Source: Fragum whitleyi (lineage: Eukaryota; Mollusca; Bivalvia; Cardiida; Cardiidae). From it: a stretch of 64,000 nt of DNA. The position numbers and the translations under genes were made by a program. Positions 1 to 64,000 of the stretch are shown here, piece by piece. Under the pieces are notes generated by a model. The model had not been told where the DNA came from. It worked only from the letters and a program-made list of their open reading frames with translations, and made no database searches. Within the stretch, counting starts at the first letter, position 1. Each line of letters starts with the position of its first letter. Location of the stretch: NCBI GenBank assembly GCA_948146395.1, contig OX411547.1:34183868-34247867 (forward strand), given 5' to 3'.

Positions 1-188
1 GGATCCATTATTGTGCTCCAGCCACAGGAATATAACGGAAAGATTGTTGAAATGGACGCTAAACCCGATACTAATAAAATTCACATGATATTCATGTAAA
101 CAAATGCACACTGTCTCCGTTTTGTGATACTATGCTGCATCACAAAAAGATGAGCCTTTATGCGAAATTCCGTGTCCTGTAGCGATTT

Positions 189-1410
189 TTAGCTCCACTG
201 GCCGAAGGCCAGCGAGCTATTGTCATGGCGGTGTGTCCGTCGTGCGTCCGTCCGTCCGTGTGTGCGTAAACTTTTTCTTTAAACATCTTCTCCTCCCAAA
301 CCAATGGGCGGATTTTGATGAAACTTGGTAGAAATGTTCCTTGGGTGACCCTCTTCTAAAATTGTTAAAGAAATTTTGATTGACCCCCAAATATGGGCGT
401 GGCAGGGCGTGGCATTTTTTCACTTTGAAATCTTTAAAAATCTTCTCCTCCCAAACCATTGGGCCAATTTCAATGAAACTTGGCATGGATGTTCCTTGGG
501 TGACCCTTTACCTAAATTGTTCAAGAAATTTTGATTGACCCCCAAATATGGGCATGGCAGGGCGGGGCTTATTTTGAGCCCAAAATCTTTGACATCTCCT
601 CCTGAACCACTGGGCCGATTTCAACCAAACTTCACCAGAATGTATCTGGAGTGACCCTTTTCAAAAATTGTTCCTGAAATTTTGATTGGCCCCAAAATAT
701 GGGTGTGGCAGGGCGAGGCTTATTTTGAGCCCAAAATCTTTGAAAGACATTTCCTCCTGAACCATTGGGCTGATTTCAATGAAACTTTTCCAGAATGTTC
801 ATTGGGCGACCCTCTTCTAAAGTTGTTCAAGAAATTTGGATTGGCCCCCAAATATGGGGGTGTCAGGGTGGGGCTTATTTTGAGCCCGAAATCTTTGAAC
901 AACTACTCCTAAACCACTGGGCCAATTTCAATGAAACTTTACCAGAATGTTCCTTGGGAGACCCTTTCCAAAAGTTGCTCTCAAAATTTTGATTGGCCCA
1001 TAAATATGGGTGTGGGCAGGGTGGGGCTTATTTTGAGCCCGAATTCTTTGAATGACATCTCCTCCTGAATCACTGGGCTGCTTTCAATGAAATTTTACCA
1101 GAATGTTCCTGCTGTGACCCTTTTCTAAAATTGTATGTGAAATATCAATTAGCCCATAAATATTGGCATGTCCGGGTGTGGCTTATTTTGAGTCCGAAAT
1201 CTTTTAACTACATCTCCTGATGAAGGTTGGGCCGATTTCAATGAAACTTGAGAATTTTAGTGCAATGTGAGCCATACCCAGTTAATTAATATAAAAAAGG
1301 TCTTAAGAGATTTCAAAGTGTTGTTTTCATTCAAAGAAAGATTCATTTAATGCGAGTCTAATGATGTTAAAGCCAGTGGAGCGATACAGGCCCTCTTGGG
1401 CCTCTTGTTA
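189..1410 (+). mobile_element. Array-bearing (pearl/Helentron-like) element, ~154-bp unit
   Basis: One end is a short hairpin (CTGGCC-GAA-GGCCAG) followed by a GTCCGTCC-type stretch. The other end reads GCCAGTGGAGCG and then a second hairpin (AGGCCC-tctt-GGGCCT) and CTCTTGTTA. Between them lie about six imperfect copies of a ~154-bp unit, each with 'ctcctcc..aaccaNTGGGCC' and 'atgaaact' motifs. TCCACTGGC near the left and GCCAGTGGA near the right form subterminal inverted repeats. The layout matches the bivalve pearl / non-autonomous Helentron type. No protein is encoded; the open frames here are products of the repeat. Confidence 0.7.
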
Positions 1411-1866
1411 CTGGTTATTATCCATGATAAATGCCCTGGCAGGGAGGAGCCTAAGTAACGGGTCGTTGCACTTAAGGTTAAGGGAAATCAGCTTTTATCT
1501 AAAATAACCTATATCTGAAGAGAGTCGACATAAATAACTCGAGACCTTTAGTCATAGATTGGTAACCAAATCCTCGTAACTTCAATCAAGCTGAAGTTAC
1601 GAGACCTTGGTAACCAAACGACGAAATGTGTTCACTCTCTCAAAGCACGTGAATCCTGAAGGTTTAAGGGTACTGTTATTTGCACGCGTTAACGATGATT
1701 ACCGACTAAAATTTGAAAGAGCCCAAACTATTGAAAAGTAAACTCGCCAAATTACGTCACGGTTAAGCCCCGCCCTGCCAGTTCATTAATTACGCAGAAT
1801 AACGGGACAATTCTGTTCAAAATATTTTATACCACGATGTGTTCTTTTCAGATAGCACCCAATTTA
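1411..1866. other. Non-coding stretch with one small foldback
   Basis: No gene is seen. At about 1558-1616 there is an inverted repeat: TTGGTAACCAA and CGTAACTTCA are mirrored by TGAAGTTACG and TTGGTAACCAA around a short loop. This is probably a small MITE remnant. Confidence 0.5.
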
Positions 1867-2014
1867 ACGGTAGTGGATCCGTAATAGTTCCGCAACGTTT
1901 GGGAAGTAATGAACTTCAACAGTGTTAAGCGAGGTTTCCTAATGATTTTAATTAGGAAACCTCGGTCAACATTGTGAGTTCCGAAATGTTGCGGATTTAG
2001 TACGGGTCCACTAT
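1867..2014. mobile_element. MITE, family with 'GGTAGTGGACCC' ends (copy 1)
   Basis: A near-palindromic element. It begins GGTAGTGGATCCGTAATAG, has a central hairpin (GGTTTCCTAATGA / TTAATTAGGAAACC) and ends ACGGGTCCACTAT. Related copies lie at 17738-17904 and 38441-38602, with a fragment at 22488-22535. The latter copies show TTAA at their outer edges. Confidence 0.7.
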
Positions 2015-2153
2015 CTTGTTTGCCGACGACAATGAAAAGTATGCAATTTGAAAGGACACCGTGAATTTAGACCAGTCTAGAAATTCACAAAAAAACATCA
2101 CACCCACACAGGAAAGGATATCATAAGGACATAACGTCAAATACTGCCAAGTG

Positions 2154-2227
2154 CGTTCAGGATCATCAAACGGTGCAAAGCGGAGTGCAATTGGAAAACT
2201 GTTTGCACCGTTTGATGATCCTAAACG
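2154..2227. mobile_element. Short hairpin MITE with GTTCAGGAT ends (copy 1)
   Basis: Inverted repeat: CAGGATCATCAAACGGTGCA is mirrored by TGCACCGTTTGATGATCC about 30 bp away, with a TGCAAAGCGG..AATTGG core. A second copy is at 10973-11060 and a diverged one at 36795-36917. Confidence 0.7.
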
Positions 2228-2429
2228 CAGGGCTGCTTTCCGTTCAGAAGAGCAAAGCGCTTGCGAACGTAAGCAAACAATTTCCTGCTTTACTATCCTG
2301 AACGTCGTGCTTGCTTGGGGCGCTTGTGATAATCGGCTAGCAACTTCACGAAGAGTGTAGAACTTAGAACAAAATAAATTGCGGACGAGTTGACTTCCGG
2401 TGATTTTCGTTTTCTTCGGATATTCAATC

Positions 2430-3300
2430 ACTTGGGGGCGGGATCTCTGGGCCGATTTCAATGAAACTTGGAATGGATATTCCTTGGGTGGCGCTCAGTT
2501 ATTCAAGAAATTTTGATTGAACCCAAAATTTGGACTAGGCAGGGCGGGGCTAATTTCACCTTTAAAGTAAAAATAAATTCTTTCCAAACCATTGTCCCGA
2601 TTTTGATAAAACCTTGTTGACATTGATGTTCCTTGGCGTGGTAGAGCTGGGCTCATTTTTACTATTACATCTGAACCCTTTGCTGTTTTATCCCTGCTTT
2701 TTACGTGCCTTTGATTTTATAATTTAGAAAACATTGTGAAAAAAGAAGAAATTGCTTCTGACAAGCAATTTCTTCTTTTTCCACACTATTTTCTACCCTA
2801 CTGAATGGTTAATTTTCAAATTAAAGCCTCTTGAAATGTTCGTCTGCAAAACCTTTGAATTTGGACAGGTCAAATTTTTTGTAAAACAGGAAAGGGTTAA
2901 GGAATCTTCTCTACCCACTCATTTTGGTCATATTCAATGAAACTTGCCATGAATATTACCTAATCGCACCTTCACTAAAATTGGTCACGAATTTTTGGTG
3001 GGCCAAAAAATGTAGACGTTGCAGGGCGAGGCCAATTTTCCTTTTGAAATTTCTAAAACCCCTTTTCTTCCGATGAATTTGATTTGTTTCATTAAATCTT
3101 GGCATGGATGTTGCTTGGGTGTTCCTTTACTCAGATTGTCCGAAAAATGTGTTTAGAATGACCTACTTATTGCATTCACCTTCATGTTGGCGATAAGATG
3201 AATAAAGGTTATGCCTGAGTTAGTGGTGATTGGGTATTTTGGTGCAATGTGGGCAAGACTCGGCAAGTCATTACAAAATAGATTACAAAGGTGATAAACG
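2430..3300. mobile_element. Degenerate copy of the 154-bp-unit element
   Basis: Segments at 2435-2660 and 2920-3270 match the unit of the 189-1410 element ('atttcaatgaaactt', 'ttgattga', 'gcagggcgggg'). They also match its tail ('ttttggtgcaatgtg'). The copy is split by the TTAA MITE at 2673-2900 and has lost clear ends. Confidence 0.5.
2673..2900. mobile_element. TTAA-type MITE with AAGAAATTGCTT hairpin (copy 1)
   Basis: The left end (AACCCTTTGCTG) and right end (CAGGAAAGGGTTAA) are inverted repeats. Inside is a strong hairpin, GAAGAAATTGCTT-ctgac-AAGCAATTTCTTC. A second full copy lies at 7490-7715 and a partial inverted one at 4065-4210. Isolated hairpins of this family are at about 16434-16478, 51473-51516 and 59646-59700. 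Confidence 0.65.
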
Positions 3301-3615
3301 CTGTTACATGAAAAAAAATGTTGTTAGAATAAACGTCTCCAGGTTAAAAATCTCTTATCGTTTATTCGGTACCAAAATGACTTGTTTAATGCAACTTTAG
3401 CGACAAAGTAATTTACTGAGCTTTGGTTATCAAGAATACAACTGCAGTACATTTCATTAGAAACGAGATTGAATGTGATTTTAAAGGTTTTATTGACTTT
3501 CTGTTTGCGAATCCAGAGTTGTCAGACTACTTTCACACAGTATATTGATTATTATCATTTTTTAAACAAATGTTGAAAAGCGTGTAATAAAGTGATATCT
3601 CCCATCTTTATCAGT
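3301..3615. other. AT-rich non-coding stretch
   Basis: No coding signal, repeat structure or RNA gene was recognised here. Confidence 0.4.
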
Positions 3616-3627
3616 CAAATCATTCGA

Positions 3628-3905
3628 GCCGCCACCAGAGCGCAGTTGGTTAGGCATAAGACTTTCAATCTGGAAGTCGTGGGTTCGATCCCCGGTGGCG
3701 GCAAATATCCTTTCCGACGTTTGTCTCTTACCAATGGGTTGATATAATCGTAAACCTATGTGAGATAGCAGTCGGAGGCTAGGAAAGGGTGTAATGGTAG
3801 TACGGGTGAAAGAAATACCAGAAATCCATTGTTAGGTGCTCCGGCCGCCGCGATATAACTGCGAAATTGTTGAAAGCGGCGAAAAACCCATTCAAACTAA
3901 CAAAA
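3628..3905 (+). mobile_element. tRNA-derived SINE, full length, 12-bp target duplication
   Basis: The first 75 bases are tRNA-like: GCCGCCA pairs with TGGCGGC, there is an A-box-like GCGCAGTTGG and a B-box GGGTTCGATCC. A body follows that is shared with several other copies in the window ('gagatagcag..gaggctagg', 'aaataccag', 'ggtgctccggccgcc', 'gcggcg..aaaccc'). The element is flanked by a perfect 12-bp duplication, CAAATCATTCGA, at 3616-3627 and 3906-3917. That duplication sets both boundaries and indicates a fairly recent insertion. The conserved tail with GGCGTTAAAC-like sequence in sister copies resembles widespread mollusc SINE tails; this is from memory, not a search. Confidence 0.85.
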
Positions 3906-4064
3906 CAAATCATTCGAAAGTGTTTTGTAATACACGTGCATGGTTGATCTCTTTTCTGCCATATTAGGCATAGATTTCGAGATATCAAAACGAAAAAAAC
4001 ATATTTTCTAACGAATAAACTTGTTCATGTGTGTTTCAAACATACGCGTTTATTTACGGTGCTT

Positions 4065-4210
4065 TTAACCCTTTCCTGTTTTACAAAGTTTTGGACCTGT
4101 CCAAATTCAAAGGTTTTGCAGACGAAAATTTAAAGTGGATTGAATTTGAAAAATAACCATGCAGTAGGGTAGAAAATAGTGTGAAAAAAAAAAGAAATTG
4201 CTTGTCAAGT
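4065..4210. mobile_element. TTAA-type MITE, partial inverted copy
   Basis: Starts TTAACCCTTTCCTGTTTTAC, the complement of the right end of the 2673-2900 element. It ends within the AAGAAATTGCTTGTCAAG hairpin arm. It lies just downstream of the stop codon of the tau-like gene on the minus strand. Confidence 0.6.
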
Positions 4211-4296
4211 GAATCAGCGCAAAAGTATTGTACCTTACTACCCTCGGAAGTTAAACAATCAATTTGTCTTGTTAGAAAAAAAAATTCTTCGACTCA

Positions 4297-4529
4297 TCAA
4301 AAGAACGGAAACTTGTGTTCCACATCGTTCGCAGTTGTCTTTCTTGTGATAGTTCTTGACGGGTCCGGTTTGGGGAAATCCACTTTCGATTTGGCATCTA
4401 TTTTTAGACGATCAACTTTCACATACGTCCCCGAACCTGTTCTCTCGACGTTTTTGTAATTGTCTACACGGGAATTTTTGGTCATCTTTATCCTTTTGGC
4501 CACATCTACTTTTGAGGTTCTGTCAATCG
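4297..4529 (-). CDS. Tau/MAP-like gene, last coding exon
   Basis: This exon encodes the C-terminus of a microtubule-associated protein related to tau/MAP2/MAP4. Reading from the acceptor (TTTATTAG before 4529), a two-base remainder is followed by 77 codons ending in a stop at 4297. The exon contains one tau-like repeat. Its recognisable positions are VDNYKN-V, a G-x-Y-V-x-V stretch, and K-I-D-A-K-S-K-V followed by FPKPD. The repeat is clearly paralogous to that in exon 7933-8100, with matching RIKMTKN and DNYKN blocks, so the two probably arose by exon duplication. A nearer AG (GACAG) would leave the wrong phase, so TTAG was chosen. The repeats would be expected to bind microtubules. The 3' UTR is not defined; a minus-strand AATAAA lies near 4050. 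The splice call is inferred. Confidence 0.7.
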
Positions 4530-5007
4530 CTAATAAAGATAATAACTTTGTGAAGGCGTTTCTTAATTAGTACATAAAACAGAAATAATTTAAGAATGAA
4601 TTCTTGCTATCAAATATAGACTGCAATTTCAAGTTTCATTCACTCGTACATTTAAAATTGTTGGAAACGTAATGCATATGTTATTATGAATACTCATAAG
4701 ATCTATCGATACATAGAATCAATCCGTGTCTACATTTATAATAATTATAATAAAAAAAATAGGAAAAAAAAAAACAAACAAAAAAAACAAAAACATGACG
4801 TTGATCACGATAGTCTTGAAATAGATATGGCCTTAATTACAGGAAAACGTTTGAGGCATGTTACCCCTTTTTGTACGTGTGAAAACAAGCAAAGCCGGGT
4901 ACAATTTTTAAATTTTCGCAAACAATTTTTGAGCCCTTAACGCAGGACTTTACGTTAGTTCTGCGCCCTGGCCCAAATATAAAGAAAAGCCATTTGGCCT
5001 TTTTTTA
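4530..5007. other. Intronic stretch of the tau-like gene, A-rich
   Basis: Contains an A-rich run near 4748-4795. No other feature is recognised. Confidence 0.4.
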
Positions 5008-5893
5008 GCTCACCTGAGCACAAAGTGCTCAAGGTGAGCTACTGTGATCGTACAATGCCCGTCGTCAGTCGTGCGGTGTGCGTCGTCCATAATTTCTTAA
5101 AACATCGTCTCCTCCTAAACCAGTGGGCCAATCTTTATGAAACTTGGCAGGGATGTTCCTTGGGTCAAGCTCTACCAAAGTTGTTCAAATAAATGAAATC
5201 CACCCTTAACTCTCCCTTTACCCTTAACAAAAAGGGTGAAAATATGAAAATCTTTTTCTCTAAAACCAGATGGCAGACAGCTTTCATATTTGGTATGCAG
5301 CATCATCTAGTGGACCTCTACCAAGTTTGTTCATATCAAGACCCTGGGGTCATATTTGGGATCCACCTGGGCACAACCCTTTTTACAAAGAGCTAAATCC
5401 TTTAAAAATCTTCTCTGAAACCAGATGACATGCGGCTTTCACATTTGGTATGCAACATCACCTAGTGGGCCTCTAACAAGTTTGTTCATATCAAGCCCCT
5501 GGGGTCATATTTGGGCTCCACCCGGGCGAATCCCTTTTAGCTCTTCTTAGCACGAAGGGTTAAAAACGAAAATCGTCAAAAATCTTCTTCTCTGAAACCA
5601 GAGGGCACACAGCTTTTATAATTTGTATGTAGCATCATCTAGTGGGCCTCTACCAAGTTTGTTGATATCAAGCCCCAGGGGTCACATTTGGGCTTCACCC
5701 GGGTGCATCCTTTTTTACATAGAATCAAAGAGTGAAATGGCATATCCTTCTATCTCTTGGCTGAAAACATTCTAGGGTATTGATCTTATGAAGAAATTAT
5801 CTCCTTGTTGACATCTTTCTATTTAATTAATGTAATGTACCAGGGTCAAAGGGACTCAGGTGAGCGATCTAGGACCATCGTGGTCCTCTTGTT
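5008..5893 (+). mobile_element. Array-bearing element with GCTCACCTGAGC end, ~155-170-bp unit
   Basis: It begins TTAGCTCACCTGAGCAC with a nested hairpin (GAGCAC-aaa-GTGCTC flanked by CTCACCT/AGGTGAG). A CGTCGTC-type stretch follows, then about three units with 'accagatgNca', 'catcatctagtgg' and 'tcatatttggg'. It ends CTCAGGTGAGCGAT with a GGACCA-tcg-TGGTCC hairpin and CTCTTGTTTT. GCTCACCTGAG and CTCAGGTGAGC are subterminal inverted repeats. Same architecture as 189-1410 but unrelated unit sequence. Confidence 0.7.
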
Positions 5894-5895
5894 TT

Positions 5896-7207
5896 AGATC
5901 ACCTGAGCTATTGTGTTCTATCAATGTCCGTCTGTCCGTCACGGCGTCAACAATTTCTTTAAACGACATCTCCTCCTAAACATCTGAGTCAAACTCGGGA
6001 GAAATATTCCTTAGTTGGTCCCTTATAAAAATTGCTAAAATGGAAAGGATCCGTGCCATATCACGGGAAAAGGGGCCTTAATGATAATTTTCTTGTTGAC
6101 ACTATAGAAGCCACAAATAAAGCCCAATTGTCATGAAAATTTGTCAGAATGTTCGTTAGGTCTCAAGGATGAACCCCATTGAAAATGGAAAGGAACCGTG
6201 CCATATCACAGAAAAGGGGCCTTAATGACATTTTTTGTTTACACTCTATAAGCCACAAATATGGTCCAATCATCATGAAACCTTGTCAGAATGTTTGTTA
6301 GGTCATGAGGATGAGCTTTATTGAAAATGGGAAGGATACATTCCATATCAAGGGAAAGGGGGCCTTAATGACAATTTTCTTGTTTACACTCTTGTGGCCA
6401 AAAATATGGTCCAATCTACATGAAACTTGGTCAGAATGTTTGCTATCCTATGGAAAATGGGAAGGATTCGTGCCTTATCATGGGAAAAGGGGCCTTAATG
6501 ACAATTTTCTTGTTGACACTCTAGTGGCCACAAATATGGCCCAAACTTAATGAAACTAAATTAGAATGTTTGTCAGGTCTCAAGGATGAACCCTATTGAA
6601 AATGGAAAGGTTTCGTGCCATATCACGGGAATGGGGGCCTTAATGACAATATTTTTTGTTTACATTCTAAAAGCCACAAATATGGTCCAATCATCATGAA
6701 ACTTGGTCAGAATGATTGTTAGGTCATGAGGATGAGCTGTATTGAAAATGGGAAGGATCCGTGCCACATCACGGGAAAAGGGGCCTTAATATCAACTTTC
6801 TTGTAAGCGCTCCAGACGCCATATATATGGTCCAATCTTCATGAAACTTGGTCAAAATATTTGCCAGTCACAAGAATGAAGTCTGTTGAAAATGGGAAGG
6901 ATTCATGCCAAATCACAGGAAAAGGAGTCTTAATGAAAATTTACTTGAAATAACTCTAATGGCCACAAATATGGCTTACACTTTGTGAAACTTGGTTTTA
7001 TTTAAAAATTATCTTCTTTATGACATCTGCCTTTTTAATTGATGTGATGTCCCAGTGATCAAAGAGACTCTAGGACCACCATGGTCCTCTTGTCTCACTT
7101 TGTACTACTAAATAATTGATTGCATTTGATCTTCTTCTCTGGGACATTAGACATTACCAAAACATTACTCAGGTGAGCGATTTAGGGCCCTCATGGTCCT
7201 CTTGGTT
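5896..7207 (+). mobile_element. Array-bearing element, ~145-bp unit, with two tail copies
   Basis: The head (GATCACCTGAGC, then GTCCGTCTGTCCG) follows directly after the previous element. About seven units follow, each with 'GTGCCATATCACGGGAAAAGG' variants and 'CACAAATATGG'. Two tail hairpins are present. The first is at about 7064-7094 (GGACCA-cca-TGGTCCTCTTG). The second is at 7170-7207 (CAGGTGAGCGAT.., GGGCCCTCATGGTCCTCTTGG, then poly-T). The frame open at 6305-6550 is part of the array and is not a gene. Confidence 0.65.
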
Positions 7208-7489
7208 TTTTTTTTTTTTTTTTTTTTTTTTCGAAAAATATGAATGGGATTGATGCGATTATGGGAGCTTTTGAAGTTTTAAATAATTGACAGCAGTGAT
7301 CTGTCAGTTATGTCTTTTTTTCTATGCCACCGCCTCCATATATCGGGCCATATATTTTAACACTGTATGTCCGTCTGTTTGTTTTCAAGACTGCAAACTA
7401 AACATTTCCCTGTTATTTAACACTTTTCAAGCTAAAGTGTCCTAATTTGGCAAAATGGTCCCTTTCATCAATTGTCATCTATTAATTAA

Positions 7490-7715
7490 ACATTTGCTGT
7501 TTAATCCCTGCTTTTTACGTGCCTTTGATTTTATGATTGAGAAAACATTGTGAAAAAAGAAGAAATTGCTTCTGCCAAGCAATTTCTTCTTTTTCCACAC
7601 TTTTTTCTACCCTACTGAATGGTTATTTTTTCAAATTAAATCCACTTTAAATTTTCGTCTGCAAATCCTTTGAATTTGGACAGGTCCAAAATTTTGTAAA
7701 ACAGGAAAGGGTTAA
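7490..7715. mobile_element. TTAA-type MITE with AAGAAATTGCTT hairpin (copy 2)
   Basis: Nearly collinear with 2673-2900: 'tccctgctttttacgtgcc', the GAAGAAATTGCTT/AAGCAATTTCTTC hairpin, 'ctaccctactgaatgg' and a terminal CAGGAAAGGGTTAA. Confidence 0.7.
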
Positions 7716-7849
7716 GGCTGAGGTGAACTGATAAGGTCAATGTCAATTATTGAGGCGAAACTAATAAAAAAATGCTATTTCGGAAACCTACGAGTCTTAT
7801 CAAAACATCTTGCTTTTTCGAGAATCTGTTACTGGCATTACTCTCTTAC

Positions 7850-7922
7850 CATTCGGCACATCACTCGGCCATTTCCGTAAACTGCCGTTGATCGTGTGAT
7901 TGGCCGAGTGACCTTCCGAATG
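7850..7922. mobile_element. Short Mutator-like MITE at a splice donor, 10-bp TSD
   Basis: A 73-bp palindromic element, CATTCGG...CCGAATG, with CACTCGGCCA mirrored by TGGCCGAGTG. It is flanked by a direct duplication ACTCTCTTAC at 7840-7849 and 7923-7932. Read on the minus strand, that duplication is GTAAGAGAGT, the 5' splice site of the tau-like exon at 7933-8100. The longer relative at 8163-8607 has a 9-bp duplication, so a Mutator-like (MULE) origin is likely. Confidence 0.8.
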
Positions 7923-7932
7923 ACTCTCTTAC

Positions 7933-8100
7933 CTGTAGTGTCTGATTTAGGAAACCCCACTTTGGATTTGGCATCAATCTTAACCCTGTCAACTATCACG
8001 TAGGTGCCTGTGTCGGTTCTCTCGATATTTTTGTAGTTATCTACTCTGGCATTCTTTGTCATCTTAATTCTACTTGCCACGTTTACTTTAGATTGTCTCT
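7933..8100 (-). CDS. Tau/MAP-like gene, penultimate coding exon
   Basis: A 168-nt internal exon, phase 1 at both ends, encoding one divergent tau-type microtubule-binding repeat. Visible positions are a basic R-I-K-M-T-K-N block, A-R-V-D-N-Y-K-N-I, T-G-T-Y-V-I-V, then K-I-D-A-K-S-K-V and FPKSD. The acceptor is TTAGTCACAG (before 8100). The donor is CTACAG|GTAAGAG (after 7933). The 5' splice site exists twice because a MITE at 7850-7922 duplicated it. Translation stays open through the MITE on the minus strand, so an 83-nt longer exon is possible but would change the phase for the next exon. Family assignment rests on the spacing of conserved N, G, V and K-x-D/K-S-K positions, not on a search. 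Confidence 0.75.
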
Positions 8101-8162
8101 CTGTGACTAAATTGTCAAAAACAATAGACAGTTACACCTAATCTCTTAGACATGGGATTTTG

Positions 8163-8607
8163 CATTCGAAACATCACTCGGCCATTTCCGTAAACTGCAA
8201 CATACCTCGGATGTAAGGCGGATGGGTATGTATTAAAATTGTGCATTTTGTTAGGCGGAAATAGTGTAAGAAAAAATATAGCACTGTAGATTTATATCTT
8301 TCACAGTAAATAAAGGCTGAAAAATCTTAATTTTTGAGAATGACGAATCATTCTCAAAAATTAAGATTTTTCAGCCGTTATTTATGGATCTAAAGATATT
8401 TATATAAGGATACGATGCTTTCACGTCAGTGACATTAAACGAGTAGCGTTGGCGACGTCGAATGTTTTCACTCACAGTTTCGAGGGCTAACGCCATTTTA
8501 ACTGACGTCATCGAGTATTTCCAAGGTTTTCCCGTATTTTTTTTTAAATAGTCCGACTATGTACATCCGAGGTTGATCGTGAGATTGGCCGAGTGGTGTT
8601 CTGAATG
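8163..8607. mobile_element. Mutator-like MITE, 445 bp, 9-bp TSD
   Basis: Begins CATTCGAAACATCACTCGG and ends GGCCGAGTGGTGTTCTGAATG, with the ends inverted. A perfect internal hairpin spans about 8318-8377 (GGCTGAAAAATC.. / ..GATTTTTCAGCC). The flanks carry the 9-bp duplication GGGATTTTG at 8154-8162 and 8608-8616. It lies in the intron upstream of exon 7933-8100 (minus strand) and is the longer sister of the 7850-7922 element. Confidence 0.85.
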
Positions 8608-8616
8608 GGGATTTTG

Positions 8617-9059
8617 TTCAAGACATCAAATTAACACGATCGTGACATTTTCACTGCGTGTGAACAAACATGGAGCATCCTGTACAGTCAAACAGTACTG
8701 TAAGACTATTGGCTGTCCAACCGAAGATAAGCAATGACCTTATCTATCTATAGAGCGCAAAGTGAAATCTGGTCAGACTGTGCAGATGCCAATGCATGCC
8801 ATAGAATTTGCTTTGCACAGATATAAACTTGTTGGAAATGTCACGCACAGGTTCATTTGAAATAAACAGTACGCCCTATTTTGGAAAATAAATACTGGCA
8901 TTTAAAAACAAGAAAAGTCGTTGTTGTCCCTTGGTGGGTAACCAAAACGTTTGCATAAGCTGTATAGTAGTGGCATAATCTAAGAAAAAGTTTGACATAC
9001 TTGTCGCAGAATTCAACATCGCATTTCCGATCTAGAGAGGTTTTCGGTTGAATCAGATT
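8617..9059. other. Intronic stretch, no feature recognised
   Basis: No coding signal or repeat boundary is seen. It continues into the foldback repeat at 9060. Confidence 0.35.
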
Positions 9060-9560
9060 CGTCGTGAAGTAGAATACTATTTTCTTTAATGCTTTTCGGC
9101 GCCACTCGTGAAAATATAGCTTTTGTTGTTCACTCAATGAAATATAAATCGATCATACACTGAAACAAACGATTATCCTCTATTTCTTTAATGCTTTTCG
9201 GTGGTTTATCGAGAAATAACGGTAGATCATCACTTGATAATCTCACCGCAAAAGCAGTGAAATTATCAAAATTTTATACCCTGCTTCTGTGCATTTCATC
9301 CTATCTGACGTCATCTATGCGGGGCGAAATAAGTGATGTCCCAATGAACGTTGCATGGCAATCACGCGCAAAATGACGCCCTTTTTTCGCATTTAAGAAA
9401 TAGAATAATCGGGTTTTTTTCGTGTACGATCGATTTATGTTTCGTTTCGTGAACAACAAAAGCTTTATTTTCACTCTCTCGTGAAAATATAGCTTTTGTT
9501 GTTCACTCAATAAAATATAAATCGATCTTACACTGAAACAAACGATTATCCTCTATTTCT
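9060..9560. mobile_element. Foldback repeat (copy A)
   Basis: 'CACTCGTGAAAATATAGC..GTTGTTCACTC' occurs at both ends (about 9105-9135 and 9475-9510), with a centre containing 'GACGTCATCTATGCGGGGCG'. An inverted related copy lies at 35660-36090, including the same centre. Short minus-strand frames here simply read the repeat ends. Confidence 0.6.
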
Positions 9561-9740
9561 TCGCCTAAAATCAACCTTTCGCCCGACTATGTCACCAAGA
9601 TCGTCAACAATCGGTATCCTCGGTGCTTTTTTTTTATTTTATTTTTTTACTAACAATAGCTTCGTTCAAGCTCGAGCTACAAGGTTTAGATAGCCAAATG
9701 ACTACACTGGTAAATCGGGTGATTAAGAACACCATAAAAT

Positions 9741-10160
9741 TGACATGGTGAAAAATTTTGAAATGGTTTTTGAATGAAAATGAATTAGTGCGATGAGTGA
9801 GTTTGAGCAAAATTCAAGGGGGGAATATACAATATCGCCAATTGTTTAATTGTATGAAATTAGCGACATTTTGTTACTGCCCCCCCCCCCCCCATAAAAT
9901 CAAGTTTACATGCTTTTCTCTACTGGTGTTTTCACGGACTCTATCGCTAAAAGTCCGCACCAGCCATTAAAATCATACAATAATTTTTTAATGAAACAAG
10001 GATCGTTTTAAACCGTATTTGGAAGCATAATTTGAATAATTTTCGAGCGTTTTTGAATGATGTGAGTGTTTGATTTGCATTAAAAGAAGCACTGAGCGCG
10101 TGAGTTTAAATGGTTTTGGTTGAAATGAGTGTCCATTTCACGATGGTAATAACTGTAATA
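9741..10160. repeat. Intronic segment duplicated at 11116-11493
   Basis: The block ends 'gaaatgagtgtccatttcacgatggtaataactgta' immediately beside the donor of exon 10173-10532. A diverged copy with the same order of motifs lies 1.35 kb away (11116-11493), ending 'gatgagtgtcaatttcacgatgttactaactgta'. It also holds a C-run at about 9880-9893. Confidence 0.55.
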
Positions 10161-10172
10161 TAAATCACTTAC

Positions 10173-10532
10173 TTTCTTCATCCGGTTTTGGTAGGTTAAT
10201 TTTCGATTTTGCTTCAATCTTAACTGGTTCAACAATGGCGTACACCCCATTTCTTGTATATTCTACTCGCTTATATTTACTAGCTGGAATTGTGGGAGGG
10301 ATCTTGATGCGTCGTACATGATCCTTTTTGGGGGCCGAAAGGGACTTCTCCACACTTGCAATATGCTTTTCGTCTATGGAGCTGACCTTTGCCTCGGCTT
10401 TCCACTTTACGGGATGTGTTTGGATAGAGACATTTCCTCCAGCAGGCACGTGATCAACATTGTCCAATGATCTTACTCGAGGCTCAGCCTCCCATTCCAT
10501 GTCTATCGGCGGCATATAAATCCAACTCATGG
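10173..10532 (-). CDS. Tau/MAP-like gene, exon with canonical tau repeat
   Basis: A 360-nt exon (phase 1 in and out) of a tau/MAP2/MAP4-type protein. The first repeat is near canonical: V-R-S-L-D-N-V-D-H-V-P-A-G-G-N-V-S-I closely follows the family pattern (V.S.DN..H.P.GG.V.I). A linker W-K-A-E-A-K-V-S-S leads into a serine/lysine-rich part. A second, divergent repeat follows (Y-T-R-N-G-V-Y-A-I-V, K-I-E-A-K-S-K-I, LPKPDE). Acceptor TTTAATGCTCAG sits before 10532 and donor GAAGAAA|GTAAGTG after 10173. Met codons inside the exon are not required as starts, because an upstream exon is expected. No upstream exon was recognised up to about 36 kb. Role known for the family: binding and stabilising microtubules through these repeats. 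Confidence 0.82.
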
Positions 10533-10970
10533 CTGAGCATTAAAATACCACGTTACAAGTAGAATAAAAACCTTGCAAATTCAGAGAGAGCGATTGTATT
10601 TTCGCAAGTTAAACAAGAGATATACACGTATTCTGTAAACTGACATTAGTTTTCCCTAGTTTTCCATTGTGAATCATTTTGATGTCTGATATTAAGTATA
10701 TTTTAGTCACAATTCCATGATTTATTAAAATCATTCATAGCAACACAGCAACTGAATTGACAGTAATGCTAATTAAACATATAATCTGATGAATATGAGT
10801 TAAAACAGTACCCAAAGCGACTCTGATAATTTTTTGATGCAATCAAAGGAGATATAATCATTGAGCACAAATTACTGAGAATATGATCTCACCAACGATA
10901 CTTTTCTTTCAAGTCAAATGACCAATAATGGCGTGAAACAAAATTAGCGAAAAGACTCGGTAGGCCAGCC
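10533..10970. other. Non-coding stretch upstream of the tau-like exon
   Basis: Presumably intronic. No further exon or repeat is recognised. Confidence 0.35.
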
Positions 10971-10972
10971 CA

Positions 10973-11060
10973 CGTTCAGGATCACCAAACGGTGCACGTG
11001 TACGTGCAAAGCGGGGTATAATTGGAAAACTGTTTGCACCGTTTGGTGGTCCTGAACGCA
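10973..11060. mobile_element. Short hairpin MITE with GTTCAGGAT ends (copy 2)
   Basis: CGTTCAGGATCACCAAACGG and its mirror CCGTTTGGTGGTCCTGAACG enclose GCACGTGTACGTGC and 'GCGGGGTATAATTGG'. It is the best-preserved member of the family (others at 2154-2227 and 36795-36917). Confidence 0.75.
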
Positions 11061-11115
11061 GGGCAGTACACTGCATATTCAATTTTCATTGTGGGGTATA
11101 CAGTTAGGAAAATCG

Positions 11116-11493
11116 AGAGAATGACAAGTTGAATGATTTCATTTTGGAATGAAATTGAATAAATGAGATAAGTGAGTTTTGAATGATTTTCAATGGTGGT
11201 AAAACATAATCGAAGAAACTAGTAATAATTTTTACCTCCCTTTGATAAAATCCACGCCCTTTTCTGATTTTGTGTCTTAACGGAAAAATCAGACGCTTAA
11301 ATTCAACACAAGACAATAAAATCATGCAATTATTTGATCACTTTGATTGAAATGTTGACAATTTAAATGTTTTTGAACAATTTCGGAGCATTTTTCAGTT
11401 TGAGTGAGTGTTCTAAATGAATGAATGGAAGTCTACGCGAGTGGTTTTGATCGAGATGAGTGTCAATTTCACGATGTTACTAACTGTACACCT
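11116..11493. repeat. Diverged duplicate of 9741-10160
   Basis: Shares ordered motifs with 9741-10160 ('aagtgagttt', 'aataaaatcatgcaattatt', 'tttttgaa', 'gtggttttg', 'tttcacgatg'). No tau-like exon follows it on the right. Confidence 0.5.
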
Positions 11494-11769
11494 TTCCAAG
11501 CTTAAATCCTATTCAGGCTGTTGGTTTCACTGTCCTTCAAGGTAAAATGATTAACAATACTCCATTAAAATTACCATAGGAAGTTTACATTTGATATCCA
11601 CTCGAAAATTATTTAGTGCCATGGTATATATGTGACCTTCTAGGAACTCTGTAAAATAAATATTTGAAAAAGATATTTGTTCCGGCATAGATCGATCAGA
11701 GGTCGCATTTCAAAAAAAAATCTTCCTCTGGAAGGTAGATAATTCATTCTAGATCCAGAAAATAAGCAA

Positions 11770-11842
11770 TGTGCGAAAAGGTTCGACCCTAGTCAGTCTG
11801 CGCAATCCGCGCAGTCTGACTAGGGTCGACACTTTACGCACT
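11770..11842. repeat. Perfect-looking foldback, ~33-bp arms
   Basis: TTCGACCCTAGTCAGTCTGC is mirrored by GCAGTCTGACTAGGGTCGAC across a few bases, extended by GTGCG..AAAAG / CTTTACGCAC. It is probably a short MITE. Confidence 0.6.
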
Positions 11843-12275
11843 ACCAAGATGGTCAAATTTCGCGTTTTTTTCGGTTACATATATATTTTTTCGAACTTTC
11901 AACCTTTCTCAAGAAACTTCCTTCGACAACACACGTCACTGTAGAATAGAAATTACATACAAATTAGAGAAATTATTTATATTCCCTCAAATGGCAAAGA
12001 CTTAAAAACAAAAGAGAAAACACGAAACCCAATCGACCGTTCGATATTCCATTCAGACAAATTTAACTTAGTGAACCCTTCAATTTAGGGCGTATGGTGT
12101 AAGGTTCGTGCAAAGTGTTTGAGACCCATTTTTAAGAGTACTTCATTTGCCAAGAAAAAGCAGTATGTCCAGGAATATTATATATCAAAATGAAGCTATT
12201 AATGAGCACAAGCAGTTAAGCAACATAAGACTGCTATAGCTATATCCAAAACATTGTGGAAAGTGGTTATTTTTA

Positions 12276-12554
12276 AAAAGATTGATTGATTTAATGGAGT
12301 TTAACGCCGCTCTCAACATTTTTTCAGTTATATTGTGGCGGCTGGAGCACCAACCAACGATGGATTCCTGGTATTTCTTTCGACAGTACAACAATTACAA
12401 CCTTCCTAGCCTCAAGCTGCTATCTCACATAAGCCTACGATTATCAACCCAGAGACAAATACATGTAGTCGGAAAAAATGAGTGCCACTGTCGGGGGTCG
12501 AACCCGGGACCTCTAGATAGTCCGACGCGCTACCAACTGCGCTATGACAGCGGC
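12276..12554 (-). mobile_element. tRNA-derived SINE, minus strand
   Basis: Read on the minus strand, it begins GCCGCTGTCATAGCGCAGTTGG (A-box-like), then GGTCCCGGGTTCGACCCCCG (B-box). The body is shared with 3628-3905 and the tail is GCGGCGTTAAACTCC plus ATTAAATCAATCAATC. An imperfect ~11-bp flank similarity (TTATTTTTAAA / TTCATTTTAAA) may be its target duplication. Confidence 0.75.
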
Positions 12555-12611
12555 TTCATTTTAAACAGAACTAGAACTGTCGCAAAGCGGACTAATACCC
12601 CCCACAAGCGC

Positions 12612-13013
12612 TTTGTCAGAATGTAAGTGCTATTAGTGCAAGATGTGTTTGCAACTAATATTGAGGTCATATGTAGCATTTGCATGAAGTTTCATGATTC
12701 TAGGTCGCTTGGTTTTTGAGTTAAGAGTCCAGAAATGAAAATTGAACAAAAATTGACTGTGACTTTGACCTATATGACCCAAAAACAATAGGGCACTTCC
12801 TTGGATCATAAGCAACATTTGCATAAAGTTTCATGCATGTAGGTCACTTGGTTCTCGAGTTAGAGTCCGGAAACGAAAAGGTCTACGCACGGACGGATTG
12901 ACGGACGGACGGACAGAGAGACATGGTGCAACCAATATACCCCCCTCTACTTCGTAGGTGGGGCTATAAAAAGCAACTACATGAGTGTTCGTTAAAGTTG
13001 GCTCATATTCTGA
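12612..13013. mobile_element. Insertion with TATACCCCC hairpin end
   Basis: It contains two copies of a ~160-bp unit ('gcatgaagtttcatg..taggtc..cttggttNtNgagtt'), then GACGGACGGACGGACAGAG and 'AATATACCCCCCTCTACTTCG..GTGGGGCTATAAAAAG'. Related ends are at 33480-33572 and 57030-57127. Confidence 0.55.
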
Positions 13014-13689
13014 CAAAGTACAGTCTAAAGCACTACCCAGGTACTATTACAACCGTTGGTATAAAAGTCCCAAAACGTAGTTATTAAAGCAATTTATTTT
13101 GACTTATTTTATAAACACATATGTCATATATGTCATTCTAATTTTGTAAACGAGTAGATCTTTGTAAGGTATGGTGTGTTATAATAACATAAATGGACAT
13201 TAATAGTTCTATTTCACAAAATGATAAATATATAGTAATTTATCAGAGATCATTGAATACAAAAAACTTTAATTTGAATTAAATCGCAGAAACCTTTAAA
13301 AATATGGTGTGATGATGCACCATACCTAACATCTATATTAAAAACAGACCAAACCGGGTTGGCATGTATAATGGAAATTGATTGTTTTTAAAGAGCCTTT
13401 TTTATATCTAAGGTTGTAGTAGAACCTAGTATGAACATTTGTCTACATTCTGTTCAAATTTAGGCAAATTTTATCCAGCCGTAATGATGTTGTTGGTTTT
13501 GAACAAAATATCCCTTTTCCATAATGGTTTGGCTTTTCTGTTATGGGAAGGGGCCTCTAATAATGTCCAACTGCTTTTGCTCATCTACAGCTTCATTTTT
13601 ATACGTTGTTTAGCCGGACAAGCTATCTTTTTGATAGATAGAAGCAGAATTAAATTTGGTTCTAAAACCCTTTACATGAAGGGATCATG

Positions 13690-15350
13690 TGAATAGAGGA
13701 AAAGTATATATAGTTCTGTTTAGACGACGTCTATTAAGCGATCACTTTTATAAACGACCGATTTCAAAACCCTCTCTTTTAAATCAAACCATCTTAAAAA
13801 GTATATATACTTAGCGTCATAAGAAAGTTACCACCTAAAATACGCTTGGATCTTTCGAATAGTACTGTCCTATGCAAAATACCATGTAAAATATTTATAC
13901 TAGGTATAAACGTGTACGCACAAATTAACTATTGTGTTGATAAAGTGCCCCCTTTATCGACGCGATATGTCACGTTCAAATTGGATAATTGTTACGTTGT
14001 TGACGTGCAAGCAAAATTTATCACAGATTGTTTACGGATTATGCTAGTCAGTAATCATGCCAAAATAAGGACACTTAAATTCTTGAAAGTTTGGCACAAT
14101 GAGTCGTTAGACTAACGAACAACGTCATTTGGGTTTCAGTGAAGAAATGTTTTTCCTTCAAGCTGTAGGCTGAACTAACAAAAAGATAATGAAATTTGCC
14201 CGTAGCCATAAAAAACTTGTCTGTAGATGATAGGCAAAGCCCAGGACGCGAAAAGATGACGTCAACACGAACTGATGGTCAAATCATCCCTTGGCATAAT
14301 CGCGACAGGTTCCGATCGACTTCGAAAACGGCACGGGACACTCAAGAACCTCAAAGGGGATGGATGTGTGCATCTACTTTACATCATCGTTTAAAACAGG
14401 CCGTGTTACGCGCTGATTAAGCTTCCCGGGAGAACGTTTCAACACCAGACCGTCAACAAGATCATATTAATTCGTGTACGTTGTATCGAAGATAAGGTAA
14501 TCGACATTGACTAAGTGTTCTTTTCACAGAAGAATCAAGAATCTTTCTCAATATGGTCGACCGTGCCAATGTGAACGTCATGCCTTATGTTGTCGTAGAC
14601 AAGCTATGCGTTGGGTGGTGGGAGTATAACGGCATTTTATGGAGATATAAAACAAAATCTAGTTTTGGCCGATGGGAGTTAACAATGAAAAGATATGTTG
14701 TTAACATCTTGCCTCCATTCGTTTGTCCGTTCACAATGAATCACTTAAACATTGACGTTTTCAGATCAGCGCTCGACCGCAATTTGCAATGTTGATTTAG
14801 GTATTCTTAGCGTCAATTATCTTAATCCGCTTCCTTGTACTGCCTCTCTTTCGATCGCAATCCTACAGACCATGTGTGGGCCAATTAGGACGTGTGGTGT
14901 TTGACGATTGACGTCATGTCGGGAACAGGCATGCGCCCGTCAACGCTCTTACAGACGAATGGCAGGCCATTCTCTTATAACGAAAACAGCGTGCGATAAG
15001 AATTTTAAAAATCACTGCAGTTCTCCATGAAAACGGTGGAAATACTCGTTATTAATGTGACTTTTCAATTCTACGTAAATTTCTTTAAGATAGAAAACTG
15101 AGACGTTTGCTCCTAGCCACTGATTAAAAAACATTGTTTATGTTTTCCCCGCACTCCATTGTCAATGAATTACATGTAAATAACATTTTTTGCTGCAAAC
15201 TAAATGTTAAACGTTGTTTGAGTGTAAATGTTGGTGGTAACTTTCTTTTGAAACTGAGTATATTATTTGTATAACTAGAAAGCCATGAATGGCTCCCACA
15301 GACTTGAAATTCTTGTAAAAGCAAATAAAAGTTTTGACTAGGTTTTAGAT
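13690..15350. other. Long non-coding stretch
   Basis: Frames of 74-89 codons occur at 13846-14115, 14196-14420 and 14553-14795. Their translations match no family I recognise and have no flanking splice or start context, so they are not called. No repeat was recognised. Confidence 0.35.
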
Positions 15351-15359
15351 ATTTTGGGT

Positions 15360-16245
15360 TCTACTGGTGTTGGAAATGATTTACAAAATTTCCACTATAT
15401 AACATTTAGAGAAATGACCTCCGACCATAAAAGACATTTTTTTTCATCCAATCACAATAATATACGGCTACATGATAATGGGTCATGCCAATAAAGTTTG
15501 ATTGATATCTATCAGTTATTTTCTGAGAAAATGATTTTCAAAATTTCCACCATATAACATATAGAGAAATTACCTCTGCCCATTATTTACATATTTTTCA
15601 ACTGATCACAAAAAGTTTTGGTACACTTATAAAAAGTCACTCAAGGATCATTCCAATGAAATTTGATTGATATCCATCTATAACATTCTGAGAAAATGAT
15701 TTTCAAAGTTTCCATTTTATAATATATAGAAAAATGACCTCTGCACATAAAAGACATATTTTTTCATCCGATCACAATAATTTTTGGTTGACTGATAAAG
15801 GGTCACTCATGGATCATTCCAGTGAAATTTGATTTATATCAATTCGTTACATTCTGAGAAAATGATCTTCAAACTTTCAACTAAATAACATATAGAGAAA
15901 TGACCTCCGCCCTTAAAATCCATATTTTTCATCCAATCATAATAATTTTTTGCAGACTGATAAAGGGTCACCCAAGGATCATTCATGTAAAATTTAATCG
16001 TTATCAATCGATAAGAATCTGAGAAAATTCACTTTTTACCATATTTTGATTCCATATTTTTATTGGATCAAATTTTCTTGAACAACTTTGAAAGAGGGTC
16101 ACCCAAGGATCATTCCTGTGAAGTTTGGTTGGAATCCATCCAGTAGATTCTGAGGAGAAGATTTTTAAAGAAAAAGTTTATGACCGGATGCACAGACGCA
16201 CATAATGCCATGACAATAGCCCCGGTGGCTTTCAGCCAGTGGAGC
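15360..16245 (-). mobile_element. Array-bearing element, ~165-bp unit, reverse orientation
   Basis: About four to five units, each with 'aaaatgattttcaaaNtttccac', 'ataNNatatagagaaatgacct', 'catccaatcacaataat' and 'gggtcacNcaaggatcattcc'. The right end (CACAGACGCACATAATGCC..CCAGTGGAGCTAAC) is the reverse of the head of 189-1410. The opposite end is missing. Confidence 0.65.
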
Positions 16246-16249
16246 TAAC

Positions 16250-17460
16250 AACAAAGAGAAATAACTCCAGATTTAAACTGGGTAGACTTATAGTTCTTGT
16301 GCACAGCATTCTGCAAGGGTCGACACTAACATCTCAGAGAAAGGAGTCCATTGGACTCCCAAGCTATGAAATCAAGGAGTCCAAGCTTAAAGTAAGGTGT
16401 CTGAATTTCATAATAGAGAGAACTTTGTGGAAAAGAAGAAATTGCTTGCTACAAGCAATTTCTTCTTTTCCACAAGCTTCTTCTTCAAAAGCAGTGTTAA
16501 TTCTAGGCAGAGAGATTTCTCAACTTTTTTCAAAGATCCCAAATATTTTCTAGATTTGTGGAGGATTTATTACTATGAACATAGAGTATAGAATATCAGT
16601 TACTTCTAAATTGCTTCAATTTTGTACTGAAATCCCTTGCAGTTATGAAGTCCTAAACACTGCAAAAGAGATGGTCGATGGTTTTCTTACAAAATACTTC
16701 TAGATGCAGGTAAATTCTATCTTCAACACTTTAATAGTGAAAAGATGTAGTTTTGACAAGGATTGAAAGTTATACTGATTACCTGTATTACATGTATTAT
16801 GTTTGTTGAAATATTCTTCTAATTACCAGGGAGTCCATCAGACTCCTTACTTTCAAAATAAAGGAGTCCCACCAGGTAAGTAAAGAGACCCAGACTCCCG
16901 TAGAGTTGAACCCTCCTCTGTTACATGAAAGGAACGATAACTGCTAGGTTTCAAGTGAATCAGGCTTCAGATAAAAGAGTTTTGTTTTGTACAAAGAAGT
17001 GAACATTCGGAAAGTGGCCTGCTGGGACCACATGAGTGATCTCATGATTTGTCCAGTCTTTCGATGAACCAATAAAAGCTCATTTGGGACTGAAATTCTC
17101 AACCCTTGGGTCCTGCCCCTAACATATTTCACAAGTGAGCAGTTATCAGTCAAACACAATAAAATATAGACTAAATTAAGACTTTTTGTGCTTTCGTTTA
17201 TTTATAGTTTCTACAGTCAACAAATAATTTGTAAAATTCTGTTGAAAAACTGCACAACAGGGAAACATTGCTTTCTACAGAGGAAAGCATCTGGAAGGAT
17301 GGGTTTCATCCCTCAGATAGGAACCATGACAATATGCCACCCATCAACTCCCCACCTCAATGGTCCATGAGCATCTTCAATCCTGCAATACAGATTAAGG
17401 GAGTTAGTGCTTTGCTTGAATGAATAGGGTAAAAACTGCTTGTAAAAGTTTTCAGTCATA
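16250..17460. other. Non-coding stretch with an isolated MITE hairpin
   Basis: The hairpin GAAGAAATTGCTTG-cta-CAAGCAATTTCTTC lies at about 16434-16478. 'ggagtcc' recurs several times (16347-16380 and 16830-16870). No gene is recognised. Confidence 0.4.
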
Positions 17461-17462
17461 TC

Positions 17463-17515
17463 ACATTAGCTGGAGCACCTAACAATGGATTCCTGGTATT
17501 TTTTGTACCGGAATA
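17463..17515 (-). mobile_element. SINE fragment
   Basis: 'GCTGGAGCACCTAACAATGG' and 'ATTCCTGGTATTTTT' are the body of the SINE family, in reverse orientation. Head and tail are absent. Confidence 0.5.
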
Positions 17516-17737
17516 CCAAACAAGATATATTTGTCAAACATGAATGCCACTAAAAACAGGTTTTTTAAAAAGTTTGACCTTGACAGATGACGTACTTGTC
17601 ACGATACTTTAATATTTGCACAAGCTGATGTACATCGTTGAAATTTATCATCAAGCTAAATATGAACCTTGTATTTTCAATAAGCTTTAATTAATTGGCA
17701 ATGTAGCTTTAGGGTTAACTTTTGAGTGCCTATATAC

Positions 17738-17904
17738 TTAAGGTATTGGACCCCTAGTAGTATCGCTATGTTATGGAAATAATGAACTTTAACAGTGTTA
17801 CTAAGGTTTTCTAATGATTTCATTAGAAAAATTGGGTCAACATTGTGAAAGATCATGAGTTCCGAAATGTCACAGAACTAATATGGGTCCACTATCCTAC
17901 CTTA
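17738..17904. mobile_element. MITE with 'GGTAGTGGACCC' ends (copy 2)
   Basis: TTAAGGTATTGGACCC ... GGGTCCACTATCCTACCTTAA, with the family's hairpin core (TTTTCTAATGA / TCATTAGAAAA) and 'aacattgtgaaagatcatgagttccgaaatg'. Confidence 0.7.
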
Positions 17905-18201
17905 AGCATGTTCAAAGCCAACAGGGAACAGGGTCAATACAAGATGGTTGTCCAAGGCCAATTGGTGCAGAGCACATTTTTTAACTTGAGCTTTGACCTT
18001 GACCTCTGAACTATCTTAAAACATCTTTAAAAGCACACCTTTACTCGGAGAATAACTGTACCCAACGATTTTGAAATCCATCAAAAGTTGTAGGAACTAT
18101 GCTACGTACAAATTCAAACAAGCCAGGGAATTACCCCTCCAACACAGATTTGTCATAGCGATGACTAACTATGTCTTGCTCATCCCAGGGTGCTTGGCAA
18201 A

Positions 18202-20477
18202 CAAGAGGGCCATAGTGGCCCTTAATCGCTCACCTGAATGAACTGTCTAAAATTTTCAAAAGAAGAATGAGAAATAGAATGATGAATGACTGAGCTAAAC
18301 AAAGCTGTTGCTTCTATACAACTTGAGAATCCCTTTTTTACAATTTTAAGGTTGACTAACAAGGATTTTTATAATTGATTTCGTGACCTATTTTTTATTC
18401 CCAGATGACCCAATTTTGATCTCATCCGTGATTTCATCTAGACAATCATTCTGACCAAATTTCAGGTTGATTGGCCAAAAATTATGGCCTCTAGAGTGCA
18501 TACAAGGTTTTTCTTAGATTTGACCCAGTGACCTAGTTTTTGACCCCAGTTGACCCAATTTCGAACTTGTCCAAGATTTCATCAAAACAATCATTCTGAC
18601 CAAATTTCAGGTTGATCTGGCAATAAACGTGGCCACTAGAGTGCCTACAAGGTTTTTCTTAGATTTGACCCTGTGACCCTAGTTTTTGACCCCGGTTGAC
18701 CCAACTTCGAACTCATTCAAGATTTCATCAAGACAATCATTCTGACCAAAATTCAGCTTGATTGGGCAATAAACGCAGCCACAAGAGTGCCTACCAGGTT
18801 TTTCTTAGATTTTACCCTCTGACCTAGTTTTTGACCCCGGTTGACCCAATTTCGAACTTGTCCCAGATTTCATTAGGACAATCATTAAGACCAAAATTCA
18901 GGTTGATCGGACAAAAAATGTGGCCTCTAGAGTGCATACAAGGTTTTTCTTAGATTTGACCCTGTGACCTAGGTTTTAACCCCAGTTGACCCAACTTCGC
19001 ACTCATTCAAGATTTCATCAAGACAATCATTCTGACCAAAATTCAGGTTGATCAGGCAATAAATGCGGCCACAAGAGTGCCTACAAGGTTTTTCCTAGAT
19101 TTGACCCTGTGACCTAGTTTTTGACCCCAGTTAAACCAATTTCGCACTCATTCAAGATTTCATCAAGACAATCCTTCTGACTAAAATTCAAGTTGAACGG
19201 GCAAAGATTGTGGCCTCTAGAGTGCATACAAGGTTTTTCTTAGATTTGACCCCGTGACCTAGTTTTTGACCCCAGTTGACCCAATTTTGAACTCGTCCGA
19301 GATTTCATCAAGACAATCATTCTGACCAAAATTCAGGTTGATCCCGCAAAAAAACGTGGCCAATAGAGTGCCTAGAAGGTTTTTCTTAGATTTGATCCTG
19401 TGACCTAGTTTTTGACCCCGGCTGACCCAATTTCGAACTCATTCAAGATTTCATCAAGACAATCATTCTGATCAAAATTCAGGTTGATCAGGCAATAAAT
19501 GCGGCCACAAGAGTGCCTTCAAGGTTTTTCCTAGATTTGACCCTGTGACCTAGTTTTTGACCCCAGTTGACCCAATTTCAAAATCATTCAAGATTTCATC
19601 AAGACAATCATTCTGACTAAAATTCAAGTTGAACAGGCAAAAAATGTGGCCTCTAGAGTGCATACACGGTTTTTCTTAGATTTGACCCCGTGACCTAGTT
19701 TTAGACCCCAGTTGACCCAATTTCGAACTTGTCCGAGATTTCATCAAAACAATCATTTTGACCAAATTTCAGGTTGATCTGGCAAAAAATGTGGCCTCTA
19801 GAGTGCCTACAAGGTTTTTCTTAGATTTGACCCTGTGACCTAGTTTTTGACCCCAGTTGACCCAATTTCAAAATCATTCAAGATTTCATCAAGACAATCA
19901 TTCTGACTAAAATTCAAGTTGAACGGGCAAAAAATGTGGCCTCTAGAGTGCATACACGGTTTTTCTTAGATTTGACCCCGTGACCTAGTTTTTGACCCCA
20001 GTTGACCCAATTTCGAACTTGTCCGAGATTTCATCAAAACAATCATTTTGACAAAATTTCAGGTTGATCTGGCAAAAAATGTGGCCACTAGAGTGCCTAC
20101 AAGGTTTTTCTTAGATTTGACCCTGTGACCTAGTTTTTGACCCCAGTTGACCCAATTTCGAACTCGTCTGAGAATTCATCAAGACAATCATTCTGACCAA
20201 AATTCAGCTTGATCTGGCAAAAAATGTGGCCTCTAGAGTGCCTACAAGGTTTATCTTAGATTTGACCCCGTGACCTAGTTTTTGACCCCAGTTGACCCAA
20301 TTTTGAACTCGTCCGAGATTTTATCAAGACAATCATTCTGACCAAAATTCAGGTTGATCCGGCAAAAAATGGGGCCTCTAGAGTGCATACAAGGCAAATG
20401 TTGACGGCGGACATCGCACGACGGACATCCACCTAACCACAATAGCTCACCATGAGCACTTCGTGCTCAGGTGAGCT
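18202..20477 (-). mobile_element. Array-bearing element 'A', 145-bp unit, complete
   Basis: The left end is AACAAGAGGGCCATAGTGGCCC (hairpin GGGCCA-tag-TGGCCC), then ATCGCTCACCTGAA. About 13 units of 145 bp follow ('gacctagtttttgacccc', 'gatttcatcaagacaatcatt', 'ttcaggttgatc', 'tggcctctagagtgc'). The right end is GACGGCGGACATCGCACGACGG, then a long nested hairpin AGCTCACC.TGAGCAC-ttc-GTGCTCA.GGTGAGCT. A second copy with diverged units is at 26643-29578. No protein is encoded. Confidence 0.75.
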
Positions 20478-20529
20478 AAAAACACAAAGAAATGTTTTAT
20501 TAACAGCCCTACCTTCAGGTTGGCAAAAC

Positions 20530-20925
20530 AAATCTTTTTTAAACCATAAAAAGCTTTGCATGCAAAGCTGGGTATAATTTGCGCACACCCTTGGCTCTTA
20601 ATTAAACAAGATCACCGCCTACGGGTGCCTACGCTCGGCTGTCGAGTGCTGGATGGGGGGAAAAAATCTATGTCAAAAAAGGGGCATAATTTGCACAAAA
20701 TGCATCTAGAGTTATCCCCCTTGATAGTATAGGTTGCTCTTTTGATGGTGAACATGTGTGCCAAGTTTCAAGTGAATGCCTTCAGTAGAACAAGAGATAT
20801 AACAAAATGTCAAAGTTTTAGCATGACGACGACAACAACGACGACAACGCCAACGACGACACAGAGGCTATAGCAATTATTTGGGTTTTCTCCGAAAACA
20901 GCCGAGTTAAAAAACAAGAGTGCCA
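20530..20925. mobile_element. Probable element end with (GACGAC)n stretch
   Basis: 'GCAAAGCTGGGTATAATTTGC' is followed by 'aagtttcaagtgaatgcc' and then GACGACGACAACAACGACGAC near 20825-20860. It resembles tails of the array elements, but only one unit is visible. Confidence 0.4.
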
Positions 20926-20928
20926 TTG

Positions 20929-21425
20929 ACACAAGCTACGCCGCCATAAGGATTATCATTAAAATAAAAGTCCCCTTTACTGTGATGGTACATCATTATA
21001 TTGAAGGGTGGAATTATGCTCTTGTTCACAAGAATTTTTACATGAAGGCTCCTGTTTCCATGGGGCCCTGAAATTCACCAAACCGTGACAATATGCAATA
21101 GGTCAGGTGACTAGGAACATTTTGTGAAAGTATAATCCAAATCAGACCATAAATGAGGGAGGACTTGTGTTCACAAGATTTTTTACAAGAAGGCTCCCTT
21201 TTCCATGACATGGCTGAAATTCACCCAACCACGACTTTATCGGCAAGGTCAGGTGACTAGGAACATTTTGTGAGTTTCATCCAAATTAGTCCATAAATGA
21301 GGGAGGAGTTGAGTTCACAAGATTTTGACATACTGACATATGCAGGTACATACTGACATCAGGGTGGATGGACAGACAGAGGTGATACCAATATATGTCC
21401 ACCTGCGGCGTATAATGATGGACTT
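20929..21425. mobile_element. Probable array element with two units
   Basis: Begins AACAAGAGTGCCATTGACAC. Two related blocks follow ('gttcacaagaNtttttacaNgaaggctcc', 'ggtcaggtgactaggaacattttgtga') about 150 bp apart, then GACAGACAGAGGTGATACC and 'CCACCTGCGGCGTATAATGATG'. Confidence 0.5.
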
Positions 21426-21429
21426 TAAG

Positions 21430-22480
21430 AGCATTTTTTGTCTCATTTTCATTAAGAACAAGGACAATTGTCTTTCAATTAAGATTGTTGATCCTTATAT
21501 TTCCTGAATAACAAAAGCTATATTTTTACCTTATAATTTGAAGAGAAGTCGATTTATTTTAATGAATGTATGGACATTGGGACCGACCTAGTACAGAGGT
21601 ATACCAATATACCTTTCTTCCACGGTATATAAAAATATTGTGGCTTCTTTGAATTCAGACGTCTCTCAAATTTTGAAAGGATGAGCGCCGTTAGAAATCG
21701 AATCCTTGACCTTTTTAATGGTAGTTCGATGTGCTACCACAGTGCCATGACAGCCGCTGACAAAGAATCAGAAACAGAGATGATACTCATTATTAGTCAT
21801 ATACACCTACTTTCCATTGTGTATAAAAATATTGTTTCTTCCTTAACTTCAGACATGTCTCAAATTTTATTATTTGAAAATGGGTTAATCAAGACAATAC
21901 TTACTGTTTTAGTTTGTTCCCAAATTCACAACGCAGAATTGACTCCTTACCACACTATCAATGATGCCAAGGCTCAACACAGACTGCAATTCAAGAGTTG
22001 AATTCTAGGGGTCAGCCACAGAGACTAATGTAAGTGCCCATCAATTTTTAGGCACTTCATTTTAATGAATACAATGTTGCATGTTCTAGATTTCCCCTTA
22101 TAAATGCTCCTGGTAGCTAAACATAAAATGGTCAGGGAACTTTTCTTAAGTATGCATTTTCTGATTTAAAATTGATTTCTTTAAGGACCTTTTCCCTTTA
22201 ATTTGAGGTGAATTTAAAGGAAATTCATCTCAAATTAGAGAAGAAGTCTTAGAAAAAATACTAAAATTTAGGCATTTGAAAGTTATTTTCTACGTAAAAA
22301 ATGTAAGGGTGCTACTTTTAGGGAGGGCACTTATACTAGAGGAAATATGGTACATTTAATTCATGAAAATGTCCTTGCCCATTACAAGTGATTTTTAACT
22401 GTCGAAAAATCCTCCCATTATACGAGGGTAGACCAAATAAATATCATTGTGTACAGAATTTCTGGGGATAACAAGCAAGT
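21430..22480. other. Non-coding stretch with a degraded SINE head
   Basis: On the minus strand, about 21760-21685 reads AGCGGCTGTCATGGCACTG .. GGATTCGATTTC, a diverged tRNA-like SINE head. The 106-codon frame at 21681-22001 overlaps it and is not credible as a gene. Confidence 0.4.
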
Positions 22481-22487
22481 CAGATTA

Positions 22488-22535
22488 AGGTAGTGGAGTA
22501 AGTGGACCAATAATGGTTCTGCAACATTGCTGAAG
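22488..22535. mobile_element. Fragment of 'GGTAGTGGACCC' MITE
   Basis: 'TTAAGGTAGTGGAGTAAGTGGACC..AATGGTTCTGCAACATTGC' matches one end of the family; the other end is lost. Confidence 0.45.
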
Positions 22536-22611
22536 TAATGATTGATCATTCATATTTTGACAAAATCCATCATCATGCCAAATATAGAGGTAAAAGCAGA
22601 GCTACAGATAA

Positions 22612-22690
22612 AATGCGTTTTTGCGTGAAAACGCATTTAAAATCAACAAAAACGCATTTGATGATATTTTAGAGGGTACAAAAACGCATT
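22612..22690. repeat. Clustered AAAACGCATTT motif
   Basis: Four or five direct or inverted occurrences of 'AACGCATTT' / 'AAATGCG' lie within 80 bp. No known element is recognised. Confidence 0.4.
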
Positions 22691-22845
22691 TCAAATTGCC
22701 GATCAGCATTACCAATGGTTCTAAATGTGTATTTTCGTACGTATGACGTCTGAACATAATTCAAATTTCCTACAGATGACACTTATCGAGCGTGTCATGT
22801 GCTGGTTTCAGTCTTCTATAATTTTGATATTCGAATAAAACATAA

Positions 22846-23165
22846 CAAGAGCCATGTCGGACATGGCCATCCCCCGCCGAAAAAGCTTGATAGTAAACTA
22901 AAGCCTAATAGATGAAGGGTTCTACTTTAAGAAATTATGCTCCGGACAAATCTAAGTCTTTAAAATAACAAAGGGCAATAACTAAAAATTATGCAAGCAA
23001 GAGTTATAGTTCTTGTGCACTGCACTCCTCTTCCATGAGATCTATCCTCCCATATAGTTTCAAGTTGATAGCTATTATACTTTAGTTAAAATGCTCCGGA
23101 CAAAATCTAAGTGTTAAAAATAACAAAGGGCAATAACTCAATCAAAGGCCTGAAAGGCCTGAATG
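22846..23165 (-). mobile_element. Array element 'B', truncated
   Basis: Starts AACAAGAGCCATGTCGGACATGGCC (hairpin GCCATGTC/GACATGGC) and CCCCCGCCG. About two 156-bp units follow ('gttcttgtgcactgcact', 'gctccggacaaaatctaag', 'aacaaagggcaataactc'). No tail. Confidence 0.6.
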
Positions 23166-25540
23166 CAGTCAGGACGGAACAATATTTGAGTATTGAAATA
23201 TTTCATTTATAACAAATTCTCTAAAATCTAAGTCTAAAATCTACACTTCAGATCTTTGGCCTTCTACTCTGACCTTTCATTCCCAAATATTGCCTTATTC
23301 ATGCTTAAAACCCTTCTTTTTTAATGAAAAGAGCACTGCTTGGAGGGCTAATGCTTTGCTATTATTTATCTAAAATGAACTGGCACTCATTAACTTCCGT
23401 TATTGCTCGAGTATTCCCGTAGCGTAACTCAATTTCCCAAACCTTTTTACTTATATTATTTCACATACTCTCACAAAGGCGCGATAGAACATTGGTTACG
23501 GACGCCTTCCGGCACACTTATAACTTGTTGGATCGAGTTCAATTCCCGACAGAGACACATATTATAATCATTGTGATCACTAACATAATGCTGTTTTTCG
23601 GGGTTTTTTGGGTTTTTTTTGTTGTTGTATTTTTTAAAGAAATACATTTTTTGTTATTATTTTGTCATTAGTTCTTTGTCAGTTACGATATTTTTTATTC
23701 TTACATCATTCATTTTTGGTTGTTTTCACTAACCAAGATTACTGTATTCTGAACGGGACAAAGATTTGTTTCATACCTCAATGAAAAAACCAACACATTA
23801 TAAGTTGTTAGTAAACTTGAACCAAAAAACAGTCCCACCAAAGATCTCAATTGCTTTATGATTTTGAATTATAAGATATCATCGGAAGAGAATAGAGTTA
23901 AACAGAAATTCGAGTGACGTGTACAAACCCAGTATATGTTTTTAATTTCATACCGTCATGAATTTAAGAAAAATGCCTCTTCATCTCATAAATATAGATC
24001 CAGATACATTTCAAAATCTAAAATTATTTTCAGTAATTTTCAGTGATTTATGGACAGGACTGTGCAATGGTCAAATTGTCGCTGGCGGAAAGACTGTGCC
24101 GAATACCGATAGTCTTTTGCAACATTGTTCAAAAAAACAAACAATCAGACAAACAAAAACCTGTACTCAAAAAAGTGTAAGCCTAAAAAGAAAAAGAAAT
24201 ATTTCTGGTCATGGTCCGACTTGAACTCGTGACCTCCCGATTATGGGAACGCACCCTAACCACCACCGCTAAATTTCCGTATGTACTATGAGCTGTGATA
24301 CATATTCTTAGCTCTTAACCTCGCGAGTATAAGTCTATATTCAGAAACGCATTTACCGACTATCAATAGGGGTCAAAAGGAATATTTAATGAGTGCCAGG
24401 TTATTGTAGATAAATAATACAAGGTCAGTATAATAATATAAAAATAATAAGGGCTTAATTATTATTTCTTCCATCGTCATCCACCTTGATAATAGGGATA
24501 GCTCCTGTTATGACTAATACTCATGCCGAGTTACCAGAAAATAGCTACAGACATAAAACCACCCCAAAAATTGCACTCGAGTCAACAAATCAACATGATA
24601 TTGTTAACTATCTAACTCTGCTTTTCTCTTTTTTTATTCACAACGAACATGTCATAACGTTGGGTTGCTCACCATACTTAAGCTAGTAATATCTGTCAAG
24701 CAAGTAGGTGAGAAAACCCCGCTTTTCTTTGGTTTTTAAATCGGCAAAAGTCACTTGTTCCTCTGCTGAAATTTCAGAGGGACAGACTGATTTTCGGTCA
24801 TTGTGTAACATGGACGTGGACCCTGTGAAATCGGCCCGGGATCATTAGAATCTATTTCTATATTTACTTTTGCCTTATTTTCGGGAGACCCGGCGAAAAA
24901 GTTTTAAATTGTCTTTGATTGCCTTTAATCTTGATCTATTTCGTAGGAAAGGAACATGTTAACATAGAATGGTTCCCGATTTATTGGATTTACGATAATA
25001 CAGCGCCGATTATCATCACGCTGTGCGGGGTACCATAAAGATTTTTATTTGGGAATAGGCAAAAACGGCAGGTCGTCGCGGAAGTCCGATTTTCGTCGAT
25101 GTCGTATTTTAAGAATCGGCGCGACGTAGGGCCCATCCTTTTGATTTTTATTCACAGGCTACAACTTTTTTAGTTCTTATCAGATCCCTGCCTTGGCAGA
25201 TCCCTAACACCGGATTTTAAAATAAACGATAAACCTATCTGAGTAAGGGAAGTAACTCCAAAAGACGAGTCCCTGTAAAAAACGGTCGCTGACTACTTTC
25301 GATTTCGTGTTTACTTTTTAGGCGCCGTTAAAAATCTTTTTTTCCCCTGACTTTTGATGTCCAAATTCGTAATTCGGAAATATGGCTTTGAAATCGGAAT
25401 TGTTCACAAAAAATATAGGCAGCTGGCATTCAGTCTGATATATTTTTCGCGGGCTATAAATCATGAATGGGTTTACTTTTTCACGCTCATGGATTTATTC
25501 GAATTCGGTGTTGTGAGGATCCGATTGCCGGCGACTACTA
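23166..25540. other. Non-coding stretch with two tRNA-like relics
   Basis: About 23478-23560 (plus) and about 24280-24206 (minus) carry B-box-like GATCGAGTTCAATTCCCG and CACGAGTTCAAGTCGG sequences. Both are too degraded to be called tRNA genes. The frames at 23958-24224 and 24486-24686 have no recognisable product. Confidence 0.35.
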
Positions 25541-26642
25541 TATGCATAAAAATTATGCAAGCAAGATTTGCAGTTCTTGTGCACTGCACTTCTCCGTCAT
25601 GCGATCTATCCACCCATAAAGGTTTCAAGTTGATAGCTATTATACTTAAGGAGATATGCTCCGGACAAAAATCTAAGTCTTAAAAATAACAAAGGGAAAT
25701 AACTCCAAAATTATAAAAGCCAGAGTTATAGTTCTTGTGCACTGCACTTCTCTTCCATGAGATCTATCCTCCCATAAAGTTTCAAGTTGATAGCTTTAAT
25801 ATTTTAGGAGATATGCTCCGGACAAAATCTAAGTCTTAAAAATAACAAAGGGCAATAACTCCAAAATTATGCAAGCAAGAGTTGTAGTTCTTGTGCACTG
25901 CACTTCTCCTCCATGAGATCTATCCTCCCATATAGTTTCAAGTTGATAGCTATTTTACTTTAGTTAAAATGCTCCGGACAAAATCTAAGTGTTAAAAATA
26001 ACAAAGGGCAATAACTCAAAAATTATGCAAGCAAGATTTGCAGTTCTTGTGCACTGCACTTCTCCGTCATGCGATCTATCCACCCATAAAGGTTTCAAGT
26101 TGATAGCTATTATACTTAAGGAGATATGCTCCAGACAAAATCTAAGTGTTAAAAATAACAAAGGGCAATAACTCCAAAATTATGCAAGCAAGAGTTGTAG
26201 TTCTTGTACACTGCACTTCTCCTTCATGAGATCTATCCACCCATAAAGGTTTCAAGTTGATAGCTATTATACTTAAGGAGATATGCTCCAGACAAAATCT
26301 AAGTCTTAAAAATAACAAAATCTAAGTCTTAAAAATAACAAAGGGAAATAACTCCAAAATCATGCAAGCAAGAGTTATAGTTCTTGTGCACTGCACTTCT
26401 CTTTCATGAGATCTATCCACCCATAAAGTTTCAAGTTGATAGCTATTATACTTTAGGAGATATGCTCCGGACAAAATCTAAGTCTTAAAAATAACAAAGG
26501 GCAATAACTCCAAAATTATGCAAGCAAGAGTTATAGTTCTTGTGCACTGCACTTCTCCTTCATGAGATCTATCCACCCTTAAAGTTTCAAGTTGATAGCT
26601 ATTGTACTTTAGGAGATATGCTCCGGACAAAATGTAAGTCTT

Positions 26643-29578
26643 AACAAGAGGGCCATAGTGGCCCTTAATCGCTCACCTGAATTAACAATCTTAAAATGTT
26701 TTTCTAAGATTTGACCCCATGACCTAGTTTTTGACTCCACTTGACCCAATTCCAAACTTGTCCGAGATTTCATCAAGATAATCATTCTGACCAATTTTCA
26801 GGTTGATTGGGCAAAGAATATGGCCTCTAGGGTGTCCACAAGGTTTTTCTAAGATTTGACCCCGTGACCTAGTTTTTGACCCCACTTGACCCAATTTTGA
26901 ACTTGTCCGAGATTTCATCAAGATTATCATTCTGACCTATTTTCAGGTTGATTGGGCTAAAAATATGGCCTCTAGAGTGTCCACAAGGATTCTCTAAGAT
27001 TTGACCCCGTGACCTAGTTTTTGACCCCACATGACCCAATTTCGAACTTGTCCGAGATTTCATCAAAATGATCATTCTGACCAATTTTCAGGTTGATTGG
27101 GCTTAAAATATGGCCTCTAAAGTGTCCACAAGGTTTTTTCTAGATTTGACCCCGTGACCTAGATTTTGACCCCAGTTGACCCAATTTCAAACATGTCCGA
27201 GATTTCATCAAGATAATCATTCTGACCAATTTTCAGGTTGATTGGGCCAAAAATATGGCCTCTAGAGTGTCGACAAGGTTTTTCTTAGATTTGACCCCGT
27301 GACCTAGTTTTTGACCCCACTTGACCCAATTCCAAACTTGTCCGAGATTTCATCAAGATAATCATTCTGACCTATTTTCAGGTTGATTGGGCTAAAAATA
27401 TGGCCTCTAGAGTGTCCACAAGGTTTTTCTAAGCTTTGACCCCTTGACCTAGTTTTTGACCCCACTTGACCCAATTTCGAACTTGTCCGAGATATCATCA
27501 AGATAATCATTCTGACCAATTTTCAGGTTGATTGGGCTAAAAATATGGCCTCTAGAGTGTCCACAAGGTTTTTCTAAGCTTTGACCCTGTGACCTAGTTT
27601 TTGACCCCACTTGACCCAATTTCGAACTTGTCCGAGATTTCATCAAGATAATCATTCTGACCATTTTTCAGGTTGATTGGGCTAAAAATATGGCCTCTAG
27701 AGTGTCCACAAGGTTTTTCTAAGATTTGACCCCGTGACCTAGTTTTTGACCCCACTTGACCCAATTTTGAACTTGTCCGAGATTTCATCAAGTTAATCAT
27801 TCTGACCAATTTTCAGGTTGATTGGGCTAAAAATATGGCCTCTAGAGTGTCCACAAGGTTTTTCTAAGATTTGACCCCGTGACCTAGATTTTGACCCCAC
27901 TTGACCCAATTTCGAACTTGTCCGAGATTTCATCAAGATTATCATTCTGACCTATTTTCAGGTTGATTGGGCTAAAAATATGGCCTCTAGAGTGTCCACA
28001 AGGTTTTTCTAAGCTTTGACCCTGTGACCTAGTTTTTGACCCCACTTGACCCAATTTCGAACTTGTCCGAGATTTCATCAAGATAATCATTCTGACCAAT
28101 TTTCAGGTTGATTGGGCTTAAAATATGGCCTCTAGAGTGTCCACAAGGTTTTTCTAAGATTTGACCCCGTGACCTAGCTTTTGACCCAACTTGACCCAAT
28201 TTTGAACTTGTCCGAGATTTCATCAAGATAATCATTCTGACCAATTTTCAGGTTGATTGGGCTAAAAATATGGCCTCTAGAATGTCCACAAGGTTTTTCT
28301 AAGATTTGACCCCGTGACCTAGTTTTTGACCCCACTTGACCCAATTTCGAACTTGTCCGAGATTTCATCAAGATTATCATTCTGACCAATTTTCAGGTTG
28401 ATTGGGCTAAAAATATAGCCTCTAGAGTGTCCACAAGGTTTTTCTAAGATTTGACCCCGTGACCTAGTTTTTGACCCCACTTGACCCAATTTCGAACTTG
28501 TCCAAGATTTTATCAAGATAATCATTCTGACCAATTTTCAGGTTGATTGGGCTAAAAATATGGCCTCTAGAGTGTCCACAAGGTAAATGTTGACGACGCA
28601 CGACGCACAACGCACGACGGACGACGGACATCAAGTAACCCCAAAAGCTCACCTTGAGCACTTCGTGCTCAGGTGAGCTAAAAAAGTGACCAAATTTCAG
28701 GTTGATCAGACAAAAAATGTGGCCTCTACAGTGGGTACAAGGTTTTTCTAAGATTTGACCCCGTGACCTAGATTTTGACCCCAGTTGACCCAATATCAAA
28801 CTTGTCCGAGATTTCATCAAGACAATTATTGTGACCAAATTTCAGGTTGATCAGACAAAAAATGTGGCCTCTAGAGTGCATACAAGGTTTTTCTAAGATT
28901 TGACCCTGTGACCTAGTTTTTGACCTCAGTTGACCCAATTTCGAACTCATCCGAGATTTCATCAAGACAATCATTGTGACCAAATTTCAGGTTGATCTGG
29001 CCAAAAATGTGGCCTCTAGAGTGCATACAAGGTTTTTCTAAGATTTGACCCTGTGACCTAGTTTTTGACCCCAGTTGACCCAATTTCGAACTCGTCCGAG
29101 AATTCATCAAGACAATCATTGTGACCAAATTTCAGGTTGATCTGGCCAAAAATGTGGCCTCTAGAGTGCATACAAGGTTTTTCTAAGATTTGACCCTGTG
29201 ACCTAGTTTTTGACCCCAGTTGACCCAATTTCAAACTCGTCCGAGATTTTATCAAGACAATCATTGTGACCAAATTTCAGGTTGATCTGGCCAAAAATGT
29301 GGCCTCTAGAGTGCATACAAGGTTTTTCTAAGATTTGACCCTGTGACCTAGTTTTTGACCCCAGTTGACCCAATTTCAAACTCGTCCGAGATTTTATCAA
29401 GACAATCATTGTGACCAAATTTCAGGTTGATCTGGCCAAAAATGTGGCCTCTAGAGTGCATACAAGGCAAATGTTGACGACGGACGTCGCACGACGCACG
29501 ACGCACGTCGCACGACGCACGACGGACATCCACCTAACCACAATAGCTCACCTTGAGCACTTCGTGCTCAGGTGAGCT
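26643..29578 (-). mobile_element. Array element 'A', one head and two tails, inserted in element B
   Basis: The head AACAAGAGGGCCATAGTGGCCC lies at 26643. Thirteen 145-bp units follow, then a complete tail (ACGACGGACGACGG and the AGCTCACC..GGTGAGCT hairpin, about 28585-28681). Five more units of a different sub-family come next (28685-29465), and a second complete tail (29467-29578). The minus strand shows a chain of 71-codon frames spaced exactly 145 bp apart; these arise from the repeat and are not genes. Confidence 0.7.
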
Positions 29579-29637
29579 AAAAATAACAAAGGGCAATAAC
29601 TCCAAAATTATTGAAGTAACTATAGAGGAAAAGTTGT

Positions 29638-29710
29638 GCCCGACATGGGACTCGAACCCACGACCCCCGGAACACTAGCACGGCGCTCTAACCAACTGAG
29701 CTAACCGGGC
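29638..29710 (-). tRNA. tRNA-Thr(AGT)-like gene inside the TRIM 3' LTR
   Basis: This 73-nt sequence folds as a cloverleaf on the minus strand. The acceptor is GCCCGGT/GTCGGGC (two G-U pairs) and the D-stem GCTC/GAGC. The anticodon arm is CCGTG-CTAGTGT-TCCGG (one mismatch), giving AGT with T33. The variable loop is GGGTC and the T-arm GTGGG-TTCGAGT-CCCAT. A-box (TAGCTCAGTTGG) and B-box (GGTTCGAGTCC) are good matches. No CCA is encoded. Whether it makes a functional tRNA or only drives Pol III transcription of the element is unknown. Confidence 0.65.
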
Positions 29711-29859
29711 ACCTGGTCATGAGTCTACCCATCATCGAACACTACACTCCTCCCCCTTTTAACCAATTGGAGCCGGTCCCATACCGCTCCCAAATGGCCG
29801 AACCCAGCGTTCTCCGTTTACTTCTGACACCATTGAAGTAACTATAGAGGAAAAGTTGT

Positions 29860-29932
29860 GCCCGACATGGGACTCGAACCCACGACCCCCGGAACACTAG
29901 CACGGCTTTCTAACCAACTGAGCTAACCGGGC
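29860..29932 (-). pseudogene. tRNA-Thr(AGT)-like sequence inside the TRIM 5' LTR, D-stem broken
   Basis: Identical to 29638-29710 except for two adjacent bases, which change the 3' side of the D-stem from GAGC to GAAA and so lose pairing. The B-box is intact. It is probably a damaged copy of the same gene-like unit. Confidence 0.6.
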
Positions 29933-30182
29933 ACCTGGTCATGAGTCTACCCATCATCGAACACTACATTATGCAGGCAAGAGTTGTATTTCTTGTGCAC
30001 TGCACTTCTCCTCCATGAGATTTATCCACTCATTAAGTTTCAAGTTGATAGCTATTATACTTTAGGAGATATGCTCCGGACAAGTTTAGTGACGGAACCT
30101 CGGAATGACGGAATGACAGAATGACGGAATGACGGACGGAGAGCATTACTATATCCCCTCACCGAAAACGGCGGGGGATAAA

Positions 30183-31975
30183 AAGCTGAACTTAATATTC
30201 CCGAACAAAATATGGGGAAGGACATCCAAACATCGGCGAGTTCAAAGCGAAAAGTTACACAGAAGTACACAACCATTTCAGTCATGGCGAAAAAACGGAT
30301 CTGTTAAATTGTACCATTCCGTTCCGAATGTCCGACACTATTTTCTTTGCGAACAATATGTTTAAACAGTTAAAAATATCTATCACCTTTGAAAATAATA
30401 ATCTGAATAACTTTCTAACGGAAACCAACATTAATCTTCAACATTACATGGGTCTAGATTTCATATTATTAACAATTTCTTCACAACTTTCGGAACCGCT
30501 AGAGCGCAAATTCTCTTTAACAAATCGTATCAATAAAGAGGAAGAAAATATGATTTGGGGATCAATTTTAGAAAGAATTACTGGTAGCTAATCTTATTCT
30601 ATCTGATTTTTTCGTATTTTCCCAGTTTGAAAAGCACAAAGACTAAATTGATTTTCCGCTTATTCGTTCCCAAGAATGTTCGACCCATCAAATTATATCC
30701 GTTTTTATTTTAAATGAAAATTACAAGTAATTGTAACATTGTGGCTTACAAAGACAGTTTCTATTTTTTTTACCCTATTCACCTTGGATTCATCAGTCTT
30801 AAATCAAAGCACTGAAAGCACTGACAGATTGAGAGTTTTTTGACAACCTTGTTATAATGTTATTTCTATTAATTTCAGACGTTTTCTCTCTCAAAGAGGA
30901 AAGAAATCAAGGATGATATGTATTGCCCCATAAAATGTTCAGTTTGACAGGTTTGGCTTTGTTCTGACAGTATATTATATAGTCCACAAAGGACTGTCAG
31001 GCCTTTTTTTCTGGGTCCTTCGTCATCATCTGCCAATTTGATTTTTTTTTAAAATATCAAAGGGTAATGAGCCTTATGGCATGCCATTGTTCATCTTATG
31101 TTGCTCTAAATAATAAATTCATCCCTTCCCTCCAGCGAATCATTGGCAAGGAAACATGGATGCCCTTTCTGTGAAGGCAACTCTAGACTGGCAACAGCTT
31201 AACAGGGCATTGATTAAATATAGAATTAAATTTGTGACACCATCACTGGTTTTCAAAATCGTAAAATATTTCTCAAAGATATTATTCAGGATGTTAATAG
31301 CTAAATTGTTTTTAACAATTAAAGATGAGAACAATTCATATTAACCCTTAAATATTTTTCAGCATTGCTGCATTATAAATCAGCATTACAGAAAAAATTA
31401 GGGGGTAAAAACCCTTTAAGACAAAAAATCATCTGTAGCTCTGGGTAAAAGTTTTACTGAGTTATCAAGGGTCAATTTTTTCTATACTGGTAGACAAATT
31501 CACCTTTGTTTAGTCACTTAGATTTATGTATCTATAGCATCTAATTGTAAATATTTCTTGATATAGAACCTTGACCTAACCACATAACCTCAATTTTAGC
31601 ATCAACAGATTTGTATCATTCAGATTTTTATCCTGCAAAATATGAACATTCTTGAAAATGTTTGAAGTAATTACGATAAAAAAAATGCTGTATAAAACAG
31701 ACAGGGCTCCTTTGAAGCTAAAAACAGCTGTCTTCCAATCACAATTCAGAATTTATAATAAAATAATACACATATCTTACCTACTTAAATGTAGTCTCTG
31801 TACATTGTATTTAGATTTCTCATTCATTCTTTTCAAGGCTTGTGCTAGCTTTTTTAATTTCAGTCATTGACTCCTTGACCATGAAATTTAGGGGCTCAAA
31901 ACTAGTTTTTTAAGGGTCAAAAAGTGTGCAAACTAATGAATATCATCAGTTTAACAGTTTTAAATGATATACATT
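30183..31975. other. AT-rich non-coding stretch
   Basis: Frames at 30328-30591, 31140-31344 and 31652-31870 give AT-biased translations with no recognisable family. No splice-linked exons were found. Confidence 0.35.
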
Positions 31976-31978
31976 AAT

Positions 31979-32036
31979 GAATCAACATAAACAATAAAGT
32001 GTCCTTAGACACTGTATTGTTTATGTTGACTCATAG
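31979..32036. repeat. Foldback, ~25-bp arms
   Basis: TCAACATAAACAATA.AGTGTC is mirrored by GACACTGTATTGTTTATGTTGA around 'ctta'. It could form a strong RNA or DNA hairpin and is probably a tiny MITE. Confidence 0.6.
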
Positions 32037-32462
32037 AGTTCCCTTATAATGAAATGAAGAAAACCAATGATTCATATCATCTTGCATATGTTGCATTGAT
32101 GGAAATTCAGTAGCCCAAAATGACCCCATACAGGGAATTATTGTGGGTCAAAATGGAATTATTGTGGGTCAAAACCCTGCGCTCTACTGTTTTCGGGATT
32201 TTTTGGTAAGCAAAATGGTAGTAAATTGCATAGAAATTGCTAAGTTGAAGTTCATTTATCAAATCATTGTGAGTCCCAATGGCAACTTCTCGGCTTCATG
32301 GAGAAGATGGACAAACTTCTTGTTAAACCTTCACTTCTTAATTTCCATTTTGTACTTGCACAAATTTTTGGACGAATCAACCTGTCTGACTCAAGTTCTT
32401 CCAATAAATTGGATAAAAGTAGGTATTGCTGGCTTAGGTCATACTGCATGTTTATGCAATCT

Positions 32463-32694
32463 GGGCCCAAGGTTAAAAAACTTTTTTCTCAGGCTCAGGC
32501 TCAATTTCAAATTAAAATCGATGTTTAATATAAAAGATAATATTTATAAGTTGTTATTCATAACAACTTATTAATATCATCTTTTATGTTTATATATTTA
32601 AATGAGTGATAAAACAGAATTACGGCTTTAATTTCAAATTGAAATTTGAGAAAATTGAGCCTGAGCCTGAGAAAAATTTTATAACCTCAGGCCC
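32463..32694. mobile_element. Palindromic MITE with CTCAGGCTCAGGCTC ends
   Basis: The arms (GGGCCCAAGGTTAAAAAAC..TTCTCAGGCTCAGGCTC and the mirror GAGCCTGAGCCTGAGAAAAA..GGCCC) enclose AT-rich sequence. An inner hairpin is AAGTTGTTATTCATAACAACTT. The overlapping 143-codon frame at 32143-32574 reads across it and is rejected. Confidence 0.65.
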
Positions 32695-32699
32695 TGATC

Positions 32700-34150
32700 T
32701 TAGTCTTCACTGCCTGCAAAAGCTTAAGGTTATAGTAGGAAATATTAAGATGGGTTAATATGCAAACTTGACACAGGAGAATTTACTTTAGAGGCAACCT
32801 CATTTTTTAGAAATCAACCAAATTTTCTTCATAAAACAAATTCATAAGTGGGTAAGTTTTTGAATGGCTGTCCTAGTACAATTCTTGCAAACTTTTGACC
32901 TCTAAAAGTGACCTTACACTTTTTTCAGCTTTTATATCTAATTGAATGACACATCTACTTTCTTTGGGTAACATCTGCACCAAATTTATTTGACATCTAT
33001 CCTGATTTGTTTGTTTGAATTGAGTTTTAAACCTATTTCAACAATCTTTGAGCCCAGATGTGGTTCATGAGACATAATAATAGTATCAAAACATTAATTC
33101 AGACCAGTTTACGTGCATCTTCTATTAGGCCATTAGAGCTCAAATCCTATATTTACGATTTGAACGCTCAGCCTGGAACAGTAGTAACTAAACATATGTT
33201 TTTAAACAGTTACAACTGTTAAGCACCAAGCCAAAAAAATACATTTAGACATACATCAATAACTTTTCTCGTGATTTTCTGTTAATTTCATCCTTGAATC
33301 AAGGTCACAAATCTTAATGTCATTTTACGATCCACACTAAAAGTTCATTTAAGGATGGATTTGGCAATAATTTTATCAGGTGTTCCCATTAGAAATAAAT
33401 TGCAAAATATAAAATGAGTTTATGGAAACTAACAACCCAGAAATGACGATTTTTTAAAAAAAACTTTTTGCAGAAGCCTGGCTTTGATAATCGATAGAGG
33501 ACGGATGGATAGACAGACAGACATGGTGAAACCAATATACCCCCCTCTACTTCGTAAGTGGGGGGTATAATGAGCAGTACAAATGCCCCATAAACAGTTT
33601 TTCTCCTTCAAATATTTGACCTTGACAGATGACCTTGATCTTGTTATCATTCTGATGAGTATGAAGAGATCTATCATAATAGCAAAAATATGCAGACAGA
33701 AGGGTAGTCAGACAGATGGGCTGCTGTAAAACAAAATGCCTCCAATCTCGTTGATACAGGGGCACACCTCACCAAGATGCTTAAGGAAATTTTACAATTA
33801 TTTGTTGAGATCTTAGTATTAATTATATTCTTGGTGTTGGTTTGAATGGGATTGAACAGTATTTCAGTCATATTGCTGAGACTAGATCGCCTAAAAGGAG
33901 ATTACTGATGTTTCTCCAAGCAGTAGTACCCCTTAATCTTTTCCCAGCCTCCAGCTTCTCATTCCAGTACACATCTGTGAAAGACGATTATTGGAAAGGA
34001 TATTTGTTTTGAATGGAGATTCCAAGGACCTCCCCATAGAGTTTTAACATGTTTTTAACTGCACCATGGCTGCAGCCAAAAAAAACATATACTTTGAGAT
34101 TCTTTTAAAGCTTGTCAAGTTGATTAATTTTATGTAAAAGGAGGCAAGTA
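32700..34150. other. Non-coding stretch with one array-element end
   Basis: About 33480-33572 holds GACGGATGGATAGACAGACAGAC and 'TATACCCCCCTCTACTTCG..GTGGGGGGTATAATGAG', the same end as at 12900-13010. No gene is recognised. Confidence 0.4.
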
Positions 34151-34960
34151 GGAGTCTCATCTCAAAGATGACATTTTATTACACAAATGAAAATGTACAA
34201 TATTTTGTTTCAAAAACAAGTAAGTGATAATAAAAGCATGATTATGATCTCGAATTTACAACACGATACTTCTCATGGACATTACAATAGGTATTTAGAA
34301 TGCATTTTCACAACTTGATGAAAATTGATAAAGTAAAAGAACATACACAAAATAAGGACTAAAAGATGAAAAAAAGAAAAAAATGTCTCTGGCATTGATG
34401 AGCTTATATTTTTTACACTGTTTATTCCATACTTTTTTGAGAAGTTCTCATCTCAAAATCATTGTAAAGAAACTTATTCAAGCATACCATGTCATCTTCA
34501 CTCTTAACACTAACACTTATAAATGTATCCACCTAGCATTAGGGAGTTTTTTGCTGACATGGTATAATCTGAAGTCTGGTCATCTATCAGTGGGTATGGT
34601 CAATAGGAAGAAGGATTCAACATTCCGCTATACTGTAACACCTAACACCTGTCTTCAAACCTACAGCCTACTTCTAGTCAGGAAGCGGAATGCTCTTTAT
34701 TCCCCTATCATTATGCCTAGCCTTCACTCCTCTCTATGTATTTGCCTATTGTTTAGCCTACGATGTTGGGTTAGGTTTCCTTCTTTATATCATCTGTGTA
34801 TTTCCTAAATGCCTATCAATTAATACAAGAAATTATCAAATGAATTAGTAAAATTTCTTAAGTAAATATAAACAATAACAACATAAATAATTTTGTTGGT
34901 CAAAATTCAAGTACTAAATTCTAACATTATTGAAACATTTCAAACCCCCCTAACTCCACT
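34151..34960 (-). other. Possible 3' UTR / polyadenylation region of the hnRNP gene
   Basis: A minus-strand AATAAAATG lies at 34180-34175, downstream of the spliced 3' UTR donor at 36200. The stretch could be the last non-coding exon. No acceptor was fixed, so this is an inference. The plus-strand frame at 34383-34808 has no recognisable product. Confidence 0.25.
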
Positions 34961-35520
34961 TCCATGAGGCCTGATTTGAACATTTATCCAGGGCTCAGAT
35001 TTCAATATTTATCCCAGGCTCATGCTAGTGTTTGAAATGGAGAAGTCTGATTCCTTAGTCATCAAATTCTGGGGGGTCAATACTGATTATAAAGGTTTTA
35101 AAACAATAGAAACTGCACAATAACAAGTATAATTTTTCAGGTTTGGGTCATTTAACATTATAAAGATATGAAGACAACAATTAACTTGTAAAATCTAAAA
35201 TAGTGTTTAACGTACATCATTGAAAATTCTGAGGAATACAACCAAATGACCATTGACCCTTTGAAACTTCTCTCAAGGGGTCAATAATAAACCTCTGGAG
35301 AAATTTTTAAGGTTCAAATTCAGTTGTTTTCAGATTTTGGGAGTCAAACCCCTGGTTTGAAGGTCAAACATGAGTCATTAATTCATTGCATAGACAAGCA
35401 ACCTGATCTTACACTGCCTACAATGAAATTCAAATATTGTAAAAAATCATAGTAAAAGCTGATGGGATGGTCTTTAATAATTGGGGAATAAAGTTGGAGG
35501 TTTTATGCTGTTTATAACAA

Positions 35521-35660
35521 TATTGAAGTCATATTGCCGCAGCTGGAGCACCTAAATATGAATTCCTGGTATTTATCACACCTGTACTGCCATGACATCT
35601 ATTCCTAGCCTCAAGCTGCTAGCCCATATTGGATTATGATAATCAACAGATTGGTCCTTT
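35521..35660 (-). mobile_element. SINE fragment (body)
   Basis: 'GCCGCAGCTGGAGCACC', 'attcctggtatt' and 'tcctagcctcaagctgctagccca' are the SINE body in reverse. The tRNA head is missing. Confidence 0.55.
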
Positions 35661-36090
35661 CAAGAAGAAATAGAGGATAATCGTTTGTTTCAGTGTAAGA
35701 TCGATTTATATTTCATTGAGTGAACAACAAAAGCTATTTTTTCACGAGTGGCGGAGCCACGAGTGAAAATATACATTTTGTTATTCACGAAATGAAATAT
35801 TAAAAGATCTTACTCGAAAAACAAACAATTATTCTATTTCTTTATTGCAAAAATGATACAAAATGAGAAACTTCTTGGACATATTTTCGTAAAGCGCGTC
35901 ATTTTGCACATGAATGCTATGCAAAGTTCATTGTGGCGTCACTCATTTCGCCCCGCATAGATGACGTCAGATAGGATGAAATGCACAAAAGCAGAGTATA
36001 AGTTTTTGATAATTTCACTGCTCTTGTGGTGAGATTATCAAGTAATAATCTACCGTTATTTCTCGATAAACCACCGAACAGCATAAAAGT
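35660..36090. mobile_element. Foldback repeat (copy B), inverse of 9060-9560
   Basis: Contains CACGAGTGGC-gga-GCCACGAGTG and its flanks TTTCAGTGTAAGATCGATTT.., plus the shared centre 'CGCCCCGCATAGATGACGTC'. It lies about 110 bp beyond the 3' UTR donor of the hnRNP gene. Confidence 0.6.
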
Positions 36091-36200
36091 ATTACTTTTA
36101 TTGTAAAGGAATCATTTGAATTTGAAGGTCCTCATTTAGACAGGAGGATCTTGGTTTCAGCAGGCCTGGTTTCAGAGTATTAACAAAATTAAAAACTCAC

Positions 36201-36277
36201 CAGAGACGATGATTTTCTTTTTCTTGGGAGATTCTAGTTTCTTCACCATCCACCGCCACCACCTCCTCGACCAAATC
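36201..36277 (-). CDS. hnRNP A/B-like gene, last coding exon with 3' UTR donor
   Basis: The acceptor TGTTTGCAG precedes 36277. A two-base remainder plus ten codons (F-G-R, six Gly, Trp) end at TGA, 36243-36245, so the CDS part is 36243-36277. The same exon continues 42 nt as 3' UTR to a strong donor CTCTG|GTGAGT (36200-36195), so the gene has an intron in its 3' UTR. The distance from stop to this junction is under 50 nt, so it need not trigger nonsense-mediated decay. The RGG/Gly-rich end is typical of hnRNP A/B tails. Confidence 0.85.
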
Positions 36278-36794
36278 CTGCAAACACAAACACGTTAAAT
36301 ATGTTGACCTATTTTCAATAATTAATTTTTGTTCTTGTTGAAACTCTGATGAAAGAGTTTACCGTCAATTGTTCTCCAATAAGAAACTTCTAATCAAAAT
36401 GTGTAAAACACTGTGGGAAAAAAGACCCCTCATATGACACTAGTATTTTCTTCTTTCCCCACTATGTTTTGAAACTCTATTCCCTTACTATTATTTTGTT
36501 TAAACTTACATTTGTTACCATGGGCTTTGTTTGCCCCCTTTTAGATCCAGCTTCATTTTACACTATTACCTTGCTAATATAGATTTGTTTTTTTATTGAT
36601 AAATATCATCATCAAGGTACTACCAGCCTTTGTCAAGATTTGGAAATCAAATGAACTTTTTGATGGATATTTAAATTTGATTTACCTTAACATAAAGACC
36701 AAGTATTTTATTCAAGAAATAAATTGGCAAGAATATTTGATGGTATTAAAGGACTTTTTTTAATTCATTTGTTCCCTTGCAATCACCAGCCCTT

Positions 36795-36917
36795 TGTGCA
36801 GGATGACAAAACAGTGCCAACTGGTTGCAAATAATACCCAGCTTTGCATACAAGGGCAAAGCTGGGTATATTATAATTTGCATACAGTTTACACCATTTT
36901 GTCATCCTGAACACAGG
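36795..36917. mobile_element. Hairpin MITE, GTTCAGGAT family (diverged)
   Basis: GTGCAGGATGACAAAACAGTG is mirrored by ..ATTTTGTCATCCTGAACAC. The middle is CCCAGCTTTGC-atacaaggg-GCAAAGCTGGG. It lies inside the last coding intron of the hnRNP gene. Confidence 0.6.
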
Positions 36918-37018
36918 TTTGAGACTTTAAAACTTCCTACAATCTCCTGACCAGTTTTTCATTTCCATGACTACCTTTCACTTGACTTAAAAGGCAACCA
37001 TACGTAAAATAATACTAC

Positions 37019-37415
37019 CTCTACCATAAGGGCCTGATGATCTGTTACCATAACCACGCCCACCACGCATCGGTCCGCCTCCATAACCCCAGTCACCACC
37101 GCCATAACCATAACCATCATCATAACCACCGTAACTCTGCTTTGACTTTTCCTGCGCTTTCTTAACTGTCAACTCTTTGCCGTTACAGTTGAAAACTTTG
37201 ATCAACACACACCTGTCCACTTCGTCATAATCAGAAAATGTGATAAAACAGTACGGCTTAGGCTTGTTCTTCTCTTTGTCCATGATCATTTTTACTTCCT
37301 TTATTTCTCCTTGACTTTCAAAGCATTCCCTAATTTCCTCTTCAGTCATTCCCTCCTTGATTCCGCTGACAAACAATTTGACTATGTTGTCCGAAGACTC
37401 ACTCTGACCATCAGC
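37019..37415 (-). CDS. hnRNP A/B-like gene, exon with RRM2 and start of Gly-rich tail
   Basis: A 397-nt exon, phase 0 in and phase 1 out. Acceptor GATTTAG precedes 37415; donor GGTAGAG|GTAGTA follows 37019. An acidic/serine linker comes first, then RRM2: RNP2 is L-F-V-S-G-I and the RNP1 position reads K-P-Y-C-F-I-T-F. The usual RNP1 core is K/R-G-F/Y-G/A-F-V-x-F. The invariant Gly is therefore replaced by Pro and one small residue by Cys, which is unusual for a binding surface. After the RRM comes a basic stretch (KKAQEKSK), then YGGYDDGYGYGG, DWGYGGG, MRGGRGYG and SSGPYGRG repeats. Tails of this kind bind RNA weakly and self-associate in the family. Confidence 0.93.
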
Positions 37416-38068
37416 CTAAATCAAACGCAAAAAAAATATGGTAAAATCAAGCCACCCTCTTTCTAGCTCATGTATTATGTTACCTTTGCCAATTCCAGGG
37501 TATAATTCATTATCATCGACACAGTTCACAAAATTTTAACTTGGCTCATCAAAATGTCTATTAACACCAGGTCGGCATTGGGTCAGATACATATGGGTAA
37601 GGTTTGGACAGCTTGTATTACTAGCAAACCATGGTTCAGACACTAAAATATTTGAAACCATTTTTATCTAACCTCTTTAATATCTTCATGAAAACAATCT
37701 GTATTTGAAATTTCATTGATGCCTCACATGTACTATTTAATTTTGGATTATTCTTCCATTTTTTGTGCATTTGCTGAAAAATTGGTTTTAAGTGTTAACA
37801 AAAACAATTTTGAGTATGCTTTTATTTTGTAAGCTTCAGCAAAAAGGTAGCCCAGTGAGAAATCTTTCTATATTGACAAATAATTGCATTTTTGATTATG
37901 AAATTATATTATTATAAGATATGAAGAGAGTATTTGTTGATTATGAGGTATGAAAGTAAAATCCTAATCACTCTTATGTATGAATCCACTTTGCACTTTG
38001 AAACAGTCTAATTAGATTTTTCAGTTGAATACCTTAATGTACTTAACAAATATTCTCTTCAACACTTA

Positions 38069-38228
38069 ATTCATCCTTTCCTAGCTTCCAGCTGCCATCC
38101 CACATAGGTCTATGCTTATCAACCCATTGGTGGAAGACAGTTGGAAAGAATGAGTGCCGCCAACTGGGATCGAACCCGGGACCTTTTGAATGATAGTCTG
38201 ACGCACAACCACTGCATTATGATGGTGG
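38069..38228 (-). mobile_element. tRNA-derived SINE, 3'-truncated, in an hnRNP intron
   Basis: On the minus strand, the head reads AGCCACCATCATAATGCAGTGG, with B-box GGTCCCGGGTTCGATCCC. The body (TGGGTTGATAAGC.., GGGATGGCAGCTGGAAGC) is shared with 3628-3905. It lies just downstream of the donor of exon 38270-38390. Confidence 0.7.
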
Positions 38229-38269
38229 CTCTTAATTACATGGTCTAAATCATCATAATGACAACTTAC

Positions 38270-38390
38270 AAATCTTGGCATGGCTCTCTTAGTCTCAACT
38301 TCTCTTCCATCAAGATTGTGGGGCCTCTCATTTTGTACGTCCTCTATACTCTGTGAGTCCTTGTATGTGATGAAACCAAAACCTCGAGAT
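38270..38390 (-). CDS. hnRNP A/B-like gene, exon with RRM1 RNP1
   Basis: A 121-nt exon, phase 2 in and phase 0 out. Acceptor CTTAAACAG precedes 38390; donor AGATTT|GTAAGT follows 38270. It carries the RNP1 octamer R-G-F-G-F-I-T-Y of RRM1, the following helix (D-S-Q-S-I-E-D-V), and the conserved L-D-G-R-E-V-E-T-K-R-A that ends hnRNP A/B RRM1. All core aromatic residues for RNA stacking are present, unlike in RRM2. Confidence 0.93.
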
Positions 38391-38440
38391 CTGTTTAAGG
38401 AACAGAAATTTGTTCAAATAACATGTCAGTGCTTCTATTT

Positions 38441-38602
38441 AAAGGTAGTGGACCCGTAATAGTTCCACAACATTACGGAACACATGATCTTTCACAATGT
38501 TGACCGAGGTTTCCTAATGAAAATCATTAGGAGACCTCGGTTAACATTGTTGAAGTTAATTACTTTTGAGACATTGCGAAACTATAACGGGTCCACTACC
38601 TT
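38441..38602. mobile_element. MITE with 'GGTAGTGGACCC' ends (copy 3), intronic
   Basis: AAGGTAGTGGACCCGTAATAG ... ACGGGTCCACTACCTT between TTAA flanks, with the hairpin GAGGTTTCCTAATGA / TCATTAGGAGACCTC. It is the best-preserved member of the family and lies about 50 bp upstream of exon 38270-38390 on the transcribed strand. Confidence 0.75.
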
Positions 38603-39275
38603 AATATCATTATCATTACAAGTTTGAGTGGAATTGATAAAACCATAATAATTTAGCGAGTACATTTGCAGTGTAGTTAGAATCTAAGAGTTATTATGTA
38701 CACAAATTATAGAACAGAAAACTTGATAAGTATGAAGTCTTTTCAACCTGCTTTAGGATTGAAGTTGAGCCGAGCTGTGGGCCTTGCCCAAAACAGTCAT
38801 TTGATGGTTTCTTTAGTCCTGTTTTGTAAAGTAAAGGAGCTTCTGTCCTTTTTTATTCAGAGATACAGATAGAGGGAGTATTTTGGATTTCAAATGATAG
38901 TGTTTGAATTGTACTTGCACAACTCCTAATTTGTGGATACTCAGAGCTACAGATAGAGGGTGCATTTTGGATTTCAAATTCAGATATTTCATCGGGCCTT
39001 ACTTAAACACTTATGTTGTTGGTACTCATTTGAAACCTCTCATGGAGACCATTCAAAATGAGTACCTCACAATAATAGGGTTTCATTGTGAAATAAAGAT
39101 TTTAGACTAACTTTACCCCCTCTTATCAAGACCCCTTGGCACTCAATAGAATTGTCTCATTGAGACGAATTTAATGTACCCACAACATTAAGGTTTCAAT
39201 GAGAAATAAGGATTTTGGACTGGCATTATCCCCTCTTATCTGTGTACTTCAGAGATCGGAACTGAATCAACCTAC

Positions 39276-39531
39276 TTGTTGGTATTGGAATCCTTCATGA
39301 CAACCACATCCTCTACTTCTCCCCACTTCTCAAAATGGGCCTTCAATCCTTCAGTTGTGGTATCATAGCTCAGTCCACCAATAAATAACTTGCGGAAGGG
39401 TTCAGAATTTCTGTCTTTGTAATAGTCATCTGGAGTTGCCTTTCTGCCGCCTCCACGGCCGCCCCCGCCACCACCACGTCCACCTCTTCCTCCACGGCCA
39501 CGACCACCGCCGCCTCCACTTCCATAACCTC
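39276..39531 (-). CDS. hnRNP A/B-like gene, exon with RGG box and first half of RRM1
   Basis: A 256-nt exon, phase 1 in and phase 2 out. Acceptor TATAATCAG precedes 39531; donor AACAA|GTAGGT follows 39276. It starts with a Gly/Arg block (G-R-G-R-G-G-R-G-G-R then a Gly run), then K-A-T-P-D-D-Y-Y and R-N-S-E-P-F-R. RRM1 begins here with RNP2 L-F-I-G-G-L, followed by S-Y-D-T-T and H-F-E-K-W-G-E-V-E-D, as in hnRNP A/B. The RGG block lies upstream of RRM1, whereas vertebrate hnRNP A1/A2 have it after the RRMs. A 79-codon frame on the same strand here is only a shifted reading of this exon. Confidence 0.93.
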
Positions 39532-41619
39532 CTGATTATAAGATACATAAAAAATGTCTTCATGTAGGGTTAGGCAATTGTTTAAAGCAAATTTAAGACC
39601 TCTCATCAATATGGCCCCAACCCTGCATTATTCAGCCACAACTTTTCCATTTGGCAAAAATGATGCTTCATTTTTTTGAAGCCAGGGTGTACACTGGTAA
39701 CACTGAAAAGAGATTCTTATGAAATACGAATTTCTCATGAGATATTAAAGAGCAAATATATTGATGACAGAAAATTTAATGGGTCAAAAGAAGATCATTT
39801 TTACTTTTTATGAGTCAAAACACTGGTTAAGGGTCAAACATGAGCCTTTTTCGATAATGCATTAAAATCTTTACTAGTAAGTCTGATCATAGTTACACTC
39901 ATTTTGGTCCATTTCAATTTGGAATAAACACCCAGTTGTGTTGACAGATTCAGCTTTGTAAACATTTTCTTGTCTAATAGCCTTTTAAAATGTTAATAAA
40001 TCAGTAAAACTTTCATCAGCTATCAATGAATGACGAGGCTGCATACAGTGTAAGTTCTACACAACCGTACAATAGTTGGACATGCAGGGTTTCCCCCCCC
40101 AAATAAAACACAAATGGGAGTGATTTACCCCTAAAATTGAACTTGTGACCCCCCCCCCCCCATTTTCTTAAAAGCAGCCTTATAATCTATGGTAAAGTAC
40201 ATAAATGCATTTCTAAACATAAGTTTTTTACCCCACTTTACAGCGGTTCACGGTCAACCCCTGCCTGTGAATAACTTGGCCTGTTTATATCTTATATAGG
40301 TATATGTATGACGATGCAATGTAAATATTTTCGGGACCTTATGTGCTTTTTAAATAATTATTATACTATTATATGGCGTTTATTTAAATATGAGATAAAA
40401 TAGATATACTTAAATACTTTGTTCACCTTTCATTCAAATTTATTTTTCAAATTATTTTTTCTAAGCACAAAAGAAGATGAGAAGTTATATCAGGGTTTTC
40501 ATTAGCATCCAAAAGCCAAGAGTCAATGACCCTTGAGTCAAAATGAAAATCTCATGCGTCAATTATGAACGAATCATGGATCTACTCCCCCCCCCCCCAA
40601 AAAAAAAAGAAAAAAAAAAAAAAAAAAAATGAAGTGAAAAAAAAAAAAAGTTTCAAATTTATAAAAAAAATGGGGGGAAATCATTTTAATTGTATTGAAA
40701 CAGATAAAATTAGGTACAGGTCATTTTTCAAAAGGTGCCTGAAATTAAACAATAAATCAATGATTTATCACCATCATACTTCACCATAATTTCCAGTCAT
40801 TAAATAATTACTAAAGAGCTTAATTTTAGACTAAATGCTTGTTTTATCGTAAGTACAATGAAGTGGAAAGAGTTTTGAAGTTGGAAATGCTAGTAAAAGG
40901 TTCTGAAGATTTTTATTTTTCGCTAAAAGAAATAGATTCCAACCACGAAAACCCATGACAATTCAAAACAGTTCCTACTTTTGATGTTTACATGCTTACT
41001 TTTTAGTTACTGCCTGAATTATTGTGAAATTATTCAATAATAGGTTTTTTTGTGTGTGAACAGAGGTAAAGCAAAAGGGTTTTAGCTGATTTTCACAGGT
41101 GTCAAAAGACTGTCAATTACGATCGCCGATGCATATCCGATCACCAGAGTGTGTTAATTGCCAATCAAGCTAGGTGTTATTAGACCACCAATTAACTATT
41201 TTCCAATAATATGACACACTTCTTTAAACCCTTGACGCACAGCTGCTATTTTTGAAGAGTCAAAATGACGCACCAGCTCAAATTTCCGAGAGTCAAAATT
41301 GCATCATTTTGAATTTCTGTGCGTCAAAACCCGGGGTCCCGGGTCAAACGAAAACCCTGTATATGCGTATTAAATATGAAGATCTTATATGTTGGTCATC
41401 AATTGTGAATTTGCACCTCCTTTAAGTACATTGCACATATTGATTAACTATCTGAAAGGTGTGCTTATATATCCGTTTACTAGGCTAAACACTAAATAAG
41501 TTATATACAGGCTGAGTTTTACACAGGCCGAGTTTTACACGGGCCGAGTTTTTAACAGGCCGAGTTGACAGGACATCCTTTACAGCAGCAGTAGGAACCC
41601 TGACATGTGCAGACTGAAG
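39532..41619. other. hnRNP intron 2, distal part
   Basis: Low-complexity sequence: C-runs near 40092-40099 and 40149-40160, and a C-run plus A-rich block at about 40586-40670. At 41508-41571 there are four imperfect 'aggccgagtttttaacA' repeats of about 17 bp. The 74-codon frame at 40565-40789 is an A-run artefact. Confidence 0.5.
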
Positions 41620-41621
41620 TA

Positions 41622-44235
41622 CAGTCAACTGGCCAATAGCGGATCACTAGTGAGAACTTTGTTGATTATTTTTCAAAGAAACGTGACAGAATCCCGATTT
41701 TGGTCACAGGAGGCAATAAAATTTGTACACTTTGAAGTGCAACATACACCTTTAGTCAATCAATTAAAGCAGTTGCATCGTCTGGGAAATAGTAGTAGAC
41801 GTAAATTAGCCATTTCCGGATCAATTTGGCCAATAGCGGATCACGTGATAATATGACTCTGGGGGCTGTCTCAAAATGATTTTGACCTGTCATCACTGTC
41901 AAACAAACATGTTTTCTTCCGTTAGAAGTGATTTTTACAATAATTTTGTCATTCCAATATTAATTGAGTAGGACAAACGAAATCATTGAGCAGACATTCA
42001 TTCATTAAGCTTCTTACAACACAAATTATCTAATAATCAACATATTGAAGATCTAACCATCTGAAATGCATAAAACCAAAGGTTTTTATATATTTCATCA
42101 ATCCAAACTTAAACTACGTTTTTAGACTGGTTTTTAGACTGCGTCAATTTGAATTTGTAATATTCTATTAGTTGCCTTCTGTGTAAGAAACATTATAACA
42201 AAATTTTACATGTAAACCTATCATTTTTCATTTTCCAATTCCTGATTTTTCAAATCTTAAAATTATCATTTGTTTCAGTATCTACCCATATACCCATGAC
42301 ACAATTTTGGGCTGGTTGAAATTTAAAAAAATAAGTACTGTACCAGAATTTTAAAGTATCACTTTTTTCAGTTATGGAAAATTGAAAATATGGACCTTTT
42401 CAGTTGAAACCATTGGAGAGAAATAGAAATCACTTGTTTACTTGCAACTAGAATGACAGTTCTAACCACCTACCTGTTACCAGACAAAATTTTCACTTCG
42501 TAACTACAGTTTGATCAAAGCTGTTAGGACGAGATTTTAGAATAACAACGACGACATGTATTGTTAAAAAAACTCTTCGTATTCTAGGTAGAAATTAGCA
42601 TGGGAAAAAAAAGTAATTTGTTACAACCAAATCGTCATGTATACTTTCAGAAATCCATATATGTTTACACTTATCCTTGCGGCAAATCATTTATTTTGTT
42701 TTGCGATATAGTGAATCTATACACTTATTTAGAGCAGTTCTATTGCAGAACCTTCTGGTATTGTTGACAACAGTGCCTTTAACTTATTTTCATGATGTAA
42801 CTGTAACTGTATCAAATTTTGATAGAGGCTGCAGACAACTGGTGGGAAGTGATGGGGCCTTAAAAATACTTGGTGAAATAAAATCTTTAAAGAAATTGTG
42901 TGTGGCATGCAACCAAGGCTTCTTCTACAGTCCTGTTTTCTTTTTTTTTTAAAAAAATCTAAGTATCTTTAAAACGTTGGAGTTGTAGATCAATTGAAAA
43001 TGATAAAATAATACCCCAAAAGCAATTACTTTTCTAAACACTTTAATTTGGACAAATTTTTCAAAATTGTCAACATTTTTTCACTCTGGTTTCATACATT
43101 TATATAGGTAGAGAATCTGATATCTATGGCCAGATACTTCTGTAATCTCCTAACTACCACCTTTTTCATTCAAGACGTAGATCTAGTTAAGGTATTTTTG
43201 GAGGAAAAAAACTACCTTTAACATTTAGACCCAACGAACAATTTAAAACACTTTTTTTGCAAAAAAAGAGAAAGTTTTTGTGAAAGACGAATACCCCAGA
43301 AAATGCCATTTTCGTGACCTCGTCACATGAGGTTGACCTTGGTATCTGTAGATGCGCACTATTGAGATCTAACATTAAACCAACTATGAATATGGTATCT
43401 TGAATAACCTTGCAGAAATTGGCAATGTTGGGGATTTTTTTTTTTTTTCTTTTTTGCAGACAGACAGATGGAAAATGGTCAAGCAATATTATCCCAATCT
43501 TTCAATGTACTGGTTTAAAAAAAAAACAGCTAGATTTGCAAAGATTTTAGGCAATTTCATCACCTACTGCTGTCAAACCACGACATTGCTTAACAGATAA
43601 ATGATCTAAATATAGGTCATTTCTCAATTTAATACAATGTTTTCAGAATTAATCAAAACCAGATAAGAATTGAGATCGATAAAATTTCTTATCATTTTTT
43701 TCTTTAAGAACTTCAATATAATAAATCACAATGCATAAGTAGCTAGATTCGGCGCGGTTATCTTCATAAAATATTTGGTTTGCTTATTTTTTGAGACGCC
43801 CCCTATGATGCGCACAGCTGATCCGCTAATGGCGAGTAAGGGTTGGGGATTGTTTCTTTTTATTGTACACAAAAAGGTGGATAAAACCATGCAAAAGCAT
43901 TGAGAACCAACAATTTATGCCCCCTTTTTAGTGATTTCATCCACTATTTGAAGTCATACTTGTTTACTCGCCTTCAATTTTGCAGACGAATTCTTTTCTT
44001 TGAAATTCCTATGACGTAATCTTTCAGTCGAACAGACGCTTGACTAGCGTTTTGTCGGTCTGAAGCACTACAACAACAATGTGAACTGTCAAAATTTTGT
44101 TATGCTACGAAGAGATGCACAGTGTCTTGGGATAGAATATTAGTTTCTTCTTCGGCATTTGCAAGTGAAAGTAATTGAAGATGGAAATCAAAGTGAACCG
44201 CTATTGATCATGATCCGCTATTGGCTAGTTGACTG
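41622..44235. mobile_element. Tc1/mariner-like element in hnRNP intron 2
   Basis: The ends are inverted repeats: CAGTCAACTGGCCAATAGCG at 41622 and its mirror CGCTATTGGCTAGTTGACTG ending at 44235 (one difference over about 25 bases). TA flanks both sides (41620-41621 and 44236-44237). CAGT ends and TA duplication are typical of the Tc1/mariner superfamily. Extra 'GGCCAATAGCGGATCAC' and 'GATCCGCTAATGG' motifs lie inside each end (about 41828 and 43820), like multiple transposase-binding sites. No transposase was recognised in the 2.6 kb; a 109-codon plus-strand frame at 44159 is antisense to the hnRNP exon. Confidence 0.75.
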
Positions 44236-44241
44236 TATTAC

Positions 44242-44389
44242 CTCCATAGCTACCGCCACCACCATAACCGCCATAGCCACTCCCTCCATAACCACCACCA
44301 TAACCACCACCACCATAACTTTGGTCATAGCCTCCTCCATAGCCACCACCATAGCTGTAATCATCATACCCTCCAGAACCGTAGCCGTT
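44242..44389 (-). CDS. hnRNP A/B-like gene, Gly/Tyr-rich exon 2
   Basis: A 148-nt exon, phase 0 in and phase 1 out. Acceptor TTTTCTTGCAG precedes 44389; donor TATGGAG|GTAATA follows 44242. It encodes N-G-Y-G-S-G-G-Y-D-D-Y-S-Y and then repeated GGGYGGGY / GGSGYGGYGG motifs, a low-complexity, prion-like segment of the kind that drives condensate formation in hnRNPs. Its donor sits six bases from a Tc1-like insertion. Shadow frames exist on both strands. Confidence 0.88.
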
Positions 44390-44897
44390 CTGCAAGAAAA
44401 CAAAATATTCATTTCCATCTATACTTACCCTATGTTTAGCCATTTTCTCTCCGTTCAATGTTCACATGCAAAGCAGGGTATAATTTGAAAACGGTATGCA
44501 ACATCTTGTCAGCCAGAACATAGCTGGCTTCTGTTTGTGGCCCGGCTAAATACAACAAAATTGGGACCGTTCGGGCGACAAATAAGTTGGCCCTTTGTCC
44601 CATTTCTTTCCTTAACAGTCTAGAAAATTGACAAGACACTTTCACTCAACAAAGCAAACCCATGTTAACAAGACTGCTGGTGGCGGTTTCTATCAACAGT
44701 CAAAGACTATATCAAGATGAACTAAGGGCACTCAGGATGAATTTTCGCGAAGGCTACAAAGAATCGGCCATGATGGCCCCACGTGTATCTCGCCGGCACA
44801 ACGAATTGTTTTGAGACCACTTTGAACATGTAGATATTTCATTCATTACAATAACTTATCGAAATTAATATTTGATTTAATTAGAAAACATATTTAC

Positions 44898-44909
44898 CCC
44901 GTAGCTCAT
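44898..44909 (-). CDS. hnRNP A/B-like gene, 12-nt first coding exon
   Basis: ATG AGC TAC GGG then donor |GTAAAT: four codons (M-S-Y-G), phase 0. It joins exactly in frame to N-G-Y-G-S-G in exon 44242-44389. A at -3 favours this start. The 5' UTR lies at higher coordinates, and no other ATG reaching the exon 2 acceptor in frame was found. Summed exons (12+148+256+121+397+35) give 969 nt, exactly 323 codons including stop, which supports the whole model. Confidence 0.8.
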
Positions 44910-44987
44910 GATTATCTTTGGTCTAAACACTAGATTTCTAGGCAAACAGCAAGAATTCTTTCTTTCCAATTTTGTGGCGATCAATGA

Positions 44988-45045
44988 TGTGACGTCATAT
45001 AAAGCTTTGCACACGGCACACTTGCACCTAGATTTGACCAATGAA
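44988..45045 (-). promoter_or_regulatory. Putative hnRNP promoter region
   Basis: About 85-135 bp upstream of the start codon lie a perfect palindromic CRE (TGACGTCA, 44990-44997), an AT-rich CTTTATAT next to it, and a CCAAT motif on the opposite strand (45038-45042). The transcription start is not known. The order is plausible for a housekeeping gene promoter. Confidence 0.4.
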
Positions 45046-45189
45046 ATTTGAAAACTGAAATGCACCCAATCGTATTCGTGCGATTCATTATAATACGCAA
45101 TGTAATTTCTATTGGTTATGTATACAACTACCTTTTCCTTTGCTAGTTAAAGGGGTCAAATTATAAAAAGCCTTATAATTTCAATGAAA

Positions 45190-45192
45190 AAA

Positions 45193-45262
<70 letters not shown>
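45190..45262. repeat. (GA)n microsatellite
   Basis: About 31 uninterrupted GA dinucleotides follow an AAAG-rich lead-in. Confidence 0.95.
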
Positions 45263-45263
<1 letters not shown>

Positions 45264-45780
45264 TTTCACTATCGGTTACCAGTCATCTCAGCCTATCAAA
45301 TAACTCTGCCCAGTCAACTCGGCCCCAATATGTAGCCTATAGTATGAGTCAGTTATACCTTACTATGTTTATCTTTATTATTTTTAATAATAGTATTTTT
45401 TTGTTTTTAAAAATATAATATCTTTTTAGTGTTTGAATATGTGCGATTTTTTGCATGATTCTTAAAATTCAATTTAACTCTTTTTAAGACAGATGTCTAC
45501 GTAAATTTCCTCACAACTGAATGAAATTGAATAATATTGTGTTTGTATCTGTATCTCTTTCTATTCTCTGTTCTCTTCTGTATCTATAAACGTCACAGGT
45601 CCCAACGCGACGGGCGGGGGGGGGGGGGGTGAACGCGCTTATTCGCAGATTTTGTCCAGTGCTGATTTAAAAGCATCGACTGATTAAGCACAAACTATAC
45701 CTTCACTAAGCTGCTTGCACTCTATGGGTGTCTTGACAAAAAAGAGTGTTCGTACTGGTTTGTGTAAGCGTGGATGATAT
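45263..45780. other. Non-coding stretch with poly-G
   Basis: CGGGC followed by a G-run at about 45616-45630; otherwise AT-rich with no gene. Confidence 0.4.
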
Positions 45781-45800
45781 CAAGGCATTTAGAGTTATTT

Positions 45801-46124
45801 TCACTTGATTTTACAAAATCTTTTGAGTGTCACAGTTTCAAATAATTTGATTTTTACCGATCTCTTTGGTCTCGATGTCTTAATAAGGTCGGTTCTCGGC
45901 AGCCCTGGTACCAACCCCTCAACCACCTTGTACATCATAATGAATCTGAGGCTCTTTCTTCTGAATTGTAGTTGAGGTAGCTTCAGTTCTTTCATTTTGT
46001 TGTGGATAAAGCCTTGTTCTTGCGTCCTGTAGTTTTGCTTGATGAATCCGGTGGCCCTTCTTTGAACTCTTTCTAATCGGTCGATGTAATTTTGTTGGCA
46101 GGGGTCTAAGATAGATCTATACAT
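45801..46124 (-). pseudogene. LINE (CR1/Jockey-like) reverse transcriptase C-terminal fragment
   Basis: The 107-codon frame carries the tail common to these elements: Y-I-D-R-L-E-R-V-Q-R-R-A-T-G-F-I, L-P-Q-L-Q-F-R-R-K-S-L-R and M-Y-K-V-V-E-G-L-V-P. The catalytic RT domain is missing upstream, so this is a dead 5'-truncated copy. Confidence 0.75.
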
Positions 46125-46855
46125 TGTTAAAAGAAAGATTAGGAGTAAAGATAGTTCGAGGAAATTTCATAGAACCCGTTTTCCCGTTATAACCATTTAT
46201 ACATCAACATTTTCATTCTGAATCCGAATATCTAACATGTGAGTTTTCATATGCAGATGGAAAATAATTGGAAATTGTGCGTGTTGTGAGTTGTAGATGG
46301 ACATGATATAAACACTTACGACCGTTAAACAACTGGCCCAATTAACTAGCATTATGTTAACTATGAAGCACGGGTATATATCGAAAATCAATAATCCCGA
46401 CGATTGACAAATTAAAACAACAGATGATGAGTACCGACACGTTTCCATGACGACTGGTCGTCGGAATTATCATTTAAGAAATTCGCAGTTGGGTGTCAAA
46501 TTGAAAGAAATGTTGTGACTTTGGATCATAACAAAATACACAAAGGGTATTTCCATAATGAAGTCTATTCCAAGAGTCAGTGCGCGAGGGACGCTGATCA
46601 ATTACATTCTAGGCATACGCATTTACATACAAACACGTACATTACAATATACTACATTTCCTTTTTTAAAGAAAATTGGTGTTAATCAATTTTAAAACCA
46701 TGTTAATGTTTGAATCAAGTTTAAATCTCTAATCTCTGAAGTAAAACATGTTATACGGTAAAGTGTATTATTCAATTACCTGCATAATCAACATCAATAA
46801 AGGTACGCCTAAAATTCATTCATGAATCCTGTCAACTCTATTTGATTTGTTTACT
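46125..46855. other. Non-coding stretch
   Basis: No repeat or coding family is recognised. The 83-codon frame at 46197-46448 lacks support. Confidence 0.35.
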
Positions 46856-48372
46856 TTATTTCGTCCACTCTGCACTGTTGTAGCGCTGATTATTTATCAC
46901 TACTCTACCAGACCGTGTGATATATGGGTTTTGTGGTAATAGGTCTGGGGCTTTTTGTTTTCTCTCAACAATTTGGGGCTCATTTGGGAAACTATTTGAT
47001 GGGTGTGCCAAAATGTTAAAATCTACCGGTTTAATGTCAAGGGTGTTTTCATTTGTTTTGATTATGGCGAGACGGTTCCGGCGATACATAGCACCATCCC
47101 TAGCCTGTAAAGTATATGACCTAGTTGGGTGAATTTGCATAACTTTGCCAGGTCTCCAAATTTTTCCAAACTGAACTCTAACCGAGTCATGTAAATTTAA
47201 AGGCTTCACTGGTTTTTTATGTTTTGTCATATCCCTGTTTTTGAGTATTTTTCAATGAATCATTGACTCGCGTAGCTTATTTTCATTTACGAGTTTCCGT
47301 TTTAAAGCCTTGTTCGTAATTGGAAGAACGACTTAGTTGTTCTGTTAAAAAGAAGTTGTGCCGGCGATTACCCAGAGTCGAGTGGTGTATTTCTGTATTC
47401 GAGAAAGCTTTTGTAAGGATTTCGACCAGTATCTTTTGCTTTTCTCGTGAGTTTTTTCGCAACCTCGACACCCTTTTCCGCTATAGAATTTCCTTGAGGA
47501 TAGTATGGGGATGACGTCGTGTGATAAAAATTCCATTCTTTCGCGAATTCGGCGAATTCTGAACACGAGAAATGAGGACCGTTCTCGCTAACAAGAATAT
47601 CGCATTTTCCGTTGCGTGATAAATGTACCTTCAATTTATGTACAATTGTAGAGGCATGCGTGTCTGGTAAATAATCGACCTCAAAAATCGACAGTGGTAT
47701 TCAATCGTAAGCAGATAATATTTTCTATTCAAATGGAATAAGTCAGTACCAATCTTTTGGTACGGTCTACCTGGAAACTCCATAGAAACCATTGGTTCCC
47801 GCGCGTTTGATTCTCTATGTGTGAGACAAGTTGGGCACTGCAATACAAAGTCTGTTATTTGCTTCTGCATGCCAGACCAAAATACTATCTTTTGTGCGTT
47901 GGACCGTATTGGTTACACCGAGGTGGCAAGCATGGACCTTTCTAACCATTTCTTGTCGCAATGATTTCGGTATGACAATACATTGACCTCTGAAAACCAG
48001 GTCATCTTCGACCGCGAGTTCATCACGGTGATTCCAGAACTCCATGATCAACGAATTGCATTTTGACCTATCCGACGGCCTTCCTTCAAGAATTGTTTGC
48101 TTTAATTTGATCATTTGAGGTTCTTTTCTTGTTTCAGACTTAATGATTTCGATACGACGATCCGTAACAAAAAGATGTTGTTTGACAGCATGAACGTTTA
48201 AATCAAGACCATCAATCAAGTTTGGATAAGTGTCCTGAACCGTATGTCTCGATAAGCAATCACTGACGGGTATTTCCTTACCAGGCACGTGCGTCACGAT
48301 GATGTCATATTTCTGCACCTGAAGCAACATTCGTTGTAATCGTTGTGGAGTTGCTGTCAACGGCTTTTTCAT
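46856..48372 (-). mobile_element. Ty3/gypsy-type retrotransposon relic (RNase H end and integrase)
   Basis: The minus strand holds four overlapping frames in pol order. 48372-47815: RNase H end / tether (Q-R-L-Q-R-M-L-L, G-K-E-I-P-V-S-D, L-S-R-H) and the start of the integrase zinc finger (H-x3-H). 47870-47631: the Cys part of the finger (C-P-T-C) and the first catalytic region (G-T-D-L-F). 47634-47368: integrase core with V-S-E-N-G-P-H-F, where family members have Asp in place of Glu, and Y-Y-P-Q-G-N. 47230-46856: integrase C-terminal SH3-like part (W-R-P-G-K-V). Frameshifts separate them. Protease, RT, gag and both LTRs are absent. It is an inactive fragment, cut at 48372 by a LINE. Confidence 0.8.
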
Positions 48373-49290
48373 GGTAGAATGAATGAATGTTGTTTTATGG
48401 CCCATCGACAACTAAGGTCATGTTGGGCCCAAACATTTCTGTATTAAACTAGAATAGTCCTACGTGAGCACGAAAGCACATGGACTCCCCTCAGATCAGG
48501 AGAACGGCCCATGTGCGAGTCCACCCGACCGGAAAATTCATAAAAAAGTGAGCATTCATTGTATGCACTGAAATTTAAGTGAACAACATTTTAAGTCTCA
48601 ATGTATACATATAAAAACCCAAAAGAAATTTTCCAATGTAAAAGAAATAATGACCAAAAGAGCTATTGAAAACGATAAAATTTAATACAACCATTTCAAA
48701 ACTTACGAAGAAAATACAATTAATAGAGACTAAAAATCAGATTTTACTATATAAATGACTTGCCTTTAAAAAGACAAAAATAAGATCTAGTTTGACACGG
48801 TCAAACAGCTGCCCCATACTATCAACTTTAAGATATCTGTCCCTGATAATAGAAAAATCAATACAATATATAAAAATATGTTTGATAGTTAATGGAGCAT
48901 TACAGAGAATGCACATTGGCATCTGTTCTCCTTTTAAAAGGTAGGAGTGCGTTAAGTGAGTATGACCAATGTGTAACCGAGTCAAAATCTGCTCTTCGCG
49001 ACGGTATGACCTTTAACCAGGTAACCAAGCGCCGAGGTCCTGTCGAACAGAATATAGTTTATTATTTTGGTTCGAAGGATCTTACCAACAGTTCCTCCAG
49101 ACATCACGACAAAACAAAAAAATAGGGGTTTAAAATCGGTAAAAGGTTCTTCAAAGGGTAAAATTTCAAGTGATAATGCATCCATGGCAGCTATATCTGC
49201 CTCCTCATTACCACGAATACCAATATGGCTTGGAAGGCAGCCGAAAACGAGATCAACATCATTAGGCTTGGCTATTTCATCAAGGCCCAA
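48373..49290 (-). mobile_element. I/Nimb-like LINE 3' fragment (RNase H, zinc finger, 3' UTR)
   Basis: The frame 49290-48982 carries the RNase H signature P-S-H-I-G-I-R-G-N-E-E-A-D. The frame 48985-48737 carries T-R-L-H-I-G-H-T-H-L-T-H-S-Y-L-L followed by C-I-L-C and H-I-F-I-Y-C. This is the zinc finger that ends ORF2 of LINEs with an RNase H domain. The 3' end is a short GAATGAATGAAT tail (about 48374-48388) abutting the gypsy relic, so the LINE inserted into it. Confidence 0.75.
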
Positions 49291-49660
49291 GCTGGGCCTT
49301 GAAATAGTTGGCTGCTGTCCATTTAGTACATGGTAAGACCCCCAAGACCTGCCTGTTTGCCGTGGGCTGCGACCCGTAATGCCTGGATCCTGGTGGTTGA
49401 GTGACCTCAGGGATTGGCTAGGCCATGTGTTTGCAACACACCACTTTGGCCCTGAGCTGGGGTAAAAGGGAGGTCAGGCGGGCCCGACCTGATCAATCGG
49501 CTGGTCATGTCTTGCCCTAGAGCGTTTTAATTTATCCTTTGACCAATAAACCGTCATTTTCATTTGAACAAGAGCTTCTTTCACATGCCTTAGAAGGCGG
49601 TGGCTCACGGGTCAATCGGGTAAACATGGTGTTCGATCGACAATTATACTTTCCATTATT
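49291..49660 (+). repeat. LINE 5'-region copy, opposite orientation (pair of 58530-58875)
   Basis: 'CATGGTAAGACCCCCAAG', 'ttgccgtgggctgcgacc', 'gtgacctcagggattggct', 'gccctgagctggggt' and 'cttagaaggcggtggc' recur as the reverse complement at 58530-58875. The latter is upstream of a LINE ORF1 copy, so this is probably the LINE 5' UTR. Confidence 0.7.
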
Positions 49661-51650
49661 TTTTTCATGCTTGGGTGAATTAATTATCGGATGTATGTAT
49701 TGCTTGATCTAGCCATTTTGCACCGAGTATATCGGTGATGTATCCCCGGCACCTTTCCTGAGATGGAATTCCTCAAGTTAGGTGTCCCCCTCAGTAGAAC
49801 TTCGGGGGCGGGTGGTTTGGAGCATCTCAGCTGAAACACACACAAAATAGCATGGCTTCAACCAAAAAACCAAGAGAGTACTATCGGATTCTGAGTACAA
49901 GAATATTAACCTATACCATTTCCGAAATTCATAGAGGTCGAAAGTAAAGACCCAGAATTCCCAATAGCAGAACTTTCACAATTCGTAATAGAGAAACAAA
50001 TATGGGCGATAATGGGCACTCCGAAATCGGTTCAAAATTCAAAAAATGGATTTTTTTTATTGAAGTATCTAAAAGGGCCATTGACGGTCCGTGGAAAATG
50101 TACCTCAGACTTCTAAAATTTAGCTCGCACTTCAAGTCATTAACACTGTTACCTGTCAAAAAAATCTTGAAACAGGCAGTGTTGGCATGATCATCTCACA
50201 CCAATTAGTATGCCATTAGGTTCCATCTGTTTAGAAGAGTTCTGAGAAAACAATTCCCATTATTCCCAGTCCCTATCTTTTAAATTCACAAAACTGCAAA
50301 TTTGTTGATATCTAATGTGTAGAGACATAATAGTGATTCATATTGTTTTAAAAATATTTCCTTCAAAATATACCAATTTGATAAATGTTTTTGTAATTTA
50401 TTAGAAGAAAATTGCATATTATTACTAGCTCGTATTAGTCTTTGCTTTTTACATGTAAGCATTTGATTTCTAAATATGAAACAATTTTATAGTCATCCTT
50501 TATTTGTTTGAATGGGAATTTACGCCGCTTTCAACAATCATCCTATCTCTCTGTATAAGTCTGAATCACCTTGCACTGGATTTATGCAAGCGGCATACCT
50601 GCGACATGTAGTTTTAAGGATTTTCCTTCAAATATAAATAATATGTAAATGTAGATCTGTCTTTCGCCACCATGTTATTTAAGCCTTCACAACACATTGT
50701 TCCACACCCTATGTCATCTTTATATTTTCTATTTCTACTTGGACTATCTTTCTTTCAGTTTTTTTCTATTTTTCAAAAATATTGCCTAATTCATTATGTA
50801 GGTTTGAATACAATAGGAAGGCAATTTCAATAAAGTCAATATATTTTTTGTGTAAAATTGTACGAAAAGCAATATGTTGAAAAGTTAGTTTGCCAAACTA
50901 CTTCATGTTAAAACCACGCGCTGTTTAGACAAAAATGACAGACTACAGAACATACTTGTAAACACGTATAATGTTATTTTGATAGAAAATAATATATTCT
51001 AAGTTTTAAGTTTACATCTTTAGTAATATAATAGATAATGCCAGTAAAAACCAAGATGGACGTTTGGGGTAAATTTGCAACCATCCAACTTTTACACTTT
51101 AAAACTCAATAAGAATTTACCCAGTAATACCAATCACTGAATGAAATTGGTAAATTCAAGAATGACGTGTTTGTAATCCTGCAAAGGCCGGGGTGTGTGC
51201 GTCGTATACAATATAACAAAAATCTTTGTTACACTCGAAAAGCAGAGGCTAGAAAAATACATTGGTCAAAAAGTATTTTTATGTCTCAGTATTGGAGGCA
51301 ATGACTTTCTTCCCAAGTTCCATCGAATTACACATAGTACAGTGTTACAACTTTTTTTGAAGAGTATAATGATATAATTTCACTTGATAATAAGTTTCAC
51401 TTAAAACAGTTTGAATTGGAGACAAAGGTGCTATTGGGTACACAAACCATTGTAACAAATAAAGACATTTTAAGAAAAGAAGAAATTGCACGTTTCAAGC
51501 AATTTATTATTTTCTTTTATTTTAGAAATTATATGATACATGCATTTTTGTAAAAATTTTACCCCTTGAATATCATAAACATTTTATCACCCACAGCCAA
51601 GTATACCATCAACTTCTTTTGCTTTTCAAAAAACCCAATAATTTAAAGTC
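49661..51650. other. AT-rich non-coding stretch with a SINE tail fragment
   Basis: At about 50503-50545, 'TTTGAATGGGAATTTACGCCGCTTTCAAC' matches the SINE tail in reverse. The hairpin AAGAAATTGC..GCAATTT lies near 51473-51516. No gene is seen. Confidence 0.4.
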
Positions 51651-51653
51651 TGT

Positions 51654-51905
51654 CTGTTTGAATTGGGGTTTTAAGCTGCTTTAAACAATGTTTGAGACAT
51701 GTCGCGGAGGCTGGAGCACCTTACAGTGAATTCTAGGTATTTCTCACACCATAACTATCTTTTCCAAGCCCCCAGCTACTTTCCACCTTAGTTTACAATT
51801 ATTCACCCATTTGTGGAAGACAAATGTCGGATAGGAAATGTGTAGTTGCTGGGGATCGAACCCATGACTTCTCCTGATTGATATATGAGAGTCTCATATT
51901 TGTTA
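51654..51905 (-). mobile_element. tRNA-derived SINE, degraded
   Basis: The full order in reverse is visible: tail ('ttgaattggggttttaagctgctttaaac'), body ('ggaggctggagcacc', 'ttctaggtatttctcac', 'ccaagcccccagctac') and a B-box-like GGGATCGAACCCATGAC. The head is worn. Confidence 0.65.
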
Positions 51906-52344
51906 TGGCGATGGCCTTGCAGTCTGAAGATGGCATTGAATCACAATACTGTCAAAAAAGTTTCTACAAACGCTGGCGGTAGCGAGACATAGTTGTCTTA
52001 ATAACAATTCGATGTGTGTGTGTGTCTGTTTGTCTGTCTGGTTTTGTACATAAGTTTACTGCTACATCTATGGAAGGATTTTGAAATAATTTGGCATGCT
52101 TGTCGTCCATCACGATTAGATTTATTTTTTCAAAGAAATTTTTAGATAGCTCAAAGATCACAGCTTAAAGTCAAATGGTATAGTGTGAAATTATTGACAT
52201 GACTTGATCTTTATGCAAAGAATAAATTAACCGATGAATACATTTTTCATCGAGGGTAGCCGATAGCTTTCGAAAAACATCGTAAATCCGTGTAGTGTAT
52301 GGGTTTTAAAAATGTCTGTAAAATGTAATAGTGCCAATACACAT

Positions 52345-52500
52345 TGTTTGACTGTGTGGTCGAGAGGTCTAGTTTGATGACTACAGGTGCAGGGACCATG
52401 AGTTCGAATCTCCTGTCATTCCACTGTTTTTTTTTTTTTTTTGTTTTTTTTTTTTTTGTTTGTTTTTGTTTTTTTATTTTATTTTTTTTTTCTGTTTGCC
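52345..52500. other. tRNA-like relic followed by poly-T
   Basis: 'GTGTGGTCGAGAGGTCTAG' and 'CATGAGTTCGAATCTCCTG' resemble A- and B-boxes of a Ser/Leu-type tRNA. A ~65-nt T-rich run follows (52426-52492). The stems do not close cleanly, so it is left as a relic. Confidence 0.35.
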
Positions 52501-52686
52501 CCCATTTGACTAGATATCTCGTGATTGAATGACAATAATTGTTATGCACAGTCATTTATCGCATTCTATCTCATGAACTCAAATATGCGAAAACTCAAGA
52601 CGCTGTCAAAGGCAAAAAGGGCAAATTTGGTGGAAAATCTATGTGGGATTAGCAACTGGAGTCTCGGAAGAGTTATCGTGGTAGAA

Positions 52687-52795
52687 TTCGTAAAAGAAAT
52701 ACCAGGCATCCATAGTTAGGCGTTCCAGTCCCCGAAATATGACCGAAAAAATATAAAAAGAGGTGCTAAACCCATTCAAACAAATGAAACAAAAA
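52687..52795 (+). mobile_element. SINE 3' fragment
   Basis: 'AAAGAAATACCAGGCATCC', 'gttaggcgttccag' and 'aacccattcaaacaaatgaaac' match the 3' half of the 3628-3905 element. Confidence 0.55.
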
Positions 52796-53286
52796 AGAAA
52801 CTAACGGGAAAACAAATAGTTTATAACATACCACAAATCTCTTTCAGAATGGAGTGATCTTCAACATTATTCAAAAGTAAAAGAACAACAATAAAAATGA
52901 ATTGAAACCGAGAGGAAAAATAAATATGCTGTCATAGTGACTCGAACCACTGTCTTTCGTCTTCTGATTCTTTAATCTTTCCACGTGCAATGACAAGTAT
53001 CTACTCATCACTGTGTCATTAAATAGGTATATATTATGAAACTTGGTTCACGAAGTTAAACGAGACCTAAATGAGATACCACGTGACAATCAGTCTAGCA
53101 TGTAATGTATGCTAATAGAAGTTACGGTCAGTCGTGTCAATGATTTCACGCTATACAATACGGGATAAACAGCAGTGATCCTGTGAAAACAAACTATTTT
53201 GTCGTTGAAGACGAAAAAGGTAATTTTAACAATTTAATGTGAACATATACAAGAGAACAAAGGGTTAGCGAAAATTGATTTTTTTC

Positions 53287-53486
53287 CTTTTTATTCTCAA
53301 TAAACTTCTCTTTTGCTCTAACAAGCCATATAGCTGGCATTGTTATTGTAAACTTTTTATTCTCAATAAACTTCTCTTTTGCTCTAACAAGCCATATAGC
53401 TGGCATTGTTATTGTAAACTTTTTATTCTCAATAAACTTCTCTTTTGCTCTAACAAGCCATATAGCTGGCATTGTTATTGTAAACT
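53287..53486. repeat. 66-bp tandem repeat, three nearly identical copies
   Basis: The unit contains 'CTCAATAAACTTCTCTTTTG' and 'AAGCCATATAGCTGGCATTG'. Because 66 is divisible by three, both strands stay open (92 and 75 codons), but the unit has no other gene-like context. Confidence 0.85.
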
Positions 53487-53489
53487 TAC

Positions 53490-54900
53490 TCTGCGTTCAT
53501 GATTACAAATCCCTTACGAACGCTCCATAAATGGTTATCATTATATACAGTGAATCTTTCTATCGTTTTTCAAGGTGCTTCGAGATGGAAATGACTGCAA
53601 GTTAACCTTAACCTTATCGCAAATTAGATGTTGCCTTTTTTGCAAAAATGCCAACCTAAATCCCTACATTTCAAAATACAAAATTTGAATGACATAAAGC
53701 ATTTGAATGACAAATGACAAACATGGAATTAATTATTACCAAAACAGTAACAAATACAATGAGATTTTGCCAGATGTTTGCTGCCGCCGGAACTTGTCGG
53801 ATAATAGCAATTTATCGCTAATGCTATATTTGCTACTATGAGACCGTCATGAAATAAAATTTTGTATCTTGTATCGAGAATAGACTCAAAATGTCTTGCA
53901 CCCCTCTACCAAGTTAGAATATTAGATTGCCTACATGTACTGGGAGTTTTGTTCAATAATAAAGGTACTTGCTTGAAACTTTAATATATATGTTCTCTGT
54001 CGGCAATCTAATTTTCATCGATATGCCAAAACCTTATTTCTCCTGTAAAGGCCCAATTCACTGACAATTAATTTTCTGTCATTACTTAAGCTGTGCATTT
54101 AGTTTAATTAAATACGAAAATTTGGAAAAAGATTAAAGGTGAAGTTTGATGACATACTCAGATCTAAACGTTCGTTGATACATTTACTACGATGTTAGGT
54201 TCCAGTGTACAACTATTGTAAGTGCTCAGAAGAAATATAAATGCATTTACAATTGTTTTGCATTAACGTATCGAAGTATTTTGAATTAAGCACTTGTTTT
54301 GTACAAACTATTTCTAATTTGACCATCTAACAGAGTTTAAGATGCTCTGATCATGTATTTAATTGCTTGATAAAACAATTACATGTATACATGTCTGGGA
54401 AAGACTCTTCTTGAGAAGTCCGGGCATGCATTCATCAGAAGTATCGTAAGAGCATTGCTGATTATCTAATTAAATAAACTTTTGTTAGTATGAATAGGTA
54501 TTTACAGCAGGTAAAAGTAAGACTGTAACAAAGGGTGGGTTGATCTGAGTCTCTCTTTTTATATGTACTGGTAGAAAAATCACGCCCATTTTTTACTCAT
54601 TAAATCCCCCCCCTCCCAAACAAAGAGAGAAATCATCAGTGCAGGAAACCCGAAGCTATTTATCTACAGAACTCACAGGCCAGCAGAGTTTGATTAAAAG
54701 GTTTTACTTTCTGCAAGTGTTCGGTGAAGCGGTTTAATAGCCGCTTCTTACTACAGGTCAAATTCCTAAGCACTGATGCCTGTGAAGGTGAAAATTAATT
54801 TATTTGGTTGATAATGACGCTCCCATGAGACCCTAAAACTTTGGTGAAAACTCAGCCTGGTACTTTTTCCAGAGACTGCAATTAGATAATCTATTGAAAA
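53490..54900. other. AT-rich non-coding stretch
   Basis: No repeat or coding family is recognised. Confidence 0.35.
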
Positions 54901-54939
54901 TTACCAAGTTTTTCAATCACAAGTAACAGTGTACACTGA

Positions 54940-57490
54940 TGAAAAATTGAATTCTCCAAAAGGTGTTATTCGTTGTAGAGAACTATCTGCCTGCATCATA
55001 TACGAAATTGAGCAAAACCTAAAATCTCAAGGTGTTGTAGCAGTAAGAAGAGTTGAATTTACCAGGGATAGCAGGGAATCAAAACAAACACATATGTCTT
55101 AAGATTTTATGAACCTACATTGTCAAAGGAAATAAAATTTGTCTTTTAGGTTGTGAAGGTTGATGAGTTTGTCCCAAACCCTCTGCGTTGTTTAAACTGT
55201 CAGAGGTTTAGGCATCACGAGGACAACTGTTAGAAAGCCAAATTTGTAGAAAACGTGGATTTGAAGGAGAGGAAGATAAGCATAATTGTCAGAATGACAA
55301 AACGTTTCAATTGTGGAATGGGACATCCTGCAAACTCAAAATTATGCACGAAATTCCTAAAAGAAAAAGAAATCTTGACTGTTAAATTCAAACATTCTGT
55401 CTCCTTCTTTGCAGCAAGGAAGATAGTTGAGTCCAGAAACGACAACAATAGCTACGCCAATAGAGCAAAGTCTTCATCAGAGCCAACAAAACTTACAAAT
55501 ACAAAGGAATGCACCACTTGTGAACGCATGCTCAAAATATTAACGGAAATGTTCCCTGAGGTACGCAGTAAAGTAGATATGGTTTAGTCTGGAGAAATAC
55601 CTTCAAATAGCACTACAGCTGTAAACACTGGTGACAAAAAGGTCCCAGAGGTACGCAGTAAAGTAGATCAGGTTTTGTCTGGGGAAATACCTTCAAATAG
55701 CATTACAGCTGTAAACACTAGTGACAAAAAGGTTCCAGAATCTGACAATTAGACTAAGCCAAATAAAACGTCAAAAGATCTGTCTTTGACAGAAGCGGCA
55801 AAAAATGCTTCAAATATAAAGATAACTCTTGGATTTGAGACCTCTAAATTGCGTCTTGCAAAACTTAAACATGTGGTAAATGTTTTCTAGCTATTTAAGG
55901 AAACCTGAAGGAGGAGTTTGTAACACAAAATTACTGGTATATGTGAACGAAAAAGATAAAAATGTAGTAAGTGTAAGGGCAGATAATTCTTAAACCAGGA
56001 CGTGTTTGGACCTCATAATTGTGTCTTGCAAAACTTCATGTGGTAAATGTTTGTATAAAATTTCAAAGATATTACATGAAAACTGATTTAAGGAAAACTG
56101 AAGGAGGAATTTGGGAAACAAATTTACAAGTATACGTGTTCACAAGGAAAAAATGTAGTAAGTGTAAGGGCAGATAATTCATAAACCTGTGGAAGTTGAC
56201 ACTTGAAATTTGAGTCTTGCAAAACTTCAACATGTGATGAATGTTTGTATAATGTTTCATTACTTTTGAATGAACATTGAAAGAACAGTTTGCGACACAA
56301 AATTATAGGTACATGGTAACAAATAGGAAAAAATGTCTAAGTTCAAGGGGAGATAATTCATAAACCAGGTGGAGTTGACACTTGAAATTTGAGTCTTGCA
56401 AAACTTCAACATGTGATAAATGTTTGTATACTGTTTCATTACTTTTGAATGAACATTGAAGGAGCAGTTTGCGGCACAAAATTATAAGTACATGATAACA
56501 AATGGGAAAAATTTCAAAGTTCAAGGGGAGATGACACATGAACCTGGGGAGTTTACACTTGAAATTTGCGTCTTGCAAAACTTCAACATGTGATGAATGT
56601 TTGTATAATGTTTCATAACTATTAAATGAAAATTGAAGGAGGAGTTTGCGACACAAAATTATAAGTACATGGTAACAAATAGGAAAAAATGCCCTAAGTG
56701 GAAGGGGAGATAATTCATGAACCTGGGAGAGTTGACACTTGAAATTTGCGTCTTGCAAAACTTCAACTTGTGATCAATATTTAAAAAATGTTTCATTTCA
56801 ATTGAATGAAAATTGAAGAAGTAGTATGCGACACAAAATTATAAGTACATGGTAACAAATAGGAAAAAATGTTTAAGTTCAAGGGGAGATAATTCATGAA
56901 CCAGGGGAAGTTGGGACCTAAAAATTGCGTCTTGCAAAACTTCAACATGTGATGAATGTTTCTATAAAGTTTCAAAGTTTTTGAAGGAAAACTGAAGGAG
57001 GGGTTCGCGACACAAATTTACTACTATATGTGTCCGTAGACGGACGGACAGACGGACAGACACACGGACATACAGACAGGCTGATTCAAGTATACCCCCG
57101 AAAACATTGTTTTGTGGGGGTATAATGAGTTTGATGATGAGGAGGAGGAGATGGATGTACCCGCTCTCCCTCCTACAAAACCCCCTTCTTCAAACCCCAC
57201 TCCTTCAAAACAAACAGGAGCAATAAGGCAAGGTGCAAATGAGATAAACCTAACAGGAGTTAAAAAATGGGTTATTGCTTACTTCCATTAATAAGTGGTA
57301 TAATCTTTACATTAACCACCATAATGGCGAATAACATTATACAATGGAATAATCGCAGCATCAAGGCCAATTTAGAAGAACTTAATCTTCTAGTTCCAAA
57401 AAAAAAAAAACAGTTGCAGTTTGTCTGCAAGAAACGTTTTTAAAAGATACAGATAAGTTTTCTTTGAAAAATCACTCTTGCTATTTGACA
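54940..57490 (+). mobile_element. I/Nimb-like LINE 5' part (ORF1 and start of ORF2), interrupted
   Basis: ORF1 remnants: G-V-I-R-C-R-E-L-S near 54960, then V-P-N-P-L-R-C-L-N-C-Q-R-F-R-H-H-E-D-N-C (CCHC knuckle, about 55170-55230), a second C-G-M-G-H-P-A-N-S knuckle, and E-I-L-T-V-K-F. ORF1 has in-frame stops. The array element 55838-57126 splits it. An acidic/Pro-rich segment (57127-57240) and the ORF2 endonuclease start follow (I-I-Q-W-N, V-C-L-Q-E-T-F-L-K, about 57337-57450). The copy stops at about 57490, facing an inverted copy. Confidence 0.75.
55838..57126 (+). mobile_element. Array-bearing element, ~180-bp unit, inserted in LINE ORF1
   Basis: Seven units begin 'GCGTCTTGCAAAACTTNAACATGTG' (about 55852, 56024, 56211, 56392, 56570, 56748, 56928). 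The end is GACGGACGGACAGACGGACAGAC, then hairpin TATACCCCCG..TGGGGGTATA and ATGAG (57090-57126). Same tail type as 12900-13010 and 33480-33572. The minus-strand 151-codon frame at 56303-56758 is a reading of the array. Confidence 0.75.
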
Positions 57491-58875
57491 CCACCAGATG
57501 TTCTCTCACGTTCTGTAAAGTTAGTCAAATAGCAAGAGTGATTTTTCAAAGAAATCTTATCTGTATCTTTTAAAAACGTTTCTTGTAAACAGACTGCAAC
57601 TGGTTTTTGTTTGGAAACTAGAAGATTAAGTTCTTCAAAATTAGCCTTGATGCTGCGACAATTCCATTGTATACTATTATTCGCCATTATAGAGGTAATA
57701 GTAATAATAAAACCACTTATGAATGGAAGAAAATAACTTCCCATTATTGAACTCCTGTTTATTTTATTTGCACCTGTCCTTATTGCATCTGTTTGCTTTT
57801 GATTTGAAGTAGGTGGGTTTGAAGGGGGTGGGTTTGAAGGAGGGGGGGGGGGGGTTCATCCATCTCCTCCTCCTCCTCGTCGTCTGCTTCGCTTAATTCA
57901 GCATATCGATTGCCTGTAGAAACTGGAGGAGTAGAAACTTTATCCAGATTAATACGAGGCTTTCTCTAACGGACTGACTGATCTTTTGGTAACTGTTTAT
58001 TTTCATTAACAACTTGGTTTGGTTTAGTAACTTGTGTTTTCTTCACAGATTCCGAGACTTTTTTATCATTAGCTTTTGCATCTGTGGTATTATTTGAAGG
58101 CTTTTCTCCAGCTAAAACTTGGTTGACTTTACTCCTTATTTCTGGAAACATTTCAGTAAGTTTTTTAAGCATTCGTTCACAAGTTGTACATTCATTGGCC
58201 GTAGAGGTTTGAGTCGACTCGGGTACAGGCTTTGATTTACTGGCATAGCTATTGGTGTCGTCTCTTTATTCAACTATTTTTCTTGCTTCGAAGAAGGAAA
58301 CAGATTGTCTAAATTACACTGTCAAAATTTCTTTCTCTTTTTTAAACTTTGGGCATAGTCTCGAATTATCTGGATGTGCCATTCTTCAGTTAAAGCATTT
58401 TAAATAATTCTCGCAATTGTCTGGATCATGCTCAAGGATGTCACCTTCAAATCCGCACTTTTTACAATACACAATACAACACGTAATACATACCTCCGCT
58501 AATTAATTCACCAAAGCATGAACAAAAAACGGAAAGTAAAATTGTCGATCAAACACCATGTATACCCGATTGGCCCATGGGCCACCGCCTTCTAAGGCAT
58601 ATGAAAGAAATATCTTATTCAAAGAAAACGACTGTTTATTTATAGAAGGGTTAATCAAGACGCCCTAGGGAAAAACATGACCAGCCAATTGATCTGGTCG
58701 GGCCCGCCCGACTGCCCGTTTAACCCAACTCAGGGCCAAAGTGGTGTGTTACAAACACAGGGTCTAGCCAATCCCTGAGGTCACTCAACCATCAGGATCC
58801 CGTCATCAGGCATAACGGCTCGCAGCCCACGGCAAACAGGTAGGTCCATTTGCTTGGGGTCTTACCATGTACTAC
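57491..58875 (-). mobile_element. I/Nimb-like LINE 5' part, inverted copy
   Basis: On the minus strand: 5' UTR-like block (58875-58530), ORF1 with a C-x2-C-G-F-E-G-D knuckle (about 58470-58380) and E-K-E-I-L-T-V (near 58340), the M-L-K-K-L-T-E-M-F-P-E segment (58172-57966), an acidic/Pro-rich stretch with a C-run, and the ORF2 endonuclease start (57680-57481; N-S-I-Q-W-N-C-R-S-I, V-C-L-Q-E-T-F-L-K). It meets the plus-strand copy head-on near 57490 and has stops and frameshifts. Confidence 0.75.
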
Positions 58876-58879
58876 ATGG

Positions 58880-59051
58880 ACAGCAACCGACTATTGCTAT
58901 CACCCCGCCCAGCTGGGGGGACGTTTTCATGGTAGACTAAATCGGCTTATTGTCACAATGGCATATGACCGGTCTACAATATGTACATTGGTTGAATCGC
59001 TTAAGTCCAAAATGTATTCCTTAAGGCTCTTTTTCTATCTGAGCGTCCAAA

Positions 59052-59088
<37 letters not shown>

Positions 59089-60860
59089 TCAACTCTTTGA
59101 CACGAATACAATCTGCTTTCCGTCCTGTTTAAAACAGCATCCTAGCCCGCTTTGACTCGCGTAAGTCTCGAGGACAAGTTCTTTACTAGGGTCGTAATAC
59201 CCCAAAACCGGCGCATTAGTAATCACGTTTTTTGCCTGGTTTAGGAAACAACCCTTTATCCTGGAAATTGCCTAGGAAAATGATAATCGAGTCAAAACTG
59301 AACAACGTGTGTACTACGTAGCTTTTTTGTGCTCATGCGAGCGCAAAAAATCTGTCTAGTATACATCATCAACTTTTGTGCGACACTAAGTGATTTGTGT
59401 GTTCAACGCAGTGCTTGCATATCACTACGTTATGCTAAAATCAAAGTACTGATAGTACTGGAGGCGAGGGAACTGAATAGTCGAAACAACATACGAAGTC
59501 AATTTTCTGGAATATAACCTTGATTATTCACCATGTCCTTATCATGTATACCAGATATTTTCTAACTTATTACTGCCAAAATCACTGCTGTGTTAAAGAT
59601 ACATAGCCTTAATATTGATCTTGAAGGATGACCTTGCTAATAGGGAAAAGAAGAAAATGCTGCTAACTAACAATTTCTCCTTTCTCCCTAATATTATCTA
59701 CCCTTTTTGCTAAGAATTTTACTTATTTGCCCATATACGTACGGCTGCTTTGGTCTAAGGTGTCTCAGTGAAATATTATTATAATCTTGCTATGTCTAGT
59801 TACGAGTAAAGTAATGGAAGGTGTAATCATATGAAGCCTGAAAAAATATCACATAAATAATATTATTAGATATTCCCGATTATGATGCATTCACGATGTT
59901 TTTGGTGTCCACCAGGCTTTTTCCGGCGTGAATGGATACACATTATGAACAAGTAAGTAGTTGCAGAAGACAATTGTTTAAAATCTTAAAATTTACCACA
60001 AATATCAGAAATTACTCCAGGTTTCTGGTTTCCTTTCCTGTAAGTATTACAATATTTTGAGAAATAGAATGAGACGGCTGGCCTTCCGTCATATTGATTC
60101 ACTCGCGTAAAGACGGAACAAAAAGTAAATGTTCATTGGTAAGCTGGTAGCCCGCCGTCTGAGAGAGTATCATACAGTTCATACAATTTTCGCAACCTCG
60201 TACATTTATTTCAAATGATTGAGCTTGTGCTTGTATTGTCCCTTTTGTTTATCGTCCTTAATTGATATATGGGAAGATCCCATTTCTGTATGGTTGTTCA
60301 CAAACACTTATAGAGTTGATTTATGATATCAACGCTAATTGATCGTAGTATGATACTTATATAAGTCATTATAGACTTTGTTATTAATTCTAGATTATTA
60401 TCTTCTTTTCTATAAGATGTAGCGATTATTTTATTTTCCATACTCCTTGATTGTCAAGAAAAAATATTTGAAGCCTGGGAATAGACCTTTTTTTAAAATA
60501 AGCCTGTATTTTATTATTCATACAATAGATACATACTTTGAATAATTCAAGCATTTTAGTTGCAACATTCTTTTCTTATAATAAGTGTTAATTATTAATT
60601 AACTCGTATTTCAGTAAAGATATATATAATAGCTGTAACTGTATAATTCAGATTTAGAATATCAGTTATATCAGTGGCTTTTAAGTTTTTTGCTTGGCAA
60701 TGTGTAGCTTGAATAGTCTTATCCCTTAATTTACACAATCATGGAGTCTGATTTAAGATCCTAGGAGTTGAATGAAAATTGAATACTCAGATATTATCCT
60801 TTTACATTGCCAGCACTGGACTTAAGTTGAATACAAACATATTTACATTTCATATATACA
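58880..60860. other. Non-coding stretch with poly-T
   Basis: T-run at about 59056-59087 and an imperfect AAGAAA..TTTCTCC hairpin at 59646-59700. The 101- and 62-codon plus-strand frames (58850-59155, 59329-59517) have no recognisable product. Confidence 0.4.
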
Positions 60861-60865
60861 GTTAA

Positions 60866-61710
60866 GGTTCATGTAAAGTGTTTGAGACCCAATTTTAAGG
60901 GCGCTTCTCTGGTCAAGAAAAAGCAGTATATCCATGTATATTGTATATAATAATGAAGCTATTTTTGAGCACAATATTGTAACAAAGTACAGTCTAAAGT
61001 ACCACCCAGGTACTACTACAACCTTAGATATAAAACTCGGTCTCAAAAGGCTCCTTTAAAACAATCAACTTCCATTTATTTTGTCAACATACTTGTCAAA
61101 CCGGTTTGGTCTGTTTTCAAAATATATGTTAGGTATGGTGTAACAGCACACCATAATATTGTGAAATATTTTCTGCGATTTATTTCAAATCATAGTTTTT
61201 GAATTCAATGATCTATCATAAATGACTATATAATTATCATTCAGTGAAATAGAAATTGATATATTGCTAAACCACCTCACAGGTATATAAACTATTAATG
61301 TCCATTTATGTTGTGATAACACACCTTACCTTACAAAGATCAACACGTTTACAAAATTAGAATGACATATATGAAATATGTGTTTATAAGATAAGTCAAA
61401 ATAAATTGCTTGCATAACTACGTTTTGGGCTCGAGTTTAATACCAACGTTTGTAGTAGTACCTGGATAGTACTTTAGTCTATACTTGTTCAAATATGGGC
61501 CGATTTTATCCAACAGTCTTGCAGTTGCGCGTTCTGTACACAATGACCCTTTTCCACAATGTTTTGGCTCTACCGCTATAGCTATGGCAATCTTGTGTTG
61601 CTTAAATGCTTATGCTCATGAATTTTTGATGTGTAATATACCTGGACATAATGCTTTTTCTTGGCAAATGAAGTGTTTTAAAATTTGGTCTGAAACACTT
61701 TACATGAACC
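60866..61710. mobile_element. 845-bp foldback element with TTAA duplication (intact copy)
   Basis: It starts GGTTCATGTAAAGTGTTTGAG and ends with the mirror CTGAAACACTTTACATGAACC. TTAA lies on both sides (60862-60865, 61711-61714). The arms are long: 'ctctatagc..', 'aaagtacagtctaaag' and 'gtactac' are mirrored around a centre near 61150-61300. TTAA targets are typical of piggyBac-type elements, but the terminal bases do not decide the superfamily. Copy A lies at 12103-13682. The 91-codon frame at 61485-61760 runs through the right arm and is rejected. Confidence 0.8.
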
Positions 61711-61759
61711 TTAATGTTACTTATTTAAAAAAAACCAAATGGCGTTACTTTAGCAATTA

Positions 61760-62642
61760 GGAACGATTTGTTTGACTCGAATCAGTTTACACTGGATGCC
61801 TCCACTACTGAGTTTGGAAGTTTATTCCATAGATTGACTACTCCGTTGCTTAAGCTATTTTTCCCCAATAGTACATCTGTAATGGTACAGTTTGAAGTGG
61901 TTTCCCCCATGTTATTTAAGTATCACTCCTTCTTAATATATTAACAGATTTTAAGTCTAGTCTTTGTATAAGTTTGAAAGCTTGAATAAGGTCTTTCCTA
62001 TCTCGTCTGTACACTAGCGATAGAAGACCTAGTTTAATAAGACGTTCAGTATATGACATGTTTTTAAAATGCTTTTACATTCCAGTGGCTCTTCTTTGTA
62101 CGTTTCAATCATCCTAGATTGTTTTTTAATCTCGGATACCATATAACAGAGTTATGTAAGTGTTTGAACATATTTTCGTCCATGTAATTGAAAGTCCTTT
62201 GCTGATTTCTAGATTTCTGTTGGCTAAAGATACTTTAGTGTTAATGTGTTAAGTAAAGCTTAGGTTTTTATCTGTGATAACACCTAAATCTTTCTCATTG
62301 GCTGATACTTCTAATTTCGATATTGAACTGTGATGGTTTTTCATGAATTATTGTCCTGGTTCTTTTTCCCCATTATGTAGAAAAATAAATTTCTTGATAT
62401 TGGATTTCATTCCCCGTTTGTTAGCCCATTCACAAGCTTGGAAAATATTATCTTGGAGTAGATTCTCGTCATTTGCTGAGGACACACTTTTGTAGAGTTC
62501 CGTGTCATCTTCAAAATACTTTGTTTGGCAAGTTGATACGTCAGGGAGATCATTTTTGAAAAATTAGGAACAGAACCGATCCAAGTACATTTCCCTGCGG
62601 TACTCCGCTTTTTACCATTTGCCAGTCTAATTCTTTTCCATT
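61760..62642 (-). mobile_element. CR1/Jockey-like LINE reverse transcriptase relic
   Basis: Minus-strand translation, in several frames, shows V-K-S-G-V-P-Q-G-N-V-L-G and F-L-I-F (about 62610-62550), a degraded active-site region, N-E-K-D-L-G-V near 62290, and R-L-I-K-L-G-L-L-S-L-V-Y-R-R-D-R-K-D-L (about 62050-61980). Stops and frameshifts are frequent. Confidence 0.7.
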
Positions 62643-62647
62643 TATCT

Positions 62648-63254
62648 TGACTTAAAAGCAGCTTTCGATAAAGTACCGTATGTAAGACTTCTAAAAAAGA
62701 TTAAATCGATATGTATCAAAAACAAAGTTTATAACTGGCTGGAAGATTTCCTTATTAACAGACAACAAAGGGTCACTATAAACGAACATTCGTCAACCTG
62801 GCAAAGAGTAACAAGCGAGGTTCCACAAGGCATTGTATTAAGGCCCATTCTATTCCTAATCTTTATTAATGACTTACCAAACAACCTGAAATGATGTACC
62901 CGAGTGTTTGCAGGTGACACTAAATTATACTCACAAATCACACTTCCAGAAGATGAGGTCAACTTACAAGATGACATAATGGAAGTGTGTAACTGGGCAG
63001 CCAAGTGGCAAATGTCTTTCAATCCAAAGAAATGTACACAAGAAATGCATTTAGGTAAAGGTCCATCTAGTGAATACTACATGAAAGACAATAATGGCAA
63101 AATCCACTTGATAGAAAATGTACTTGAAGAAAAGGGCCCATGTGTCATTTTCGATAGAGATTTAAAACTTGATAAGCATATAAAAAGTAAAGTTAACCTG
63201 GCAAATAGAAACTTAGTTAAGAACATTGTTTTGTCAAGAAAAGTATTTTTCTAA
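62648..63254 (+). pseudogene. CR1/Jockey-like LINE reverse transcriptase fragment
   Basis: Plus-strand translation shows A-A-F-D-K-V-P, then N-W-L-E-D-F-L, V-P-Q-G-I-V-L and L-F-L-I-F-I-N-D-L-P. An in-frame stop follows at about 62892. The palm motif then reads F-A-G-D-T-K-L: the first catalytic Asp of F/Y-A-D-D is Gly. Downstream lie W-Q-M-S-F-N-P-K-K-C and L-D-K-H-I, as in the family. It is inactive by stop and by active-site loss. It lies back to back with 61760-62642. Confidence 0.8.
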
Positions 63255-63500
63255 TATTGAGTATATACTTAATCAAAAGCTAAGAAAACAAAGAAAAACT
63301 GAAGTCATTACTTATAAAGTATAAAAAACGTAATACGTGATATGCAAAGTCGCGACTAAAATAACGAAGACCCAGGATAATTCGAGGATTTCAAGAAGAT
63401 TGGATAGACGAAGAAGAAATATGAGGGAAAACGATTTCAGAAGGGTCATATAAAAGTGTTCAACTTATATAACCTGTTTAGTTATATCTGGACCTCGTGA

Positions 63501-64000
63501 ACTGAAGTAGAGTCGACATTGCCGTCAACACCGAGTACTGAACCCTATACAAGATCTTGTACAGGTAGAAACAATTGTAATACCACACGATCAGTGGACA
63601 AAGGTGACAACCTGTCATTCTCAGTGATAAATTTTAATAGTGTGAACAATAAGAAACCAGAACTATATAACCTTATTTCAAGCAGAGAAGATGACATCAT
63701 TCTCACAACTGAAACACACTTACGCCCTGACACGCATGATTCTGAGATTCTACCTTACAGCATCCCGCCCCGCCATAACTATCGGATATTTCGCAAAGAC
63801 CGAACTCCTGTAGATGGTGGAGGTGGTGTCATGATTATGATAAAACCAGGACTTACATGTGAAGAATGCCCTGACCTAGACACAAACTGTGAAATCAAGT
63901 GGGTCAAAGTCACAACATCTAAGAACAGCTCTATTTTAGTAGGTGCATTCTATCGTCCTCCAAATTCACATATTGAACGTCTCCATGAAGTAAAGAAATC
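63501..64000 (+). CDS. LINE ORF2 endonuclease (APE-type), partial at window end
   Basis: A frame open from a stop at 63498-63500 to the window edge (166 codons). From about 63602 it matches an apurinic-type endonuclease of a CR1/Jockey-like LINE: I-N-F-N-S-V-N-N-K-K-P-E-L, then D-D-I-I-L-T-T-E-T-H-L (catalytic Glu in E-T-H-L), G-G-G-G-V-M-I-M-I and G-A-F-Y-R-P-P. No ATG precedes the domain, so the true start may lie before a stop or in an upstream frame. No inactivating change is visible within the part seen. The enzyme nicks target DNA to prime reverse transcription. Confidence 0.75.

What the first reader, a model, noticed from the sequence alone, without database searches (positions are those of the whole stretch)
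29612..29968. A 357-bp TRIM retrotransposon whose LTRs each contain a tRNA-Thr-like gene
Seen directly: two 135-bp direct repeats (TG...CA, 2 mismatches), a PBS-like TGGTGTCAGAAGT one base after the 5' LTR, a polypurine tract abutting the 3' LTR, a TTAT duplication, and an empty-site equivalent in the neighbouring B array. Each LTR includes a 73-nt tRNA cloverleaf with A- and B-boxes. Plant Cassandra TRIMs carry 5S rRNA genes in their LTRs. A tRNA gene in the same position in an animal element is, to my knowledge, not a standard family. It would let Pol III transcribe across the LTR.
Basis: partly seen in the sequence, partly recalled or inferred. Interest (0 to 1): 0.88.

Follow-up and report, generated by a model that had tools for sequence, protein, structure and literature searches.

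The report
Mollusc mini-retrotransposon carrying tRNA-like genes
A 357-base mobile element, present in hundreds of copies in a genome that is likely a mollusc's, carries a tRNA-like gene in each of its two end repeats; by structure it belongs to the already described Helenus elements, and the tRNA-like gene likely serves as its RNA polymerase III promoter.

Summary
Window 29612-29968 is a complete TRIM on the minus strand: two 135-bp LTRs, PBS, PPT, TTAT duplication, and an empty site in neighbouring array units. The genome has 358 matches to the LTR end and 284 to the LTR-PBS junction (reversed controls 0). Exact 4-bp target duplications flank 52 of 69 full-length copies, 4 of 4 tandem forms and 7 of 10 solo LTRs (mismatched flanks 1.0%). 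The 13-nt PBS matches the 3' end of host tRNA-Leu(CAA)-type genes. The claim that no such animal family is known is outdated: Kojima (2024) described TRIMs with tRNA sequences in their LTRs as Helenus, bivalves included. This is likely a new Helenus family (a primer not listed for bivalves); the host is a mollusc, possibly a heterodont bivalve, on weak evidence. New here: in 79 elements, changes inherited from source copies are scarce over the whole tRNA, its leader and TTTT trailer, while later mutations hit that stretch freely. Source copies thus appear to keep a whole Pol III unit. It is unlikely to be a working tRNA-Thr: G37 and a stem mismatch are kept, and the host has its own genes. Pol III transcription and the helper element are unproven.

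The parts
29612..29968 (-). whole element (TRIM, Helenus type), 357 bp
29834..29968 (-). 5' LTR (sense orientation), 135 bp
29612..29746 (-). 3' LTR, 135 bp
29747..29833 (-). internal region, 87 bp, too short to code for the needed enzymes
29820..29832 (-). PBS, 13 nt complementary to tRNA-Leu(CAA)-type 3' end plus CCA
29747..29760 (-). polypurine tract AAAAGGGGGAGGAG
   Evidence: sequence
29858..29932 (-). tRNA-Thr(AGT)-like gene in 5' LTR; D stem broken in this copy (31.3 bits)
29636..29710 (-). tRNA-Thr(AGT)-like gene in 3' LTR (47.2 bits)
29851..29854 (-). TTTT, presumed Pol III terminator, 5' LTR
   Evidence: sequence; 0 pre- and 6 post-insertion changes at these 4 sites in 79 elements
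29629..29632 (-). TTTT, presumed Pol III terminator, 3' LTR
   Evidence: sequence
29608..29611 (+). target site duplication TTAT
29969..29972 (+). target site duplication TTAT
25549..26644 (+). 157-bp tandem array, units of which show the empty site

Best explanation
Window 29612-29968 is one copy of a multi-copy TRIM family whose 134-135-bp LTRs each hold a tRNA-Thr(AGT)-like gene that likely acts as its RNA polymerase III promoter, which by structure makes it a member, likely a new family, of the known Helenus group. Shown: LTRs, a PBS against a host tRNA-Leu(CAA)-type 3' end, PPT, 4-bp duplications, solo and tandem forms, copies with near-identical LTR pairs. Inferred: Pol III starts just upstream of the tRNA in the 5' LTR, sometimes reads through the first TTTT, and stops at the TTTT in the 3' LTR. 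This gives an RNA whose ends share an R region made of the tRNA unit, with U5 as the last 17 nt of the LTR. tRNA-Leu primes reverse transcription, R allows strand transfer, and integrase and reverse transcriptase come in trans from an autonomous LTR retrotransposon not yet identified. Selection on source copies likely keeps the whole Pol III unit (leader, tRNA, TTTT); the tRNA itself probably does not serve translation.
For: Copy number and controls. TSDs of exactly 4 bp, solo and tandem forms. Empty site. LTR-LTR differences 0 in 6 and at most 1 in 18 of 79 elements. PBS: 108 of 125 internal starts match 13 nt and 3 match 18 nt of the tRNA-Leu(CAA)-type 3' end, 14 match less; 20 genome places carry that 3' end (control 0). 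Constraint: in 79 elements, changes shared by both LTRs (pre-insertion) against changes between them (post-insertion) are 24/324 in the tRNA and 102/174 outside it; non-CpG 7/160 against 100/155; non-box tRNA 20/247, boxes 4/77; leader 9/57, trailer with TTTT 6/28, variable patches 87/73. The set found by the PBS pattern alone gives 20/238 against 71/118. Structure matches Kojima's Helenus.
Against: No expression data. A TTTT directly after the tRNA should end most Pol III transcripts before the internal region. No proven helper: the other LTR family found with this PBS has a 219-aa ORF without Pfam match or database homolog. 17 of 69 full copies lack an exact TSD, 12 of them differing by one base. 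The variable sites outside the tRNA lie in two short patches and may be few events, so p-values are overstated; counting each variable site once regardless of sharing removes the contrast (19 of 74 against 20 of 61, p 0.45), and by distinct alleles it is weak (p 0.04). No comparison with Repbase Helenus sequences was possible.
Confidence: 0.85

Rival explanations
1. The LTR gene is a working tRNA-Thr gene, and the element spreads or supplies a host tRNA.
For: ARAGORN of 158 LTRs tRNA-Thr(AGT); nearly the whole tRNA is conserved in source copies; two diverged copies have the canonical loop CTAGTAA.
Against: The family's loop is CTAGTGT, so position 37 is G (that real tRNA-Thr has A37 is recalled, not from a call), and a U-C mismatch is kept in the anticodon stem. 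Score 47.2 bits against 73.4 for two of three fetched host genes, 56.9 for the third. The host has its own genes: one 30-nt tRNA-Thr(AGT) string occurs 13 times exactly and 4 times with a change (counted from the list); the 3 of these 17 that were fetched are called tRNA-Thr(AGT).
Confidence: 0.06
2. The tRNA is a passenger; the element is transcribed by Pol II like an ordinary TRIM.
For: Ordinary TRIMs exist; no transcript data here.
Against: Source-level conservation of leader, boxes, tRNA and TTTT; no TATA-like box in the 36 nt before the tRNA (sequence), whereas the other Leu-PBS family has TATAAATA.
Confidence: 0.12
3. The tRNA cloverleaf or its RNA has a direct role in retrotransposition (strand transfer, packaging, or protection by pairing with U3) beyond the promoter.
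For: Non-box tRNA positions are about as constrained as the boxes (20/247 against 4/77). The presumed read-through RNA folds better than shuffles (z -3.82, 0 of 100), and in 48 of 70 elements at least 20 of 29 U3 bases pair with the 5' LTR.
Against: No covariation supports the helix; it is absent in 12 of 70 folds. U3 positions 8, 13, 14 and 15 vary. Young copies are near-identical, so their folds are not independent. Folded alone, the tRNA stretch does not beat shuffles clearly (z -1.09), and its minimum-energy fold (-28.0) is not the exact tRNA cloverleaf (-19.1 kcal/mol; base modifications ignored).
Confidence: 0.2
4. A cluster of duplicated tRNA genes, not a retrotransposon.
For: Tandem forms exist (4 with complete ends).
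Against: 4-bp TSDs, PBS, PPT, and copies scattered over many contigs.
Confidence: 0.01

Closest known systems
Helenus TRIMs (Kojima 2024, PMC10886601), above all bivalve families able to encode tRNA-Thr
   Same: TRIM with a tRNA-like sequence with boxes A and B in each LTR, PBS and PPT, 4-bp TSDs in animals, solo LTRs, tandem arrays (reported for LTR-11_DR), length within 311-1263 bp
   Different: Listed bivalve hosts are all Pteriomorphia and listed bivalve primers are Lys, His, Ile, Pro, Glu and Ser; here the primer is a tRNA-Leu type, and the host is a mollusc of unproven subclass. Sequence identity to any Helenus consensus untested.
Cassandra (plant TRIM with 5S rRNA in the LTRs)
   Same: Pol III gene inside the LTR, RNA ends expected inside that gene, tandem arrays
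   Different: tRNA, not 5S rRNA; animal, not plant, host; 357 bp against 565-860 bp
biv-TRIM (PMC6934838)
   Same: bivalve TRIM with short internal region, solo and tandem forms
   Different: 202-218 bp repeats, 77-80 bp inner domain, PPT mostly GGGGAGA, no clear PBS and, in all but one species, a conserved TGATCCCAAAGGAC segment; here 134-135 bp LTRs, 87 bp inner region without that segment, clear PBS
tRNA-derived SINEs
   Same: Pol III tRNA head
   Different: here two LTRs, a fixed 4-bp TSD, PBS and PPT

Membership tests
Helenus | short non-coding LTR element (TRIM) | tested here: met
   355-361 bp in most full copies, 87-bp interior
Helenus | tRNA-derived sequence with boxes A and B in each LTR | tested here: met
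   TAGCTCAGTTGG and GGTTCGAGTCC present
Helenus | PBS after 5' LTR and PPT before 3' LTR | tested here: met
Helenus | 4-bp TSD (animal families) | tested here: met
   52 of 69 full, 4 of 4 tandem, 7 of 10 solo; control 69 of 6972
Helenus | mobilised by Gypsy elements | tested here: inconclusive
   a second LTR family shares the PBS, but its ORF has no Pfam match or homolog
Helenus | Pol III transcription (TRIMp3) | not testable with these tools
   no RNA data; indirect constraint evidence only
Helenus | sequence similarity to Repbase Helenus families | not testable with these tools
   Repbase not held; no look-ups in the paper's supplements allowed
Cassandra | 5S rRNA sequence in the LTRs | tested here: not met
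   Rfam at gathering thresholds reports only tRNA there
biv-TRIM | 202-218 bp repeats and TGATCCCAAAGGAC inner segment | tested here: not met
   134-135 bp LTRs, and the segment is not in the printed inner region
SINE | no LTRs, TPRT-type insertion | tested here: not met
   LTRs, PBS, PPT, fixed 4-bp TSD

The most novel reading that the evidence does not exclude
The element's R region is a complete pre-tRNA gene kept base by base, because the tRNA-like RNA itself, not just boxes A and B, is needed to retrotranspose: the conserved U3 stretch pairs with the upstream tRNA in the read-through RNA, hides it from tRNA-processing enzymes and brings the ends together for strand transfer. Helenus would then use tRNA structure as part of its replication machinery.
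Probability: 0.15. Interest if true: 0.75.

Novelty: new member of a known kind. Interest (0 to 1): 0.4.

Why it matters
It adds a tRNA-Leu-type primer to what is listed for bivalve Helenus and, if the host is a heterodont as one weak hint suggests, extends Helenus beyond pteriomorph bivalves. It gives a within-genome test of what selection keeps in a tRNA-bearing LTR: apparently the whole Pol III unit rather than boxes A and B alone. Practically, such LTRs can be miscalled as tRNA-Thr(AGT) genes: 358 LTR ends against about 17 host-type matches.

Tried and rejected
Rejected: a functional tRNA-Thr supplied to the host (see rivals); tandem tRNA cluster; SINE. An Rfam tRNA scan of the genome was uninformative: only 63 of 167,698 candidates were scored. 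A first host tRNA-Thr pattern gave 2 matches against 5 for its reversed control, both diverged LTR copies; a wider one gave 68, no more than its reversed control (68), and only the recurrent 30-nt string in its list was taken as host genes. Origin of the LTR tRNA (Thr or Ile body) is unresolved: the tRNA-Ile search did not complete. ARAGORN with introns called one of six Leu-type genes Leu(CAA) and five Met(CAT), and without introns none; I read all six as tRNA-Leu(CAA) with an intron from their sequence, which is inference. Host identity is weak: for a joined hnRNP query the best named hit is Dreissena polymorpha, a heterodont, 289 bits, but land snails (231) and Lottia (228) follow, Crassostrea has 227, and the heterodont Ruditapes only 204. 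Mollusc is supported, heterodont only hinted at; on re-checking this I lowered interest from 0.42 to 0.40. Matching the genome to a published assembly failed (listing; passages). Two 3-kb stretches fetched downstream in the second Leu-PBS family contained no 3' LTR.

Full report
What is there. The element lies at 29612-29968 and is read on the minus strand: 5' LTR 29834-29968, one base, PBS 29820-29832, inner region to the PPT at 29747-29760, 3' LTR 29612-29746, flanked by TTAT. Both LTRs give a tRNA-Thr(AGT) call and Rfam tRNA matches of 47.2 and 31.3 bits; the lower score is the upstream LTR, where two changes private to this copy break the D stem (absent from L002-L008). Joined flanks align across the junction to eight other places in the window, six of them units of the neighbouring 157-bp array.

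Family. A 24-nt LTR-end pattern (up to 2 mismatches) has 358 genome matches and the LTR-PBS junction pattern 284; the reversed patterns have none. The tool lists only about the first 100 places of each, and one search scored 40 of 1134 candidates, so the copies examined are a sample: 8 loci, the 32 regions, 30 loci, 16 regions, then 40 of 42 remaining junction places and 20 of 24 single-LTR candidates drawn up. These 146 loci gave 143 distinct places after dropping repeated flanks: 100 LTR-inner-LTR (70 with complete ends), 18 lone LTRs (10 complete), 5 with three LTRs (4 complete), the rest partial. Of 69 full copies with both ends and flanks, 52 have an exact 4-bp TSD and 64 differ by at most one base; 4 of 4 tandem and 7 of 10 solo LTRs have exact TSDs; none has a 3-, 5- or 6-bp match; pairing flanks of different copies gives 69 of 6972. 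The tandem forms with a single outer TSD fit LTR recombination. LTR-LTR differences range from 0 (6 of 79) to 24; of the larger groups, copies with the extra D-loop T and G14 are youngest (16 elements, mean 1.4%). The family likely has both old and recently inserted copies.

Primer. 125 inner starts were examined: 108 match the complement of a tRNA-Leu(CAA)-type 3' end plus CCA for 13 nt and 3 for 18 nt; 14 match less. Twenty genome places carry that tRNA 3' end (control 0); the six fetched show, as I read them, a Leu body with an intron. Kojima lists Lys, His, Ile, Pro, Glu and Ser for bivalve Helenus and Leu for some wasps and vertebrates.

What selection keeps. In 79 elements (80 of 100 full places had both LTRs long enough; L018 was dropped as it shares flanks with L017) I split differences into pre-insertion (same in both LTRs, unlike the majority) and post-insertion (LTRs differ); gapped sites were left out. 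tRNA: 24 pre, 324 post. Outside: 102 pre, 174 post (odds ratio 0.13). Seventeen of the 24 are at CpG sites; at non-CpG sites it is 7/160 against 100/155. Sites with a pre-insertion variant shared by at least 3 elements: 0 of 74 in the tRNA, 10 of 61 outside; by at least 2: 4 and 12. With any variant counted once the contrast vanishes (19 of 74 against 20 of 61, p 0.45), and by distinct alleles it is weak (p 0.04): these are results against a strong claim. Boxes 4/77 and the rest of the tRNA 20/247 are alike. By blocks: variable 8-15 58/38, leader 16-36 9/57, trailer with TTTT 6/28, variable 121-127 29/35, no pre-insertion substitution in the first 7 or last 8 nt. The set found by the PBS pattern alone (36 elements) gives 20/238 against 71/118, the other 43 elements 4/86 against 31/56; in those 43 the shared-site comparison is not significant (0 against 2 sites, p 0.20). 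Copies are related and the variable patches may be few events, so p-values are too small; still, source copies appear to hold the stretch 16-120 nearly fixed, that is leader, tRNA and terminator.

Not a translation tRNA, most likely. The conserved loop is CTAGTGT (G37) with a U-C mismatch in the anticodon stem; the requirement for A37 in tRNA-Thr is recalled. Two diverged copies have CTAGTAA, so the source may once have been a proper tRNA. The host's own tRNA-Thr(AGT) scores 73.4 bits in two of three fetched genes (56.9 in the third) and shares the stretch TAGCTCAG-TGGTTAGAGCGCC with the LTR.

Mechanism. The anatomy fits a Cassandra-like cycle with a tRNA in place of 5S: Pol III initiation near LTR position 25-33 (inferred from typical tRNA genes), read-through of the first TTTT, stop at the second, R equal to the tRNA unit. 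The presumed RNA (window 29629-29944, minus) folds with z -3.82; 48 of 70 elements pair at least 20 of 29 U3 bases with the 5' LTR and 12 pair none. The tRNA stretch alone has z -1.09, and its minimum-energy fold is not the exact cloverleaf. This is a lead, not evidence of function.

Helper. The PBS pattern with two more tRNA-Leu letters gave 17 places (control 0). Eight were fetched: three are TRIM copies (L152-L154), four (L147-L150) are copies of another LTR family with the same 18-nt PBS and one-base spacing, and L151 is a distant relative of it. Its LTR is about 980 bp, starts TGTA and has TATAAATA. Its 219-aa ORF has no Pfam match and no homolog at E 0.001, so neither autonomy nor superfamily is shown.

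Host. 1.22 Gb in 38 contigs. A joined hnRNP query has its best named hit in Dreissena polymorpha (289 bits), then land snails, Lottia and Crassostrea (231-227); Ruditapes, also a heterodont, has 204. A mollusc is supported; a heterodont bivalve is only hinted at.

Literature. Kojima 2024 was read in full. Of the bivalve TRIM paper I saw the first part and passages; of the Cassandra array paper and a razor clam genome paper, passages; in the Cassandra 5S paper a term search found none of six terms; other papers only as search listings. Searches for Helenus and TRIMp3 and for TRIMs with tRNA in molluscs, animals or clams showed no other report of Helenus in the listings returned, of which I saw the top 10 to 20; the library lacks most subscription journals.

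Verdict. Real, correctly read as a TRIM, but of a kind already named; the new parts are the likely new family, its primer and the constraint pattern.

Noticed in passing
window 3631-3703 (+): Rfam tRNA match of 32 bits not called by ARAGORN; looks like a tRNA-derived SINE head.
   Followed up: no
window 36987-39535 (-): RRM exons of an hnRNP A/B-like gene; best named homolog Dreissena polymorpha.
   Followed up: partly
window 46856-48411 (-): Likely remnants of an LTR retrotransposon, weak integrase core match (24.5 bits, below cut-off) at 47368-47700.
   Followed up: no
window 62631-62894 (+): Reverse transcriptase fragment (RVT_1, 44.5 bits).
   Followed up: no
window 18383-20394 and 26698-29458: Long 145-bp tandem arrays.
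   Followed up: no
L029 and L030: TRIM copies lying beside more diverged, inverted copies of the same family.
   Followed up: no
L167 and L168: Diverged LTR copies with the canonical anticodon loop CTAGTAA instead of CTAGTGT.
   Followed up: partly
L147-L150: Another LTR family sharing the 18-nt tRNA-Leu PBS, with a roughly 980-bp LTR and an ORF of no known family.
   Followed up: partly
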